Source: Thermoguttaceae bacterium
GTDB lineage: Bacteria > Planctomycetota > Planctomycetia > Pirellulales > Thermoguttaceae
Assembly: GCA_025060325.1 (NCBI GenBank)
Contig: JANXBW010000006.1
Span: 1 to 64,000, forward strand
DNA: 64,000 nucleotides
Reading direction: 5' to 3'
In this document: piece after piece, positions 1 to 64,000 of the stretch
Layout of the letters: every line of letters starts with the position of its first letter
Numbering within the stretch: position 1 is the stretch's first letter
Position numbers and translations under genes: made by a program
Notes under the pieces: generated by a model
Databases searched by the model: none
Told to the model about the DNA's origin: nothing
The model's input: only the letters and a program-made list of their open reading frames with translations

Positions 1-644
1 TTACTCGGGCACGCGACGGTGTCAACGCGCAGGTTGTCACCATGGAAGTGCCCGTCTTTCGCTGCCCGTCGGATCGACTGAGTCCGCCCAAATGGGACAA
101 TTCCGGGGTTCTCTTTGCTCGTGGCAACTACGGCTGTAATGGCGGGGCAGGGAACATCTTCTCCCGCAGCAATTTCGACGACCAGATCTTTGAGCGCGGG
201 CCGTTCCATGCGGGTCGCCACTACGGGGCAAATTTCACCGAGATCATGGACGGGACCTCTAACGCCGTCATGGTGGCAGAAATTCTTGCCGGCCCGAGAA
301 GTGGCGATGTCCGCGGGGCATGGGCTTATCCCTCGGGGGCGTACATTTGTGGCGGGACGCCGCATTATAGCACTCCGCGAATCCAAATCCCGCCCAATGG
401 TGTGGCACTTGATGACAATCAGTGCGATCGGCCGGCGTTCTGCTCGGCGGATAACACCGATCGTCAACTGCGGTGCTTGGCCGGCGGAAGCCGATCGTTC
501 CAAACCGCCCGCAGTTCCCACCCCGGCGGTGTTCAGGTAGCAATGTGCGATGGCTCCGTGCGATTTGTCCGCGACACCATCGCCCTGCAGACATGGCTTC
601 AGCTGCTAGCGATGTCCGACGCAAATACACCGTCCGAATTTTAA
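1..644 (+). CDS. DUF1559 domain protein, C-terminal part (5' end outside window)
   Basis: The reading frame is open from the left window edge, so the N-terminal pilin-like half lies outside. The visible part begins with a stretch ending VPVFRCPSD, the conserved mid-domain box of DUF1559 (PF07596) proteins, continues through an N-Y-x-x-N-G-G region and the DGTSNAVMVAE segment, and ends with HPGGVQVAMCDGSVRF, the C-terminal H-x9-DG box. These planctomycete proteins carry a type IV pilin-like N-terminus and are thought to be exported; their function is unknown. A complete paralogue lies at 1656-2741. An ATG at 42 is internal, not a real start, because the conserved domain continues upstream of it. 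Confidence 0.9.
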   Translation, partial: TRARDGVNAQVVTMEVPVFRCPSDRLSPPKWDNSGVLFARGNYGCNGGAGNIFSRSNFDDQIFERGPFHAGRHYGANFTEIMDGTSNAVMVAEILAGPRSGDVRGAWAYPSGAYICGGTPHYSTPRIQIPPNGVALDDNQCDRPAFCSADNTDRQLRCLAGGSRSFQTARSSHPGGVQVAMCDGSVRFVRDTIALQTWLQLLAMSDANTPSEF

Positions 645-681
645 GTGACTTCGTGTACAGGTAGTTTGTCGACAAAGTCAC
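645..681 (+). terminator. Stem-loop just after the DUF1559 stop, containing a 12-bp palindrome
   Basis: GTGACTT at 645-651 pairs with AAGTCAC at 675-681, and the loop carries the perfect palindrome TTTGTCGACAAA (665-676). There is no T-run, so termination is only a possible role. The core TTGTCGACAA appears again at 26092-26101, also just downstream of a stop codon. Confidence 0.3.
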
Positions 682-802
682 CGAATTAAGAAGTGTTGCT
701 TGCTTGCAGGACCAACACCCCTGCGTGAGCGTGGACTGGCGTGTGGAATGGGCCGAGTGCGGCCAACCCCTCAATGGGCGGTCTAACTGAAGGAGTTGCT
801 TT

Positions 803-1216
803 ATGCTGAGGTACAAGCGTTGGTTTAGTGTCAGTGCGGTGCTTGTTACTGTGGTGGCATGCCTGGCCGGCTGCGAAACCGCAAGCCGGGGATATGTGGA
901 CACCTCGCAAGATCCGGAGCGTTATGCCGGCTATGTTAAGCAACTTGTGCTGGAAATAGTGGCCGAAGCAGCGCGCTCCTCCGAGCCGGCCGACTTGCTT
1001 CTGCCACTAGTAACCGAGCTTGGACAAACAGATCGTCCCCGCGAACCTTATGCCTCCGTTTACGATCAGCTCCTGCAGAAAAGCCGGGAGCTGCGAGAGC
1101 TCTGCGGTCGAAGCCCCACAGGGCGTCCTGCTGACCTCAAGCAGCGCTTGGCGGACCTTGCCCAACTGGCAAGTCAACTTCCTGGAGAAGCCAAGCCGCC
1201 GGTGATGATCGATTAG
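803..1216 (+). CDS. Small putative lipoprotein
   Basis: A 137-residue protein of unknown function. It starts with two basic residues and a hydrophobic stretch ending in a lipobox-like LAGC (Cys 24), so it is probably exported and lipid-anchored. The rest is mostly helical and charged, with no domain I recognise. The start is supported by AAGGAG 9 bases upstream of the ATG. It sits between two DUF1559 genes on the same strand and could be their partner, but that is inferred only from position. Confidence 0.75.
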   Translation: MLRYKRWFSVSAVLVTVVACLAGCETASRGYVDTSQDPERYAGYVKQLVLEIVAEAARSSEPADLLLPLVTELGQTDRPREPYASVYDQLLQKSRELRELCGRSPTGRPADLKQRLADLAQLASQLPGEAKPPVMID

Positions 1217-1249
1217 TGACTACGTGGGGGACCCGGACGTGGACTTTAG

Positions 1250-1288
1250 GGCGACTACAAGGGGCAGTCCGCAGGGGTCCTAGTCGCC
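1250..1288. repeat. Inverted repeat downstream of the lipoprotein gene
   Basis: GGCGACTA (1250-1257) and TAGTCGCC (1281-1288) are perfect complements around a 23-base loop. There is no T-run, so calling it a terminator would be a guess. Confidence 0.3.
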
Positions 1289-1409
1289 AAGCGAGTTTTC
1301 CTCCAAAGGTCCCCCACCGCTTAAACCACAAGCTGTCGATCCAACGTCGCAAACGAAGGACGCCCAGCACAGAGCTTGGCGGGGACAAGCGCCCACGAGG
1401 CTGAACGTT

Positions 1410-1460
1410 GTATCCGTTCCGGTGGCGTACACTCCGTATCCGTTCCGGTGGCGTACACTC
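1410..1460 (+). repeat. Two tandem 25-bp direct repeats
   Basis: An identical 25-base unit, beginning GTATCCGTTCC, occurs at 1410-1434 and 1436-1460, a period of 26. It lies in the roughly 440-base gap before the second DUF1559 gene, about 200 bases upstream of its start. It could be a duplicated regulator site or a simple slippage product. I see no gene in the gap. Confidence 0.6.
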
Positions 1461-1655
1461 ACGGCAAAAGTTGGCTACGGCGACCTGGGGTCAAGGTTCA
1501 AGTTTACCCAGAAGTGAGTTCGCCCGACCGACTAGGCTTAAGTCAACAGCTAAGCCGCGGTGGAGGCCCCGTGGCGGTACCGCCGCGTGGCGGCGTCCGG
1601 TGTCAGGTTGCGGTGTCTCGTGACTTTCGTTCACACAAAAAGGAGGAGGTTGACG

Positions 1656-2741
1656 ATGAGTCGTCGTGACAGCAAAGCAGAAAGCAAAGGCTTCACCCTG
1701 GTCGAGCTGCTGGTGGTGATCGCGATCATTGGGATTTTGATCGCGCTTCTCCTACCAGCAGTGCAGGCAGCGCGGGAGGCTTCCCGTCGGACGAGCTGTC
1801 TAAACAACATGCGGCAAATGGGTATCGGCTTCCACAATTTTCACGACTCTTATGGCCGGTTTCCCACCGGCGGCGAGGGGACCGAGTACAGAGTGCCCGC
1901 CGGGCAGAGGCCGTACACCATTTTCGACATGAAGGAACTTCACTCCCCGTTTACGTACATCCTGCCTTACATCGAACAGCGGGATGTGTTCACCAAGATT
2001 AACCTTAAGAAAACTTACCGAGACATCACTGGTGGCGCAGAGCACGCTGATGCGTTCAAGCGGGACATTAGCACGTATGTGTGCCCGTCGAACCCCTTCC
2101 AGCAGTTTAAAGACCCTGCCGGGTTCGGTCGGCTTGATTACTTTGCCAGCGTCTACACCGACATTAGCCCCACCACCGGACAGCGCGACGAAATGACGCG
2201 TGTAGATGGGGCCTTGGCGGTTCCCGCAACCCCGATTGCCTCGATCGTTGATGGGGCATCCAACACCATCATGATCGTGGAAGATGCCGGCCGATGCGCC
2301 CCCGGCTCAGGCTTTAGATGGGGTGCTTACTCTCGGTACACAGACCCCACGATCTCTCTTGGCGGCCAGCTTGACCCAACCGACCAAAACGTTACCGACC
2401 AGGGGAACCCGAACCAAGGCACGCCGCCTTATCGGGCCACATGGCGATGGGCCGACCAGGATGCCGCCGGTAGCGGGGTCTCCGGCCCGCCCGCAAGCTG
2501 CTGGGACGGCCGCGTGATTAACAACAACAAAACCCCGATGGGTGGACGGCCCGGCTGCGAGTGGACGAAAAACAACATCGGGCTTAATGACGAGCCTTTC
2601 TCCTTCCACCCTGGCGGCTGCAATGTGCTCTTTGCTGACGGAAGCGCACGCTTCCTCGCCGAGACCATTCAGCCCCAGGTAATGCGCTATCTGGTCAGCC
2701 GGTCCGAAGGCGTCCCCGTCCCCGCTGACGCTGGCCTGTAA
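1656..2741 (+). CDS. DUF1559 domain protein, complete
   Basis: A 361-residue member of the large planctomycete DUF1559 family (PF07596). Residues about 9-43 are the type IV pilin-like N-terminus: a Gly-Phe-Thr-Leu-Val-Glu cleavage/methylation motif, a long hydrophobic helix, then the AAREASRR segment typical of the family. Mid-protein boxes include YVCPSNPF and [12 protein letters not shown], and the C-terminus has [16 protein letters not shown] (H-x9-DG). A very strong AGGAGGAGG at 1641-1649 sets the ATG at 1656; an in-frame start at 1560 lacks such a site. A strong terminator follows at 2838. Function is unknown; an extracellular or pseudopilin-like role is the usual assumption. Confidence 0.93.
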
Positions 2742-2837
2742 CTGGGAGACAGACGGCCACCCTCGGCCGGCCGACCGTTGCTTGGGCAAACTTAATTCTA
2801 TCGGTCGTTAGCTACTGGCCTTCCACCGCGGCAAAAG

Positions 2838-2875
2838 AAGGGATCAGGCTCCCCGGCCTGATCCCTTTGCTTTTT
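2838..2875 (+). terminator. Rho-independent terminator after the DUF1559 gene
   Basis: Arms AAGGGATCAGG (2838-2848) and CCTGATCCCTT (2857-2867) are perfect complements around an 8-base loop, followed by a T-rich tail ending in five Ts at 2871-2875. Confidence 0.9.
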
Positions 2876-3424
2876 GCCGAGAATCATTGCCACAGAGGAG
2901 AGCCGGGAGCCTCCCGGCCGCCTGCAGGAATAAGCTTCCAAAGTGGCCCGCTTCGAAGATGGGAACGGCTCTGGGCTAAGCTCTAAAGGCCCGCGGGTCT
3001 CAAAACTCTTTTCCTCGTTGAGCCGCACCGGTCAGACGCGCCCCAGCTCCTTGCCCTTTGGCAAAGCGACCTTGGCTTTGGCGCGCCCGTTCCCACCAAC
3101 GCATTTGACCGCGCTTTCGCCAAACGGATTCCTGCCCGCCTCCTCCTAAACACCGATCCCCGCCGAGTTTCAAGCGTTTGGGCAGGAGTTGACCCTCCCC
3201 GCTAGCCGCCCAGGAGGGCTTGCTGCATCGCCGGCCATACGGGGCGTTAAGCCCTCGGATCCCTCCGCTTCAAGGCTCCAATGCTGCAAGGGCTCGTCGG
3301 CCAAAATCGAAGGGACGAGAGGACGAAACCTGCTGGAGTTTGCCCGCTTTGGGGCGACGACTGGCGACGAGGGATCCGGGACGAGATGCGCCCGGGGCCT
3401 TTTCAGGAGGCTCCCGCAAGAAAG
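2876..3424. other. Non-coding stretch between terminator and narL-type gene
   Basis: I see no supportable gene. It holds a near-perfect palindrome, GCCGGGAG-C-CTCCCGGC (2902-2918). Short open frames here have no convincing ribosome site or family resemblance. It forms the downstream side of the convergent regulator gene. Confidence 0.5.
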
Positions 3425-4057
3425 CTAAACGACACCCTTCCGCATCGCCCAGACGGCCGCTTGCGTCCGCTCGCTTACCTTCAGCTTGCGGAGCAGATTC
3501 TGGACGTGCTCTTTGACTGTCTCGATGCTTATGCCCAGCGAACGGGCAATTTCCCGATTGCTCAGACCCAAAGCCAAGTGTCTAAGGACCTGGAACTCCC
3601 GCTGGGTCAGACCATGTTCCTGATCCTCTTCCGGTGCCGGGGAGGAAAGAAGACCCATCACTTGGCGGAAGATTCCCTCGGTAGCACCTATTTGGCCAGC
3701 GGCTGCTGCCCGTATGGCCGCTAGCAGTTCGTCCCTGCTTGCGCTCTTTAAGACAAAGTCACTTGCGCCCAAAGCGGCCGCTCGAGCCACGTACGTTGGG
3801 TTATCGTAGTTGCTCACTATCACGACTTTTATTTCGGGCCATTTTTGCCGAATGGTATCAAGCAGGTCCAACCCGTCGGCATCTGGCAAGCGGACATCCA
3901 GCAGCACCACGTGGGGCTTGTGCTTTTCGCAGACCTGGAGGGCCTGCTTGGCAGTGCCAGCCTGACCGACCACATCGACCTCTGAGCCGGCGAGCATCTC
4001 CGCCAGCCCAGTGCGAATGAGAAGTTGGTCATCGACGATGACGACCTTTATGGCCAT
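3425..4057 (-). CDS. NarL/FixJ-family response regulator
   Basis: A 210-residue two-component response regulator. Residues 1-120 are a receiver domain: acidic pair Asp9-Asp10 in VIVDDQ, phospho-acceptor Asp54 in VVLLDVRLP, and the conserved Lys in DFVLKS. Residues about 145-205 are a LuxR-type helix-turn-helix with LSNREIARSLGIS and ETVKEHVQNLLRKL. It should bind DNA when phosphorylated by a sensor kinase. No kinase gene is nearby, so it is an orphan here and its targets are unknown. I start at the ATG giving MAIKVVIVDD, the usual family N-terminus, with GGGAG upstream; a frame 12 codons longer is open but unlikely. Confidence 0.9.
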   Translation of the reverse strand: MAIKVVIVDDQLLIRTGLAEMLAGSEVDVVGQAGTAKQALQVCEKHKPHVVLLDVRLPDADGLDLLDTIRQKWPEIKVVIVSNYDNPTYVARAAALGASDFVLKSASRDELLAAIRAAAAGQIGATEGIFRQVMGLLSSPAPEEDQEHGLTQREFQVLRHLALGLSNREIARSLGISIETVKEHVQNLLRKLKVSERTQAAVWAMRKGVV

Positions 4058-4642
4058 GAACTTGCGCTCCCGTCTCGGCTGAAGCATAAACACCTTCCGC
4101 TAACCCGCGCAAGCGCGGGACCGAAAACGTCCCCAGAGGAAACGGAAAAACCCTAACGGAAGAGGCGTAAATTCTGCGGGACCAGCCCTGACCGACGTTG
4201 CATAATCGCCGTCGGGTGAGGCAGGTGCCGCGGCGACCTCTGAGACCGTTTCCCTAAGGCAAGCACCCGCCCGGTCCGCCATCCCAACCGCGGACAAAAC
4301 TCCGCAGCAAGCCCACCCGTGCCCACCCGCCCCGATGACCAGACTTAATTGCCGACCAAGATGGACCGTGCAAGAATCAGATCGATCTTGCCGACCTTAC
4401 ACCCCAAAGGCATTATATACCCCAACCATAAGGGGATATGCCACAATTCGCCCCAACGATGTGCAGATTTTCTAGCCTCAGGCCGATCAGACATTTACCT
4501 TTGTAAACTGGCCCGAACAGGGAATAAGCTTCTCTTATATAAAGCCCAAACCTCCGCCGCCACCAACTTCAGGTTGCGATTTCAGCCGGCAGGCGGCGTG
4601 TCAACTCGGACGAGTGGGTAGCCCAATCTCGGATTTGCGGCA
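4058..4642. other. Intergenic region upstream of the response regulator
   Basis: About 585 bases without a gene I can support. Close to the regulator's start is a perfect short hairpin, CCCGCGC-AA-GCGCGGG (4104-4119). An A/T-richer patch around 4405-4435 contains TATATACCCC and AGGGGATAT, an imperfect dyad that might belong to a promoter. Confidence 0.4.
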
Positions 4643-5656
4643 CTAGGCTACCTTTTGCTCCTTCTTATCGAAAGCGGCATCGAATGCCCGCCGGCTCGGC
4701 TCGAAGTCCATTCGCCGGACAAATTGGCATGCCTCCCGGGCACCGTGATCGCGATCCATCCCACTGTCTTCCCATTCCACGGAAAGCGGCCCGGTATAGC
4801 CGATCTCGTTGAGTGCTCGGATGATCTCTTCGAAGTTAACGCTCCCCCGACCCAGCGACCGGAAGTCCCACGCCCGCCGCGGGTCACCGAAGTTTAGATG
4901 ACTGCCCAAGATCCCCGCCCGGCCATCGCGCTTCACGATCGCATCCTTCATGTGCACGTGGAAAATGCGGTCACGGAACCGGCGAATAAACTCTGCCGGA
5001 TCAACACCTTGCCAGATGAGGTGGCTAGGATCGAAGTTAAAGCCAAACTGTGGATGGTAGTTGATGGCCTCAAGGGCTCGCTCGGCCGAATAAAGGTCAA
5101 AGGCAATTTCCCCCGGATGCACTTCCAATGCAAACTTAACGCCGCACTCGCCAAAGACATCAAGGATCGGTTTGAATCGCTCGGCAAAGAGCCGATAACC
5201 TTCGTCAATCCATTCCTTGGGCACCGGCGGGAAAGAATACCACAGATGCCAGATGCTCGACCCGGTGAAGCAGTTGACGATCTTGACGCCAAAGCGAGCG
5301 GCGGCTCGAGCGGTGTTCTTAAGCTCTTCGGCCGCCCGCTGGTTCACACCCGCCGGATCACCGTCACCCCAAACATACGGCGGCAGGATCGACTTATGCC
5401 GCTCGTCAATCCGGTCCAATACCGCCTGACCCACAAGGTGGTTGCTAATCGCCCAGCAATTTAAATTGTACTTCTGGAGGAGCTCCCGCTTCCGAGCACA
5501 ATATTCGCTGTCGGCCAAAGCTTTGTCCACTTCAAAATGATCGCCCCAGCACGCCAACTCCAACCCGTCGAAGCCGTAGGCGCTGAATTTCTGAGCCAAG
5601 GCTTCCAGCGGAAGGTCCGCCCACTGACCGGTGAACATCGTGACGGGCCGTGCCAT
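4643..5656 (-). CDS. Sugar phosphate isomerase/epimerase-like TIM barrel protein
   Basis: A 337-residue protein of the xylose isomerase-like TIM-barrel family. Candidate metal ligands follow the family pattern: Glu in [13 protein letters not shown], Asp/His in [12 protein letters not shown], His in FHVHMKDA, and Glu in [11 protein letters not shown] near the C-terminus. Members isomerise or epimerise sugars or inositol derivatives, or cleave ring acids; the exact substrate cannot be read from sequence. The start at 5656 gives [12 protein letters not shown] and has AGGAG at the right distance; the frame is open further upstream without such a site. It is monocistronic, with no catabolic neighbours to suggest a substrate. 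Confidence 0.88.
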
Positions 5657-6348
5657 AGAGTTGCTCCTTCCTGTCCCAAGTGTCGTCAACTTTGCCACAA
5701 CCGAGACCACTGCTGACAATTTCCCCGCCAGCCAACCGGGACTATCGACTGCCCGGAGAATTTTCGATCCTCAGAAGCGCCATCAGCCCCGACAGCTCAT
5801 AATCATGGTCTAACATTGTGCAAAAAGTTTTCCCTTTGGCAAGAAACCACCCGCCGATTCGTCCCAACTACCCGGCTCAAAACCAGTAGCCGGTTTCCGG
5901 CCGCCGCTTGAGTAAAAACCCCCGCATTAACCGGGTGCCCGTGTCCGGAAAGCGTACGCCCGGAAACTATAATTTCCAAAAGCTCGCTCGGTCCCCCGCG
6001 GCTGGTCCTTCGTGCCCGGGGTGGGCAACGTGCATCTTTGGGGCAAATGATTTTAGCGAAGCAGATAGGCGGCCCAACACGACGCCCTTGCCACGGTGGT
6101 GGAGCGTCCGCTGCTGACCGCCGAATGAGTCTCGCTTACAGCAAGCACTGTTTACCCAATCGGCCAATCTTGCCAAGAAGGTCTTGCCCCAATTTGGCTA
6201 AAAGACGTAAGCGTTAACAATTCTGCCTGATTTGCTCGCCTTCAAACCTGTTGTCGCTCCTGTTTTTGCCACTCCGCAAATGAGCGGGGCGTGGTAAATT
6301 GTGCGACCGCTTTTCAATGGCCAGTTTCCCGAAGAAAGGAGCAAGCCA
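5657..6348. other. Intergenic region between divergent genes
   Basis: About 690 bases separating two divergently transcribed genes, so it should hold both promoters. I see no clear -35/-10 pair, no repeat of note and no gene with a convincing start. Confidence 0.4.
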
Positions 6349-7422
6349 ATGGTCCGCATGAGTCAGCGGCCAGTTGTGATGATCCCCGTGCTTTTCGGCG
6401 CGATCTGCTTTTTGCCGGGAGTCTTCGCCCAACTACCCGAACAAGGACAAGTCGAGCTTGAGCTTATTTTGGAACCAGGAGCACCGCCCACAGCCATGCA
6501 CGAGTGGGCTCGGACCCTGACGCAACTTGGCCTACCATCGGTACGAGCTACGACCGGCGATCGTTCGCAGCGACCGATGATCGAAGAGGTAGCCACCCCA
6601 ACCGGCACGCGCTACCGCGTTTACGCTGTGATTGACCTGCGGGGCGACCTCCGGCTCCCAGGTGGACGAAGGGTCACAATCGGCCAGGCCAGCCGACTCG
6701 TAGCTTGGCTGGAAGAGCTTGCCCGCAGCGGGCCAGAAGAAAAGCGCCCGAAAGTCGACCGCTTTGGACTGACGGCCGATGAGCTTCTTCGGCTCCGTCA
6801 ACAACTTGCTCTTGCCGTTGGCTTTCCCACCAAAGGGCGGCCGCGTCGAGAGGTTCTGGAAGAGGTTTTGAAAAAATCCCCGGTGGAAGTGATCGATCCG
6901 GCGGGACATATCGCTCGCATCGACCCCCAGGACAAAGTCAACGAAGAACTTTCGCACATGTCAACGGGCACAGCGGTTGCGTACTTGCTTCGGCCCCCGG
7001 GGCTGGCGATAGTTCCCACAAAAAAGGTCAACGCCGCGGGGAGCCGGGCGGTGATTGAGGTCGTTCGCGGGAGCGAAGCTAAGGAAATCTGGCCGATTGG
7101 CTGGCCTGCCATTAAGCCGGCCCCTGATCTGGTCCCGCAACTTTACCAATTCCTCGAAGTCAACGTCCAGGGCGTGAGCGCGGGTCGGGTCGTGGACGCT
7201 GTCGCCCAGCGGACGGGGCTACCTGTCCTTTGGGACTACAATGCCATGGCGCGGTGGGGAATCGATCCGGACAAAGGCTCCGTGCGTTTTCCGCCCAAAA
7301 GTACCTCCTATGCCCAGCTTCTCCGACATTGCCTCTTTCAGGCAGGGCTTAAGTACGAACTGCGTGTGGACGAAGCAGACAAGCCGTTCTTGTGGATAAC
7401 CACCTTAAAGCCCTTGGAATAA
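6349..7422 (+). CDS. Secreted protein of unknown function
   Basis: A 357-residue protein I do not recognise. It begins with a signal peptide (hydrophobic VVMIPVLFGAICFLPGVFA, likely cut before QLPEQ). The mature part has an N-terminal segment (GQVELELILEPGAPPTA), a charged helical middle, and a C-terminal part with SAGRVVDAVAQRTGLPVLWDY, reminiscent of short alpha/beta domains in planctomycete outer-surface or secretin-associated proteins; that likeness is weak. AAAGGAG 7 bases before the ATG at 6349 fixes the start. A large GC-rich hairpin follows the gene. Confidence 0.75.
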   Translation: MVRMSQRPVVMIPVLFGAICFLPGVFAQLPEQGQVELELILEPGAPPTAMHEWARTLTQLGLPSVRATTGDRSQRPMIEEVATPTGTRYRVYAVIDLRGDLRLPGGRRVTIGQASRLVAWLEELARSGPEEKRPKVDRFGLTADELLRLRQQLALAVGFPTKGRPRREVLEEVLKKSPVEVIDPAGHIARIDPQDKVNEELSHMSTGTAVAYLLRPPGLAIVPTKKVNAAGSRAVIEVVRGSEAKEIWPIGWPAIKPAPDLVPQLYQFLEVNVQGVSAGRVVDAVAQRTGLPVLWDYNAMARWGIDPDKGSVRFPPKSTSYAQLLRHCLFQAGLKYELRVDEADKPFLWITTLKPLE

Positions 7423-7476
7423 CGCCAAGGGGCGGAGGGGGCACCGCGGGGAGGTGGGCGTGGCGGCGAGCTGGTC

Positions 7477-7519
7477 CCTGAGCGGCCGGGGCGGCTCACG
7501 GGCCGCCCCGGTGCTCAGG
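7477..7519 (+). terminator. Long GC-rich hairpin downstream of the secreted-protein gene
   Basis: CCGGGGCGGC (7486-7495) pairs with GCCGCCCCGG (7502-7511), and the outer arms CTGAGC (7478-7483) and GCTCAG (7513-7518) extend the stem after a small internal bulge. It lies 55 bases past the stop codon. No T-run follows, so intrinsic termination is uncertain. The rest of the 7423-7762 gap holds nothing else I recognise. Confidence 0.45.
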
Positions 7520-7762
7520 CCGCGACTCCCTTGGGTGGACGATGCCGGAGCGGCCGACCCAGAAAGCCGCTTGCCCGGCCTTCCTCGGACCCCAACCCCA
7601 GGGGCACCAGCCAAGGGTCATCCCGGCCCGACCCTTTCACCAAGGGAGTCAAGCACACTGGCTCCGCATGATTCTTTACCGGACTCATAACTCTTGGACA
7701 AACGGAGACGATATTCCGCCGCGTTTACAAATTTGGGCCGCTCTAGTGGGCTTTCTCGCCCA

Positions 7763-9271
7763 CTAGGCGGCCTGACTGAGGCGAGACCCGTTTAACCGGC
7801 TCAGAAAGTCCCCAATCTGCCTGGCACCGTTAGGTCCCGGGGCGATTTGATCGTCGCCGACCGGCAGGCTCACCAGAACGGTATCCCCCGGTCTACAAGC
7901 CCGCACGGCTTCCGTGAGGGCAGCCTCCACCCCTTCGCAAACAACGATTCGCTCCCGGAGGCGCCCGATTTCTGTCCCGGAATGCCCACGGAAAGCGGCT
8001 GCCCCGCCCAGGACATCCCAAACATCTTTCCAGTCGGTCCGCAGATAAAGGGCATCCGCCCACCGGAGGAGCTTAATCAGCCGTAAACGAACGCCGATCG
8101 AACAGTCCAAATCGCCGCCAGCCTCCAAAGCCCTAAGACTTGGAAGCACGCAGTGAACGGCACCCCGGCTTAGCCGTCGCACTGTCGCAAGTGTTTGCTC
8201 CAAGTCATCAAACGAGGAAAATTCGTCCACAAGTGCACTCCAAGCGCCCCCCACGTCTAACGGCTGAAGATACCCGGGGACGGCCGAAAGGTGCGACAAG
8301 CGCTTGGGGATTTCAAGCAGGTCGATGCCACAACCTAGGGCGAGGGCCGTGGCTAGCAGTGCTCCGTAAAGCGCTTCTCGCCCTGGCAACCGAAGCCGCA
8401 CAACATGGACCTCATCGTCCACACGCAATAAGACAAGCTGCCCCCGAAGGGATTCCTCCACGACTTGTGCCGACACTTCTGCCGGGCCTTCGACGTCCAC
8501 GGTTACGCCGGGGACTTCCAGCACTTGCAACATGCATTCAAAGAAAGGATTGTCCCGGGCAACCACCGCCCACCCGGCCGGATCGATTTGGTCCACAAGC
8601 CGAAGCCACCTCCCCACCGATTGCCGGCCCAGGCGCCGGCGGAAGCCTCGACGCACCGGCCCCAAAGCTAATCCAAAAAAGTGGAAGCCGGCTAATTTAC
8701 CAGCTGAGACAGCTTTTTCCGGGATCGGGAGCACAGAGATCCTCACCCCGGAGTCGGCCATGGCCCTAAGCCACCAAGCGGGCAAGCGGGGGTCAGTCCC
8801 CCATAGGAACTGCATGGCCTCGGGGCTGGCGAATGCTGCCTCCGGGGCGGCAACGCCCCGGTGCGGATCCACCGGCGCTAGCACCGTCTGAAGGAAAGCG
8901 GCCCCGAGCCGCGCGCAACGGCCGCCGACTAAACCCACAACCGGAAGCACCCGAGAGGGAAACCCAGCTAACGCGTGGGCCAATTGGGCACAAGCCTCAC
9001 CGGTGTCCGGAACGATCGCCACCGGCACCCCAAGCTCAGGCAGGAAAGTGTCGGCTAGCACCGCGCCTGCACCGTTTGCCGCCGCATGATAAGCGCCTAG
9101 ATAGGGGTCGGCACCACTGCTGGCAAGCGCCACGAAGAGATCTCCCGGCCGGACCTTGGCGGGGTCAATTTCGCAGTGGCAGAACAAAACATCTTCCGCC
9201 CCCACAAGTTCCACCTGGTCCAAAACCCGGCGGAGACTGACCCGGCTCCCTCCATAAGGCTGGGGCGACAT
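7763..9271 (-). CDS. Mur ligase-fold protein with degenerate catalytic motifs (MurE-like pseudoenzyme)
   Basis: A 502-residue protein with the three-domain layout of MurE-type ligases. Residues 30-90 match the N-terminal domain (IDPAKVRPGDLFVALASSG, then a GAGAVLAD segment). The ATP loop, normally GTNGKT(T/S), is replaced at residues 112-124 by VGLVGGRCARLGA, with neither Lys nor Thr. The C-terminal half retains the LPGREALYGALLATALALG helix and the VPGYLQPLDVG turn, but the expected DYAHTPD-like motif reads DEFSSFDDL. The end resembles the last MurE segment (GDTVLVSLPVGDD instead of a GKGHE motif). It is therefore unlikely to ligate amino acids; a scaffolding or regulatory role in cell-wall synthesis is only inference. 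AAGGAGG precedes the ATG at 9271. Confidence 0.75.
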   Translation of the reverse strand: MSPQPYGGSRVSLRRVLDQVELVGAEDVLFCHCEIDPAKVRPGDLFVALASSGADPYLGAYHAAANGAGAVLADTFLPELGVPVAIVPDTGEACAQLAHALAGFPSRVLPVVGLVGGRCARLGAAFLQTVLAPVDPHRGVAAPEAAFASPEAMQFLWGTDPRLPAWWLRAMADSGVRISVLPIPEKAVSAGKLAGFHFFGLALGPVRRGFRRRLGRQSVGRWLRLVDQIDPAGWAVVARDNPFFECMLQVLEVPGVTVDVEGPAEVSAQVVEESLRGQLVLLRVDDEVHVVRLRLPGREALYGALLATALALGCGIDLLEIPKRLSHLSAVPGYLQPLDVGGAWSALVDEFSSFDDLEQTLATVRRLSRGAVHCVLPSLRALEAGGDLDCSIGVRLRLIKLLRWADALYLRTDWKDVWDVLGGAAAFRGHSGTEIGRLRERIVVCEGVEAALTEAVRACRPGDTVLVSLPVGDDQIAPGPNGARQIGDFLSRLNGSRLSQAA

Positions 9272-10356
9272 GCAGGCCTCCTTGCCAGTTGGGGTCATCC
9301 GCAGCCTTCAAAACTCGGGCAATCCTTCGCTCAACCCGCCCACTCCGCCCCTAAAGCAAACACCGACCGCCTCAAATCGGGCGCTGGAAAGCTCGGTTTA
9401 GTGGGCTTGCCAACGCTGCTGCCCATTCGAGCCGGAGGATAGCATCTTCCCCAGGCCAGCTCGGGCCGGTCAAGACGACTCCCCGGTAGGCCTACTGATT
9501 AAGCCCGTTCTTTACCCGTTGGCCGCCGGTCCACCGAACCAACCTGTCAAGTCAAATGTACGCCGAAATCTCCGGCCGCGCCCATCGAAGCAACACGGAG
9601 GCAAGCGGACCCCCTACCGCTTAGCCGGAAATTCGACCGGGCACAGAGGTAGGTCCTGCCCGCTCGGCGGACTCTTCACTTGGCAGAAAAGATCGCTCCA
9701 AAGCCGGGTTGAGCGAAACTCCAAGAGGGGCCTCAAATTGCTTAAGCGCCGGAATCTCAACAGAGCTGTTCCAGAGAACTCATATTTCCCAAATTGCCTC
9801 TACTTCCTGGCCTAACTGCAAGTTAGAATCTTCGACTTGCTAGAGGCATGCTCCCTTGTAGCTTTCAAGAGGATTTTGGCTCAATCTGGCGTGTTGCGGA
9901 AAGGGCCCGCACGGCTGCTTTGCTAACCTGGCCGGAATTGGCCCCCGGTGGCACTGGGTGGCTACTGGCTGGCCTGAGCCCTGGGAGCTTTCCGCCCGGC
10001 ACGGTTGCAAAGTCCCATACCATCGTGGCTCCGAACACCCCGGCGGCCCGAAAAGTTAGGTTGTTCATCGCCGGGTAATGCGGTACCATTTCGGCCTTCG
10101 CCCCCAAGCGATCCCTCTCCCACGAGACGTCCCCCATTCTTGGGAGAAGGCCCCATCGAGCTCAGTCTGGCAGGCTTCGCCGGCTTGAGGGCTAGGGGAT
10201 TGGTATCCGAGCGAGAGGTGGTTGCCGCTGTTTCGGACTAGACTAGGCAAGATAAGCAAAATAGGGACTTCTGAAGAAGCCGTCTGTGAGCAATACCACC
10301 GCTTACCAGGGGAGTATCTGAGCAAGGGGAAAGCTCCCGGTGGGGAATGACCGTTC
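9272..10356. other. Roughly 1.1-kb gap between divergent genes
   Basis: I cannot support a gene here. Open frames at about 9519-9815 and 9848-10078 lack ribosome sites and have arginine/proline-rich compositions typical of read-through GC-rich DNA. No tRNA-like T-arm or terminator is visible. It must contain the promoters of the Mur-like gene and the fatty-acid cluster. Confidence 0.4.
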
Positions 10357-10872
10357 ATGCGCTTTTTCTTGATCGACAGAATCGACGACCTGGTTCCTGG
10401 AGAAAGGATCCGGGCAATTAAAGTGGTGTCGCTTGCGGAGGAATATCTCCGCGAACATTTCCCCTTAACGCCGGTTCTGCCCGGGGTCTTTATGCTTGAG
10501 GCTATGACCCAAGCAGCGGCCTGGCTCATTCGGGTGACGGAAGATTTTCGGCACAGCTTGGTTTCGCTGAAGGAGGCAAGCAACGTAAAATACGGCAAGT
10601 TTGTCGAGCCTGGCCAAATACTGGAGATCGAGGTCAACATTGTCGGCCAGGATGAAAAGACGACATCGGTTAGAGCCGTCGGCTCGGTCGAAAGTCGGAC
10701 GGCGGTACAAGCCCGGCTGACACTGACGCGTTCCAACTTGGCCGAGATCGATCCGCTGCTTGCCGAGGCCGACCAGCGAATCGTCAACCGATTGCGGGAG
10801 TGGTTTTGCAGTTATTGGCCCCAGTGGGCTCATATGTTGTCGGCCGGCCGGGCTTGCCCTAGTTCCCTTTAG
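10357..10872 (+). CDS. FabZ-like 3-hydroxyacyl-ACP dehydratase, first copy
   Basis: A 171-residue hotdog-fold protein of the FabZ family, which dehydrates 3-hydroxyacyl-ACP during fatty-acid elongation. The active-site region reads EHFPLTPVLPGVFMLEAMTQ, with catalytic His34 and Glu48 in place. It opens a five-gene + strand cluster (dehydratase, FabG, ACP, second dehydratase-like protein, FabF-like synthase). It is collinear without gaps through residue 52 with the second copy at 12399, so the two are paralogues. The C-terminal 25 residues (about 145-171) go beyond the usual domain. The ribosome site is weak; the ATG is the first fitting the family start. Confidence 0.9.
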   Translation: MRFFLIDRIDDLVPGERIRAIKVVSLAEEYLREHFPLTPVLPGVFMLEAMTQAAAWLIRVTEDFRHSLVSLKEASNVKYGKFVEPGQILEIEVNIVGQDEKTTSVRAVGSVESRTAVQARLTLTRSNLAEIDPLLAEADQRIVNRLREWFCSYWPQWAHMLSAGRACPSSL

Positions 10873-11004
10873 CCCCTGGGAGACCTCGGACGGGCTTCAC
10901 GCCGGTGCTCTTGCGGCTCTCACTTGCTGGACTTAGTTCCGCCCCCGGGCGATCAGCTAGCTGCCCCCGTTGGGGCAATTTAATCAGAATCGAGAAAGGA
11001 GGAT

Positions 11005-11775
11005 TTGGCCCCCCAATATCCCATGAATTTTGAGGGGAAAGTGATCCTTATAACGGGTGGAAGCCGAGGGATCGGACGGGCTTGCGTCCAGGATTTCGCA
11101 CGGCGCGGCGCGGTTGTCACCTTCGTTTATCAACAAAATCATCAAGCTGCAGAGGAACTAAGGGCGGCATTGGCCGCGGAAGGTCGGCAAGTGGCGGCCT
11201 ATCAAGCCGACGTACGCGACTCGGCTCGTGCTCGGGAAATTGTGGAGGCAATGGTGCAGGCCCATGGCCGGATTGACGTCCTCGTCAATTCGGCGGGCAT
11301 CATTCGCGACGGTCTCCTGGCTTCCATGACCGATCAAATGTGGGAGGAAGTGCTGGAGACGAACCTCACAGGCACCTTCAACTATTGCCGCGCCGTAAGT
11401 CAACAGATGATGTATCAGCGCAGTGGGGTGATCGTCAACGTGTCGAGCACGGCGGCCGAGTTTGCCCCCCGCGGCCAGGTCAACTATGCGGCCAGTAAAG
11501 GCGGCATCGAGGCACTTACTCGCGCCTTGGCCAAGGAACTTGCCCCGCGGAATATCCGCGTCAACGCTGTCGCCCCGGGGATGATCGAAACGGACATGAG
11601 TAAAGCAGTCCGGGGACTGGTAGGGGACCGCCTCCGCGAGCTTATCCCCTTGCGGCGGATCGGAGCGCCGGAAGAGGTCTCGGAGGTGATTCTATTTCTG
11701 GCAAGCGACCATGCCCGGTATATCACTGGGCAAGTGCTCCGGGTGGACGGAGGGCTTAGCTTAGGCGGTTACTAG
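11005..11775 (+). CDS. fabG: 3-oxoacyl-ACP reductase (FabG type)
   Basis: A short-chain dehydrogenase that reduces 3-oxoacyl-ACP with NADPH. It shows the Rossmann motif ITGGSRGIGRA near the N-terminus, NSAG in the middle, the catalytic Ser in VNVSSTAAE, the Tyr/Lys pair in YAASKGG, and the GMIETDM loop before the C-terminal GQVLRVDGG. The length is standard. The start is unsettled: a TTG at 11005 lies 2 bases after GGAGG, while the ATG at 11023 lies 20 bases after it and gives the more usual N-terminus MNFEGKV. It is the second gene of the cluster. A role in bulk fatty-acid synthesis or in a dedicated pathway cannot be told apart. Confidence 0.92.
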   Translation: MAPQYPMNFEGKVILITGGSRGIGRACVQDFARRGAVVTFVYQQNHQAAEELRAALAAEGRQVAAYQADVRDSARAREIVEAMVQAHGRIDVLVNSAGIIRDGLLASMTDQMWEEVLETNLTGTFNYCRAVSQQMMYQRSGVIVNVSSTAAEFAPRGQVNYAASKGGIEALTRALAKELAPRNIRVNAVAPGMIETDMSKAVRGLVGDRLRELIPLRRIGAPEEVSEVILFLASDHARYITGQVLRVDGGLSLGGY

Positions 11776-11874
11776 TCCTGCCCAAGGAACAGCGGTTGCT
11801 TCTTTCCTTGTTGATAATACCACCTGGGAGCGCAAGCAGGTCTTTCTTGCGGACTGGTGAGGAGGTTAAAGCGA

Positions 11875-12282
11875 ATGCCCACACGTGAGGAAATTTTTCA
11901 AAAGGTCAAGACAGTGCTGATGGAGGCCCTTGCTGTTGACGAGGACGAAGTCCGCCCGGAGGCAACGCTGGTAGGAGATCTTGGGGCGGAGTCGATCGAT
12001 TTCTTAGACATCGCGTTCCGACTGGAAAAGGCTTTCGACATTAAGATCCCACGGGGCGAGTTATTTCCCGAGGATATTCTCACCAACGATAAGTACGTAC
12101 AGGACGGCAAACTGACGCCGGCCGGTCTTGAAGAACTCCGCCGGCGCATGCCGTACACGAATTTGGATCAATTTGCCAAGAACCCCGCAGTCCAGGAGTT
12201 TGCCAACTTCCTCACGGTGGAAGACATCTGCCGATTTGTCGAGCGGAAGTTGGCGGCCGCTCAAGCGGCCGGCACGGTCTAA
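11875..12282 (+). CDS. Acyl carrier protein with long C-terminal extension
   Basis: A 135-residue carrier protein. Residues 1-60 match ACP, with the phosphopantetheine Ser40 in GAESIDFLD followed by the acidic helix region. Typical ACPs are near 80 residues; here a segment with TPAGLEELRRRMPYTNLDQF and a final helix (FLTVEDICRFVERKL) follow, the last resembling the normal ACP end, so the extra length is an insertion of about 40 residues before the final helix. GAGGAGG upstream of the ATG at 11875 sets the start. It sits between fabG and the second dehydratase-like gene and should carry this cluster's acyl chain. A phosphopantetheinyl transferase is not in the window. Confidence 0.9.
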   Translation: MPTREEIFQKVKTVLMEALAVDEDEVRPEATLVGDLGAESIDFLDIAFRLEKAFDIKIPRGELFPEDILTNDKYVQDGKLTPAGLEELRRRMPYTNLDQFAKNPAVQEFANFLTVEDICRFVERKLAAAQAAGTV

Positions 12283-12398
12283 AGGTTGGCGTTGGGCAGG
12301 CACTTTTTGCGGGGCGATGACCCGCTGAGCCGGTTTGGGCCTTGCGTCTTTTCCTCGGGGAATAAGCGTGTGGTTATGCCGGCAAATGGACCCAGCTG

Positions 12399-12911
12399 AT
12401 GCGATGGTGCTGGATTGATCGCTTCATCGAATTCGAAGCGGGCCGGTCGGCCAAGGCCGTTAAGGTCATCTCCCTGGCCGAGGACTATGTCCACGACTAC
12501 CTGCCTGGCTACCCGCTCGTGCCACGCTGCTTTGTGATCGAGGGTTTGGCCCAGACGGCCGGGCTCCTTGTCAGCCAGCAGTTTGACTTCCGCCTAAACG
12601 TCATTTTGGCCAAGATCCCCCGGATCGTATTTTTCCATGAAGCATTCCCGGGGGATGTCCTGACGTATGTGGCTCGGGCCGAATTCATCCGCCGCGATGG
12701 GGCGCTTACTTCCACGCAATGCTTGCGGGGGGAGGAGCTCCTGGCCGAGGGACAGATCTTTTTTGCCATTTTCGAGGCCGGCCAGCAAATGCCGCTCTTT
12801 CGCCGGGCAGACTTTCTCCATCAGTTGAGGATGCTGCGGCTTTTTGAAGTAGGGCGGGGTCCAGACGGCACGCCTCTGCCGCTCCCGGCCGAGCTAACCG
12901 AGCCGGTTTAG
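12399..12911 (+). CDS. FabZ-like hotdog protein, second copy, catalytic His replaced by Tyr
   Basis: A 170-residue paralogue of the dehydratase at 10357. The active-site segment reads DYLPGYPLVPRCFVIEGLAQ: Tyr34 stands where the first copy has His34, Arg43 replaces the Pro-Gly glycine, and Glu48 is kept. Two residues upstream there is a His32, which is not in the catalytic position by alignment. It may be a non-catalytic partner of the first copy, act on another thioester, or be a thioesterase-like variant. It follows the ACP gene on the same strand and precedes the FabF-like gene. Confidence 0.82.
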   Translation: MRWCWIDRFIEFEAGRSAKAVKVISLAEDYVHDYLPGYPLVPRCFVIEGLAQTAGLLVSQQFDFRLNVILAKIPRIVFFHEAFPGDVLTYVARAEFIRRDGALTSTQCLRGEELLAEGQIFFAIFEAGQQMPLFRRADFLHQLRMLRLFEVGRGPDGTPLPLPAELTEPV

Positions 12912-12990
12912 CCGCCAAGGCTAAGCCGCAGGAAGCCTCCTAGCCGTCCGGTGGAGGCGCGGCACCGACTTACACCTCCCTGTCAGTTGG

Positions 12991-13008
12991 TCAACAAAAC
13001 TTTGTTGA
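12991..13008. promoter_or_regulatory. Perfect dyad upstream of the FabF-like gene, possible operator
   Basis: TCAACAAA-AC-TTTGTTGA is an 8-bp perfect inverted repeat with a 2-base spacer, 65 bases before the synthase start. Its size fits a dimeric repressor site. A half-site-like CTTGTTGATAA occurs before the ACP gene (about 11808-11818). No regulator gene is adjacent. Confidence 0.4.
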
Positions 13009-13072
13009 TACGAAAACGGACAAGCGCAGGAAATCATTCGGCGGCACAAAGACCCTAGTGGGAAAGGCAGTC

Positions 13073-14356
13073 ATGCGGCGTCGCGTTGTTGTCACTGGGA
13101 TGGGGCTTGTTACGCCCCTAGGAGCTGACCTGGAACAAGTCTGGCAAAAGGTCCTCGCCGGGGAGTCGGGGATCGGCTACATCACCCTATTTGACGCTAG
13201 CAACTTTCCCACCCGGATCGCTGCGGAGGTCCGCGATTGGGACCTCCGCGATGTGGGCGAAGATCCCGAGCGGTGGAAATTCCAGGGTCGACACACACAC
13301 TTTGCAATCGGGGCGGCAAAAAAGGCGATGGCCGATTCCGGCTTGGATTTGGGGCGCATTGACCCGACGCGCTTCGGTGTTTACCTCGGAAGCGGCGAAG
13401 GGCAGCAGGATTTTGACCGCTTCACGCAGATGATGGTCGCCGGACTGGATGGCGAGGGGTTTGACGTCGTTCGGTTTACTCTCAAGGGGCTTGAAATCCT
13501 TAACCCCCTGGCAGAGCTGGAACAAGAGCCAAATATGCCGGCGGCCCATCTGGCCAGTCTGTTTGGCGCCCAAGGTCCGAATGTCAACTGTCTGACGGCT
13601 TGTGCGGCCAGTAGCCAAGCGGTAGGGGAGGCTGTCGAGATCATCCGCCGGGGCGAGGCCGATATTATGCTAGCCGGCGGCAGCCACACGATGATTCATC
13701 CGTTTGGAGTCACCGGATTTGTGCTCCTGACGGCCCTCAGCACCCGAAACGACGATCCCAAGCGGGCATCGCGGCCTTTTGACCGCAACCGCGACGGCTT
13801 TGTGTTGGGAGAAGGCGCCGGTATGGTGGTGCTGGAGGAACTGGAACACGCTAAACGCCGCGGGGCACGTATTTACGGGGAAATAACCGGCTACGGCTCG
13901 ACGGCCGATGCGTTTCGCATCACCGACACGCACCCAGAAGGCCGCGGTGCCATCAGCTGCATGAAGATGGCCTTAGCCGACGCCAGGCTCAATCTGGACC
14001 AAATCGACTACATCAACGCCCACGGCACCAGCACCGTGGTCAACGACCGAGTAGAAACGCTTGCGATCAAGCGAGTCTTCGGTGAACAGGCCTATAAGAT
14101 CCCCGTCTCGAGCACCAAGAGTATGTTAGGGCATCTTATTGCAGCGGCCGGGGTGGTCGAGCTAATCTTCTGCCTGCTGGCCATCCGCGACAATGTCGTG
14201 CCGCCGACGATTAACTACGAGTTCCCCGATCCGGATTGCGACCTCGATTACGTGCCCAACCAGGCCCGCGAGGTCCGCTGCGACCATACGTTGACAAATA
14301 GTTTTGGGTTCGGCGGCCAGAATGTCACCCTCATCGCCAGCCGCTTCACGGGCTAG
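13073..14356 (+). CDS. Beta-ketoacyl-ACP synthase, FabF family
   Basis: A 427-residue condensing enzyme that extends acyl-ACP with malonyl-ACP. The catalytic set is complete: Cys177 in TACAASS, His317 in NAHGTST, Lys349 and His354 in STKSMLGH. There is an insertion of about 14 residues before the active Cys compared with the classic FabF spacing (Cys163 in E. coli), around residues 110-150. I start at ATG 13073 (MRRRVVVTGMG); a GTG 15 bases earlier is in frame. It ends the five-gene cluster and is separated from the preceding gene by about 160 bases that hold a dyad. The chain it makes is unknown; no FabD, FabH or enoyl reductase is present here. Confidence 0.92.
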   Translation: MRRRVVVTGMGLVTPLGADLEQVWQKVLAGESGIGYITLFDASNFPTRIAAEVRDWDLRDVGEDPERWKFQGRHTHFAIGAAKKAMADSGLDLGRIDPTRFGVYLGSGEGQQDFDRFTQMMVAGLDGEGFDVVRFTLKGLEILNPLAELEQEPNMPAAHLASLFGAQGPNVNCLTACAASSQAVGEAVEIIRRGEADIMLAGGSHTMIHPFGVTGFVLLTALSTRNDDPKRASRPFDRNRDGFVLGEGAGMVVLEELEHAKRRGARIYGEITGYGSTADAFRITDTHPEGRGAISCMKMALADARLNLDQIDYINAHGTSTVVNDRVETLAIKRVFGEQAYKIPVSSTKSMLGHLIAAAGVVELIFCLLAIRDNVVPPTINYEFPDPDCDLDYVPNQAREVRCDHTLTNSFGFGGQNVTLIASRFTG

Positions 14357-15464
14357 CAGGTGTCAACAATTGGGCATTATTGCCTCCTGACGAGACAATC
14401 TGCGGGGATGCAAAAAATCGATCCTGGCCCCAAAGCGCTTGGTTTTCCGGGAAGCGAACCGGGGGAACTGGTCGGTCGTTAAGCCGCGGATTGGCTCCTG
14501 CTCGGCAAAGACCCGGCACCCAGCCCAGAAGCCCCCCTCGCGACTACAGCTTTTCTCTCGCGTTGCCAGGCTAAAAGGACGAGGCACTGCGGGTCCCGCG
14601 CCTCCAAATCCGGAGGCGGCACATCGCGGACCTCGCGCTTGCTGCGGCAAGTTGCTCGGGGCGGGGAATCGGAGAAAACAGTGGCTTCGCAACCCACGGG
14701 CAGGGGCTAGAAACGTTGCGAAGGAGGGCTCGAAGAGGGTGTGAGGCCGGAGAGCTAAGCCACTCCCGGCATGGGGAAAGGGTAGGATCGGGGTACGGGG
14801 CTTGGCACGATAATCTGCAGGCCCCACACCACGTAAAAGAAGGTGTGAAAAAGGCCCGGAAACTCTCAAGGCACTTAGCCCCTTTATTGCCCTGCCCAGT
14901 CCCTCGCGCAGGAGAGGGTCCTTCGGCGTGGCCCACCGGCAGATGGTGCCTTCGCACCCTTTTGAACCCTTGGCCAAGTAGACTTTTACAAAACTCGTCG
15001 CGAGACCAACCGCCCCGGTCCGCTAGGAGAACTCATGTCCTGCCACAGCGTCGTGGACAGCTCCGGCCGTAAGCCTCCCCCAAAGGCGAATCGAGCAACA
15101 GGGGCTTTTCGTTGAGGGCCAAGTTGAACTTCTGCGAGGCGGTATACGCTTGCCGCCCGAGCCAGCCTTATGTCACGGGCTGGTGCGAAGTTAGGCAGGG
15201 CTGCTCATCCCCAAGGGTAAAGTTTTCACCGAGTTTCTTGTGACACCCTCCCACGTAATGGAGCGCGAGCTTGGTCCAAGCCGCCCCGGGGGCATTTGCT
15301 GGAAGAAAAGGAGACGACGATTGAGAAGTTAGCGGCCGGGTCCAAGACAATTCTTGGCCCAAAAGAACAATGACGGTCAAATTGTACGACTAAATTTATC
15401 AACTCAATGAATAAAAAACCTCTAGAGCTTAAAGTAGAAATCTCTCGACAAAAATGGTAGAATA
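14357..15464. other. 1.1-kb gap after the fatty-acid cluster
   Basis: No gene can be supported. Open frames on both strands (for example about 14363-14977 on the minus strand) lack ribosome sites and recognisable domains. The last 100 bases (15375-15464) are markedly A/T-rich compared with the rest and probably hold the promoter of the next gene; a TAGAAT -10-like element lies at about 15456-15461. Confidence 0.4.
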
Positions 15465-15926
15465 GTGCGAAAATTGGAACAGAGTGGACGCACGAACTGG
15501 AGGCCCATGCCAGGCCCTATGGCCTCGGAAAGGTTAATCAGGAAGGCAATCCTTCTGGGAGCGGTGGCAGCTTTAGCTGCCGGGGCCGGACCTTTTCGCT
15601 CCTGTAGTCAGGATGGCTGCTGTCCCTGCTGTTCGACTGCTCTAGGCCGGCCGGCTGACGACCCCGCTTGCTGTGAACGATTGTCCTGTCCGTTAGAGCA
15701 AGCCGGTAAGCCCGTCGCCTGTCCGCCATTTTGCTCGTGTTGCGCTCCGAAGGAAACCGTCGGATACTGGAGTAATACAAGCGGGGGGCCCCAGCCGGCG
15801 AATGTATCTTCCACTGCTTCTTCCGAAATATCTCGGCCACCCAGTGCGTGGGCTACGGCCGAAGTCGGCGCTCCCGAGCGAAGTCCCCGCCTTCTCCTTC
15901 CTCTTCTTTGCCGGTGGCTGAAATAA
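15465..15926 (+). CDS. Small exported cysteine-rich protein (putative)
   Basis: A frame of 153 residues from a GTG, or 139 from the ATG at 15507. After a basic segment comes a hydrophobic stretch (AILLGAVAALAAGAGP), consistent with export, then a cysteine-dense middle: CSQDGCCPCC, ACCERLSCP, CPPFCSCC. The tail is Ser/Pro-rich without cysteines. I do not recognise a family. There is no strong ribosome site, so confidence is moderate; support comes from the signal-like start, the A/T-rich upstream DNA, and the neighbour at 16128, which is also exported and far richer in cysteine. Confidence 0.45.
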   Translation: MRKLEQSGRTNWRPMPGPMASERLIRKAILLGAVAALAAGAGPFRSCSQDGCCPCCSTALGRPADDPACCERLSCPLEQAGKPVACPPFCSCCAPKETVGYWSNTSGGPQPANVSSTASSEISRPPSAWATAEVGAPERSPRLLLPLLCRWLK

Positions 15927-16127
15927 TCCACCCTGGCCGAAACAGCGACTTTTCGCCTTAACGAATGCAGCGAGTCCCTAAGATCGTTTGGTCAACAAGG
16001 CCGAGTGTTTGCATTAAACGCTTTCCTTTGACGTTTGCCTGCTGGTGTCTACTCGGATGTGTTTCGTTTTGCTCGGATTTGGTGAGAAGTTTAACAAACC
16101 TTAAAAAGCAAAAGAGGAGGACATACC

Positions 16128-16565
16128 ATGACGCGTCGTGTCATGCTGCTGGTCGGTGTCCTTGGGGCGGTTGCCGGTTTGGTTGCTTGGGGGGCCTTGG
16201 CGGGTGGCAATGGCTCGGCGCCTGCCAGCGCGCCTAAGACGGCTGCCTGTGGATGTCCCAACTGTACCTGCGAGTGTTGTCCGCCTGGGCAGTGCTGCTG
16301 CCAAGCAACTGAGGGTTGTCCCTGCGGTTGCCAAGAGGGTGGAGAATGCTGCTGTAAGGATTGCCCCTGCTGCAAGGACTGTTGCTGTAGTGGTTGTGAG
16401 GGGTGCAATTGCGGAGACGGCACGTGTGAATGCCCTGGCTGCCAGTGCGACGAGGGCGGGCCCTGTACCTGCGAAAATTGCACTTGCGCTGGCTGCCCGG
16501 GAAAGGCGGCTACCGCTTGCCCCGTCACGAAGGCAATGGGTGGGTGCTGCGCCGTCCGGAGCTAG
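16128..16565 (+). CDS. Exported metallothionein-like protein with 36 cysteines
   Basis: A 145-residue protein beginning with a signal-like segment (basic MTRR, then hydrophobic VMLLVGVLGAVAGLVAWGALA). From residue 41 to the end there are 36 cysteines in about 105 residues, in CxC, CC, CCC and CxxC arrays such as CTCECC, CPCGC, CCCKDCPCC and CTCENCTCAGC, spaced by Gly, Glu, Asp and Lys; there is no His. The density resembles metallothioneins, but I know no named bacterial family with this pattern. It may bind Zn, Cu or Cd outside the cytoplasm, or form a disulfide-linked wall layer. AGAGGAGG just upstream of the ATG is a strong start, and a strong terminator follows, so it is a genuine, probably well-expressed gene. 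Confidence 0.85.
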   Translation: MTRRVMLLVGVLGAVAGLVAWGALAGGNGSAPASAPKTAACGCPNCTCECCPPGQCCCQATEGCPCGCQEGGECCCKDCPCCKDCCCSGCEGCNCGDGTCECPGCQCDEGGPCTCENCTCAGCPGKAATACPVTKAMGGCCAVRS

Positions 16566-16687
16566 TACGGTCGGAGACGGCTTTCGGTACCGGCTGCCGC
16601 TCCGTGCTTGCTAAGCACATGCCCGTTTAGAAACTCTCCCCGAGCCGATTGTGAGCACAAGAATCCCGCCCAGCGCGGCCAAAAAAG

Positions 16688-16732
16688 TTAACGCCTCCGC
16701 CAACGGCCATTTAGGCGGAGGCGTTTGTTTTT
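16688..16732. terminator. Bidirectional terminator
   Basis: AACGCCTCCGCC (16690-16701) and GGCGGAGGCGTT (16714-16725) are perfect 12-base complements. T-rich DNA follows on the + strand, and an A-run precedes it (T-run on the - strand), so it can stop both the cysteine-rich gene and the convergent gene at 16844. Confidence 0.92.
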
Positions 16733-16843
16733 GGCCAAGATGAATCTATACGGCAGCCAGTCTTACAGCATCTCCTGCGCAACTACCCTCAACGTTTGCC
16801 CTGCCCCAGCGTGGTCGCCGCTCCCCCAAATGGCTGGTATCAA

Positions 16844-17395
16844 TCAGGTACGCAACTCGGCAGGGTGAGCCGCAGGAAGGAACCGTTCGGCTAACGCCCA
16901 AGCGCCAAAGAGCACCGCGCTATAACCGAGATCCCCGATAAGCTGGTTTTGGAAGAAAGGCAGGGCTGCCACGTAACACTCTGCCAACCCCGCCCATGTC
17001 TTCGGATACCAATTCCCGATCGCCCAAACGGCAAAGTTGGTCAACACAAAGAATTGCAGCGCCCCGGCAAAGGCCACCGTGCCTACGCGCAATACCGAAA
17101 GCCGGCGGAGGAAAACCATCCCCAATACCACCTGGATCGCAAACGCCAGATAAACAAACGGCATATGCGGGTGAAAAGTTATTCTTAAGTCGCCAGCCAA
17201 AAGGCCGAGTGCAACGTCGCTTAGGAACATGGCGGCCAAAGGTATGCCGAAGGCTACGCGCCGATCGCTAAACGCGGCACCGCCGAAAAGCGCCATTGCC
17301 CCAATCGGAGTCAAGTTCGGCGGATGAGGAAGTAATCGCGCAGCTGCTGCCGCCAGAATCATTCCCAAGGCTACCCACAACCGGGCACACTGCAT
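16844..17395 (-). CDS. DUF6580-family membrane protein
   Basis: A 183-residue integral membrane protein with about five hydrophobic segments. The region PHPPNLTPIGAMALFGGAAF near residue 23 is the signature of the DUF6580 family, and a conserved NFAVWAIGNWYPKT stretch sits near residue 119. Family members are small membrane proteins, possibly substrate-binding components of vitamin-type transporters, but their function is not established. GGAGGAGA upstream of the ATG at 17395 is a good ribosome site. It is transcribed toward the shared terminator and has no operon partner. Confidence 0.85.
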   Translation of the reverse strand: MQCARLWVALGMILAAAAARLLPHPPNLTPIGAMALFGGAAFSDRRVAFGIPLAAMFLSDVALGLLAGDLRITFHPHMPFVYLAFAIQVVLGMVFLRRLSVLRVGTVAFAGALQFFVLTNFAVWAIGNWYPKTWAGLAECYVAALPFFQNQLIGDLGYSAVLFGAWALAERFLPAAHPAELRT

Positions 17396-17831
17396 GGGTT
17401 GGTCTCCTCCAAGGCCAAGTCTTCCTAGGTCGCTACTGCCAAAATCGGTCTTTTCGACTGAGCCAGCGGAGTCTAAGCGAGTTGAGCGAAGCTTGGTGCA
17501 ACTCCGATTATCGGTTGAAACCCGCTTAAAACCGCCACGTGCCTGTGTAAGGGCACTATTTTAGGCCCAATAGGCGGCCCTGCAAACAGGAACAGGCCGC
17601 CCTTCGCCCCCGAGGCGGAAGCTTAGGCAGCAGCCCCGGGAAAGATGGTTGCCCGCCACAAATGCTAGCTTCTGGGGAAAGTTGGGCGGCTTATTTAATC
17701 GTTGCTAGGCTCCCTGACCGATTAAACCGAAAGGCGAGATTTATCCGCACAAGCTGGTTCCGTCGGTTCAGCCAGCCGGAAGTGCTGCGATTGAAGAGAG
17801 CCAGGAAGGCACAGAAAGAAGGGTCCATCGG
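17396..17831. other. Intergenic region with divergent promoters
   Basis: About 435 bases between two divergent genes. I see no gene, repeat or clear promoter, though both start signals must lie here. Confidence 0.4.
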
Positions 17832-18152
17832 ATGCGCAAGCTAGTACTGGTTTTGGCTGTCGCCGCGATTCTGTTGGCCGTGGGCAGCTCCCAGGCGTCA
17901 GCCCAGCAAGCCTTTGGCCGACAATGGGCAGGCACGTATACGACTCAGGACTGGAATCGCTTCTACCATTATCCGTACGTGTACTATCCGCAAAACTTCT
18001 GGAGCCAGGATTACTTCCGCAGCGCCGAGGATCTTTACTTCCGGTACCCGCCGGAGATGCGGATCCCTGTATACAACCGAAAGTGGTTTAACTACTATCC
18101 GGAACCCCGGCGCTATCACCAAGGTCACCACTTCATCTTGGATGTCTTCTAG
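17832..18152 (+). CDS. Small secreted Tyr/Pro-rich protein, planctomycete type
   Basis: A 106-residue protein with a clear signal peptide (MRKLVLVLAVAAILLAVG, cut near ASAQQ). The mature part is rich in Tyr, Phe, Arg and Pro: DWNRFYHYPYVYYPQNFW, then RYPPEMRIPVYNRKW and a C-terminal YPEPRRYHQGHHFILDVF. From memory, short proteins with this layout recur in planctomycete genomes, sometimes under the doubtful label calmodulin-binding protein; I would not adopt that function. It stands alone with no operon partner. Confidence 0.82.
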   Translation: MRKLVLVLAVAAILLAVGSSQASAQQAFGRQWAGTYTTQDWNRFYHYPYVYYPQNFWSQDYFRSAEDLYFRYPPEMRIPVYNRKWFNYYPEPRRYHQGHHFILDVF

Positions 18153-18330
18153 ACCCTTAAGGCTACCGGACCTCTGAGGAGTTGACATCCGCTAGAGACT
18201 CACTGCAAACCGGATCGGACGAGCCTTCCGGCAACAAGTAGCGTTGGCATTGACAAAAGCGTAGAAAGGGTATTCCGGCCCCTTTCGAGTGGTCGATCGG
18301 CCGCTACGCCTCCCCAACCGGGCTCCCACG

Positions 18331-18354
18331 AAAAGGCCTCCCATGCGGGAGGCC
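18331..18354 (-). terminator. gyrB terminator
   Basis: GGCCTCCC (18335-18342) and GGGAGGCC (18347-18354) form a perfect 8-bp stem with a 4-base loop. Read on the minus strand it is followed by TTTT, about 50 bases after the gyrB stop. Confidence 0.75.
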
Positions 18355-18402
18355 AAACTGCTTTCCTCCTCGAAAATGCCCGGCCAGTGGGGAAGAGCCG
18401 GC

Positions 18403-20955
<2,553 letters not shown>

Positions 20956-21324
20956 CTACACGTCCGTCTGCGTCTCGGCCCTACTGCGCCTGTCGGCTTG
21001 CGGGGAATTTGGCTTCCCAACCGTCCCGAGCCGAAACCGAAGCTCGCGAATCGTACGCCCCGGCAACTCCCGCTTCAGGGCCGAAAGAAGCTCTTCCTTG
21101 CGAAAACTAAGCTCCTGCAAGAGCACCGAGTGCTCAACCAGGACATCCATTCGACCGCGACGGGGAAGGGTCACAGCGGTTTGAGCGGCAATTTCCGGCC
21201 CAACGACCCGCTTCCAAGCGGCTTCGCACTCGGCACTGGCCAACACACGTCCAAAGCCTGCCTCAGCCGCCAGCTCCCCAAGGATCTCCGCCAAACTCTT
21301 GGGCCCACCCGATCCGCGTCGCAT
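20956..21324 (-). CDS. DciA/DUF721 family protein
   Basis: A 122-residue protein of the DUF721 family (PF05258), which includes DciA, a loader or partner of the replicative helicase in bacteria without DnaC-like loaders. It has the expected helical N-terminal half (LAEILGELAAE and the WKRVVGPEIAAQT segment) and the beta-rich domain with LVEHSVLLQELSFRKEELL. The tail is charged and short. GGGAGG with the ATG at 21324 sets the start. Its place between dnaN and gyrB is the usual one for this family and supports a replication role. Confidence 0.85.
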   Translation of the reverse strand: MRRGSGGPKSLAEILGELAAEAGFGRVLASAECEAAWKRVVGPEIAAQTAVTLPRRGRMDVLVEHSVLLQELSFRKEELLSALKRELPGRTIRELRFRLGTVGKPNSPQADRRSRAETQTDV

Positions 21325-21363
21325 GAGCACCTCCCGGGCCGAGCGATCGCCCCCCAGCCGAGC

Positions 21364-22476
21364 TTAGCCCTCTTCCATGGCCATTGGCATCAAGATGTAC
21401 GTGTATCCATCGCCCGTGGTAAAGACCACAGGACTCTTCGGGCCGCGGAATTCCACCTGCAGGGTCTGATCCGACTCCAAGGTGCCTAAGAAATCGGTCA
21501 AATACTTGGGATTGAGCCGAACTCGGGCCTCCGGACCCTCATAATCAAGCGCGATCTCAATCCGGCCCTCGCCGGTCCCGTGACCACGGGCGGAAAGGAT
21601 CAGTCGACCGCCGCGAAGATGAAAGATCACTCCGGGCGAAGTGGGATCGACCACGATCTGGGCTTGCCGCACCCCAGCTAGTAACTGTCCTGCGGCGATG
21701 GAAAACCGCACGTTTGCTGGGGTCCGAGGAAGCACGTCTCGCCAAGGGGGGAATCGCCCCTCAATCAGCCGAGATACCACCAGGAAGCTTTCCCCCCAAA
21801 TCTCTAAGATTGACTCTTGCGGACAAACGCACAGCTCCTCCTCGCTTCCCCCCACTGCCCGATCTACCAGTCGCAGGGCCTGAGGCAGAGCCACAACCCA
21901 ATCGACCTTCGGTTTGCCCACCTGCTTGGCAGTGCCTTCCTGCGCAGCCATCCGCCTGCCATCGGTACCTACCGCATAGATGCGCTCGGCCGAGAATTCC
22001 AAGTAAATACCCCCGAGGGCGTAATGCGGACTGTCCGGATCGATGGCAAAGGCAGTTCGCCGGATCAAGTTGTGAAGCACTTTGCCGGTTGTCACGTGAT
22101 AACCAGGCCGGTCCGTCCCAAAAACCGGGGGATATTCCAGCGGATCAGGGGTAGGCAGCTGGAATTCGCTACTTGAACCTCGCACTACAAGCTGGTCGCC
22201 GGCAGCTTCAATGCTCAGCTTTTCATCCGGGACCTCCCGCAAGATCGAGCCGAAACGACGCACCGGGAGCAGGGCCTCTCCGGCGGTGTGCACCTCCACC
22301 CCCTCGGCCTCGATGCGAAGGGCAATTTCCAAGTCGGTAGCTTCCAGATAGGCCTTGGAATCCTCCACTTTGAGCCGGACATTCTCCAAAATTGGCTTTG
22401 GCGTCCGACTAGGAACGACCGCCGCTGCAAGCGTGAAAGCCTCCAAGAATTTGGTCCTGTCGCAGGTTAATCTCAT
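21364..22476 (-). CDS. dnaN: DNA polymerase III beta subunit (sliding clamp)
   Basis: A 370-residue beta clamp that tethers polymerase III to DNA. The three repeated clamp domains are readable: MRLTCDRTKFLEAF... and the SRTPKPILENV segment at the N-terminus, HNLIRRTAFAIDPDSPHYAL in domain 2 with the GTDGRRMA motif, and the C-terminal YILMPMAMEEG close to the family's usual PMR-type end. Length is normal. GGAGG lies only 2 bases before the ATG. It is followed by the DciA-like gene and gyrB; upstream, a terminator separates it from the DnaA-like gene. Confidence 0.96.
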   Translation of the reverse strand: MRLTCDRTKFLEAFTLAAAVVPSRTPKPILENVRLKVEDSKAYLEATDLEIALRIEAEGVEVHTAGEALLPVRRFGSILREVPDEKLSIEAAGDQLVVRGSSSEFQLPTPDPLEYPPVFGTDRPGYHVTTGKVLHNLIRRTAFAIDPDSPHYALGGIYLEFSAERIYAVGTDGRRMAAQEGTAKQVGKPKVDWVVALPQALRLVDRAVGGSEEELCVCPQESILEIWGESFLVVSRLIEGRFPPWRDVLPRTPANVRFSIAAGQLLAGVRQAQIVVDPTSPGVIFHLRGGRLILSARGHGTGEGRIEIALDYEGPEARVRLNPKYLTDFLGTLESDQTLQVEFRGPKSPVVFTTGDGYTYILMPMAMEEG

Positions 22477-22974
22477 GGCCTCCGTTCACCCTCGGATGGC
22501 TTAAAGTCGGTTGGGCCGGCCGAAGTCACCTTCCTCATGTCCCCCAACTCGGATCGTGCTAAAACCAAACTGCCCGGTCCCTAAGTCCGAAAGACCACCG
22601 GGCAGCTAGAGCGCTTGGCAAACGCAATGCAGAGGATTGAGTGTATAAGTGACGTGGATCTGATTTCTTGATGTTCTTATTCCGGTTAAGTGGAGCTCCC
22701 CGTTACGTGCTTCCATCAGGGCGACGACATGCAGGACGTTTGCTGGGCGAAGGAACCCCTGGCCTCAAAAACATGTTGGGAATTCCTCGACGGCGTGGAC
22801 TTTTTGGGCCTTCAACTCCCGAATCAGAAGGGGAAAAACTGTTCCTTACCTGTCAGCTGGGTATCTTTTCCTGAACTTCTTTGGTTCCCGGTCTTGCCAA
22901 AAAGCCTCTCTTGCATGGGTTGCCCGTCCAAAACGCCCAAATTGCGACACACAACCGACAACTTTCCCCCAGCG
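22477..22974. other. dnaA-like/dnaN intergenic region
   Basis: About 500 bases between the two replication genes, where many bacteria place an origin. I find no TTATCCACA-type DnaA box and no A/T-rich unwinding tract, only the terminator near 22562-22605 and an unremarkable TAAGT/TTGATG patch near 22640-22690. It should contain the dnaN promoter. Confidence 0.4.
22561..22605 (-). terminator. Terminator after the DnaA-like gene
   Basis: CTGCCCGGT (22570-22578) pairs with ACCGGGCAG (22597-22605). Read on the minus strand, the stem is followed by TTTGGTTTT, so the DnaA-like transcript probably ends here and dnaN has its own promoter. Confidence 0.6.
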
Positions 22975-23961
22975 CTACTTCTCGCACTCAGCCCTTGGGC
23001 TAGGCGCGGTAGACCCGAGCGAACCCCCGGAGTGCTGAGCGAAAGACGCCTCGACGGCCGCTACACTGCTTTGCAGCACCGGGTCACTGGCAAGCTGGGC
23101 GGCAATCCGCCGGCAGGCATGGGCCACTGTCGTGTGATCGCGCCCGCCGAAGTACCGGCCGATTTGTTTCAAGCTCAGGCTGAGCCGCTCTCGGGCGAGG
23201 AACATCGCTACGTGGCGGGCCGTAGCGACCGCTCGATGCCGGGCCGAGCCGCGTAACTCGGCCAAGGACACCCCCCACAACCGAGCCACACTTTTCGCAA
23301 TAAAAGCCATCGCGCGGAGTGCCCATCCTCGCGAGCCGTGGCGGCCACGCCCACCCCCGGCACCCATTCCGGCGGGCACAACCTCGGCAAGGCCCTCTCG
23401 AGCCGGCTCCCAAAGCTCTGGGGCAGAAGATTGGCCTGGCGCTGCGACGGGCAGGTAACCGTACGGAATACACAGCCCGGCTTGGAGGCGGGCTCTAAGG
23501 CGAGGGGCAAAGCAGTCCCACTCGGTCAAGTTGAGGCCGATGCTAAGGATCGTTACCGCCCCGGTCTGTTCTAGTCCGTCTAAGATTCCGGCGAAGAACT
23601 CCTGGACCGGCGGATTTCGGCCGATAGCCTCTAAGCTGTCTATCGCCAGGAGGCCAGCACCCAGAAAGGACCGGCGCAGGTCCTCAAGCCGCTTGGTTTG
23701 GGCGGCGTCTCGGTAAGCTCGCGCAAGCTGCTTACCGGTCCACAGGATAGGAGCGGAGCCTCCACCCTTTTGCGCTAACCGTCGGCCAAGCTCGCGCGCA
23801 AGCCCCTTCCCGGCTTTGGGTGTCCTATATACCACCACCAGGGGAAAATGCCCGGCGCTTAACCAGCGGAAAAGCCGGACAGGGAAACACCCCCCTCCGG
23901 CCCCGGGAAGTGCTCCCGGTTGGCGCAAACTGCCCGTTTGGTCCGCGACGTCGCTAGCCAT
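22975..23961 (-). CDS. DnaA-like protein with degenerate ATPase domain
   Basis: A 328-residue homologue of the replication initiator. Domain IV is well conserved: residues about 222-300 include ARHVAMFLARERLSLSLKQI and FGGRDHTTVAHA, the DnaA-box recognition signature. The AAA+ part is present but ruined: the P-loop (normally GxxxxGKT) reads RTPKAGKG at residues 46-53, Walker B reads LLAIDSL instead of LLIDDIQ, and the lid with sensor 2 is replaced by a Pro/Gly linker (about 172-215). Domain I is absent. It could bind DnaA boxes without ATP switching. I start at ATG 23961 (GGAG 2 bases upstream, as for dnaN); the frame is open to 24036. A true DnaA may lie elsewhere. Confidence 0.82.
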   Translation of the reverse strand: MASDVADQTGSLRQPGALPGAGGGCFPVRLFRWLSAGHFPLVVVYRTPKAGKGLARELGRRLAQKGGGSAPILWTGKQLARAYRDAAQTKRLEDLRRSFLGAGLLAIDSLEAIGRNPPVQEFFAGILDGLEQTGAVTILSIGLNLTEWDCFAPRLRARLQAGLCIPYGYLPVAAPGQSSAPELWEPAREGLAEVVPAGMGAGGGRGRHGSRGWALRAMAFIAKSVARLWGVSLAELRGSARHRAVATARHVAMFLARERLSLSLKQIGRYFGGRDHTTVAHACRRIAAQLASDPVLQSSVAAVEASFAQHSGGSLGSTAPSPRAECEK

Positions 23962-24328
23962 CACTCCGCCCGTGGTTTGGCGAAATCCTTCGGGTTGTCT
24001 GCGATGGACCGCCAATTTAACGCCACGGGCAATCAAAAGGGTTAATTGTACCGGATCTTCCGTCCTCCCGCGAGTCCGATGTCTGGCCTGCGGGGGAAAC
24101 CTGCGGCGGATAAGGCAAAGGGATTAAGCCGTAGATTAGGCGCAAAGTTGGCCAGAAAATCTAGAGTGGTATTATCCCACCCCCTGGGAGTGAGAGGTTG
24201 TTTTCTGGCGGGTTAATTCCGATTGCGTCGCCGATTTGCCGATCCGTAAATTCTCCCGGTTCATTTGTGTCGGCTATGGATGGCTGCAGCGCTGGCGATC
24301 ACTGGTGCGGAATGGAGTCCGCTTAGGC
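23962..24328. other. Divergent intergenic region upstream of the DnaA-like gene
   Basis: About 370 bases that would be the other usual origin position. I see no DnaA boxes. A possible promoter for the PHP-type gene is noted separately. TATTATCCCAC resembles a DnaA box only loosely and I do not count it. Confidence 0.4.
24148..24175 (+). promoter_or_regulatory. Possible sigma-70-type promoter
   Basis: TTGGCC at 24148-24153 and TATTAT at 24170-24175 are separated by 16 bases, about 150 bases before the phosphatase-like gene. The match is fair at best. Confidence 0.3.
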
Positions 24329-25126
24329 ATGGAAGGAGCAGGTTTTGTCGATATTCACTGCCACATTTTGCCGGGGCTCGATGACGGGCCATCTGATTGG
24401 CAGGAGGCACTTCAGATGGCCCGGCTGGCCGTTGCACAGGGGGTGACCCACCTTGTGGCCACCCCCCACCAGCTGGGGGCATTCTCCTCTAATAGCGCCA
24501 CGAAGATCGCGGATGTCTTTAGTGAATTCCAGCGGCGATTGGCGCAGTTGGAGCTGCCGCTTAAAGTCTTCCTGGGGGCGGACGTCCGTATCGAGCCGGA
24601 ACTTCCCGCGCGGCTTATCCGAGGCGAAGTGCTGCCAATTGGCCCGGCCGGGCGGTATGTACTCGTCGAGTTGCCATTTGATGTGTCGCTGCCTCTCCTC
24701 CCGGTGCTTGAGGGGATCCGCGCGGCGGGCTTTCGGCCGATTCTGACGCATCCGGAGCGGAGCTTGGCCGTCGGCCGGCATTTGGAGGAGCTCCGCCGGT
24801 GGGTAAACGGTGGGGGCGTCATTCAGCTAACCGGCGGGAGTCTCGTCGGCTCCTTTGGTGTGGAGGTGCAGGCAAGGGCGGAGCGGCTTCTGCGGGAAGG
24901 CCTGGTTCATGTGGTGGCCTCCGATGCCCACGGGGCACTCAAGCGCCGCCCCTTGTGGCGACGCGTGTACGAGCGATTGGAAGAGCTTCTCGGCGAGGAG
25001 CCAGCCGATCTTCTTTGTCATGACAACCCTGCTTGCATCTTGGCTGGCCAGGATGTCTGCCTGCCTGAGTTACCCAGCGGCTGTCTACCGCGGCTTCTCC
25101 GCTGGATGTACCGGAAGGCCTCGTAA
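24329..25126 (+). CDS. PHP-family protein-tyrosine phosphatase-like (CpsB/YwqE type)
   Basis: A 265-residue metal-dependent hydrolase of the PHP fold, of the type that dephosphorylates bacterial tyrosine kinases controlling exopolysaccharide. Metal ligands: His10/His12 in VDIHCHILPGLDDG, His in VATPHQL, Glu in GADVRIEPEL, His in ILTHPERS, and Asp/His in ASDAHG. The length fits CpsB/YwqE. I start at the ATG giving MEGAGFVDIHCH. No tyrosine kinase or polysaccharide-export gene is adjacent, so its partner is unknown. The next gene starts 15 bases downstream, so the two may be co-transcribed. Confidence 0.88.
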   Translation: MEGAGFVDIHCHILPGLDDGPSDWQEALQMARLAVAQGVTHLVATPHQLGAFSSNSATKIADVFSEFQRRLAQLELPLKVFLGADVRIEPELPARLIRGEVLPIGPAGRYVLVELPFDVSLPLLPVLEGIRAAGFRPILTHPERSLAVGRHLEELRRWVNGGGVIQLTGGSLVGSFGVEVQARAERLLREGLVHVVASDAHGALKRRPLWRRVYERLEELLGEEPADLLCHDNPACILAGQDVCLPELPSGCLPRLLRWMYRKAS

Positions 25127-25141
25127 GCCGAAGGAGGCCTG

Positions 25142-26065
25142 GTGCTGGGCAGGGGCTTTTCAGCCGGCCGGGAAAAAGGGTGCCTAACGATGTTGACAGT
25201 ACGTTTGGGCTTAGCTCTGCGCAAAGCCCCGGGCAAGCATGCCAAGGAAATGGGCCAGATGCTTGGCAGAGCCCGGTTGGGGCCTGCCGGCCTTGATTCA
25301 TGGATTTTGACAGCAGCCCTTTGCGCCGTGCACATTCTTGCTGCCGGGATGTCTTATGCTCAGTGGGTTGAAGTCTGTCACCTCGGCTCCTTCCTTTGCC
25401 ATTCGGAGTTTCCCGTTGACGAAGTACCCGGTCTTCGGGAAGTCTTCCCTCGGACTGAGGCCGAGCTTACCCAGACCCTTGGCATTCAGCCACAGGGGGC
25501 AACTGTGGAAGTTTACCTTTTCTCGGTCGAGCGGAATTACCGCCAGTTTTTGGCCCGGCACTTTCCCGATGTGCCTTACAGGCGGGCGCTTTATATCCGC
25601 CGCGACGGCCGGAATGTCCTGCTTGCTTACCGCAGCCCGCAGCTATTGGTGGATCTGAGGCATGAGTGCGTCCACGCCCTGTTACATGCCTGGTTACCTT
25701 ATGTGCCTCTGTGGCTTGATGAAGGACTGGCGGAGTACTTCGAGCAGCAACCGGGGCGGCGGGCGTTCGAGCACCCGCATCTTAAGCTCGTTCGGCTGCA
25801 AGCATTCCTCGGGCGCAATCCCTCTTTAGAGCGGCTTGAGGCATTAACAGACATGGCGGCCCTTGGAGAAAGAGAATACCGGGCAAGCTGGGCATGGGTT
25901 CACTATTTGATCCACGGCCCAGCCGAGGTCAACGACGAATTCCGCGCCTATCTTCAGGAGATCCAGGCCGGTAACCTTCCCGGACCTCTTGCCCCGCGTT
26001 TACGAGCCAAGGTGAACGATCTGGACAAGAGCTTCCGTGCACACTTTAGGTCCTGGCACCCGTAG
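25142..26065 (+). CDS. Membrane-anchored zincin peptidase-like protein (DUF1570-like)
   Basis: A 307-residue protein with a hydrophobic segment near residues 55-73 that should export or anchor it. It has the HExxH zinc site HECVH (174-178) followed by WLDEGLAEYF (191-200), whose Glu194 fits the third zinc ligand of a gluzincin. The layout is that of DUF1570-type planctomycete proteins; the substrate is unknown. The GTG at 25142 follows AAGGAGG at a good distance; an ATG at 25190 is a weaker alternative. It follows the PHP-family gene by 15 bases, so the two may share a transcript. A TTGTCGACAA palindrome lies 27 bases past its stop. Confidence 0.85.
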   Translation: MLGRGFSAGREKGCLTMLTVRLGLALRKAPGKHAKEMGQMLGRARLGPAGLDSWILTAALCAVHILAAGMSYAQWVEVCHLGSFLCHSEFPVDEVPGLREVFPRTEAELTQTLGIQPQGATVEVYLFSVERNYRQFLARHFPDVPYRRALYIRRDGRNVLLAYRSPQLLVDLRHECVHALLHAWLPYVPLWLDEGLAEYFEQQPGRRAFEHPHLKLVRLQAFLGRNPSLERLEALTDMAALGEREYRASWAWVHYLIHGPAEVNDEFRAYLQEIQAGNLPGPLAPRLRAKVNDLDKSFRAHFRSWHP

Positions 26066-26091
26066 GTATTTTTTCGATTTGCGTATCTGTC

Positions 26092-26101
26092 TTGTCGACA
26101 A
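26092..26101. repeat. Palindrome TTGTCGACAA, second copy
   Basis: The same 10-base palindrome forms the core of the element at 665-676. Both copies lie within 30 bases downstream of a stop codon. Confidence 0.5.
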
Positions 26102-26265
26102 ACATATCAGAGCTAGCCAACGGTGCTGACTTATTATCCCCAATACTCGGGTGCTGCTTGCCTAGAATTAACCGGCGACAAAGGGGCTTAGGTTAGCGAT
26201 TTTGTCTAAAAGAGTTTGTTTTCGTGCTTGCCAGGAGATGTAACCCCTCCTTTCGCCGCCGTTCC

Positions 26266-27861
26266 CTAGCGGCCATTAGATTCGGTCGTTTGCTCTTCCA
26301 GCCATTGTTTCCACTTGTCAGCAACTCCGGCGCCAGGTAGGAGGCGGCTTCGCTCCAGCGTCTCCTGAAGGGCGTGCCGGAAGAGCTGTCGCATTGCCGG
26401 ATCTTCCAATTCGTTCTGCAGAGGGAGAAGGGCGTCAAGCACCGCAGCGGCTTCGGAAAACCGGCCTTGCTTCACGAGGAGCCAATACTGGCCAGCTAGC
26501 CCAAACGCCTGAAGCTCCGGCTCGCTGGCATCCAAATTGGCCAGTTCCCGCAGGAGTTCCATCGCCTCCTGATCGCGTCCGTCCATTAGGGCAAGCCAAG
26601 CCAGTTGTTTTTTCGCGCGGCGAACGTAGTAAGTTTCCTCCGGGAAGTATTGCACCACGGCCTGCCAGGCCTCCGGGGTACCGGTGTGAAGGGCAAAAAG
26701 CACCTGGGCTCCTACGGAATCGAATTTTGGCACGGGGGCCGGCAGGGCCGAGGCGGAGGTCACAAGGTCGCTTGCACCCACCCAATGTTTACCCAGGTAG
26801 CTACCGCCGAAAAAGCCAGCAACTGCAAGGATCATCAACATCGCGACGACGACTGCTGGTAGCCAGCGGCGGGGTTTCTTTTCATGCATGGCGGCCTGCA
26901 AACGCCGCGTGGGATCATCCGGCGGCGTAAACGCAATGGGTGGCGCAACTAATTGACTTGGAAGTGCCTCGGCCCCTTGCGGTAGGTCGCCGAGAAACTC
27001 CCTTTCAAGCGGACGGAGATCCTGGAGAAGTTCCCAAGGTGTTTGGTAGCGGGCATCCTTGGCCTTGGCCATCATCTTGTGGACGATGCGGCACAAGGCC
27101 GGGGGAAGATCTGGCCGGCGGTGCTCCAGGGGGATAGGCGACTTTTTGAGATGTTGGATCGCCACGCTTAACGCGGTGTCGCCTTCGAAAGGTGGTGAGC
27201 CGGCCAGCATGTGATAGCAGGTGATACCGAAAGAATAAATATCGGAGCGGCAGTCGAGCGTTTTCCCCTCAATTTGCTCCGGGCTCATGTACAAAGGGGT
27301 GCCGAGGGTGATGCCGGCCTGAGTAAGCTCAACGGCATCGCCGCGGCTGGGGAGTCGGGCCAGGCCGAAGTCGGCCACTTTGACCTCCCCCCGGTCGGTG
27401 ATCATGATGTTTTCCGGCTTGATGTCGCGATGGACGATGCCTTCCTCGGCGGCACGGCACAAGGCGGCAGCTACCTGGTGCATGATCACCAGGGCGGTTT
27501 TGACATCGAGTGGACCATGCCGGGCCATGTATTGTTTGAGGTTAAGGCCCCGGACATATTCCTGGGCGATGAAGTAAATGCCGTCGATGCAGCCTACTTC
27601 GTGGATTTGGACGATATTGCCGTGGACTAAAGCCGCCGCGGCCCGCGCCTCCCTCTGAAAGCGCTGAATGTACGTTTGATCTTTTGCAAGCTCCGGCTTG
27701 AGGATTTTGACCGCCACTTGCCGGCCAAGGGAGATTTGCTCGGCCAAATAGACCTCGGCCATTGCCCCCTGGCCTAAGCGCCGCAGCAACCGATAGTCGC
27801 CAAGTTGCTGGCCGGTTAGATCCCGTCGACCGGCTGAGTCTTTAGGTAAATTCCCGGTCAT
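26266..27861 (-). CDS. Membrane-anchored Ser/Thr protein kinase (PknB type)
   Basis: A 531-residue eukaryotic-like kinase. The catalytic domain spans about residues 22-290: glycine loop GQGAMAEVYLA (30-40), Lys52 in VAVKILK, Glu71, HRDIKPEN (catalytic Asp146), DFGLA (164-168) and the GTPLYMSPEQ activation-segment end. Residues about 332-353 form one membrane helix. The C-terminal 170 residues are helical and Ala/Leu-rich, probably TPR-like repeats (QEAMELLRELANLD, GRFSEAAAVLDALL), outside the membrane. Planctomycetes have many such kinases; substrates are unknown. There are no phosphatase neighbours on this strand. Confidence 0.93.
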   Translation of the reverse strand: MTGNLPKDSAGRRDLTGQQLGDYRLLRRLGQGAMAEVYLAEQISLGRQVAVKILKPELAKDQTYIQRFQREARAAAALVHGNIVQIHEVGCIDGIYFIAQEYVRGLNLKQYMARHGPLDVKTALVIMHQVAAALCRAAEEGIVHRDIKPENIMITDRGEVKVADFGLARLPSRGDAVELTQAGITLGTPLYMSPEQIEGKTLDCRSDIYSFGITCYHMLAGSPPFEGDTALSVAIQHLKKSPIPLEHRRPDLPPALCRIVHKMMAKAKDARYQTPWELLQDLRPLEREFLGDLPQGAEALPSQLVAPPIAFTPPDDPTRRLQAAMHEKKPRRWLPAVVVAMLMILAVAGFFGGSYLGKHWVGASDLVTSASALPAPVPKFDSVGAQVLFALHTGTPEAWQAVVQYFPEETYYVRRAKKQLAWLALMDGRDQEAMELLRELANLDASEPELQAFGLAGQYWLLVKQGRFSEAAAVLDALLPLQNELEDPAMRQLFRHALQETLERSRLLPGAGVADKWKQWLEEQTTESNGR

Positions 27862-27986
27862 GAGGCTATGCTTTCCTTAACAACCCACCTTCATCGGCTC
27901 AGCTTGTTGCCGTGGCTTTGTGGCCCGATCAATTCTAGCTTCGCCGTGAATGGAGAAACCCGAAATTGCCAACTTGCCAGCCGGCT

Positions 27987-29171
27987 CTAATTCGTTGTCA
28001 GCACGGGCGGCCCCTTGCGGAAAAGTTCAAGCCAGCCTGCGGTGATCTGATCAGCCAGCGTCGGCGAGCGCCGGCACTCCTCGAGTGTCTTTCCCCAGTA
28101 AAAGCCAATCCAGCCGGAAGCCCATTTCGTTGACTGGCGGAGAAATTCCGCTAATTCCTCGACCGAGCAGGCAAGGGGAAAGGTCTCCTCGATGACCACC
28201 GGCTTTCCCTGAGCAAAGCCGGCTAAAGTTTCCAGAGCCTCCTGGATCTTGCCCCGCTCCGGGTAGATGTGGACAGCAAGAAAGTCCAACTCAGGCGCAA
28301 TCGCCTGAGGCACAAAGCCGGAGGTAAGTCCCGGGCGATCCAAACTCCAGGGCACAAGCCCGACGGTGATCAGGTGGTTTTTGTCGTGTCGGCGGATGGC
28401 CGTCACCAGGGTACGAATCCACGCCTTTGCGATCTCGGGCCGCGGCCGCCCAGCCCGATCTAGGCTAATGAACTGCACGAAGTGCTTATCGCCAAAAGGT
28501 GGGGCGAGCCAATCAGTCCGTGGCTCATCGCCCCCGGGGACCACCGGCTCGTTCATCAGATCGTAACAAAAGACGGCGGGATGATCGGCGGCCAGTTGGG
28601 CCACCGCCTCCCAAAAACGAGCCTGGGCCTGCCAGCGCTCGCTCTCCGAGAGCCGGTCGTACCATTCCGGGACATCCTTGCGGTGATAACATCCAAGGCC
28701 CGTTAGATCCAGATAGAGTTTTTCCCGGGCGGCCAAATCTAGCAGCCGGCGCAGCTGACCGAGCTGCTCGGATCGGGGCTTGTCCACAGCCTCCATAAAC
28801 TTACCAAACTGCAGGTGGATCCGCACCACGTTAGCCCCAAGCGCCCGCATTTCGCGGAAATCTTCCTCTACTTTCTGCCATTCGGAAAACCAGTAGTCTT
28901 CAATCAGCCGGCCCTTTTCGTCGTGGTCGTAGTTAAATCCCCACGGGACAAACGGCCGGGAGGTCTCCTTTTCCACAAACCCGGTCCCATCGGGAGCGAC
29001 AATAATCCACGGGAGGCTTTCCGCAGTGGACAGCCGAGGGCTTTCCTGAGCCAGACTCGTGGGGACCCGAGCCACCGCTGTGTACAGGAGCAAGCATCCC
29101 AGCGCGGCCCTGTGGAACCAAACCCTTGGGCATCGCCGCGCACGCCCCTTTGCCGAAAAATTTCCCTTCAT
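27987..29171 (-). CDS. Secreted glycoside hydrolase, GH5-like
   Basis: A 394-residue TIM-barrel hydrolase. Residues 1-41 are a signal region (basic start, hydrophobic LGCLLLYTAVA, cut near LAQES). The barrel shows the GH-A clan hallmarks: VVRIHLQFG on an early strand, CYDLMNEPV with acid/base Glu208, HIYPERG, and VVIEETFP with the nucleophile Glu328. It probably hydrolyses a beta-linked plant or microbial glycan, but the linkage cannot be read. GAAGGG 9 bases before the ATG at 29171 fits best. The gene for the CDF transporter follows closely but has an unrelated role. Confidence 0.87.
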   Translation of the reverse strand: MKGNFSAKGRARRCPRVWFHRAALGCLLLYTAVARVPTSLAQESPRLSTAESLPWIIVAPDGTGFVEKETSRPFVPWGFNYDHDEKGRLIEDYWFSEWQKVEEDFREMRALGANVVRIHLQFGKFMEAVDKPRSEQLGQLRRLLDLAAREKLYLDLTGLGCYHRKDVPEWYDRLSESERWQAQARFWEAVAQLAADHPAVFCYDLMNEPVVPGGDEPRTDWLAPPFGDKHFVQFISLDRAGRPRPEIAKAWIRTLVTAIRRHDKNHLITVGLVPWSLDRPGLTSGFVPQAIAPELDFLAVHIYPERGKIQEALETLAGFAQGKPVVIEETFPLACSVEELAEFLRQSTKWASGWIGFYWGKTLEECRRSPTLADQITAGWLELFRKGPPVLTTN

Positions 29172-29192
29172 TTGGAACATCCCTTCGACGAG

Positions 29193-30161
29193 CTAGTAGG
29201 CCGGGGGACTTTCCGCTTGACCAAACCGAGTTCCCGCCTTGATCTCGACGGCTTCGAAAGGTTCCACGTGAACAAGAACGTCGGCCAAGTCTTCCACTTC
29301 TTGGAGGAGTCGATCGCGGACAGCCGTCGCAATCCGGTGGCCCTCACGCACGGACAAGTCGGGGTCGACTAAGATGTGAAGGTCCACCTGAAGCTTCGCG
29401 CCGATGTAGCGCGAACGTATTTCGTGGGTCGCGCGAACACCTTCTGTTTGAAGCACCAGGCGGACGATCCGCTCGACTTCCTCCTCGCTCAATCCCGCGT
29501 CTGTGAGTTGGGCGATAGCTGGGACGATGATCGTCCACGACACGTACAGGATTAGGGCCGAAACCATAATCGCCGCCACGTGGTCTAAAAAGTGCCACTG
29601 TGGATAAAGCTTGCTACCTGCCACCGCCACGGCCACTGGCAGCGAACTGAGTGCATCGGAGCGGTGATGCCAGGCATTGGCCAGGAGGGCAGAGGAACGG
29701 TAGCGTTTACCCACCTGGAAAGTCCAGCGGAAAAGCCATTCCTTGCTCACCACCGAAAGGCAGGCGATCAGGAAAGCTAGCCACCCGGGCGAGCTGGCCA
29801 CCCCTTGGTGTAAAGCCACCAGGGCACTCCAGCCAAGTCCAATGCCCGCTGCCCCCAGGGCCACTCCAATGATGACGGAGACGACGGTCTCGATGCGGCC
29901 GTGGCCGTGTGGATGTCCAGCGTCGGCCGGACCGGTCCACCATCCCGCCCCCACAAGGACCACCACGTCGGTGACCATGTCGGACAGACTGTGGACGGCA
30001 TCGGCCACTAATGCTCGGCTTCCCGCAAGCCAGCCGGTGATAAACTTGCTGAGGGCAAGGGCCAAATTAACATAAAGCCCCACTCGTGTGACAAAGCGGA
30101 TGGCTTCCGCTTGGTCGGCATGAGGTCGGGGCGAGACTTGTTCCGCTATTTCGGTACTCAC
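29193..30161 (-). CDS. Cation diffusion facilitator (metal efflux) transporter
   Basis: A CDF-family secondary transporter that exports Zn, Fe or other divalent metals in exchange for protons. It shows about six membrane helices with metal-site motifs HSLSDMVTD (helix 2) and HHRSDALSS (helix 5), a His-rich HPHGHGR loop between them, and a C-terminal soluble domain (VDLHILVDPDLSVREGHRIA) that senses metal. The frame is open 48 codons further to 30305, into the upstream hydrolase gene; the family start is closer to the GTG at 30161, which I choose with modest confidence. Confidence 0.9.
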   Translation of the reverse strand: MSTEIAEQVSPRPHADQAEAIRFVTRVGLYVNLALALSKFITGWLAGSRALVADAVHSLSDMVTDVVVLVGAGWWTGPADAGHPHGHGRIETVVSVIIGVALGAAGIGLGWSALVALHQGVASSPGWLAFLIACLSVVSKEWLFRWTFQVGKRYRSSALLANAWHHRSDALSSLPVAVAVAGSKLYPQWHFLDHVAAIMVSALILYVSWTIIVPAIAQLTDAGLSEEEVERIVRLVLQTEGVRATHEIRSRYIGAKLQVDLHILVDPDLSVREGHRIATAVRDRLLQEVEDLADVLVHVEPFEAVEIKAGTRFGQAESPPAY

Positions 30162-30273
30162 GGAATTTGAGGCCAAGATGTTGACTGGTAATCGCTCGGC
30201 TTGCGTAGCCGGGCACCCGCTTTGCCGGCGGTCCGCCAAGTGGACCAAGCCGGCGCATCCACAGCACGGCAGT

Positions 30274-32424
30274 TTACTTTTCGCTGGGCTGTTCCCCAGG
30301 TTCAATGGTCAGGTGCTTTGTCTTTTGCAACAACTTGAGCACTTCCCGCGGATATGTCCATGCATCGGGATGAGCGGTCTGGAGCCGAACCGGCGTTTGC
30401 CATGCCACGAGTGCCACCGCCTGAGGCACGTCGAAGATTTTCTCCACATTGAGGAAGTACGGCCCCTGGCGATGCTCCGTCGGCGGCTGGAGAAGTTCGA
30501 CAGAAGCGATATCCGGTTCGAAGATGGCCGCATAGAGGCCCAGGATCCCCGCCGACCCTTTGCCTTCAAGGACAACCTTTGCCTCGCGCAAGGCGGGCAT
30601 TTGCCGCAGGGCCTGGAGGGCCCGCCGCACATCCCAAACTCGCATTCCGTCCGAGGTTTGGCCGATAAGCATAAACCGCCGCTCGATTTGTACACGCTTG
30701 CGGTCATTGGCGTTCCACGCTGAGGGACCCACGCCTCGGGGTGCAACAGCCACTAGCCAAACGTTGTCCTGGCGAAGCTTTCCTGTCAGCCTTTCCCATC
30801 CGGCCTGGTCAGGCTCGGGCAACTGAACCTTTTCATCCACAAGTGCATCCTGCGTTATTTTCTCGGCAAAGGCGCAGCGTAAAGAGGCCACAAGTTCTCG
30901 CCAGCAATCTTCCCCGAGAACTCGGACCCGGACCGTTTGGGGCAAAGTGTCGGCCACCGGCGCCAGCACATAAAGCCGCAGTCGGATTGCCTGCTCGGAA
31001 GTGTAGTCCCACGCGGCAAGCTGCACTCCTTCGCCTTGGAGTTCATAAGCTTGGGCAAAATCAAGCGGTGGCGCTTCCGCTGGCCAGCCGGCGAAGCATT
31101 TCTCCACCAAAGCATTTTTCCAAGCCGCAGCCCATTTTTCCCATTCGGCTGCCGAGCTCGGGAGAGCCGGTGCTGCCTTGGGGATGAAGTGTTCATGAAT
31201 TGTCTTATTGAGTTGCTCAGCCGGCAGTGTTTCGAAAACTTTCAGTTGCTCTGGCTGAAGGGGCTTGGGCAGGGGAACTTCCACCGGTTGTTCAGTGCCC
31301 TTTAGGTGCTTATCGAACCAGCGCAAAGTGACTTCCTGCAGCTGAGGCACATCCTCGTGTCTGCCGGGGAACACGGCTAGTTGACATTTATCCTCCACTC
31401 CCAAAGCGGCGTAAACTTTGCGGACCTTTTCGTACAGTCGCCGCACTCCATCCTCAGGGAAGATATCGTCGTTGTCTGTATTGCCGATAAGCAAAGCCCG
31501 CGGTGCAACAAGGGCCGCTACAAGCGGATAGTCCCATCGATAAGTGTTAGCAATATACATGCAGTCGCAGTGCCCTTCGACGCAGCCGTCCAGCACATGA
31601 TCGGCAAGATCGGTGATGCCAGCCACCGGCACGGCGGCCTTGATCCGCTCGTCAACGGCAGCTGTCCACCAACTATAAGCCCCACCCCCACTTCGTCCAG
31701 AAATCCCGATCCGCTCGGGATCCACCTCCGGCCGCGACTGCAGATAGTCGATGGCTCGAATGCTATTCCATGCTTCGATGCCCGCGGGAGTATAGCCCCG
31801 GTTATTCCACCACCACATGCCATAGCGGTAGGTCCCGTGGTGAATCCCTTCAATTTCGCCTAGTTGCACCGTGTCGATGACTAAACAAACATATCCCCGT
31901 CGGGCAAGTGCAAGCCCATAATGTTGATAAGCGCACTTGTTGCCGAAGCTAATGTCGCCCTTGCGAACCGCCCCATGTCCACAGACATAAAGGATGGCCG
32001 GCAGTTTGCCAGCTACTTCCTTGGGACGGTAGAGGTTAGCCGTCACGTAAAGCTTAGGCAGCGATTGGAAGTGGAGCTTTTCGATAACAACATCCTCCCA
32101 GTCTGTGGTACCGGTGACCACCGGCTCAAGGGGCGTTCGCGGAGGCATGGGGTAAAGGCCAAGCATTTCCATTAGCTGCTGGCGATAGCGGGCCACCCAC
32201 TGGGGCCAAGTTTCCGCCGTAGGTACCTCGGCCAGGCACCGCTCGGCGAGTTTTTCCACTTGCACGCGGAAATATTCTGCCAGCATCTTGTCCCCGGGCC
32301 GTTCGCCGAGATTAATCCACTCCGGGCGCGGGGCAGAGAAGCCAATTCCGGCGTAAAAAACTGCAAATAAAACCCCCAAAGCCCGAGCCATCGCTGGCAA
32401 TCCGCACGACCTTGCTTTAGCCAT
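30274..32424 (-). CDS. Secreted alpha/beta hydrolase, acetyl-xylan-esterase-like
   Basis: A 716-residue protein with an N-terminal signal (ARALGVLFAVFYAGIGFSA). Residues about 100-370 form an alpha/beta hydrolase: AILYVCGHGA, then nucleophile Ser245 in GISGRSGGGAYSWW, an acidic segment NTDNDDIFPEDG near 315-326 and His356 in FPGRHEDVP, giving a plausible triad. The family includes acetyl-xylan and cephalosporin-C-type esterases. The C-terminal 330 residues form a second domain I do not recognise. It could deacetylate plant polysaccharide together with the glycoside hydrolases encoded nearby. Confidence 0.85.
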   Translation of the reverse strand: MAKARSCGLPAMARALGVLFAVFYAGIGFSAPRPEWINLGERPGDKMLAEYFRVQVEKLAERCLAEVPTAETWPQWVARYRQQLMEMLGLYPMPPRTPLEPVVTGTTDWEDVVIEKLHFQSLPKLYVTANLYRPKEVAGKLPAILYVCGHGAVRKGDISFGNKCAYQHYGLALARRGYVCLVIDTVQLGEIEGIHHGTYRYGMWWWNNRGYTPAGIEAWNSIRAIDYLQSRPEVDPERIGISGRSGGGAYSWWTAAVDERIKAAVPVAGITDLADHVLDGCVEGHCDCMYIANTYRWDYPLVAALVAPRALLIGNTDNDDIFPEDGVRRLYEKVRKVYAALGVEDKCQLAVFPGRHEDVPQLQEVTLRWFDKHLKGTEQPVEVPLPKPLQPEQLKVFETLPAEQLNKTIHEHFIPKAAPALPSSAAEWEKWAAAWKNALVEKCFAGWPAEAPPLDFAQAYELQGEGVQLAAWDYTSEQAIRLRLYVLAPVADTLPQTVRVRVLGEDCWRELVASLRCAFAEKITQDALVDEKVQLPEPDQAGWERLTGKLRQDNVWLVAVAPRGVGPSAWNANDRKRVQIERRFMLIGQTSDGMRVWDVRRALQALRQMPALREAKVVLEGKGSAGILGLYAAIFEPDIASVELLQPPTEHRQGPYFLNVEKIFDVPQAVALVAWQTPVRLQTAHPDAWTYPREVLKLLQKTKHLTIEPGEQPSEK

Positions 32425-32537
32425 AGCGTCTCTCCCCTGTGAGGCGAATCAAAACTGAGGGTTTCTAAACAAAAACTGCTTGGCGCAAGGAAGGAGCAGT
32501 TTAGCTTCCGCTTAGGTACCCTGTTGCCGATGCTGCC

Positions 32538-32903
32538 CTAGGCGACGTCTTTTGCGATTTTACCCCAGGAATCCGGCCGGCTCATGTCTTCCCGCGGCGG
32601 ACAAAAGGCATCCAGGGCCAGCATCCTGCTTAATGCCTTTACCCGATGTGGCACGCCGCCGGGGATCCGCCACATATGCCCGGCACGCACATGGAAGGTT
32701 TGTCCCCCGATAACAAACTCGGCCTCCCCCTCGATCATGTAGCCCATTTGTTCGTGCGGATGGGCGTGCTCTTCGATTACACTGCCTGGTTCCATGAGGA
32801 CAAGCGACAACGTCATCCTGTCGCCATGGCTGGCTTTCATCGTGACACCCGGAAAGGGATGGAGCACCACGCACGACTCCGCAGCCAACACAAAACCCTG
32901 CAC
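32538..32903 (-). CDS. Small cupin-domain protein
   Basis: A 121-residue single-domain cupin. Motif 1 is EEHAHPHEQMGYMIEGEAEF, giving two His, a Gln at the third His position, and Glu as likely metal ligands; motif 2 is GHMWRIPGGVPHRV with the last His. Such proteins bind metal and may act as sugar isomerases, dioxygenases or small-molecule binders. The GTG at 32903 is preceded by AAAGGAG at good spacing. It follows the esterase-like gene on the same strand direction but is separated by about 110 bases. Confidence 0.88.
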   Translation of the reverse strand: MQGFVLAAESCVVLHPFPGVTMKASHGDRMTLSLVLMEPGSVIEEHAHPHEQMGYMIEGEAEFVIGGQTFHVRAGHMWRIPGGVPHRVKALSRMLALDAFCPPREDMSRPDSWGKIAKDVA

Positions 32904-33778
32904 CTCTTTTCTCCTTTGGCGAGCAAACGGCTAGGAAGGTACCGGTGGCTAAGGCAGGCAGGGGCTCTCCGAGTCCGTGCTAGCGGTCGGCAGGCAACGG
33001 CGTCCGGTTCTTAACCGACCGATTTTTACCTCTTGCGGATGCAAGGTTCAATCGCGGCGATCCTCTTTTGGGTGGGAGGGCGGCGAGAGCCGTGGGAGCG
33101 ATGGCCTTTGAAACCGCAAGCCATTTTTCGCCACCAATGGCCACAACAGCATCGAGAGCAAAAATCCGCTCATAGCGCGCTTGGCCCGCCCCCCGCCTGC
33201 TCTTTTTGAAAGCGACACTCCTTGTGAATAACAACCCCTTCCGCCCCGGCGCTTTGAATCCGAAATTGTCGGCCGCAAGTGGCGGCAACGCCTGTCATCT
33301 CGCTTGACGGTGGGCCAGCAAAGCGGGGCCCAAGCGCCGGCCTAAACGCTTCGTTGACCACAACGGCTATCTTTTCCTCCACCACTCAGTGGTCTATCCC
33401 TTCCTCGGGCCGCAACTCAAACGCAGGGAGTTGCTTGTAACCTGATAGCCAGGGCAGGGACTCAAAGGCTTCTCCTCCGCCCCATCGGCCCCGAGTGTTC
33501 ACCGCAAGCCGAGGCACTTCTTGGTCTTTCTGGCGCGCAAGCAACCTAGGCACAAGCAGACCGGGCACGGCCGGAAGCGGAAGCATTGGCCCATTGCCAA
33601 AGGCCGAGAGGACCAGGGCAGCTCGTCACCCTAGCCGCTTGGGCGGACACTCGCGGAGAAGTTAAGCCCGTTCGTCCTCGGCATCCTTCCTAAGAGCTTA
33701 AGAACGAATTGAAGCCTCTCCCAGAAAAAGAACTGCAAATTATTGTTGACGAAAGCAATCGTGTTTGGTTCGGCAAAT
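32904..33778. other. Roughly 0.9-kb gap with no supportable gene
   Basis: Several short arginine-rich frames cross this stretch on both strands, but none has a ribosome site, signal peptide or family match. I see no repeat or terminator of note. Confidence 0.4.
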
Positions 33779-34831
33779 TTAAACGAGGATCGTTTCGGCC
33801 GGCTCTTCTTCGGGCCAGTCGGGGAACGGCGCTGGCGCCCGGCGAAACTCCGGCGGAATGTCTTGCCGTGGTCGCGGCCCTGTGTCTTCAAGAATGACCG
33901 GCCGAGGCGTAAATCCAATTACTACAAACGCCAAAGCCAGCCAACCTAGGAAGGTGCGCAGGAGACCCAAGCGCACAGTGTCATCCGCTGTGGGTGGGTG
34001 CCTCGTTCCCAAAAGGAGTAGCAGGAGAAGCATCGGCAACCACCACCAGAAAACGATTGTAGCCAAAGCGCCGGCCGCTAGGAACATCGTCGCTATCGTG
34101 TTGGCCCGGCGAGGCATCAGGGCGTAGAGGATGTGTCCTCCATCAAGTTGCCCGATGGGGAGCAAATTCAACGAGGTCACGAAGAGCCCCACCCAGCCGG
34201 CCCAGGCCATCGGGTGAAGATACACATCATAGCCCGGCGGAATTGGACCAAATTCCAGCCGGTATAGCCACTTGAAAAGAAGCGGCTCTCCAAATCGCGT
34301 GACTCCCGGGAGAATCGGCCCTACATAGGACCACTGGAGGCCAAGAACGCAAAAGATAAGCGTTGGAACCAGCCCGGCCAGCGGCCCGGAAAGCCCGATG
34401 TCCATCAGCGCCCGCCGATTTTTCACATGGCTCGACATGGCGATGACAGCGCCGAAAGTTCCAATCGGCCCGAAAGGAAAGGGGATAAAAAAGGGCAAGC
34501 TGGCCGGCACACGGTGACGCAGTGCTTGCAGGAAATGCCCCCCTTCGTGACAAACGAGGATAGTCATCACGCAGGCAGAATAGATCAGCCCATGATCGAG
34601 TCGCCCCCCCTGGGAAAAGCCAGCCCAAAAGGTGGAAAAGCAGGTAGCTATAAACAAGAAAAGCGGCAGTCCCCACCGCACTCGCGGCACAACCTGCCGC
34701 GGCAAAGGGGGAGGCGACGGAGGCTCCGGCGGCGCATATCCCCCGGCATGGGGACACATCTCTGCCGGTACCCACTGCCACACCGGAACCTGAGGCGGAG
34801 GTCCTTCGCGAGACCAGTTAGTTTGGCTCAT
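33779..34831 (-). CDS. Site-2-protease-type membrane metalloprotease (M50)
   Basis: A 350-residue intramembrane zinc protease. After a Pro-rich cytoplasmic N-terminus (residues 1-48) come several membrane helices. The zinc site HEGGH is at 95-99, and the second motif, NLLPIGQLDGG, at 222-232 supplies the third ligand Asp230. Members cut membrane-bound regulators or precursors; the substrate is unknown. The Pro-rich tail ends in an acidic segment. No PDZ domain is seen. Confidence 0.9.
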   Translation of the reverse strand: MSQTNWSREGPPPQVPVWQWVPAEMCPHAGGYAPPEPPSPPPLPRQVVPRVRWGLPLFLFIATCFSTFWAGFSQGGRLDHGLIYSACVMTILVCHEGGHFLQALRHRVPASLPFFIPFPFGPIGTFGAVIAMSSHVKNRRALMDIGLSGPLAGLVPTLIFCVLGLQWSYVGPILPGVTRFGEPLLFKWLYRLEFGPIPPGYDVYLHPMAWAGWVGLFVTSLNLLPIGQLDGGHILYALMPRRANTIATMFLAAGALATIVFWWWLPMLLLLLLLGTRHPPTADDTVRLGLLRTFLGWLALAFVVIGFTPRPVILEDTGPRPRQDIPPEFRRAPAPFPDWPEEEPAETILV

Positions 34832-35015
34832 TTGTCAACTCGATATGGGTGTTACTTGACACTATAAGGCAGCGGCTGTGCATCCTTGGTACCGGGCAGC
34901 AACGACCCGATCAATCGGCAGAAGAATGCCGGATCGCTCGCAAAAATCGCGTCGCGGGCCGCGGCAAGCCTTCGGGGAGGAAGAAATACTAGGCTGGGCC
35001 CACCCCCTGCGCAGG

Positions 35016-36566
35016 TTATTCCCATTCGATGGTCGCCGGCGGTTTCGAACTGATATCGTATACAACCCGGTTAACACCCGGCACTTCGTTTATGATCCGC
35101 GTGGAGATCCGGGCAAGAAGCTCATGCGGCAGCCGGGTCCAATCGGCCGTCATAAAGTCTTCGGTATCCACACAGCGAACAGCCACAACATCGTGGTAAG
35201 ACCGGGCGTCCCCCATCACCCCCACGCTGCGGACAGGGAGCAAAACCGCAAACGCCTGGGCCGTCCGCCGATACCACCCGGACTTTTTGATTTCGTCGAC
35301 AACGATCCAGTCCGCCTCCCGCAGCCGGGCCACCCGCTCCGGCGTGACTTCCCCCACGCATCGGACCGCCAGACCCGGTCCGGGGAAGGGATGCCGCCAA
35401 ATGATTTCTTCCGGCAGGCCTAGCTGGTGTCCTAATTGTCGCACTTCGTCCTTGAATAGCTCCCGGAGGGGCTCGATCAACTCAAAGTCGAGGACCTCCG
35501 GCAAACCGCCGACGTTATGATGCAACTTAATCGTGGCTGCCGGTCCAAAAGGTGCCCGCCCGCTTTCGATCACGTCCGGATAAAGTGTCCCTTGGGCCAG
35601 GAACCGGACTCCCGGAATCCTGGTCGCTTCCTCCTTAAAACATTCCACGAAAGTATGACCGATGATCCGCCGCTTTTCCTGGGGATCGCGGACCCCTCGC
35701 AGTACGGAGAAGAATTTTTCCTCGGCCCGCACCACGTGGAGATCCGTGCGGAAGTGCTCCGTGAATTCCCGGATGACTGCCTCGGCCTCACCTTTTCGCA
35801 AAAGGCCGTGGTCTACCAAAATGCATGAGAGCCGCTCGCCAATCGCCCGATAAAGGAGTGCCGCAGTCACCGAGCTATCCACCCCCCCGGAAAGGGCACA
35901 AATCACCCGGTGCGGTCCGACACGCTCCCGGATCTCTTCAATCGTTCGCTGGGCAAAATCGCCCATATTCCACGAACGCCCGCAGCCGCAGATGTGCTCC
36001 AAAAAATTTCGCAGGATTGTGCTGCCAAATTGGGTGTGGGTGACCTCCGGGTGGAATTGCACCCCGAAAATTGGGAGCGATTTATGTCGAACGGCCACCG
36101 CCGGGCAGGTTTCCGTCGCCGCCAGCACCGAAAAGGACTCGGCCACCTCGAGCACATGGTCCCCGTGGCTCATCCAGACGGAGAATTCGTCCGGTAACCC
36201 AGCCAGCAAAGAATCCGCTGCCAATCTCCGGCATCGGGCTGGGCCGTATTCCCGGACGTCGCCACTTCTCACTGTCGCCCCCAGCATTTGGCACATAAGC
36301 TGCATCCCGTAGCAAATCCCCAGAATGGGGATGCCGAGGGCAATCAGTCCGGGATCGCATCGCGGGGCATCAGGGTCATTGACGCTGGCCGGCCCGCCAG
36401 AAAGGATAAGCCCTTTGGGATTCCAATCGCGGACCACATGGGCGGGGATATTTGGGGCGACAATCTCGCAGTAGACCTCCTGCTCCCGGACTCGCCGGGC
36501 AATCAACTGCGCATACTGCGATCCGAAATCGAGGACGAGGACAAACTCGCTCGGCCGAGCATGCAT
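35016..36566 (-). CDS. guaA: GMP synthase (glutamine-hydrolysing)
   Basis: A 516-residue enzyme that converts XMP to GMP using glutamine and ATP. The N-terminal class I amidotransferase shows [14 protein letters not shown], nucleophile Cys in GICYGMQL and the His/Glu pair in [11 protein letters not shown]. The ATP-pyrophosphatase domain has [10 protein letters not shown], and the C-terminal dimerisation domain ends with the family's PPATIEWE. Length is normal. It is monocistronic here, with surE divergent across about 380 bases. Confidence 0.97.
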
Positions 36567-36946
36567 TAGGGTGCTTTTCCGCCAAAAGTCTCAATAAGTT
36601 GGAATTATGGTCAAAATCGTGAAATTGAACAAACTCCGTAAAGCGGGGGCCTTTTCCCCGGTCATACCAAGCTGGGGCCACCCGCCCACGGCCTCTGGTA
36701 CTAAAGTGAAAGACGGTCGGACAATCCGCCAACCTTTCCAAGCTATCGGGTAAGTCTTCTGCGGTTGGCGGAAGTAGGATTATTTTTTCAGAATAAGACG
36801 GGCGGAGAAAGGCGGTAGATAAAGCCGGCCGGCCTTTTGGCCGGTTTGCCGGTCAGGAGGTGCGGACTTTGTGTGTCGATTTTAGGAAAGTATCGCCTCG
36901 TTTCGGCGAGAGGCAGTTTGGCGGTTTTGTGGTTAGGTAACGGGCC
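36567..36946. other. guaA-surE divergent intergenic region
   Basis: Holds a short hairpin, CCGGCC-TTTT-GGCCGG (about 36830-36845), and an AGGAGG near 36856 that leads into a 23-codon frame ending just before surE. I see no clear promoter. Confidence 0.4.
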
Positions 36947-37810
36947 GTGCTGATTCTTCTGACCAATGACGATGGCATTTATGCCCCCGGGCTTGCGGCG
37001 ATGAAGCAGGCCCTTATCGAGCTCGGGGAAGTGTATGTGGTCGCTCCTGCCCGGGAGCAAAGCGGGGTGGCTCATTCCATCACTTATCTGACACCTCTTA
37101 TCGTTAAGGAGGTTTATGCGGGTAAGGAGCTTTGGGGGTGGGCTGTGGAGGGAAGTCCGGCCGATTGCGTGAAGATTGCCGTGAGTGAAATTTGTCCCCG
37201 CCGGCCCGACTTAGTGGTCAGTGGGATAAATAGCGGGCTTAACGCAGGGATTAACGTCCTTTACTCCGGGACAGTGGCGGCCGCTATCGAGGGGGCATTC
37301 TTCGGGATTCCGAGTGTGGCCGTATCGCTTCAGTACGATGAGCATGCTGATTTCGCTCGAGCCGCCCAAATTGCCAAGCTGATCATCCGGCAGCTCCTCA
37401 CCATGGACATTGGCGGAAGCCGGCTCTTTAACGTGAATATCCCCACCGCCGCCTTAACCGGCCGACCTTCCGTTCGGGTTGTGCCCATGGATGTCAGTCA
37501 GTATCGCGAGCAATATGAGAGACGGGTCGACCCGTACGGTCGGCCGTATTACTGGCTTGTAGGAACGCCCCCAATTCCGCCCCAAGACGGTCAGACTGAT
37601 CTGTCGGCCTTAGCCCAGGGCCATGTGACGATCACGCCTCTCCACTACAATATGACCGAGCGGGAGACCCTGCTGCGGCTCTCCCAGATGGCATTCACCT
37701 TGGGGGAGATGGCCGACGGGGTTAATCACGAGGGTGACCGTCAAGAATTGCCGCCGGGTTCCGCGCCTGTGGCACCTAACAGCTTCCGGCTCACGCGGCA
37801 AGCCCGGTAG
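36947..37810 (+). CDS. surE: 5'/3'-nucleotidase SurE
   Basis: A 287-residue metal-dependent phosphatase of nucleoside monophosphates. The N-terminus MLILLTNDDGIYAPG holds the metal-binding Asp pair; REQSGVAHSIT and the VSGINSGLNAG segment with its conserved Asn are the other family motifs. It starts at a GTG with a weak ribosome site. The C-terminal 25 residues extend beyond the usual end. Confidence 0.95.
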   Translation: MLILLTNDDGIYAPGLAAMKQALIELGEVYVVAPAREQSGVAHSITYLTPLIVKEVYAGKELWGWAVEGSPADCVKIAVSEICPRRPDLVVSGINSGLNAGINVLYSGTVAAAIEGAFFGIPSVAVSLQYDEHADFARAAQIAKLIIRQLLTMDIGGSRLFNVNIPTAALTGRPSVRVVPMDVSQYREQYERRVDPYGRPYYWLVGTPPIPPQDGQTDLSALAQGHVTITPLHYNMTERETLLRLSQMAFTLGEMADGVNHEGDRQELPPGSAPVAPNSFRLTRQAR

Positions 37811-37905
37811 GCCCGTCACCGGAGCCGACGGGCTCCGTTGACATAGGAAAAGCCTTTGGCCTGCAGGCAGACCGGCATCCGGTTTAGTAAGGGGAGGTGG
37901 CGTCC

Positions 37906-38607
37906 ATGGCTTTGTTGACGATGCGTTCCGATCGGTCGCGATTGTTGGAGGACGGGCGGAAGCATTCCACCCGGGGGTTTGCCGTACGGACTGTCCGGCT
38001 TGCTTCCCCGCTTGTGGCGGCGGCCCTTGCCAGTCTTGTTGTCGGTTGCGGGGAAATGGAAGGTTATAGCCGCCCGCAGGTCCGCCCGGAACGCTATGGC
38101 ATCATAACTAATCCGGATGAGCTTGCTCGACCAGCGGCGCAGGCACCTGCCCCCACACCATCTGGCCCTTCCCAGCCTGCGCGATCATCCGCCCCTCCAG
38201 TTGCAGCTTCGTCACCGGGGTCAGTCTCCGCCCCACCAAGTCCGGCCCCCTCACCGCCCCCGGCTCTAGCTCCGGCACCCGGAGTGTCTAGCGAACCGCC
38301 ACCCGGCTATGTCCGTGAAAAAGCTGGCGTGGGTGCCACCGGAAAAGGGAACTATCGCCCGGGGATTTTAACAACACCGCTTTCTGTTTACTTCCGTGCC
38401 CAGGAGCGGATCATCTTCGAATCTCAAATTCCCCACGCTATGCAGCTTTATCATGCGACCAACGGCCGTTACCCTGGGTCTTGGGAGGAATTTGAGCGGG
38501 AGATTTTGATCCCCAACGGCATCCGCCTTCCGACCCTTCCCCCCGGCCACCGGTACCATTACGACCCGCAGACCGGCCAGCTCATGGTGGAAAAGCCCGC
38601 CCCATAA
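37906..38607 (+). CDS. Proline-rich lipoprotein with pseudopilin-like C-terminus
   Basis: A 233-residue protein. Its N-terminal region has a basic stretch and a hydrophobic segment ending in LVVGC, a likely lipobox. Residues about 80-145 are a Pro/Ala/Ser-rich spacer. The C-terminal 85 residues (QLYHATNGRYPGSWEEFERE... and a final RYHYDPQTGQLMVEKP) resemble the C-terminal half of GspG-like pseudopilins without the N-terminal helix. Function is unknown. GGGAGG 8 bases before the ATG at 37906 sets the start. Confidence 0.78.
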   Translation: MALLTMRSDRSRLLEDGRKHSTRGFAVRTVRLASPLVAAALASLVVGCGEMEGYSRPQVRPERYGIITNPDELARPAAQAPAPTPSGPSQPARSSAPPVAASSPGSVSAPPSPAPSPPPALAPAPGVSSEPPPGYVREKAGVGATGKGNYRPGILTTPLSVYFRAQERIIFESQIPHAMQLYHATNGRYPGSWEEFEREILIPNGIRLPTLPPGHRYHYDPQTGQLMVEKPAP

Positions 38608-39161
38608 TGCCACCGGCGGACTAGCCGCCCAGCTTGGCCGTTGACTTGTTCATCCCCCCGGCGTCAACAAGCTAAACGCGCTTGTGACAAGAGGTCGCCT
38701 CCAGGGTCCCGAGTAAGCGGGCAGAAGCCCTCCGGAGGCCCCACTTAGCCAAAATCCGGCGGGGGCCTTTTTCCCGGTGGGGAGTCCGCCGAACCATGCG
38801 CCGGACCGGAGGCACCCGAAACGCACTTCCCAGCCGGTTTCTTGTCTTTCTTGGCATGCGGAGGGAGCGGCCCGCTATGCCGGTGTGGCAAGCGGGCTTG
38901 AGAAAACCGATCTCTGGTCCCTTTCTCCTTGCCCGGGACCCCCTGGGGAAGTGTTCGGCGGACAAAGCCCCCCTTTAAATTAGGCGGCTGGGCCATTAGC
39001 CGTCGGTTTTGGTGGCTCGCTTAGGCCGGCCCAATTAGACTGGGGAAGAGAGGTACGGGCAGGCGGTTAAGTGTCGAGGAGGTTCCCCGACTCTCGGGGG
39101 CGTCGAAGCTTTCCGACCGGCGGCCGAAAGCCGGCTTCTATTCCCGGCGAGGGTCTTGTCG
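38608..39161. other. Gap of about 550 bases
   Basis: I see no gene. Around 38642-38673 interleaved complementary words (GTTGAC/GTCAAC and CTTGTT/AACAAG) could form alternative hairpins downstream of the lipoprotein gene. Confidence 0.35.
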
Positions 39162-39725
39162 ATGCGTCACACTTCCCGGCAAAGAACAGGGTCAGGCCGA
39201 GGCTGGCAAGTTCTCCGCCGCAGGTGGGCTTTGGTGCTCTTTGGGATGGGCTTGGTTTGGAGCTCGGGAGCAATGGCCCTCGCTTCGAAGTGGGTCTTCT
39301 TACCCTCGCGGTTTTCGCATACTCCGGATGGCTCGGCGCGGGTGGTGCAGTATGCGCCGGAACCGACGGTGGTCCTTCCGCAGGATCCCACCTACGCTCA
39401 AAGCGGGTATCGTCACGTAGAGATGTACCTTCGCGGCGACCGAAGTGCCGACCGCCTACACGTCGTGCAAACCTGGGGCCTCGGTGCCTACATCCGTCCA
39501 TATGGCGAATGGGAATTCCCCTTCCGGCCGGGTGCTACCCCCTTTGGGCCATGGGGAAACCCCTCCGGCCCTTGGACTACACCTTTTGGCGCGTGGATTA
39601 ATCCGTACGGATTGGGCCAGCTTCCCAGCCCGCCATGGTATCTTTACTGGCCCTGGGCAAACTTCTTCCCGTGGCCTGTTTTGATCCCGCCAACAGGGGG
39701 AGGTTCCGGCGGCTCAGCTCCGTGA
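39162..39725 (+). CDS. Secreted Gly/Pro/Trp-rich protein of unknown function
   Basis: A 187-residue protein with an N-terminal signal (basic start, then ALVLFGMGLVWSSGAMALAS). The second half is very rich in Pro, Gly, Trp and Phe (FGPWGNPSGPWTTPFGAW and a PPWYLYWPWANFFPWP stretch), suggesting a surface or wall protein. I do not recognise a family. GCGAGGG 8 bases before the ATG at 39162 is a weak ribosome site. It has no obvious operon partners. Confidence 0.65.
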   Translation: MRHTSRQRTGSGRGWQVLRRRWALVLFGMGLVWSSGAMALASKWVFLPSRFSHTPDGSARVVQYAPEPTVVLPQDPTYAQSGYRHVEMYLRGDRSADRLHVVQTWGLGAYIRPYGEWEFPFRPGATPFGPWGNPSGPWTTPFGAWINPYGLGQLPSPPWYLYWPWANFFPWPVLIPPTGGGSGGSAP

Positions 39726-39872
39726 ACTCTTAGACCTCCTAACCTTCCATGGCCGCGCACAGGCGGCTTTGCTATCGGTGTCTCAGTATCGCCCGGGATG
39801 CCTTGCCAGCCCGGCGGGGGCGGGCGCGCGTGCTCGTCGGTCATCACGAACCTCACTCCTCCGGACACCTCT

Positions 39873-39951
39873 TCACAATCCGCGCGCAGGGGCAATCGGC
39901 GGGGAATCCGACCGCGGCCGGCAAAGAGGGATATCACAATCCGCGCGCAGG
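39873..39951 (+). repeat. Pair of 18-bp direct repeats, 61 bases apart
   Basis: TCACAATCCGCGCGCAGG is identical at 39873-39890 and 39934-39951; the similarity goes on for ten further bases with two mismatches (GGCAATCGGC and CGGAATCGGC). Only two copies exist, so it is not a CRISPR array on this evidence. Confidence 0.6.
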
Positions 39952-40280
39952 CGGAATCGGCCATAGGCGTTCCCCGCAATTCGGACACACGCTTCGAGGT
40001 GGTCACGAAAGAGTCGCCTCTGCTGGCCCGAATCGGCGCAGGACTTTGACTCTCAGACTCTGACAGGCGCGGGGGAATCAGAGCTCCGGGCGATAAGCGT
40101 CAGGGCCCCGCGGCCACGTCCCGCTTCGGGGGGCGCCCGCAAAGAGAGCTTCACTGGCTGCGAAACGACCGTTAACCGGCCGTTGCCGGAGCCCCATCGC
40201 ACCGGGGATTAGCTTCCGAAAGATTTCCCCCGGTCGTCGCCTGGCGTAGCTTTCACAGGCCCCCTTTCTGAACGTGCTCT

Positions 40281-40318
40281 TTTAGCGTTGTGGGACAACT
40301 TTAGCGTTGTGGGACAAC
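40281..40318. repeat. Perfect 19-bp tandem duplication with internal dyad
   Basis: TTTAGCGTTGTGGGACAAC occurs at 40281-40299 and again at 40300-40318. Each unit contains GTTGT-GGG-ACAAC; in the second copy the dyad extends to GCGTTGT-GGG-ACAACGC. It lies about 260 bases upstream of the DNase-I-fold gene and could be a double operator. Confidence 0.65.
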
Positions 40319-40576
40319 GCCAAAAGGACGAGCTAACCTTCCCGGGCGGCCGAAGGTATCGGGTCTTGCGGTTCGAAGCCCCTCGTTGAATTCCGGCGGG
40401 TCGTTTTAAATCGGCTTTTCCCCTAAAAACGGCAAGTTTTTCCCTGATCACCTCCCCGGCAGTAGTTGGCCGAAGAACCTGGTAGACCCGCGGGGCAGGC
40501 TTGCGCTCACTTTGTTGCCCGTTAGCGTGGGGCGAGCCCTAGGGGTCCCGGGATTGGGTTTAAGGAACAAGCGCCG

Positions 40577-41587
40577 ATGGTGGCACTTCGTCGTTTCGTT
40601 TTGTTTTGCCTACTCTGTTTAATGGCTGGGCTGGCAGGGTACGGCTTTTGGGCGATTCAATCGGGTGCGATTTTGGCTCTGTGGCAGGGAGCGACCGACC
40701 AAGCGCCGCAGCCGGCCCCCGCTTCGGCTGGGCAAACTCGGCCGGCAAGCGCCCCGGAGGCCATTCCCCCGCTTCGGATTGCCGTAATGTTCCCCGGTCC
40801 AACAGACCCGCTCCGCGCACGCGAAGCCGCCTTTAGCGAGATGCTTATCCAACTTACCCGCCGGTTTGATCTGCTGGCTGTCCACGGGTTTCGCGGTCCG
40901 GGACGGGGGCCTTTTCTTCCGCTACTAGAGGCCGTCGGGGCCGCCGACAAAGAGGTCAATTATCTCGCGTATGTGCCGGTTCGGGAGAGCACGGTGAGAC
41001 AATTCCCGGTCATCTTTTATCGGGCCGATCGGCTCGTGCTTGACCGAAAGCGCTCCGGCCCCGTGGACGACACAGCTAAGGTTTTCCGTTGGACGCCGGT
41101 GGTAGTAAGTTTTGCGGCCCGGCAACCTCCCTTGGCCAATGCGTTTACATTTACGGCAGTGGTCGCCCGGGTCGATCCCCTCCGTGTGCACGAAGAATTG
41201 GGCCTCTTGGCCGAGCTTCTCCGGACCGTGGCCTACCAGCAGGCTCCGGAAGACGATATTTTGCTCCTTGCCCACCTTGAGGCCGACGAAGACACTGTCG
41301 GCCGGTCCCTGCCGGACTATGTCCCCGCTGTGACGGGCATCCCCAACTCGGCAGGGGGGACCCGGCTTGCCTCTAACATCCTGTTTCATCCGGTGGCCAC
41401 GTGCGAATTCACCGGCCGAAGTGGGGTGCTTACTCTCGATGAAATACTCCCTCCGGGCTCTGGTACGAGTCCCCCCAACGTGCATTTCCTGCCGGTTTGG
41501 GCCGAGTTTACTGCGACGGAAAGCCCTGCCGACCGTTGGACGAAAAGCTTTTCGCGACTCTCGGCTTTTCTTGCTTGGGATAATTGA
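40577..41587 (+). CDS. Exported DNase-I-fold protein lacking catalytic residues (EEP family)
   Basis: A 336-residue protein with an N-terminal membrane or signal segment (residues 7-27) and an endonuclease/exonuclease/phosphatase-type fold from about 65. Structural landmarks are kept: FPVIFYRADRL, the RWTPVVVSF strand, EFTGRSGVL and LPVWAEF near the end. The catalytic set is not: the early Asn and the Glu of the LLAVQE-type box are missing (residue 99 onward reads LLAVHGF), HxDP reads RVDP (198-201), GDLNAD reads AHLEAD (232-237), and SDH reads NVHF with the Asp gone. It is probably inactive as a nuclease. AAGGAAC 8 bases upstream sets the ATG. Confidence 0.75.
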   Translation: MVALRRFVLFCLLCLMAGLAGYGFWAIQSGAILALWQGATDQAPQPAPASAGQTRPASAPEAIPPLRIAVMFPGPTDPLRAREAAFSEMLIQLTRRFDLLAVHGFRGPGRGPFLPLLEAVGAADKEVNYLAYVPVRESTVRQFPVIFYRADRLVLDRKRSGPVDDTAKVFRWTPVVVSFAARQPPLANAFTFTAVVARVDPLRVHEELGLLAELLRTVAYQQAPEDDILLLAHLEADEDTVGRSLPDYVPAVTGIPNSAGGTRLASNILFHPVATCEFTGRSGVLTLDEILPPGSGTSPPNVHFLPVWAEFTATESPADRWTKSFSRLSAFLAWDN

Positions 41588-41799
41588 AGTGCTCTGCCTC
41601 CCCCCGGGCCAAGCTCGCCGCCTGGCCTTTTGCGATTGCCGCTTGCAAGCGGCGCGCAGTCGGTCGCTTGCCAGGGCGGTTGTATCTCCGTGGAGCGGGG
41701 TGGCGTAAACGTCATTTAAGCTAAAGTTCCTTTGCTTTTGATGCTTGATCTCCCTACGGGGCATGTCCCCGGGTGAGTCAACGGGCATAAGGTGAACAC

Positions 41800-42432
41800 A
41801 TGACGGCGGTTAGTTCGGGCGCGGAGCCAGTTGAGGGGAACCGTCTTGAACCTCCCTTGCTTTTAGCCAGGGCGGCCGGCTTTGCCGCGGCAATCCACGC
41901 TGAGCAGCGGCGAAAGCTCTCTAGCGCCCCCTACCTCGGCCATCTTTTTCGTGTTGCCGGGCTTGTTTTGGAGTATGGCGGAAGCTTGCAGGAGGCAGCG
42001 GCAGCCTTGCTTCATGATGCGGTGGAGGATCAAGGCGGGCTAGGTACGTGGGAGCAGATTCGTCAACAATTTGGAGAAGAAATTGCCGGTTGGGTGTTGG
42101 CCCTTAGCGACCGGACCGCACGGCCTGCCCCGCCTTGGCGGGAGCGAAAGGAGCGATTCATCGCAAGCCTTCCCCATACGCCCCTTCCTGTCCGCCGAAT
42201 CGCTCTGTGCGACAAAATCGACAACCTGCAGTCGCTTTTGGCGGAGTATCGCTCGGCCGGGGAAGCTGTGTGGCAGGAATTTCGCGGCGGAAAAGAGGGG
42301 TCGGTGTGGTATTTCCAGGAGATTCTTCGCGTGCTTGAAAGTACCGCCGGGGATGCGGGTTTCCAAGCGGGGCTGGCGGTGTATCGTCAGCTGGTGGCCG
42401 AGCTTAATCGCCTTGTCTTGACTTCCCCATGA
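41800..42432 (+). CDS. HD-domain phosphohydrolase
   Basis: A 210-residue protein of the HD superfamily. His in YLGHLFRVAG and the paired LLHDAVEDQGG (HD plus ED) form the metal site, as in (p)ppGpp hydrolase-like proteins of the RelA/SpoT/MESH1 type; LCDKIDNLQSLLAEY carries the final Asp. There is no synthetase domain. It may hydrolyse (p)ppGpp or another nucleotide. The next gene begins about 100 bases downstream. Confidence 0.85.
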   Translation: MTAVSSGAEPVEGNRLEPPLLLARAAGFAAAIHAEQRRKLSSAPYLGHLFRVAGLVLEYGGSLQEAAAALLHDAVEDQGGLGTWEQIRQQFGEEIAGWVLALSDRTARPAPPWRERKERFIASLPHTPLPVRRIALCDKIDNLQSLLAEYRSAGEAVWQEFRGGKEGSVWYFQEILRVLESTAGDAGFQAGLAVYRQLVAELNRLVLTSP

Positions 42433-42529
42433 CTTGTCGCAAAATGCGGTGTTGCCCGGCCTATTCCTAGGTAAGGCCTTCCGTGCAAATATTGCCAAGC
42501 GCCGTTTCCACCCGTCAGGAGCTCACGCG

Positions 42530-44242
42530 ATGGTTACCCGGCCCCAAGAAACGTTCCCTTTGTGGACGAAAAACGTTTGGGCTTTGGTTGGTTTATTCTC
42601 GTTTTGCAGTTTAACTGCTTGGGCTATCGAGCCGGCCAATCCTAACTTGTGCGCAAAGGGTAGGGAGATTTTGCAATATTTCCAGAGTGTTTACGGCAAG
42701 CGGCTTCTTGCTGGGTACAATGTTTACGTTCACACGCCGGACGATTACGAACAGACGGGGATGCTGGCGGCCATTTGGGGGCGAGACATGCAGTGGTTGC
42801 CGCCAGTCGATGAGGTCATCGAGCATGCCAGAGCCCATGGCTATATCCTGACAATCCACTGGCACTGGTTTTTCGGCGGCGATTCCGCTTGGAAGTCCCA
42901 GCGCAAGTCGCAAGTGGACGTGGGCCGAGTGGTCACCCCCGGCACCCCTGAGCACGAGATTGCCATGCGGGAAATGGCCGCGGCGGCCGATGTGCTCCAC
43001 AAGCTCCAGGATGCCGGCATAGTTGTTTTATGGCGGCCCCTTCATGAGATCGACGGTGGGTGGTTCTGGTGGACGGATCTTGACCGGCCGGAAAATACCG
43101 CCGAGCTTTGGCGGATGATGTTCCGCTATTTCACGAAGGAAAGAAAGCTCAACAACCTCATTTGGGTTTATAGTGCCGGAGTAGGTGACCTCAAGAGAAA
43201 GCCAGTAGAGTACCGGCGGCGATTTTACCCGGGCCCGGAGTTTGTCGACATCTCCGGCATCGACCTTTACGGTGTTAATCCTGCTGTGGACGAGGAGCCT
43301 TACTGGACCTTCTTTAAAGCGATGGCGGAAGTGTCACCGGGCAAAATGTTGGCCTTGGGGGAGTGCGACGAGATCCCCAACCCGGAGAAGCTAGCGGCGG
43401 GTCGAACACCTCTGTGGCTTTACGCCATGCCCTGGTGGGGCACGCCTTCGGGACGTCGGCCAGTGGGGCAAGCAATCACCTTCATGCGGCATCCGCTTGT
43501 GGTGACACTGGACGAACTCCCGGCCTTTGCCGGCGAGGATCCACCGCCTGTGGTGGGCATCCTTTCGCCTATGGACGACGGTTCCGCCTGGTACCCGGCC
43601 GGCGAAGTGATCGTGGAAGGCTATGCCGTTGACCGAAGGGGAAAAGTGGCCCGGCTAGAATTTTGGGCCGGCGACGAGCGTGTGGATGTGATGCTTGACC
43701 CTCCGCAAAAGTTCCGGTGGGTATGGCGGAATCCTCGGCCGGGCTGTTATGATCTGCGGGCTGTGGCTGTGGACGATGCCGGTCAGCAAATGCGATCGAA
43801 CCGGATCCATTTGGCGGTAGGCGTTGTTGACGCAGCAAGGGGGAAAAAGGTTCAGGTATCTGCCGGGGAAAATCCCGCGGCTGCTACCGACGGCAACTAC
43901 TACACCTCCTGGTTTGCGCCGCGGGAGGCTGAGCAGGCCTGGATTGCCGTGGACCTGGGGAAGATCCAGCGGATAAGCCAGGTCAATCTGGTCTGGGGAT
44001 GGAAAATCCATCCTGAGCACTTCGCGGTGGAAGTCTCATCCAAGCCCGAGCCTAGCCCGGACGATTGGCGGCGCGTTTACGAAGTCAAAGGTCTCCCTTG
44101 GCAGACCTGGAAGGCCACTCATCGCGTCCAGTTTGAGCCGGTGGAGGCCCGACATATCCGCGTGCAGCTTTTCCGGCGGGCCAACGAGCAGACTTGGGGC
44201 GGATACGACCTAGTCGCCCTCGAGGTGCCTGTGGCTCCCTAA
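42530..44242 (+). CDS. Secreted glycoside hydrolase, GH26-like, with accessory domains
   Basis: A 570-residue enzyme. Residues 14-32 are a signal segment. Residues about 40-370 are a GH26-type barrel: WHWFFGGD, acid/base Glu173 in WRPLHEIDGGWFWW, and nucleophile Glu278 in LALGECDEIP. GH26 members hydrolyse beta-mannans or mixed-linked glucans. Residues about 380-450 look like an Ig-like module and the last 110 (WIAVDLGKIQRISQVNL, RHIRVQLFRRANEQTWGG) match an F5/8 type C discoidin domain that likely binds sugars. AGGAG 8 bases before the ATG at 42530 sets the start; the frame is open to 42434. Confidence 0.9.
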   Translation: MVTRPQETFPLWTKNVWALVGLFSFCSLTAWAIEPANPNLCAKGREILQYFQSVYGKRLLAGYNVYVHTPDDYEQTGMLAAIWGRDMQWLPPVDEVIEHARAHGYILTIHWHWFFGGDSAWKSQRKSQVDVGRVVTPGTPEHEIAMREMAAAADVLHKLQDAGIVVLWRPLHEIDGGWFWWTDLDRPENTAELWRMMFRYFTKERKLNNLIWVYSAGVGDLKRKPVEYRRRFYPGPEFVDISGIDLYGVNPAVDEEPYWTFFKAMAEVSPGKMLALGECDEIPNPEKLAAGRTPLWLYAMPWWGTPSGRRPVGQAITFMRHPLVVTLDELPAFAGEDPPPVVGILSPMDDGSAWYPAGEVIVEGYAVDRRGKVARLEFWAGDERVDVMLDPPQKFRWVWRNPRPGCYDLRAVAVDDAGQQMRSNRIHLAVGVVDAARGKKVQVSAGENPAAATDGNYYTSWFAPREAEQAWIAVDLGKIQRISQVNLVWGWKIHPEHFAVEVSSKPEPSPDDWRRVYEVKGLPWQTWKATHRVQFEPVEARHIRVQLFRRANEQTWGGYDLVALEVPVAP

Positions 44243-44357
44243 AAGCCCGTGTGGTGAGAGCGCTTCCTGCCGGCCTCGGTCGGACTGAGACGGTGGTCCG
44301 TCGCCTTGTCGTTTATTGGCCCTTATGCCTCCGAGCATGCTTGGTGTGTCCATAGGT

Positions 44358-45572
44358 TTAAGGAAGCGATCGCCCGCGGCTGTGCAAACTTGGGCCGGTT
44401 AACCCGCCCGCGGATGCGCACCTTTCGCCATGGTACGCAGGATCAGTGTCGTCGAACCAGGGGGTGGGCCAAGATAAGGGCGGTTTGCTTTCGGGAAAGT
44501 TCTCGGCGTCTTTCCCCAGCCGGGCACGGAGCGTGTTTACAATAGCGGATGTGACAACAGGTGCCCAATAGGCGGGGCTATAGCTTGTTTGCACAAGGCT
44601 TCTTGCGTGTCGGCCAAGGGAGTTGCGCCAAGAGGGATTGGCGGCTAGCTGGCGAATGCTTTCCGCCCACTCGGCCGGGGTTTGGGCAAGGAGCCCGGTT
44701 TTGCCCGGAAGGACCATCTGGAGATGGACCCCCACCGGATTAGCTACCACCGGAAGTCCTGCCGCCATATACTGGAGGACCTTTAGTCCACACTTCCCGC
44801 GGCTCCAGCTATCCGGGGGCATCCAAGCAATCCCAATGTCGGCCGTGGCAAGCGCTTGCCCCTCGGAATCTTCACTCCAGGGCCAAAGCTCAAGGGCAAT
44901 TCCGCCCAGGCACGGGAGCCGATCGCATACGACTCGCAACACCGTGGTGGGGATCTGCTTGGCGATGGCCCGCAAATGTTCCGCCGCGCATTCCAAAGAT
45001 GGAAGCGTGGACGAACTTCCGATCCACACCAGGCGAAGGTGTTGGTCCTTTTGCCCGTGGAGGGCAACGGGGTACTTTGCCGGGTCGACGCACGTGGGGA
45101 CAGTAAGGCAGCGGCGCGAAAGAAGAAGCCCTGGAGCTGTTGACGATTTGCCGTCTTTTTTATGCAAGCGTCGCTGGATGCGCCGGACGTGGCTTGCCAG
45201 GTAATTGTTGCCGGCAAAAACCAGATCGGCCGCTGCCACAGTCATCCGGAAACGCAATCGCCGGTAGCTGCTTTGTGGACTTTTGGGCTGGAAACTATCG
45301 CGCTGAAAGACAGCGTCGTCCACATCGTAGATAAGTACCCGGGCATAGCGGCGAAGGAGGGCGATTTCCCAAGGCGGCAGAAGCTTTCGCTGAAGGAGCA
45401 CCCCGGCCGCCTGGCGGAGTTGCCTGAGCTGCCGCAGACGTCGGAAGGGTCCCCGAGCAAGCGGTTGGACGTGGACGACAACACCGGCATCGGCTAGGGG
45501 CTTTTCAAATGGCCGGACCCGGTAGCGGTAGCAGACATGGTCAACAGCTTCGGTGAGGGCCACAAGGTGCAT
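44358..45572 (-). CDS. Glycosyltransferase, GT4-like
   Basis: A 404-residue GT-B glycosyltransferase. The N-terminal half contains YDVDDAVFQRD, an early acidic motif shared with many sugar transferases acting on surface glycans. The C-terminal half shows LRLVWIGSSSTLPSLE, DIGIAWMPPDSWSRGKCGLK and VLQYMAAGLPVVANPVG, the nucleotide-sugar site with its conserved Gly residues; the E-x7-E pair is only partly kept. It probably adds a sugar to a glycolipid or exopolysaccharide. The last 45 residues are unusual and Pro-rich. There are no neighbours in the same pathway. Confidence 0.86.
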   Translation of the reverse strand: MHLVALTEAVDHVCYRYRVRPFEKPLADAGVVVHVQPLARGPFRRLRQLRQLRQAAGVLLQRKLLPPWEIALLRRYARVLIYDVDDAVFQRDSFQPKSPQSSYRRLRFRMTVAAADLVFAGNNYLASHVRRIQRRLHKKDGKSSTAPGLLLSRRCLTVPTCVDPAKYPVALHGQKDQHLRLVWIGSSSTLPSLECAAEHLRAIAKQIPTTVLRVVCDRLPCLGGIALELWPWSEDSEGQALATADIGIAWMPPDSWSRGKCGLKVLQYMAAGLPVVANPVGVHLQMVLPGKTGLLAQTPAEWAESIRQLAANPSWRNSLGRHARSLVQTSYSPAYWAPVVTSAIVNTLRARLGKDAENFPESKPPLSWPTPWFDDTDPAYHGERCASAGGLTGPSLHSRGRSLP

Positions 45573-46275
45573 GGCGCAAACCTTTGGAAAAAAGCCGCAG
45601 AAGGCCCTTTTGGCGTACTGGGGAGTGCCGGGCTCGTCGGCCTAATTACAAAGTGTGGTAGTGTCCTTAGGCTGGGGACAATCCGGACGGCCGATTCTTT
45701 CGCAGATTGTTCTTTTGGGGCAAGGTCATTTAGGGGTGCCAGAACCTGTCCTTATGCCGGGGACATCCCGCCCGCAACGAGGGAGTATCACCCTAGAAGC
45801 CTTGCGAAGTTAGCAGGGGTAATGATGTACCCCCTGTGGCGGTGACGTGGGCTTGCCAATAAGGAGAGCTCGCCGGGGCATCCGGCTTGGGGGTTCGTTT
45901 GGTGTGCCGGGGACCGGCCACGAGTCGGTCTGCAGGGGGGCTTGGATAACGGGGATTCTCCCACCGCTCAATCAGGCGCCCCTCCGGCCGGGTGCTGGCT
46001 GCGAAGACTTGCTCATTGTTTGTAAGGACAGCAGTCCGCCGCTAATAGTGGAAAAGCAGGGCCATATTTGTGGCTTGCTATTATGAGTATCCTGGAAAAG
46101 AAAGGCAAACTAGGTGGGCTGGGCGCTTTTGAGGCGGTGCACCATGCGAGTTTGCATTCGGTTGGAAGCGGGGCACCTAGGGAAATCTCGCCACAAATTA
46201 TGTTTCGGGGTTGATATTTCGCTTGGTGCGAGAGTGCGGGGGTTGGGGGATAGCCCGCTGGCGAGGAGACGGGCA
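45573..46275. other. Gap of about 700 bases
   Basis: No supportable gene. In-frame codons upstream of 46276 are open to about 46114 but lie before the better start of the next gene. I see no repeat or clear promoter. Confidence 0.4.
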
Positions 46276-49164
46276 ATGTGCTCCTTGTCGTTCATTGCCT
46301 TTGGCTTGGTGGCCGTTATGGCCCTTGGTCTTGGCGGCACGGCCTGGGCAGAGGTCGAGCCGCGGCTTATTGTGAGCGAGATCCGGGCCGACAGAGCGTT
46401 TGAGATTTCTTTCGCCCCTCGGCTGGCCCGATGTGTGCGGCTTATCATTTCCCGGAGTTTCCGCGGCGAGCCATGCGTGGATGAACTTGAGGTTTACAGC
46501 CCGGAACGGGAGGGTAATATCGCACTGGCTGAGCGGGGTGCCTTGGCCAGTGCATCCTCATGTCTTCCCGGCTACCGGATCCACCGGATCGAGCACCTCA
46601 ACGACGGTCGGTACGGCAACGACCATAGCTGGATCGCGGCATCCTCGGGGGAAGAATGGGCCCAGATTAGCTTGCCAGAACCCGTGCGTGTTGACCGGGT
46701 GGTGATCTCCCGGGACCGGCGGGGGAAATATCACGATCGACTTCCCACCGAAATGACTGTACAAATTTCCACAGATGGGCAGTCTTGGGAGGTGGTTGCC
46801 CGGGTGGTGGCGCAGCCGTGGACGCCGGAGTCAGCGGGGCCTGTTTATACCGGGCCAGTGCAGTTACCCGCTCGGGCCTCCTACGAGGAGCTTGTGGTCT
46901 ACGCTTTTCAGTGCGAGCGCCACAGTTGGAGCAAGATCTCCGACCAAGATCATCTTTCGCCGTTGCGAAGCGATCGGCCGGCGGTGCCCGACGGGCCTCC
47001 TTATTGGGGCAGGCTTTGTCGGATGGAGCCGGTGGAGAGGACTCTTTTCCTTTTTGAGGAATTGCTTGAGCGGCTAGCTAAGAAGGGTGTAGATGTTTCT
47101 GCGGAAGAAGCGGAGCTTGGTAGGCTCTGCGATCGGTGGAAAACCCTCCGGGCCCAATATCCACGGGATTTGCTGCAGGAGGAGCGGCTTTATCTGGAGG
47201 CCCGCTGGGCTAAGCGACGTGCTATCTTCCGCGATCCAGAGCTTGCGCCCTTGCGGCGGCTCCTGTTTGTTAAACGACACCCCTACCATTGTTCACACAA
47301 CTATAGTGACATCCTGGATTCGGAGTTTCGGCCGGGCGGTGGCGTGTTTATCTTGGAAATCCCTTTAGTGGGCGACCGACTGGAGCCGGGCCAGGCCACG
47401 CTGCGGCAGGTATTTGATGCTTCTGCCGGGATTGCTCGGGATCCGGTTGCCGATTTTGAAGCCCGGCGGATCTATTTCGCTTATCGGCCGGCCTTCAGTA
47501 CGCGACCCGGTTGGCAACCTTACTGGCATCTCATGGTTGTTGACGAAGACGGCAAGAATCTGCAACAATTGACCGATGGACCATTTCACGACTATTATCC
47601 CTGTCCGCTGCCAGATGGGCATATCGCGTTTATATCCACGCGGATAAAAAGTCGCTACCTGTGTTGGCGACCCCAGGTGTTTGTCCTTTTCCGTATGCGG
47701 CCGGATGGATCCGACATTCGCCCACTTTCTTTTGCCAATCTCAGCGAATGGTCCCCCACCGTGCTTGCGGATGGAAGGATTCTGTGGACGAAGTCGGAAT
47801 ACCTGGACAAGGGAGCGGACTTTGGTCATACGCTGTGGGCGATTCGGCCGGATGGAAGCCATCCGGAGCTTATTTACGGCAATAACACGCCCAATTGTTA
47901 TTTGAATGCCCGGGAGATGCCCGGCACAAAGGAGCTTTGCTGCACGCTTATTTCCCACGGTGGAGATCACAACGGCCCGATTGCCCTCATTGACAGGCGC
48001 AAGGGTCCTTTCGATCCAGGGGCTATTGTCAACATTACGCCGGATGTCACGCCGCAATATAACATGAATTGGCTGCGGTGGGAGTGCTTTCGGGATCCTT
48101 ACCCGGTGACCTGGGAGTATATTTTGGTCAGCCATGCGCCGGGGGACCGCTTCGGGCTTTATGTGATCGATCGCTACGGCAATCGGGAGCTTCTCTACCT
48201 TGATCCGGCCATAGGGAGCATGTCGCCGTCGGTCTTGGCGCCGCGGCTGCGCCCGCCGGTGCTTCCGGCACAAGGGGATGCGGATCTTTTCCGAGGAAAC
48301 AAAGCAGTGGTGACGGTTGTGGACGTGTACGCAGGGATAACGCCTCCGGTTAAGCGGGGACAGGCGCGCTATTTGCGCATTTGCGAGGAGGTCCGCTCTC
48401 CCTTAGAGGCGCTTCCGGATGGCCAGTATCGCTGGGATCATGAGCCGTTTATGGATTACTATGCCTCTCCCACGCATCTGGTGCAAGGACCCTATGGCTG
48501 GCCAAGCTATGTGGCCAAAGGGGTGGTAGGCTTGGTGGAACTGGGGGAGGATGGTTCGGCGACCTTCGAAGTGCCGGCCGGCAAGATGCTTTACTTCCAG
48601 CTCCTTGATAGTCAACTAAATGAGCTTCAGCGGATGCGAAGTGTGGTGCAATTTGCAAGTGGGGAAAGGCGTGGGTGCATCGGGTGCCACGAAGATCGCC
48701 GCACCGCGCCGCCTCCGGTGGCAGGATTTGCTGGCGGGCAGCTCCGCCCCGTGTTGCCACCGCCATGGGGCGCCGGGCCTTTTTCTTATGAACGGGTAGT
48801 ACAGCCGGTGCTTGATCGGCATTGTGCTAATTGTCATGACCACAACGATCCACGGGGGATCAATCTGACGGGCATAGTAGATAGCGACCTCATACCGGCG
48901 TCCTATCGCACGCTGATAGCCGGCGGTTGGGTCCACTACTTTGACTACCACTGGAACCTTCGCCACCACAAGGCAGAGCCAATGACCTTTGGCACACTGC
49001 GGAGCCGGTTGTGGGAAGTGCTTGACAAGGGGCATTATGGGGTGGAGCTTTCGCGGGAGGATGTGCATGCCCTTAAGTGCTGGATTGATTTAAACTGCCC
49101 GCTGTGGCCTGACTACCAATTTCGCCCTGCCCGGCAAGTGACTAAACTTATCGGCAGAGACTAA
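46276..49164 (+). CDS. HzsA-related secreted diheme protein
   Basis: A 962-residue exported protein. Signal peptide CSLSFIAFGLVAVMALGLGG (cut near AWAEVE); a discoidin-like region near 30-175 (DELEVYSPERE, ISTDGQSWEVVA); a linker helix; then a large beta-propeller-like domain related to the hydrazine synthase alpha subunit (LLFVKRHPYHCSHNYSDI, then TolB-like DGPFHDYYPCPLPDGHIAF and RMRPDGSDIRPLSF repeats). Near the C-terminus are two c-type heme motifs, CIGCH at 801-805 and CANCH at 850-854. Such proteins recur in planctomycetes that do not make hydrazine, so a redox or sugar-binding role is more likely. GAGGAG 7 bases before the ATG fixes the start. Confidence 0.88.
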   Translation: MCSLSFIAFGLVAVMALGLGGTAWAEVEPRLIVSEIRADRAFEISFAPRLARCVRLIISRSFRGEPCVDELEVYSPEREGNIALAERGALASASSCLPGYRIHRIEHLNDGRYGNDHSWIAASSGEEWAQISLPEPVRVDRVVISRDRRGKYHDRLPTEMTVQISTDGQSWEVVARVVAQPWTPESAGPVYTGPVQLPARASYEELVVYAFQCERHSWSKISDQDHLSPLRSDRPAVPDGPPYWGRLCRMEPVERTLFLFEELLERLAKKGVDVSAEEAELGRLCDRWKTLRAQYPRDLLQEERLYLEARWAKRRAIFRDPELAPLRRLLFVKRHPYHCSHNYSDILDSEFRPGGGVFILEIPLVGDRLEPGQATLRQVFDASAGIARDPVADFEARRIYFAYRPAFSTRPGWQPYWHLMVVDEDGKNLQQLTDGPFHDYYPCPLPDGHIAFISTRIKSRYLCWRPQVFVLFRMRPDGSDIRPLSFANLSEWSPTVLADGRILWTKSEYLDKGADFGHTLWAIRPDGSHPELIYGNNTPNCYLNAREMPGTKELCCTLISHGGDHNGPIALIDRRKGPFDPGAIVNITPDVTPQYNMNWLRWECFRDPYPVTWEYILVSHAPGDRFGLYVIDRYGNRELLYLDPAIGSMSPSVLAPRLRPPVLPAQGDADLFRGNKAVVTVVDVYAGITPPVKRGQARYLRICEEVRSPLEALPDGQYRWDHEPFMDYYASPTHLVQGPYGWPSYVAKGVVGLVELGEDGSATFEVPAGKMLYFQLLDSQLNELQRMRSVVQFASGERRGCIGCHEDRRTAPPPVAGFAGGQLRPVLPPPWGAGPFSYERVVQPVLDRHCANCHDHNDPRGINLTGIVDSDLIPASYRTLIAGGWVHYFDYHWNLRHHKAEPMTFGTLRSRLWEVLDKGHYGVELSREDVHALKCWIDLNCPLWPDYQFRPARQVTKLIGRD

Positions 49165-49293
49165 AAGCATGTCGATCGTGGGCCAGCCGGCCATTTAGCA
49201 TCCTGGAATGAGACAGTCCCCCCGCCACAAAGGCTTACCGTGTGTTGACGTTGTTGGAAGGCCGAGGAAATTGCATGTTTGGGAGATCCGCTA

Positions 49294-50607
49294 ATGGGGG
49301 CGCGAGGCGTCAATCGTCGACAATTTATCGTCCGTGGTGGTCTTGCAGCGCTTGCTTGGAGTGTGCCCGCCTTTATCCCGCGGAGCGTGCTGGCAAGTCC
49401 AGGCCGACCCGGCGCAAACGATCGCATTGGCGTGGGCTTTATCGGCGTCGGGCGGCAGGGATCAAGTTTGCTAAATTATCTTCCGGCAGGCGGGCAAGTG
49501 GTGGCGGTGGCGGATGTTTACCGTCCCCGGGCCGAACAAGTGGGCGCTAAGTACAAGGCCAAGGCGTTTACGGACTATAGGTATCTGCTTGATCTCCCGG
49601 AAGTACAGGCGGTGGTAGTGGCCACTCCAGATCACTGGCGGGCAATTATTTGCATTCGCGCGTGTCAAGCGGGCAAAGATATTTACGCGGAAAAGCCGTT
49701 GACACTGACGATCCGGGAGGGTCGGCTTTTGGTTGAAGCGGTGCGGAAATACGGCCGGGTTCTCCAAACCGGAAGTCAACAGCGGTCCGATCCCCGTAAT
49801 CGCCTGGGATGTGAGCTTGTCCGCAATGGCCGGATCGGAAAAGTCCACACGGTGATCGCCCACAATTACCCGAGCCCTTGGCACTGCGCTTTTCCGGGCG
49901 AACCGGTGCCGGAGGGACTGGACTGGGATATGTGGTGTGGACCAACGGAGGTTGTGCCTTTTCATCCGGATATCTTCGCTCCCCGGGCCAATCCAGGGTG
50001 GATTTCCTTCCGGCCGTGGTCCGGGGGAGAAGTCACCGGTTGGGGCACGCATGGGCTTGACCAAATTCAGTGGGCCTTGGGGATGGACGAAACCGGCCCG
50101 GTGGAGATCTGGACGGAAGGCGGTAAGTTCAATCCGCCTACGTACACGAAGCCCGAATCCAAGGATCGCGGCGATCGGATCTGCTCGGTTCCCAAAGTAT
50201 GTTACCGTTATGCAAACGGGGTGGTCGTCCGGTTGGAAAACGGTCCGGCCGGGGGTGCGATCTTCCACGGCGAGCTGGGCAGTATCACCATTGATCGGGG
50301 AAAGTTTACAGTCGATCCACCAGAGTTGGGCAAAGAGCCGCTCGGGCCCAATGCGATCCGGCTTTACCGAAGCGATAACCACTTGCAGAACTGGCTAGAC
50401 TGCATCCGCACTCGAAGCCGCCCGGTGGCCGATGTGGAAGTTGGTCATCGTACAGCCACGATCTGCCATTTAATCAACATTGCCCGAGAACTTGGCCGGC
50501 CACTTCGCTGGGATCCCGAAAAGGAGCAGTTTGTTGACGATCCGGAAGCCAGCGCGCTCCTTGATCGCCCCAGGCGCGCCCCTTACACATTGCCCGAAAC
50601 AATTTAA
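49294..50607 (+). CDS. Tat-exported Gfo/Idh/MocA-family oxidoreductase
   Basis: A 437-residue NAD(P)-type sugar oxidoreductase. It begins with a twin-arginine-like signal (RRQFIVRGG, then a hydrophobic stretch to SVLASPG). The Rossmann domain shows VGFIGVGRQGSSL and DIYAEKPLTLTIREG with the conserved EKP; a later GWGTHGLDQIQWALG holds the catalytic-region His. GGGAG 8 bases before the ATG at 49294 decides the start. The substrate is unknown; some family members act on glycosidic bonds by an NAD redox mechanism. It lies between the HzsA-related gene and the DUF6259 gene. Confidence 0.9.
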   Translation: MGARGVNRRQFIVRGGLAALAWSVPAFIPRSVLASPGRPGANDRIGVGFIGVGRQGSSLLNYLPAGGQVVAVADVYRPRAEQVGAKYKAKAFTDYRYLLDLPEVQAVVVATPDHWRAIICIRACQAGKDIYAEKPLTLTIREGRLLVEAVRKYGRVLQTGSQQRSDPRNRLGCELVRNGRIGKVHTVIAHNYPSPWHCAFPGEPVPEGLDWDMWCGPTEVVPFHPDIFAPRANPGWISFRPWSGGEVTGWGTHGLDQIQWALGMDETGPVEIWTEGGKFNPPTYTKPESKDRGDRICSVPKVCYRYANGVVVRLENGPAGGAIFHGELGSITIDRGKFTVDPPELGKEPLGPNAIRLYRSDNHLQNWLDCIRTRSRPVADVEVGHRTATICHLINIARELGRPLRWDPEKEQFVDDPEASALLDRPRRAPYTLPETI

Positions 50608-51044
50608 GGTGCTCGGGCTGTATGCAAATTAACGCCGTGATAGATCGGCAAGGCAGTGGATTATCGGCCCGGTTGGGGCGCGGGGCTTAAGGACCGGTAG
50701 TCGGTTTTTAGCCTATGGCGGGGGTAAGCGCGTTTATCGGTACTGCTCCGGCGTGGGTATGTTGTGAATTTCACTGGAGGCCAACCTGCGCTATTATGTG
50801 AATATCCCGCCTTAAATCCGCTACCACGGTTGCCCTTGGAAGTTTCTTCCTCCTGCATGAGGGAAAGGAGCGAGGACAGGTTCCCGGGGTTTTCTTGCTC
50901 ATCGTTCTGGGGGCGCGGTCTACGTGGATGTTTGCGAGAAGATAATTTCGGCGCCTGGAAAAAATGGTTGAGGATGCGTCGATCGGGGCTTGTGCTCTTG
51001 CAAACAAAAGGGTTGGAATCGAGGAAACCGAAAGGATCGGTAAC
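50608..51044. other. Gap of about 440 bases
   Basis: No gene is supported. A GGAGG near 50776 has no start codon at a fitting distance. It should hold the promoter of the DUF6259 gene. Confidence 0.4.
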
Positions 51045-53327
51045 ATGTTAACTCAGGAAACACTGTGTGTGTTCGTCCCCGGGAAGTTCGTCTACGGGAA
51101 AAAAGGGGCGAGCGCGGCGGGGTTACTCACGGTCTTGGCCGCTATGCTAGGAGTCAACATCGCAGTGGGTCAGAGCCACACGGCCTCCCAGGGAGGTGAG
51201 CAGTTAAGCCTGCGTGCCGGCCGGCTTATTGCTTCCTGGCAACAGTCTCCTTCTGGGGTGGTGCTGGAGAAGATCGAGCTTGCGGACGGCGGCCCGGTTC
51301 TGGTGGGCCGGGCACCGCTTTTTGTCCTCACTCTGCGAAATTTGAGCACCGGGGAAAACCGCACCTTATCGAGCCAGCAAGGTTGGCAGCAAGTGGCATT
51401 TTGGGCAGAAGAGGGGGCGGTGGAGATTCGCTTTGGTCAACCCGCCGCTCCTTTTCCGCCCACCTTTGGCGCTCTTGTCCGCGTGGAAGCTCTCGCCGAG
51501 CAGTCGGCCTTTAGTTGGCATATAAAGGTTCCTCCGGCCGGGGGCGATTTTTCCCTGTGGGAGGTCCGTTTCCCGATCCTTCCCATCTGTGAACTTACCG
51601 CGGATGCTGTGCTTGTTTATCCGAAGGCCCCTGGTGTAGCAGAAGCGGGTGTGTGGCAGCGAGCGTTTGAATTTGGGGGCCGTTATCCGAGTGGCTGGGT
51701 CACCATGCAATTTGGGGCTTGTTATGTGCCGGACGGTTCCGGTGGCCTGTACATGGGTGTACACGATCCATGGGGTAGTACAAAGGAACTTCGCTGGCGA
51801 AGCGACCCAGCGACCAAGGTGGTGACCTTCTCTGTGGACTATCCCGTTCCCAATATGGGCCGCCCGGAGGCCGAGTTTTCCCTCCCTGGCCGGGTGGTGA
51901 CACAGTTTTTTGAGGGCGATTGGTTTGATGCCGCTCAGATTTATCGCCGCTGGGTGGAAGAGGAAGCCAAGTGGTTTCCCACTTTGGGTCCTGAAGGCCG
52001 CGAAGATACCCCCTTGTGGATGCGAGAGCTGCCCTTGTGGATTCTTGGCGGGGGTGCTCCGGAGGAATGCGTGCCCGGGGTCCTTCGCTTCCGCCAGGCG
52101 ATGGGGGTGCCGTGCGGCTTTCACTGGTACAATTGGCATCAGATTCCATTTGATAACGATTATCCCCACTATTTTCCCACAAAGCCCGGCTTTGCCGAGG
52201 GCGTCAGGCAGCTTCAGGAAGGCGGCGTTCATGTAATGCCTTACATCAACGGCCGGCTGTGGGACTCCCGCGATAAGGGGCTTGAGGACTTTCAATTCAC
52301 TTCGGTGGCCCTTCCGGCAGCCACAAAGAATCATCAAGGCGAACCATTCTTGGAGACCTACGGCAGTAAGGAAAGCGACGGTTCGCCTGTTCGCCTTGCC
52401 GTGATGTGTCCTACGACCTCCGTTTGGCAGAATAAAGTGGGGGAATTGGTCGCCGAGCTTTTTGGCCGATGTGGCACACACGCTGTGTATATTGACCAGG
52501 TGGCGGCGGCAGCGCCCACCCTCTGTGCAGATCCTTCGCACGGTCACCCGCTAGGTGGAGGCCGTTGGTGGAACGAAGGTTATTGGCAGCTTTTGGAGAA
52601 AATTCGAGCTAGCAAGCCTGCTGATCGGATGATCACTACCGAATGCAATGCCGAGCCTTTTGTCCGCTGGTTTGACGGCTATTTAACTTGGCATTGGCAG
52701 TATGATCGACAGGTGCCGCTTTTCCCCGCCGTTTACGGCGGAAGCGTGCAGATGTTTGGCCGGTGGTTCGGCAATAGCGGCAGTGGCCGTCTGCAGGCAC
52801 AGGACGAGCGACGCAACCGCGACCTATCGGTGCGAATGCGCCTGGCCCAGCAGTTGGTCTTCGGCGAGCAGCTTGGGTGGATACACACGACGGTCCTGGA
52901 GGAAGAGCAGAATGCCGCCTTTCTCAAGCAGCTTGCCCAATTGCGATGGGAGTTAAGGCGCTACTTTTATGCTGGTCGGATGGGCCGGCCGCCGCGGCTG
53001 TTATCGTCCGTCCCCACCGTAACGGCCGACTGGAAGTGGGGCGGGAAATCCGTGGTCACCACCGAAGCCATTTTGGTCGGCCAGTGGGTTCTCCCCGGCG
53101 ATAAGCGAGCGATCCTGTTGGCCGTCAATGTCGCGGAGGATCCGCTCTCTTTGACCATGTCGGCCCCGGTGGGCGATCCATGGTTCCGGCTCGGCGCTGG
53201 GAAGATCGTTCGCACATGGCCGGAGAAGGTACCACTTGGTTCGATCGAAGGGGGCACTTGGCGGGTCGATTGTACGGTTCCCGGCCTTGGTGCGTATATC
53301 TGGGAGGTAGGGCCCAGCGAGGATTAG
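51045..53327 (+). CDS. DUF6259-type secreted glycosidase-like protein
   Basis: A 760-residue exported protein with an N-terminal hydrophobic segment (GLLTVLAAMLGVNIAVG, cut near QSHTA). A beta-rich N-terminal half with the SWHIKVPPAGGD and MGVHDPWGSTKEL segments is followed by a TIM-barrel-like part (FHWYNWHQIPFDNDYP, HVMPYINGRLWD, HAVYIDQVAAAAP with an Asp at a typical nucleophile position, and ITTECNAEPF with a Glu). This is the layout of DUF6259 proteins, distantly like GH101-type glycosidases. Activity is inferred only. AAAGGA 8 bases before the ATG at 51045 supports the start. Confidence 0.83.
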   Translation: MLTQETLCVFVPGKFVYGKKGASAAGLLTVLAAMLGVNIAVGQSHTASQGGEQLSLRAGRLIASWQQSPSGVVLEKIELADGGPVLVGRAPLFVLTLRNLSTGENRTLSSQQGWQQVAFWAEEGAVEIRFGQPAAPFPPTFGALVRVEALAEQSAFSWHIKVPPAGGDFSLWEVRFPILPICELTADAVLVYPKAPGVAEAGVWQRAFEFGGRYPSGWVTMQFGACYVPDGSGGLYMGVHDPWGSTKELRWRSDPATKVVTFSVDYPVPNMGRPEAEFSLPGRVVTQFFEGDWFDAAQIYRRWVEEEAKWFPTLGPEGREDTPLWMRELPLWILGGGAPEECVPGVLRFRQAMGVPCGFHWYNWHQIPFDNDYPHYFPTKPGFAEGVRQLQEGGVHVMPYINGRLWDSRDKGLEDFQFTSVALPAATKNHQGEPFLETYGSKESDGSPVRLAVMCPTTSVWQNKVGELVAELFGRCGTHAVYIDQVAAAAPTLCADPSHGHPLGGGRWWNEGYWQLLEKIRASKPADRMITTECNAEPFVRWFDGYLTWHWQYDRQVPLFPAVYGGSVQMFGRWFGNSGSGRLQAQDERRNRDLSVRMRLAQQLVFGEQLGWIHTTVLEEEQNAAFLKQLAQLRWELRRYFYAGRMGRPPRLLSSVPTVTADWKWGGKSVVTTEAILVGQWVLPGDKRAILLAVNVAEDPLSLTMSAPVGDPWFRLGAGKIVRTWPEKVPLGSIEGGTWRVDCTVPGLGAYIWEVGPSED

Positions 53328-53565
53328 ACTTGAAAATCTCAACTTTGTTTGTGCGTATTATGGGAAAGTGAGGTTTGGAACAATGTAGAAGTTGGCCGGC
53401 GGCACGGGCATTGGTCGTGCTTACCGTTTCCCTCCGGCCCGTAAGTTTATTGGTAAACTAGGAGGGCAAGAGAGCTCTTTGGCGAACCATCAGCGCGTGG
53501 CGTTATTTGGGATTCCGTCCGCGGAGTATCCGCGGTCAAGTGCTTCGGGGGAAAAACTTCTTGCC

Positions 53566-53961
53566 ATGTCTACCAAGCTAAAGACGCGAGGTCTATGCCG
53601 CTTGCCGCGGCAAATGAGGCAACTTTTGGTGACTTGTGTGGTGCTGCTCTCGGCCGGGATTTTGTGTGCCGGATGTGGACCGGCCGTCCCTAAAGAGGAA
53701 TTAGGCGAGATTTTGACCGATATTCCCCCGGAACTTCAGTTTCAGGAACCGTACCCCGTCCCGTGGGCCAATCAGCCTGCGGGCGGTGGTGGGGCCTCGT
53801 CGGGCACCACATCGCCGGAAGAGAAACCTGCGGCCGAGGTACGAGCGCCGCAAGCCGAAGGTCCATCCCAAGCACCCGCCACGGAGCCGCAAGCCGAAGG
53901 CCAACCAAGCTCAGCCGGCCCCAGTGCCGAGCAAGAGCCCGGACGTCCACGGCCCGAGTGA
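53566..53961 (+). CDS. Pro/Ala/Glu-rich lipoprotein
   Basis: A 131-residue protein. A basic N-terminus and a hydrophobic stretch (LLVTCVVLLSAGILCAGC) end in a lipobox-like LCAGC. The mature part starts with a conserved-looking segment GEILTDIPPELQFQEPYPVP, then a Gly-rich patch, and a tail with repeated PQAEG units. This resembles small planctomycete lipoproteins of unknown function. I choose the ATG at 53566 because the frame upstream (open to 53392) lacks a signal-like start; no strong ribosome site is visible. Confidence 0.65.
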   Translation: MSTKLKTRGLCRLPRQMRQLLVTCVVLLSAGILCAGCGPAVPKEELGEILTDIPPELQFQEPYPVPWANQPAGGGGASSGTTSPEEKPAAEVRAPQAEGPSQAPATEPQAEGQPSSAGPSAEQEPGRPRPE

Positions 53962-54179
53962 TCCCCGGAAAGGTCAGCTTTCCAGCTAGCGGAACGGTGT
54001 TTTTTCCGAGGGCGGGGATCTCCGGCAAATCGGAAGGTGTAAGGGAAGGTTGAGAGCGTAAGTTTCCAAGCGGCGCGTTAGGTGACACGGGCAAAGGCGA
54101 AATTTCATTTCGGTAATCTATGCCCCGGGCATTTGCGACGGTTCGTTTGACCTACCTTTCGTAGAGGGTGTCTCCCGGA

Positions 54180-56240
54180 ATGAATGCACTTGTCGTCACT
54201 TTGTGTGCGTTTGGGGTGTTAGCGCTAGCGTATGCCGTTTACGGGCGTTTTTTGGCACGCCGGGTTTTCGAGCTTGATCCCACGCGGCGGACGCCGGCCT
54301 ATAGCAAGTTCGACGGCATTGATTACGTGCCGGCTAAGACTCCTGTGCTATTTGGGCATCATTTTGCTTCGATCGCTGGGCTCGGGCCGATTCTTGGTCC
54401 GGCCATCGCGCTTATTTGGGGATGGGTCCCGGCGATCCTCTGGGTGGTTTTGGGGGCCGTCTTTATCGGAGCTGTGCATGACCTTGGGGCACTTGTCGTT
54501 AGTCTGCGACACGGGGGCCGATCGATCGGCGACGTGTGCCGGGAAGTCATCAGTCCGCGGGCGCGGCTCCTTGCCCTTGTGCTTGTGTTTTTCCTCCTCG
54601 CGTTGGCGATGGGTTCGTTTGTGTTGGCCATCTCCGACTTGTTGGTCAACTACAACCCGGATGCCATCATTCCCTCGGTGGGGTTGATGTTTGTGGCCAT
54701 GGCGGTGGGTTTGGCGGTCTACAGGTATCGGGCAAACCTGGCGGTTGCCACGGTCCTAGGCCTTGTTGCCTTTGCGGGGCTTATTCTTTGGGGCGTAGAG
54801 CGGCCCGTGCTTTCGTACTGGCTGTTTTTCTCTCCGGAGCAAAAGGAGTTGCTGGAACAGTTGGAGAAAGGCAAGAATGCCGCCCCGCCTACTGCAGCCC
54901 CTGCAGTGGGGGAGGTATCTGCGCGGCTCCCCAACTTGCAATGGGAGTCGCCTTACGGCGCAAGCCAGATCATGCGGTATTTCTCCAACCTGGACCACGC
55001 CCTCCACGATCTTGAGCAAAAGGATCCAGCACAAGCTGCGGAATTCCGTAAGGTGGCAGGACCGGTCTTGGAACATTGGCCGGGCTTTCGCCAAGCCTTA
55101 GCCGAGGCGCAGAACGCTTGGATCGTGGCACTTCTTTTTTATGCTTTTTTGGCCTCTGTGCTGCCGGTATGGCTGCTCCTTCAACCGCGGGATTACATCA
55201 ACAGCTTTCAACTCTACTTTGCGCTGGCCACACTCTTTTTGGGGCTGCTCGTAGCGGCCCTGGCAGGGGCAAGCGAAGCAACGATTCAAGCGGCGGCATT
55301 TCGCCCGGTGGTGCCGATGGAACCGCTCCGGCCTGGTCAGAACCTAGGCCAAGTTGCTCATGCTCCTTCTTGGTTCCCGCTTTTATTTGTCACCATCGCT
55401 TGCGGAGCAGTTAGCGGATTTCATTCGCTGGTTTCGAGCGGTACGACCGTTCGCCAGCTAGACCGAGAGACCGCCGCTTTGCCAGTTGGTTACGGAGGCA
55501 TGCTGGTCGAGGCAGTGCTTGCTGTTTTGGTGATCATGGCTTGTGCGGCAGGTTTGGGAGCGGCTGCATGGCAACCGCAGGGCGAATACGGCAGTTGGAA
55601 GGGCCTGGGCGGCGCAGGTCTGGCGGTCCAGCTGAGTGCCGTGGTTCGCGGCGGGGCTAATTTCCTGGCCTTTCTGGGGATCCCATTTGCCATCGCATCC
55701 GCGTTACTGGCGGTGACCATCGTGGCCTTTGCGCTGACGACTCTCGATACGGCGACGCGGCTGCTGCGATTTAACGTGGAGGAGATATGCCGATCGGTGG
55801 GACTAACACCGTTGGCCAACCGGTACTTTGCTTCTCTTGTGGCTGTGGCAGCCATTGGCTTTTTTGCTTTTCTCTTGTCTACCGGCGGCAAGACGCTTTG
55901 GACACTTTTTGGGACGAGTAATCAGCTCCTGGCCGGATTGACACTCCTTACAGTGTCCGTATTCCTTTATCAACTGGGTCGGCCAATCGTTTATACCCTT
56001 GTGCCGATGCTCGTGATGCTCGGGATATCTGTTTATGCCCTCCTGCTTCAGCTAACCGGTTTTGTGCGGGCGGGGAATTGGCCCCTCGTAGTCATTACCG
56101 GCGGGATCATTGGCATGGCAATGTGGCTAGTGGCGGAGTCGGTAAGGGCATTTCGTCGAAGTACCCCTCACCTGGCCGGTCTTCAAACTGTAGAATCCAT
56201 CCCTATGGGCGAGGAAGCTGCCGCCGTTTCCTCCCGGTGA
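54180..56240 (+). CDS. cstA: Carbon starvation protein CstA-type transporter
   Basis: A 686-residue membrane protein with many helices. The CstA family imports peptides or pyruvate. Typical landmarks are GRFLARRVFELDPTRRTPAY, FDGIDYVPAKTPVLFGHHFA, GPILGPAIALIWGWVPA and FSSGTT-like SLVSSGTTVRQLDRE. A soluble insertion of about 90 residues (roughly 225-310, with PPTAAPAVGEV and a helical EQKDPAQAAEF-like stretch) is larger than in the classic protein. I start at ATG 54180 (MNALVV); an in-frame GTG lies 12 bases earlier. It stands alone before the hslVU pair. Confidence 0.92.
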   Translation: MNALVVTLCAFGVLALAYAVYGRFLARRVFELDPTRRTPAYSKFDGIDYVPAKTPVLFGHHFASIAGLGPILGPAIALIWGWVPAILWVVLGAVFIGAVHDLGALVVSLRHGGRSIGDVCREVISPRARLLALVLVFFLLALAMGSFVLAISDLLVNYNPDAIIPSVGLMFVAMAVGLAVYRYRANLAVATVLGLVAFAGLILWGVERPVLSYWLFFSPEQKELLEQLEKGKNAAPPTAAPAVGEVSARLPNLQWESPYGASQIMRYFSNLDHALHDLEQKDPAQAAEFRKVAGPVLEHWPGFRQALAEAQNAWIVALLFYAFLASVLPVWLLLQPRDYINSFQLYFALATLFLGLLVAALAGASEATIQAAAFRPVVPMEPLRPGQNLGQVAHAPSWFPLLFVTIACGAVSGFHSLVSSGTTVRQLDRETAALPVGYGGMLVEAVLAVLVIMACAAGLGAAAWQPQGEYGSWKGLGGAGLAVQLSAVVRGGANFLAFLGIPFAIASALLAVTIVAFALTTLDTATRLLRFNVEEICRSVGLTPLANRYFASLVAVAAIGFFAFLLSTGGKTLWTLFGTSNQLLAGLTLLTVSVFLYQLGRPIVYTLVPMLVMLGISVYALLLQLTGFVRAGNWPLVVITGGIIGMAMWLVAESVRAFRRSTPHLAGLQTVESIPMGEEAAAVSSR

Positions 56241-56302
56241 TTTTTCTCACGTCGTCCTTGACTACCGTCGACCCGCCGCGGCAAAGGGAGGGGCGATTAT
56301 CC

Positions 56303-56407
56303 ATGCTCCTTGTTGGGCTGTGTTTCGGGAGGAATTTCAGGAAGCTTGCGCCCTGGGGCGACCGTTTCCTCTTCGGAGACACCTCAGCGGAAAGGAGAGC
56401 GTGGTGA
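56303..56407 (+). CDS. Possible 34-codon upstream ORF overlapping the hslV start
   Basis: An ATG at 56303 follows GGGAGGGG by 9 bases and opens 34 codons ending in TGA at 56405-56407, overlapping the chosen hslV start (GTG 56404) as GTGA. This arrangement is typical of translational coupling. The peptide has no recognisable features, and hslV has its own AAAGGAG, so it may be chance. Confidence 0.35.
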   Translation: MLLVGLCFGRNFRKLAPWGDRFLFGDTSAERRAW

Positions 56408-56952
56408 GAGCACAGTGGCACGGCACGACGATTTTGACCGTCCGGCGCGATGGCCTTGTCGCCATGGGAGGCGACGGACAAGTTACCCTCGGGCATACGG
56501 TGATGAAAGCCGATGCTCAGAAGATCCGTCGTCTGCTGGATGGTCAAGTTCTCGTCGGTTTTGCCGGCGCAGGAGCGGATGCCCTGGCTCTTTTAGAGCG
56601 ATTCGAAGAGCGCCTGCGGGACTATCCTGGCAACATGCCTCGGGCGGCAGTTGAGTTGGCTAAGCAGTGGCGGATGGATCGGGCCTTACGTCGGTTAGAA
56701 GCAATGCTGGCCGTGGCTGATGCCCGGCATACCTTGTTGATCACTGGCACGGGGGAAATCGTGCAGCCCAATGACGGCATTTTGGGCATCGGTTCTGGCG
56801 GACCACTTGCGGTTGCCGCTGCCCGGGCGTTGCTGGCATACTCGCATCTTTCGGCACCAGAGATTGTCCGCCACTCGCTGGAGATCGCTGCCTCCCTGGA
56901 CGTTTATACCAACTTGCAAATAACCGTGGAGCAACTCAAGTGCGAGCCCTAA
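56404..56952 (+). CDS. hslV: ATP-dependent protease subunit HslV
   Basis: A 182-residue Ntn-type proteasome-like peptidase that degrades proteins unfolded by HslU. After a short propeptide (RAQWHG) comes TTILTVRRDGLVAMGGDGQVTLG, with Thr8 the likely mature N-terminal nucleophile. The VMKADAQKIRRL and GIGSGGPLAVAAARAL segments are family hallmarks. It starts at a GTG (56404; 56401 is also possible) after AAAGGAG. hslU overlaps its end by 13 bases, so the two are translated together. Confidence 0.95.
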   Translation: MRAQWHGTTILTVRRDGLVAMGGDGQVTLGHTVMKADAQKIRRLLDGQVLVGFAGAGADALALLERFEERLRDYPGNMPRAAVELAKQWRMDRALRRLEAMLAVADARHTLLITGTGEIVQPNDGILGIGSGGPLAVAAARALLAYSHLSAPEIVRHSLEIAASLDVYTNLQITVEQLKCEP

Positions 56953-58319
56953 CGCCGCGTCAAATCGTCGAAGAACTCAACCGGCATATCGTGGGGCAGG
57001 ACGCTGCCAAGCGGGCAGTAGCCATTGCGCTGCGCAATCGTTGGCGAAGGCAGCAACTGCCGGAGTCCCTCCAAAAGGAAGTAACGCCGAAAAACATCAT
57101 GATGATTGGCCCCACGGGGGTGGGGAAAACAGAGATTGCCCGGCGACTAGCCGAGTTGACCGGTGCTCCTTTCGTCAAAGTAGAGGCCACCAAGTACACC
57201 GAAATCGGCTATGTGGGCCGGGATGTCGAAAGCATGGTCCGCGAGCTGGTCCAAAATGCGGTGCATTTGGTTCGCCAGCAAGAGCGGAAAAACGTGGAGG
57301 AAAAAGCCCGCAAACGCGTGGAAGAGCAGTTGCTTGATCTCCTAATGGGCCAAAGCGACCTGGAGGAATTCGACGAAAATCCTGCGACGGAAGAGGAGGA
57401 GGAGCAAACCGGTACGAGTTCGCGGGGTTCTCGGGTGGCCAGACGGCGGAGGGTCCGCGAACGGCTGCGGGTGATGTTAGCGCAAGGGAAGCTTGATGAT
57501 CGCCGCGTCGAGGTTCCCGTCGAGCAAAGAGTCATGCCGCCTTTCCTTGTGGCCGGGGGAGGTGAGCCGCCCGACCTGGATCTGGAGAACATCTTCGAGA
57601 AGATCTTTCCGAAGAAAGTCACTCGGCGGGAGATGACGGTTGCTGAGGCCCGCGAGTACCTGTTTGAAAAAGAATGCGATGCCCTTATCAACCCCGCCAA
57701 GGTTCAAGCTGAGGCTATTCGTCTGGCCGAAAATCTGGGCATCATTTTTATTGATGAAATTGACAAGATAGTCTCCTCCGGTTCGGAGCACGGCCCGGAT
57801 GTCTCCCGCGAAGGTGTCCAGCGCGATTTGCTGCCCATTGTGGAGGGCACTACGGTCCTAACTCGTTATGGCACGGTGAAGACAGATCACATCCTTTTCA
57901 TCGCGGCGGGGGCGTTTCATCGGGCGAAACCCAGCGATTTGATGCCGGAACTTCAAGGGCGATTTCCCATCCGCGTTGAGCTATCGGATTTAACCAAGGA
58001 GGATTTTGTGCGGATTCTCAAGGAGCCAGAGAATTCGCTCATCCGGCAATATCAGGCCCTTTTGAAGACCGAAGGGGTAGAACTGGAGTTTGAAGAAGAA
58101 GCGATCGTGGCCATTGCCGAGTACGCCTACAGGGTAAATCAGACCACGCAAAATATCGGGGCTCGTCGGTTGGCGACCATCATGGAACGTCTGCTTGAGG
58201 AAATAAGCTTCGAGGCATCGGAGATCGCTCCCACCCGCTTCGTAGTGACCAAGCAATATGTCGAGGACCGACTGCGGAAACTCGTTCAGGATGAAGATCT
58301 AACGCGATTCATCCTGTAG
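56940..58319 (+). CDS. hslU: ATP-dependent protease ATPase subunit HslU
   Basis: A 459-residue AAA+ unfoldase that feeds HslV. The N-terminal LTPRQIVEELNRHIVGQDAA, Walker A GPTGVGKTE, YTEIGYVGRDVESMVREL pore region, I-domain insertion (about 120-230, acidic and charged), Walker B IIFIDEIDKI and the C-terminal RLRKLVQDEDLTRFIL are all standard. It starts at a GTG inside the hslV end. Length is normal. Confidence 0.96.
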   Translation: MRALTPRQIVEELNRHIVGQDAAKRAVAIALRNRWRRQQLPESLQKEVTPKNIMMIGPTGVGKTEIARRLAELTGAPFVKVEATKYTEIGYVGRDVESMVRELVQNAVHLVRQQERKNVEEKARKRVEEQLLDLLMGQSDLEEFDENPATEEEEEQTGTSSRGSRVARRRRVRERLRVMLAQGKLDDRRVEVPVEQRVMPPFLVAGGGEPPDLDLENIFEKIFPKKVTRREMTVAEAREYLFEKECDALINPAKVQAEAIRLAENLGIIFIDEIDKIVSSGSEHGPDVSREGVQRDLLPIVEGTTVLTRYGTVKTDHILFIAAGAFHRAKPSDLMPELQGRFPIRVELSDLTKEDFVRILKEPENSLIRQYQALLKTEGVELEFEEEAIVAIAEYAYRVNQTTQNIGARRLATIMERLLEEISFEASEIAPTRFVVTKQYVEDRLRKLVQDEDLTRFIL

Positions 58320-58472
58320 GTGGCGAAGTGTTCTTCCCCTTGGTTAGCTCACGTGGGGGATTGCTCCACAACACGGTGAGAGGATCTGCGAAGTAGCGGA
58401 GCAGTCTCTTGATCGAGCGACAAGTGAAGAAGGTCTCCGCAGCGAAATCAACGAACTTGACTACAAATGCTC

Positions 58473-58500
58473 TTGCAGTCTTTCGAAAGTTCGATATGAT
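58473..58500 (+). promoter_or_regulatory. Candidate promoter of the small lysine-rich gene
   Basis: TTGCAG (58473-58478) and TATGAT (58495-58500) are 16 bases apart, a fair sigma-70-type pair in an A/T-richer stretch. Transcription from here would give a 5' leader of about 170 bases. Confidence 0.35.
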
Positions 58501-58593
58501 ATTGTGACGATAGAAGGATGCGACTTAACCAATTAGTGAACGTTTGGCGGCTAGGAACGTAAATAGGAGTGAAAGGATCTTTGGAAAGGTAGA

Positions 58594-58644
58594 GGATGCA
58601 CCGGGGTGGTCCATCCGTTGTGGTGACGGATGCCGGTTGCATCC
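58594..58644 (+). promoter_or_regulatory. Structured 5' leader of the small lysine-rich gene
   Basis: An outer stem GGATGCACCGG (58594-58604) with CCGGTTGCATCC (58633-58644, one bulged base) encloses an inner hairpin CATCCGT (58612-58618) and ACGGATG (58626-58632). It ends 17 bases before the ribosome site. It matches no riboswitch I know; it may control translation or belong to a small RNA. Confidence 0.5.
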
Positions 58645-58675
58645 GAAGTGGTTGCCTAAGTAAGGAGGTTTAGCC

Positions 58676-58768
58676 GTGGCGACCAAGAAGACCGAGAAGA
58701 AGGCCGAAACCGCAGGGAAGGAAAAGAAGGAAGCCGCCAAGCCCGCCAGCAAGGGCAAGAAGTGCTAA
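58676..58768 (+). CDS. 30-residue lysine-rich protein
   Basis: A very short gene: GTG, 30 codons, TAA. It has 11 Lys, 4 Glu and 6 Ala, ends in KGKKC, and contains no aromatic or Leu/Ile residue, so it is probably unfolded and basic, perhaps nucleic-acid binding like the lysine-rich tails of Hc1/H1-type proteins; that role is inference. Support for a real gene is AAGGAGG 7 bases before the start, a structured leader and a possible promoter upstream, and a strong terminator 60 bases after the stop. It lies between hslU and the epimerase gene and seems independently transcribed. Confidence 0.6.
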   Translation: MATKKTEKKAETAGKEKKEAAKPASKGKKC

Positions 58769-58827
58769 CGCCCACCTAATTGCTCCTTCTTGTGGCTTAT
58801 CTGACGGCCAACGTGTAACGACGAGAA

Positions 58828-58870
58828 AGGGCCACCTGAGCCTTCGGCTTGGGTGGCCCTGGAGTTTTTT
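58828..58870 (+). terminator. Strong rho-independent terminator
   Basis: AGGGCCACCTGAGCC (58828-58842) pairs with GGCTTGGGTGGCCCT (58846-58860), two G-T pairs, across a 3-base loop, followed by GGAGTTTTTT. Confidence 0.93.
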
Positions 58871-59582
58871 AGGGAAACTCTCGCCTTTGACCTGAGCCGG
58901 CAAAAGTCCCCGTCGCCCCCTTAAATATTTGTGTTTACCCTTCGCTCTCGTCCTCTACGAAGCTTGGCCTAGTCAAGGCAGCCCACCTTGGCCCTAGCAA
59001 ATAGTGGTTCTTTTAAGGAACCTTTTCAATTTGTAGAGGCAGCTCACCCTAAATAGCTTCTTTCCGGGTGGTTCTTGGGCTCCGCGTGCCGGCCGGCCAG
59101 CTGGCAAAGCGCTTCTCCGTGCCAGTCTTATCTTCGGCAGTGCCTGGCCGTGACCGAGTCAGCTAAGACAATCCTTCTCCCTCCGGCGGGCTGATTTAGT
59201 TCTACCCGGTTTCTTCCCGAGGCTAAAATCGGCCTTGAAAATAGCCGGGTGCGCTTTTGACAACAAACCTGAGAGCGCGGGAAAAAGGCCCGGAGTGCGT
59301 AATGCTCAATCGGGCTGAGATTCCACCCCGTTGGCGGTGTCAAGTTCCAAAAGCTATGGGCCGGGTCAAAAGGATTTGAGGCTCACCGGGGTATAGTCCA
59401 TCCTCTCCCCCAAGCGGTGCAGCCGGGGGACATTAACCGGGTTCGAAAGGCACTGGGGCCACCGTCAGCGGGGAAGTCCGAAGAGGTGGGTCAAGTCCGC
59501 GAGCTATCTACGGTAGTTCCGAGCTAAATCTCCCGACGGTGATTGGTGGAAGCTTTCCGGCGACAGTCGAGGGTTTTTGACG
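58871..59582. other. Gap of about 700 bases before the epimerase gene
   Basis: No gene or RNA that I can support. A GGTTCGAA at about 59440 resembles a tRNA T-loop, but the flanking bases do not form a T-stem. Confidence 0.4.
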
Positions 59583-60329
59583 ATGAAGATTCTCCTCCTT
59601 GGTGCTAATGGCTACATGGGGCCACATGTGGTGCGGAAGCTTGCTCCCCGTCACAGGTTGCGGATCACTGATATCCGCCCGGCACCTGAGGAAATTCGCC
59701 AGGCTTTTCCCGATCAAGAATATCGGGATGTGGACATTACGGTGCGGGAGCAAGTGTTTGCCGCTGCCGAGGGGATGGATGCCATCGTCAACTTGGCCGT
59801 GGTGCGGCAGGATCCGGTCCTTGCGTTCCGGGTGAATACTTTGGGATGTCTTTATGTGATGGAAGCGGCGGCGCATTTCGGGATCCGCCGGGTGATAAAC
59901 ACCGGCCCTCATTTCACCGTGGCCGGTCCCAGCTTTGAGGAATTCGACTTTGGCATCCCGCCCGATGTGCCCCCGCACCCGGGTGTGGGACTGTATCCGC
60001 TGAGCAAGTCCCTCGGGCAGGAGATTTGCCGGCTTTTTGCCGAGCGGTTTGACATCTATGTAATTACGCTTTTGTTCTATATCCTGCGGGATAAAGGCGA
60101 GCTTCGCCGCGGTGGGGGAGGAATCCCGTTTATTGTCAGCTGGGAGGACTGTGCCGAGGCCTTCCGCTTAGCTTTGGAGATAGAGGAGGCCAAACTACCC
60201 TCCCGGTGTGAGGTCTTTTTCATCCACGGCAGGGTTCCGCAGGGTAAGTTTCGGGTGGACAAAGCGGAGGCCATTCTCGGCTTTCGGCCCCAGGACGACG
60301 TGTCGGTGTTATGGCGCCGGCCCGATTAA
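59583..60329 (+). CDS. NAD-dependent epimerase/dehydratase-like protein
   Basis: A 248-residue extended short-chain dehydrogenase. The Rossmann motif is LLGANGYMGPHV, the catalytic Tyr/Lys pair lies in YPLSKSLGQ, and the central NLAVVRQDPVLAFRVN and VINTGPHF strands are typical. It acts on a nucleotide sugar or similar hydroxy compound; which one cannot be told. It is shorter than the usual 310 residues because the C-terminal substrate domain is reduced. GAGGG 9 bases before the ATG at 59583 is the only ribosome-like signal. Confidence 0.85.
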   Translation: MKILLLGANGYMGPHVVRKLAPRHRLRITDIRPAPEEIRQAFPDQEYRDVDITVREQVFAAAEGMDAIVNLAVVRQDPVLAFRVNTLGCLYVMEAAAHFGIRRVINTGPHFTVAGPSFEEFDFGIPPDVPPHPGVGLYPLSKSLGQEICRLFAERFDIYVITLLFYILRDKGELRRGGGGIPFIVSWEDCAEAFRLALEIEEAKLPSRCEVFFIHGRVPQGKFRVDKAEAILGFRPQDDVSVLWRRPD

Positions 60330-60543
60330 GGACGTTTAGCCCGCTGTGCCGGGGCCAGGCGGTACCCATGCAGCCGATGGGACCCCACGGAGGGTTGTCC
60401 TTTTAACCAAGAAGCGCGAAAGCTTTCCCGCGAAAGCAGCCGAGATCGCATAGGCACGGGAAGGGGAATCGAACTTGCTCGGTCGGTGCGCTCCTTAAAC
60501 ATTTGCCGCACCGAATTTGCCGCCTCAGTAAGGGATCGCGTCC

Positions 60544-62454
60544 ATGCACGGTCTTGTGGCGGCTTCTCCGATCTTAGTGGTGCTCGTTCTGCTCGTGGTA
60601 TGCCGATGGCCTGCTTGTCGCACGATGGTAATAGTGCTTATCGGTATGGCAGCCGTCGGCGCCTTTTATTGGCGGGTGCCGTGGGGATGGATGGGGGCAG
60701 CGGTGGTAGAAGGCCTGGCCATAGCCGGAACTCTCCTTTACATCATTTTCGGCGCCCTCTTGCTCTTGTACGTTCTTAAGCATTCAGGGGCGGTGGAGGC
60801 GATCCGTGCTGCCTTCGCCGGTATTACCCCGGACCGCCGGCTTCAGGCAGTGATCGTGGCTTGGGGATTCGGGGGGTTTATCGAGGGGGCCTCCGGCTTC
60901 GGCACGCCGGCGGCGGTCGCCGGACCGCTTCTTGTGATCCTCGGTTTTCCTCCGATGGCAGCGGCCGTCAGTACGTTGATAATCCAGAGTATGCCCGTCT
61001 CCTTTGGGGCCCTCGGCACGCCCATCCTCTTGGGAGTGCACAAGGGTTTAGAGGGTCAACCCGCTGTCCAGACTTACTTGAGCCACTCGGCGGAGCGCTT
61101 CGCTACTAGTGGCTCCTCAACAAGAACGCCGAGCCGGACGCCGGCCCGAGGATGGACGCAAACCTACAGCTCGGAAAGTTCCCGGGACGAGGCCAGCTTT
61201 GAGCTTCTTCTGTATCAAATCGGGGTGCGCACGGCTACGCTTCATGCCGTGATTGGTGCCCTCATCCCTTTGATAATGGTCTGCGTGTTGACAGGATTTT
61301 TTGGCGCTACTCCCTCCGTCCGGGCGGGGCTAGAGGCGTGGCGATTTGCCTTGTTTGGTGGCCTGGTGTTTGCTACCACCTACTGGACCTGCGCTATTCT
61401 GCTGGGACCGCGCTTTCCGAGTATCGTTGGCGGTTTTGTCACTACGGCAGTAAGTGCCCTGGCGGCCCGGCGGGGGTGGTTTCGGCCGAAAAGCCTCTGG
61501 GATTTTCCGGACCCGATTTCCTGGCCGACTGTGTGGGGAGAGCGGGGCAGAACCGCAGCACCTCAGCAGTACCATGCCGGCCAGGATCATCCCAACTCTT
61601 GCCCCTCGGTGACTAGCCACATTCAACTAGGGGATTTGCCCGAGGCAGCTTCCGGCATGCCGGGTCGGGGATCACCCTCCCCGGGGGAAGTGGGAACTTT
61701 GCAGGCGGCGGTCGCAACTGGGCGCAATATCACCCCGTTGGCCGCCCTTTTGCCTTATGTATTGGTGGCGTGCCTTCTCATTGGGGAACAAATTCCGGCG
61801 GTGAAAAGCGTGCTTGCGCAGTGGGAGTGGGGCCCAGCGGTATTGGCGGCCACGGGGGGTAAGTCCATTTCGCTGCGATGGAACATGGCGACCTCGCCGG
61901 GCACGGTGCTCATCCTGGTTGCTCTCCTTAGCACGGCCTTTTATCGCTTAGGGTGGGGCGAGATTCGCCAGGTCTTCGCGGAGACATCTGTTCGCGTGCT
62001 TCGTGCCGCGGCCGCTTTGATCTTCGCCGTGCCTGCTGTACGGATTTTTATCCATTCGGGCGTCAACGCGGCGGGGCTGGGCAGTATGCCGGAAGAATTA
62101 GCTCGGGCGGTGGCGGAGATCGTGGGGCCGGCTTGGCCAGGATTTGCCGCTGTCATCGGGGCTTTAGGGGCTTTTGTCGCTGGCAGTAATACTGTCAGCA
62201 ACATGACTTTTGCTTTGTTCCAATTTGAGGTAGCCTTACGGATCGGGCTTGATCCTCGCTGGATTGTTGCCCTGCAAGCCGTCGGTGGAGCTGCCGGCAA
62301 CATGGTTTGCGTCCACAACGTAGTGGCGGCCTCGGCGACGGTGGGCTTAACCGGCCGGGAAGGGATCATTATCCGCCGGACCTTTTTGCCCACTATCTAT
62401 TACTTATCTGCCGCGGGCCTTTTAGGCCTTGTGATCACCCACTGGCTAAGGTAG
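60544..62454 (+). CDS. L-lactate permease family transporter
   Basis: A 636-residue membrane carrier of the LctP/LldP family, which takes up lactate or glycolate with protons. Landmarks: GFGGFIEGASGFGTPAAVAGPLL and SMPVSFGALGTPILLG in the first half, and GAFVAGSNTVSNMTFALFQF, GAAGNMVCVHNVVAASATVG near the end. Two low-complexity Ser/Thr/Pro/Arg-rich insertions (about residues 183-218 and 325-400) make it longer than the usual 550. AAGGGA 8 bases before the ATG supports the start. The epimerase gene upstream is not obviously linked. Confidence 0.92.
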   Translation: MHGLVAASPILVVLVLLVVCRWPACRTMVIVLIGMAAVGAFYWRVPWGWMGAAVVEGLAIAGTLLYIIFGALLLLYVLKHSGAVEAIRAAFAGITPDRRLQAVIVAWGFGGFIEGASGFGTPAAVAGPLLVILGFPPMAAAVSTLIIQSMPVSFGALGTPILLGVHKGLEGQPAVQTYLSHSAERFATSGSSTRTPSRTPARGWTQTYSSESSRDEASFELLLYQIGVRTATLHAVIGALIPLIMVCVLTGFFGATPSVRAGLEAWRFALFGGLVFATTYWTCAILLGPRFPSIVGGFVTTAVSALAARRGWFRPKSLWDFPDPISWPTVWGERGRTAAPQQYHAGQDHPNSCPSVTSHIQLGDLPEAASGMPGRGSPSPGEVGTLQAAVATGRNITPLAALLPYVLVACLLIGEQIPAVKSVLAQWEWGPAVLAATGGKSISLRWNMATSPGTVLILVALLSTAFYRLGWGEIRQVFAETSVRVLRAAAALIFAVPAVRIFIHSGVNAAGLGSMPEELARAVAEIVGPAWPGFAAVIGALGAFVAGSNTVSNMTFALFQFEVALRIGLDPRWIVALQAVGGAAGNMVCVHNVVAASATVGLTGREGIIIRRTFLPTIYYLSAAGLLGLVITHWLR

Positions 62455-62574
62455 CACTCCGGGTGCCTCGGAACGCGGCACTGACCAAGCGAAAAGTCAT
62501 GGGACATTTCTAGGTGACCCCCACGGCGGACCAGTTCCGTAAGCGTCTTTGGCTTCAAAGTCTTGGTTTCCCGG

Positions 62575-63327
62575 ATGTTTATGTTTCACCCGTCAACTAG
62601 CCAGGCACATCCTCCGGTCGATCGCGAGGTGCTCCTGCGACTGGAGGGCGTTAGTCGACGGTTCGCGGCCGGCCAGGTTGCCGTCGAGGCCCTTCGGGGG
62701 ATAGAGCTTGAGATCTACTCAGGTGAACTGCTCGTGATCGTCGGACCTAGCGGCTCCGGAAAGAGCACGCTCCTTAATCTTTTAGGTGGGCTTGATCGGC
62801 CCACGACCGGGCGAATCTTTTTCGGGGGGATGGAGCTTACGGCGCTGAATGAGCGACAGTTGACTTTTTATCGCCGGCGGGAAGTGGGAGTGATCTTTCA
62901 GTTTTTCCATTTGGTGCCCACCCTGACAGCCCGCGAAAACGTCCAACTTGCGGCGGAACTCGTCCCTCGGCCACGCGATCCCGATGAGATGCTGCGACTG
63001 GTTGGCCTGGAAGACCGGGCCAACCACTTTCCTCCACAACTGTCTGGCGGTGAGCAACAACGGGTGGCGATCGCCCGGGCACTGGTTAAGGATCCTCGGC
63101 TCCTCTTGTGTGACGAGCCGACCGGTGCCTTGGACTATCAAGCTGGCAAGCGCGTCCTGGGGGTTTTGGCGAAGCTAAAGAACACCCTGGGCAAGACCGT
63201 TGTGCTGATTACGCATAATCAAGCGATCGCTGCCTTAGGGGATCGGGTCGTTCGGCTGCGAAGTGGCGAAATTGTCGATGTCATTGTCAACCCTCACCCT
63301 GCCCCAGCAGAAGAGATCGTCTGGTGA
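62575..63327 (+). CDS. ABC transporter ATP-binding protein (LolD/MacB type)
   Basis: A 250-residue nucleotide-binding subunit. Walker [11 protein letters not shown]-loop [14 protein letters not shown], signature [15 protein letters not shown], Walker [13 protein letters not shown] and the switch His in LITHNQAIA are all intact. The sequence is of the lipoprotein-release/macrolide-export group, whose permeases are FtsX-like, and such a permease gene follows at 63538. I start at ATG 62575; no clear ribosome site is visible and nearby in-frame ATGs are equal candidates. Confidence 0.92.
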
Positions 63328-63537
63328 GCTTAGGTCACCGTCCTAAGACCGGGAAGATTTACGCCACGCCGCCGGATAGATGTACAAAGCACCCTCTGTC
63401 ACCGCAGCAACCGCACGCGTTGCTGCCCCGGGCTGTCAAAATGATTGCGGTATGCCCGACTTACTCGGCCGATGACGATCGCCGTCGCGCTGGGTGGCGG
63501 AATACCTTGAGAATCTTCGAACAGGGTGTCTTTAGCG

Positions 63538-64000
63538 GTGAGTGTTCTTAATCGGAAGCTTTGGCGAGACTTGGGACAACTGGCCGGCAGTTTGGCCGCG
63601 GTGGCCGTACTCATGGCCTTGGGCAATGCTGCCTTCATCACCTTGGCAAGTGCCTACCGCAATCTGGAGGGAGCGCGACGGGAATATTACGCCCAGTGCC
63701 GGATGGCAGACTTTTGGGTTCAGTGTGAGCGGGTACCGCGGACGCTCCTCACCAGGGTGGCGTCTGTGGCAGGAGTGGGCAGCTGGGAGGCACGGATCGT
63801 GAAATACGTGTCGGTTTTTATGCCGGGGCAAAACCTCCCCGCAGGTGGGCTTGCGGTTTCCCTCCCCGACGACCGTCTCCCAAACGTAAACAGAATTGTG
63901 CTTCTTCAAGGGCGGTATTTTGACGGGTTGGGTAGGAGGCAGGTGATCGTCGGTCGGCCCTTTGCCCGCCATTACCAGCTTCGGCTAGGGGATCGCTTGC
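63538..64000 (+). CDS. FtsX-like ABC transporter permease, N-terminal part (cut by window end)
   Basis: The frame opens at GTG 63538 (or GTG 63526) and runs off the right edge, so 154 residues are seen. SVLNRKLWRDLGQLAGSLAA leads into a first membrane helix, then a periplasmic domain (EYYAQCRMADFWVQCERVPR, QGRYFDGLGRRQVIVGRPFA). This is the usual start of FtsX/MacB-type permeases that export lipoproteins, lipids or drugs. It follows the ATPase gene by 210 bases on the same strand, so the pair is one transporter. Its other membrane segments lie outside the window. Confidence 0.85.
   Translation, partial: MSVLNRKLWRDLGQLAGSLAAVAVLMALGNAAFITLASAYRNLEGARREYYAQCRMADFWVQCERVPRTLLTRVASVAGVGSWEARIVKYVSVFMPGQNLPAGGLAVSLPDDRLPNVNRIVLLQGRYFDGLGRRQVIVGRPFARHYQLRLGDRL

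Follow-up and report, generated by a model that had tools for sequence, protein, structure and literature searches.

A DnaA paralogue at the planctomycete dnaN locus that keeps domain IV and has repeatedly lost its P-loop, beside an intact paralogue

Gene order and domain layout at the dnaN-gyrB locus

The window analysed here is a 64,000-nt stretch of the Thermoguttaceae bacterium assembly GCA_025060325.1 (contig JANXBW010000006.1, positions 1-64,000; its own genome is G000 in our numbering). By Pfam, its minus strand carries the gene order dnaA-like, dnaN, dciA, gyrB: an open reading frame for a DnaA homologue of 328 aa (22975..23961), the sliding clamp gene dnaN (21364..22476; PF00712, PF02767, PF02768), dciA (20956..21330; PF05258, 52.9 bits) and gyrB (18403..20949; PF00204, PF00986 and others). 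In the standard view DnaA is an initiator switched by ATP, and it marks the origin; its gene, dnaA, is usually linked to dnaN. An earlier note on this DNA had described the product of 22975..23961 as a DnaA homologue with a dead ATPase in the dnaN-gyrB locus, and both the homology and the layout are confirmed; domain IV (Bac_DnaA_C, PF08299) scores 87.5 bits, where the cut-off is 31.5. We refer to this protein, the short and mostly dnaN-linked DnaA paralogue, as S, and to the long, dnaN-unlinked paralogue as F; the window's protein also falls in the S clade of the trees described below. The AAA+ domain (Bac_DnaA, PF00308) is matched over its second half only, at 17.9 bits against a cut-off of 23, and the score for the DnaA equivalog TIGR00362 (cut-off 343.9 bits) lies below the cut-off for both S (110) and F (305.2). 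The 328 residues are counted from an ATG; the frame is open upstream as far as 24123, and a TTG at 24036 could also serve as the start.

Alignment to E. coli DnaA and to relatives reveals a degenerate Walker A motif, RTPKAGKG (residues 46-53; 23803..23826, minus strand), in which the first Gly and the Ser/Thr are gone and the Gly-Lys pair is still there. Walker B reads LLAIDSL and ends in Asp-Ser, its second acid gone (LLAIDS, residues 104-109; 23635..23652, minus strand). The sensor-1 Asp and the sensor-2 Arg are absent from the aligned protein, as is the FxxGPEN motif that is common among other S proteins. Where the AAA+ lid is expected, there is instead a Pro/Gly-rich linker that hardly aligns (residues 171-211; 23329..23451, minus strand). 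Arg158 (23488..23490, minus strand), the equivalent of E. coli R285, the box VII arginine finger, is kept. Domain IV (23104..23304, minus strand) is a canonical DnaA-box reading head that finds the DnaA domain IV structures of E. coli (1j1v) and M. tuberculosis (3pvp) by both sequence and fold. It reads IGRYFGGRDHTTVAHACR vs IGDAFGGRDHTTVLHACR in E. coli, is near-perfect, and carries the signature FGGRDHTT (residues 271-278; 23128..23151, minus strand), with the box-contact residues R399, R407, D433, H434, T436, and H439 all present in the alignment. The earlier note's readings of the P-loop, Walker B, lid and box-recognition signature are therefore upheld, and the alignment of domain IV and the AAA+ region that it had proposed finds box contacts kept and ATPase motifs broken.

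The same note had named an intact P-loop on resequencing as grounds for refutation. S is in the same broken state in G001 and G002, the other two genomes of the genus analysed, in different letters (CCPKGDG and SGACASGRAL), so that the Walker A pattern G-x4-GK[ST] is broken in all three members, each time differently, and the S frame is open in all three. Because the genus mates are broken too, in other letters, a sequencing or assembly error is very unlikely, and we rejected it.

Ahead of the AAA+ domain, the open frame in S of this genus amounts to 34-61 residues. PF11638 (domain I) had no match in the six S proteins scanned (the window's and five others) and was present in all three F proteins scanned. 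A structure model of S built from the three genus sequences (mean pLDDT 68.4, pTM 0.46) retains the alpha/beta core, with block means of pLDDT 87-95 over residues 71-160, where an AAA+ fold is predicted with high confidence; residues 171-211 are disordered in the model (pLDDT <50). The best PDB matches of the model in Foldseek are DnaA structures and, after them, Hda.

A full-length paralogue and the distribution of the pair

The earlier note had also allowed for a second, intact dnaA elsewhere, and searching the rest of the genome located one. F, a protein of 658 aa, is encoded on contig C11 (about 368420-370396) and matches PF11638, PF00308, and PF08299 with 27.3, 139.6, and 66.8 bits, respectively. 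Its Walker A (GPTSVGKT) and Walker B (LAIDDIQFL) are both intact, and its domain IV reads FFGRKSHSAV. The genome thus has two domain-IV (PF08299) matches, and at E <= 0.001 PF00308 is matched once, by F. With F on C11, the proposition that the genome holds no other dnaA was rejected. In the flanks fetched for 13 F genes of the class, dnaN was not seen. F is most likely the replication initiator in the window's genome.

With F at hand, it is conceivable, although very improbable, that S is a regulator of the Hda type, which would dock on F, perhaps together with the clamp, and use its arginine finger to trigger ATP hydrolysis. The retained finger, the rank of Hda structures after DnaA in Foldseek, the adjacency of S to dnaN and the standing of F as the one PF00308 protein at that threshold all fit such a role. 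However, no clamp-binding motif is conserved among the S N-termini, linkage to dnaN is ordinary for dnaA, and Hda, which binds nucleotide and the clamp, is not known to have a domain IV. TIGR03420 (Hda) was not among the S matches at E <= 1.

Two DnaA homologues are the rule among relatives. Across 60 genomes of the order (the window's own and 59 relatives), PF08299 has at least one match in 60 and at least two in 58; across 148 genomes of the phylum, 115 have at least two matches, 31 have one and 2 have none. Genomes of the order with two matches typically hold one short and one long frame, a few second matches being a fragment or another protein. One domain-IV match (locus L096, contig G003:C262) lies inside an ORF whose protein appears to resemble a REP-associated transposase; PF08299 alone therefore overcounts DnaA. 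Among plasmid records, 28 had a match, all below 60% identity, and among the 10 of these records listed, the annotated ones are dnaA.

In trees of DnaA domains III-IV (85 and 47 rows), the S proteins of the class form one clade (support 100 SH-aLRT; 100/99) with long branches, and F groups with second copies of other classes (support 97; 99/97). The sister of S is uncertain, with single-copy canonical DnaA in that place at support 93/79. The S/F pair is old, and two old DnaA paralogues are common in Planctomycetota. Besides the window, S adjoins dnaN in 22 of the 31 Pirellulales loci tested. At the remaining nine, eight of which fall in one tree subclade, dnaN was not seen within the few kb fetched; S is still kept at these loci (L100, L101, L103, L104, L105, L106, L108, L110, and L112).

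We surveyed PF00308 in 197 genomes of the order with at least 90% completeness, and PF08299 in 46 of those 197, comprising all genomes of family f8 and other low-count genomes. In f8, 14 of 34 genomes have a single PF08299 match, and 14/14 read proved to be F, carrying the head FGRRSHST and an unbroken P-loop. PF00308 too is matched just once in ten of these genomes (G043, G237, G242, G256, G262, G279, G295, G302, G322, and G332), among them all four sampled from genus g42; the remaining four, where PF00308 is matched a second time, were left out of the clean S losses. Outside f8, F only was found in G206, G230, G343, and G348, the F head of G206 reading FGGRTHTT. The opposite state, S only with the P-loop kept and no F, occurs in four scattered drafts (G207, G261, G339, and G341; loci L188, L185, L187, and L186, respectively). 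Congeners of all four have at least two domain-IV matches or at least two PF00308 matches, which makes missing sequence the simpler reason, and assembly gaps likely explain the absent F in these drafts. The non-detection of S in some relatives means that it cannot serve as an origin mark needed throughout, and its job is not general.

Origin position and candidate DnaA boxes

Within the window, cumulative GC skew is lowest at about 36-42 kb, some 12-18 kb from S. The skew is positive in 6/6 stretches over the next 120 kb of the window's contig and negative in 8/8 stretches on C11. Given this skew and their place on the minus strand, S, dnaN, and gyrB point away from a putative origin 12-18 kb upstream, and the data suggest that a replication origin lies inside the window, yet not at dnaN. 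In T. terrifontis, a member of the window's family, S is at one end of the record, dnaN at the other and F at 2.04 Mb; there the GC skew is positive in 8/8 stretches from 0 to 1.77 Mb and negative in 7/12 stretches from 2.0 Mb on. Both 20-kb stretches flanking S in G042 are negative, giving no sign of an origin at S.

Eight single-contig genomes (G042, G059, G077, G095, G166, G176, G201, and G347) were compared at their record starts: seven start at the short DnaA, and the G347 record starts at the long DnaA, as judged by frame length (550 aa). These starts suggest that the labelling of 'dnaA' is inconsistent across the eight. Passages in genome papers of the phylum describe chromosomes rotated to 'dnaA' (PMC5177795, PMC10923784, PMC13241502).

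The exact sequence TTATCCACA occurs 99 times in the window's genome, at dispersed positions (reversed control 13), 65 times in G001 (control 12) and 29 times in G002 (control 16). Markov models of orders 2 to 5 trained on 344 kb of own DNA predict 22.7, 27.9, 43.2, and 57.8 sites genome-wide, so the high-order models account for part of the excess. The window itself holds two exact sites, at 7391-7399 and 29599-29607 (both minus strand), and 15 sites with at most one mismatch vs 7.06 expected, a count reached in 1/100 shuffles; these 15 are spread out. We read 48 of the 99 sites, drawn from stretches chosen for sites plus nine in 344 kb not so chosen. They show no preference for non-ORF DNA, with 15/48 lying outside ORFs of at least 200 aa vs 0.27 of positions. 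A or T precedes the site in 36/48 vs 406/846 for other TTATC sites (p 3e-4), and the base that follows has no bias (p 0.28).

No convincing cluster of DnaA boxes near S emerged from the scans for exact and mismatched TTATCCACA, from an unbiased 9-mer cluster scan of the window from 14 to 64 kb, or from an alignment of the DNA between S and dnaN in the three genus members together with a repeat search. Within f8, box counts, tallied by hand, do not track the presence of S: the 20 genomes with at least two PF08299 matches have 109 sites vs 140 in the control, and the 14 genomes with one match have 122 vs 72, or 43 vs 63 when G242 is left out. G242, an F-only genome, has 79 sites vs 9 in the control, split 56 to 23 between the strands. 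The suggestion of the earlier note that this protein marks or regulates the origin is plausible in that the box contacts are kept and S lies less than about 20 kb from the GC-skew minimum, but the lack of a box cluster speaks against it.

Loss of the motor, constraint on the reading head and possible roles

Residues at E. coli DnaA positions were counted for the order in 56 S proteins and 28 F proteins. F retains the ATPase residues nearly throughout (K178 28/28, D235 28/28, D269 26/28, R285 27/28, R334 28/28). S retains the arginine finger R285 in 54/56 and the box contacts R399 in 54/56, R407 in 56/56, D433 in 54/56, H434 in 55/56, T436 in 56/56, and H439 in 51/56, but sensor-1 D269 in just 3/56 and sensor-2 R334 in 9/56; the D235 position is Glu in 30/56. 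F has Ser at D433 in 26/28 and at H439 in 23/28. With its sensor residues mostly gone, S has probably given up ATP hydrolysis in most of its members. The P-loop Lys is present in 49 of the 51 S proteins outside the P-loop-less genera (one has Arg, in G010, and one is cut off there), and the P-loop is gone in the window's genus, g1 (3/3), and in genus g179 of f8 (2/2 read; GSPAATT and GSREATS), where the lid is gone too. A 57-row tree places g179 among f8 S proteins that keep the P-loop (supports 84-99), giving two separate losses. Sensor loss in S thus extends over most of the order, and the P-loop has gone at least twice. The dead ATPase claimed at the outset accordingly holds in part: loss of hydrolysis is very likely in most S proteins, as judged from their residues. 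To go by its sequence, S of this genus has likely also stopped binding nucleotide, although the window's S still has the P-loop Gly-Lys.

All five P-loop-less S proteins keep R285. At columns conserved in at least 80% of the other 51 S proteins (25 in the AAA+ core and 20 in domain IV), these five keep the conserved residue at 0.54 in the core vs 0.91 in domain IV, and just 6/154 core columns are identical in all five, R285 and its neighbour among them. Between the window's genome and G001, dN is 0.76 for the S core, 0.20 for S domain IV, 0.19 for the F core, and 0.21 for F domain IV; between the window's genome and G002, the corresponding values are 0.89, 0.53, 0.36, and 0.30. In the nearer pair, S and F thus show about equal constraint on domain IV; in the farther one, constraint is somewhat weaker in S, and the S motor drifts faster than its reading head in both.

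These data bear on the main rival to the reading we favour below, namely that S is a decaying relic, an old dnaA displaced by F whose domain IV decays last. The graded series of losses (domain I absent, sensors mostly gone, P-loop and lid gone in some), the long branches of S and its non-detection in some f8 genera are what such decay would leave behind. A relic is nonetheless unlikely: against G001, domain IV is under equal constraint in S and F, though under less in S against G002; each of the three genus members has an unbroken S frame, the fold prediction is good, and S is retained in most of the order sampled. Furthermore, the dN of the AAA+ core against G001 (0.76) is below the dS estimate of 2.31, a value at which synonymous sites are near saturation.

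We favour, with somewhat better than even confidence, a reading in which S works on F, or next to it, as an accessory that binds DnaA boxes independently of ATP. The retention of the box contacts without the motor, twice, suggests that DNA binding is the selected trait, and from these residues S very probably binds DnaA boxes. An arginine finger kept in a protein that is probably unable to present ATP hints at an ATP-bearing partner, and F, the one further DnaA that the genome search located, makes an accessory of F the favoured role; that S acts through F is nevertheless put forward tentatively, and R285 may be retained for structural reasons, the number of lineages being two. Also weighing against this reading are the missing box cluster near S, the lack of enrichment of TTATCCACA outside ORFs, the f8 box counts, the absent clamp-binding motif, the genomes with no S detected and the four S-only drafts. 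In the accessory reading, F in the class of the window's genome, with domain I, a complete ATPase and a diverged domain IV, would perform ATP-dependent opening of the origin. S would sit on DnaA-type boxes regardless of nucleotide state, would modulate F (or transcription) at those boxes, and could perhaps offer its arginine-finger face to ATP-bound F.

A division of tasks could go further, nucleotide-free S finding the boxes and showing its arginine finger and ATP-driven F working with an altered head, so that S would form a platform or cap; we think this quite unlikely. In its obligatory form, a split initiator in which S gives the box address and the arginine finger, F gives the ATP motor and both are required, the idea draws on the reciprocal retention of D433 and H439 in S and mostly Ser at both in F, and on the finger present in 5/5 P-loop-less S proteins. 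This form is distinctly improbable: F of the 14 single-match f8 genomes carries the same altered head unchanged, F must work alone in at least ten clean cases there, and no box cluster was found at the locus. That F suffices in f8 with its reading head unchanged argues against an obligatory split.

S, which holds dnaA's place in the genome, has dropped the ATP switch under a reading head that is still constrained, and the working ATPase, F, which has a changed reading head, is encoded elsewhere. In these planctomycetes, calling the gene at the dnaN locus 'dnaA' therefore probably names the wrong protein. The natural series of S proteins, with the P-loop kept, the P-loop lost or the gene undetected, allows testing of which DnaA functions need ATP. 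A TraDIS transposon library of Planctopirus limnophila has been published (PMC10632474); the main text of that paper, to which this statement is limited, makes no mention of 'dnaA'.

DnaA paralogues and DnaA-derived regulators such as Hda are already known. The literature searched yielded no dnaN-linked DnaA with domain IV retained, repeated P-loop loss and an intact paralogue alongside, and the literature matches listed, a coverage outside which most subscription papers fall, contain no description of paired S and F proteins in planctomycetes. S resembles the DnaA initiator in its domain IV box contacts, its AAA+ alpha/beta core, its place before dnaN and its arginine finger, but differs from it in having no domain I, an altered Walker B, neither sensor 1 nor sensor 2 and no lid; S of the window's genus in addition has no intact Walker A. 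With Hda it shares the character of a DnaA-related AAA+ protein with an arginine finger and, apparently, a non-initiator, whereas its domain IV and the lack of a clamp motif set S apart. F is a paralogue of S with domains III and IV in the same order, unlike S in its domain I, its intact ATPase, its position away from dnaN and its domain IV (FGRKSHS vs GGRDHTT). Chlamydiae have two DnaA genes, and the S/F pair resembles theirs in that each PVC genome concerned carries two DnaA homologues.
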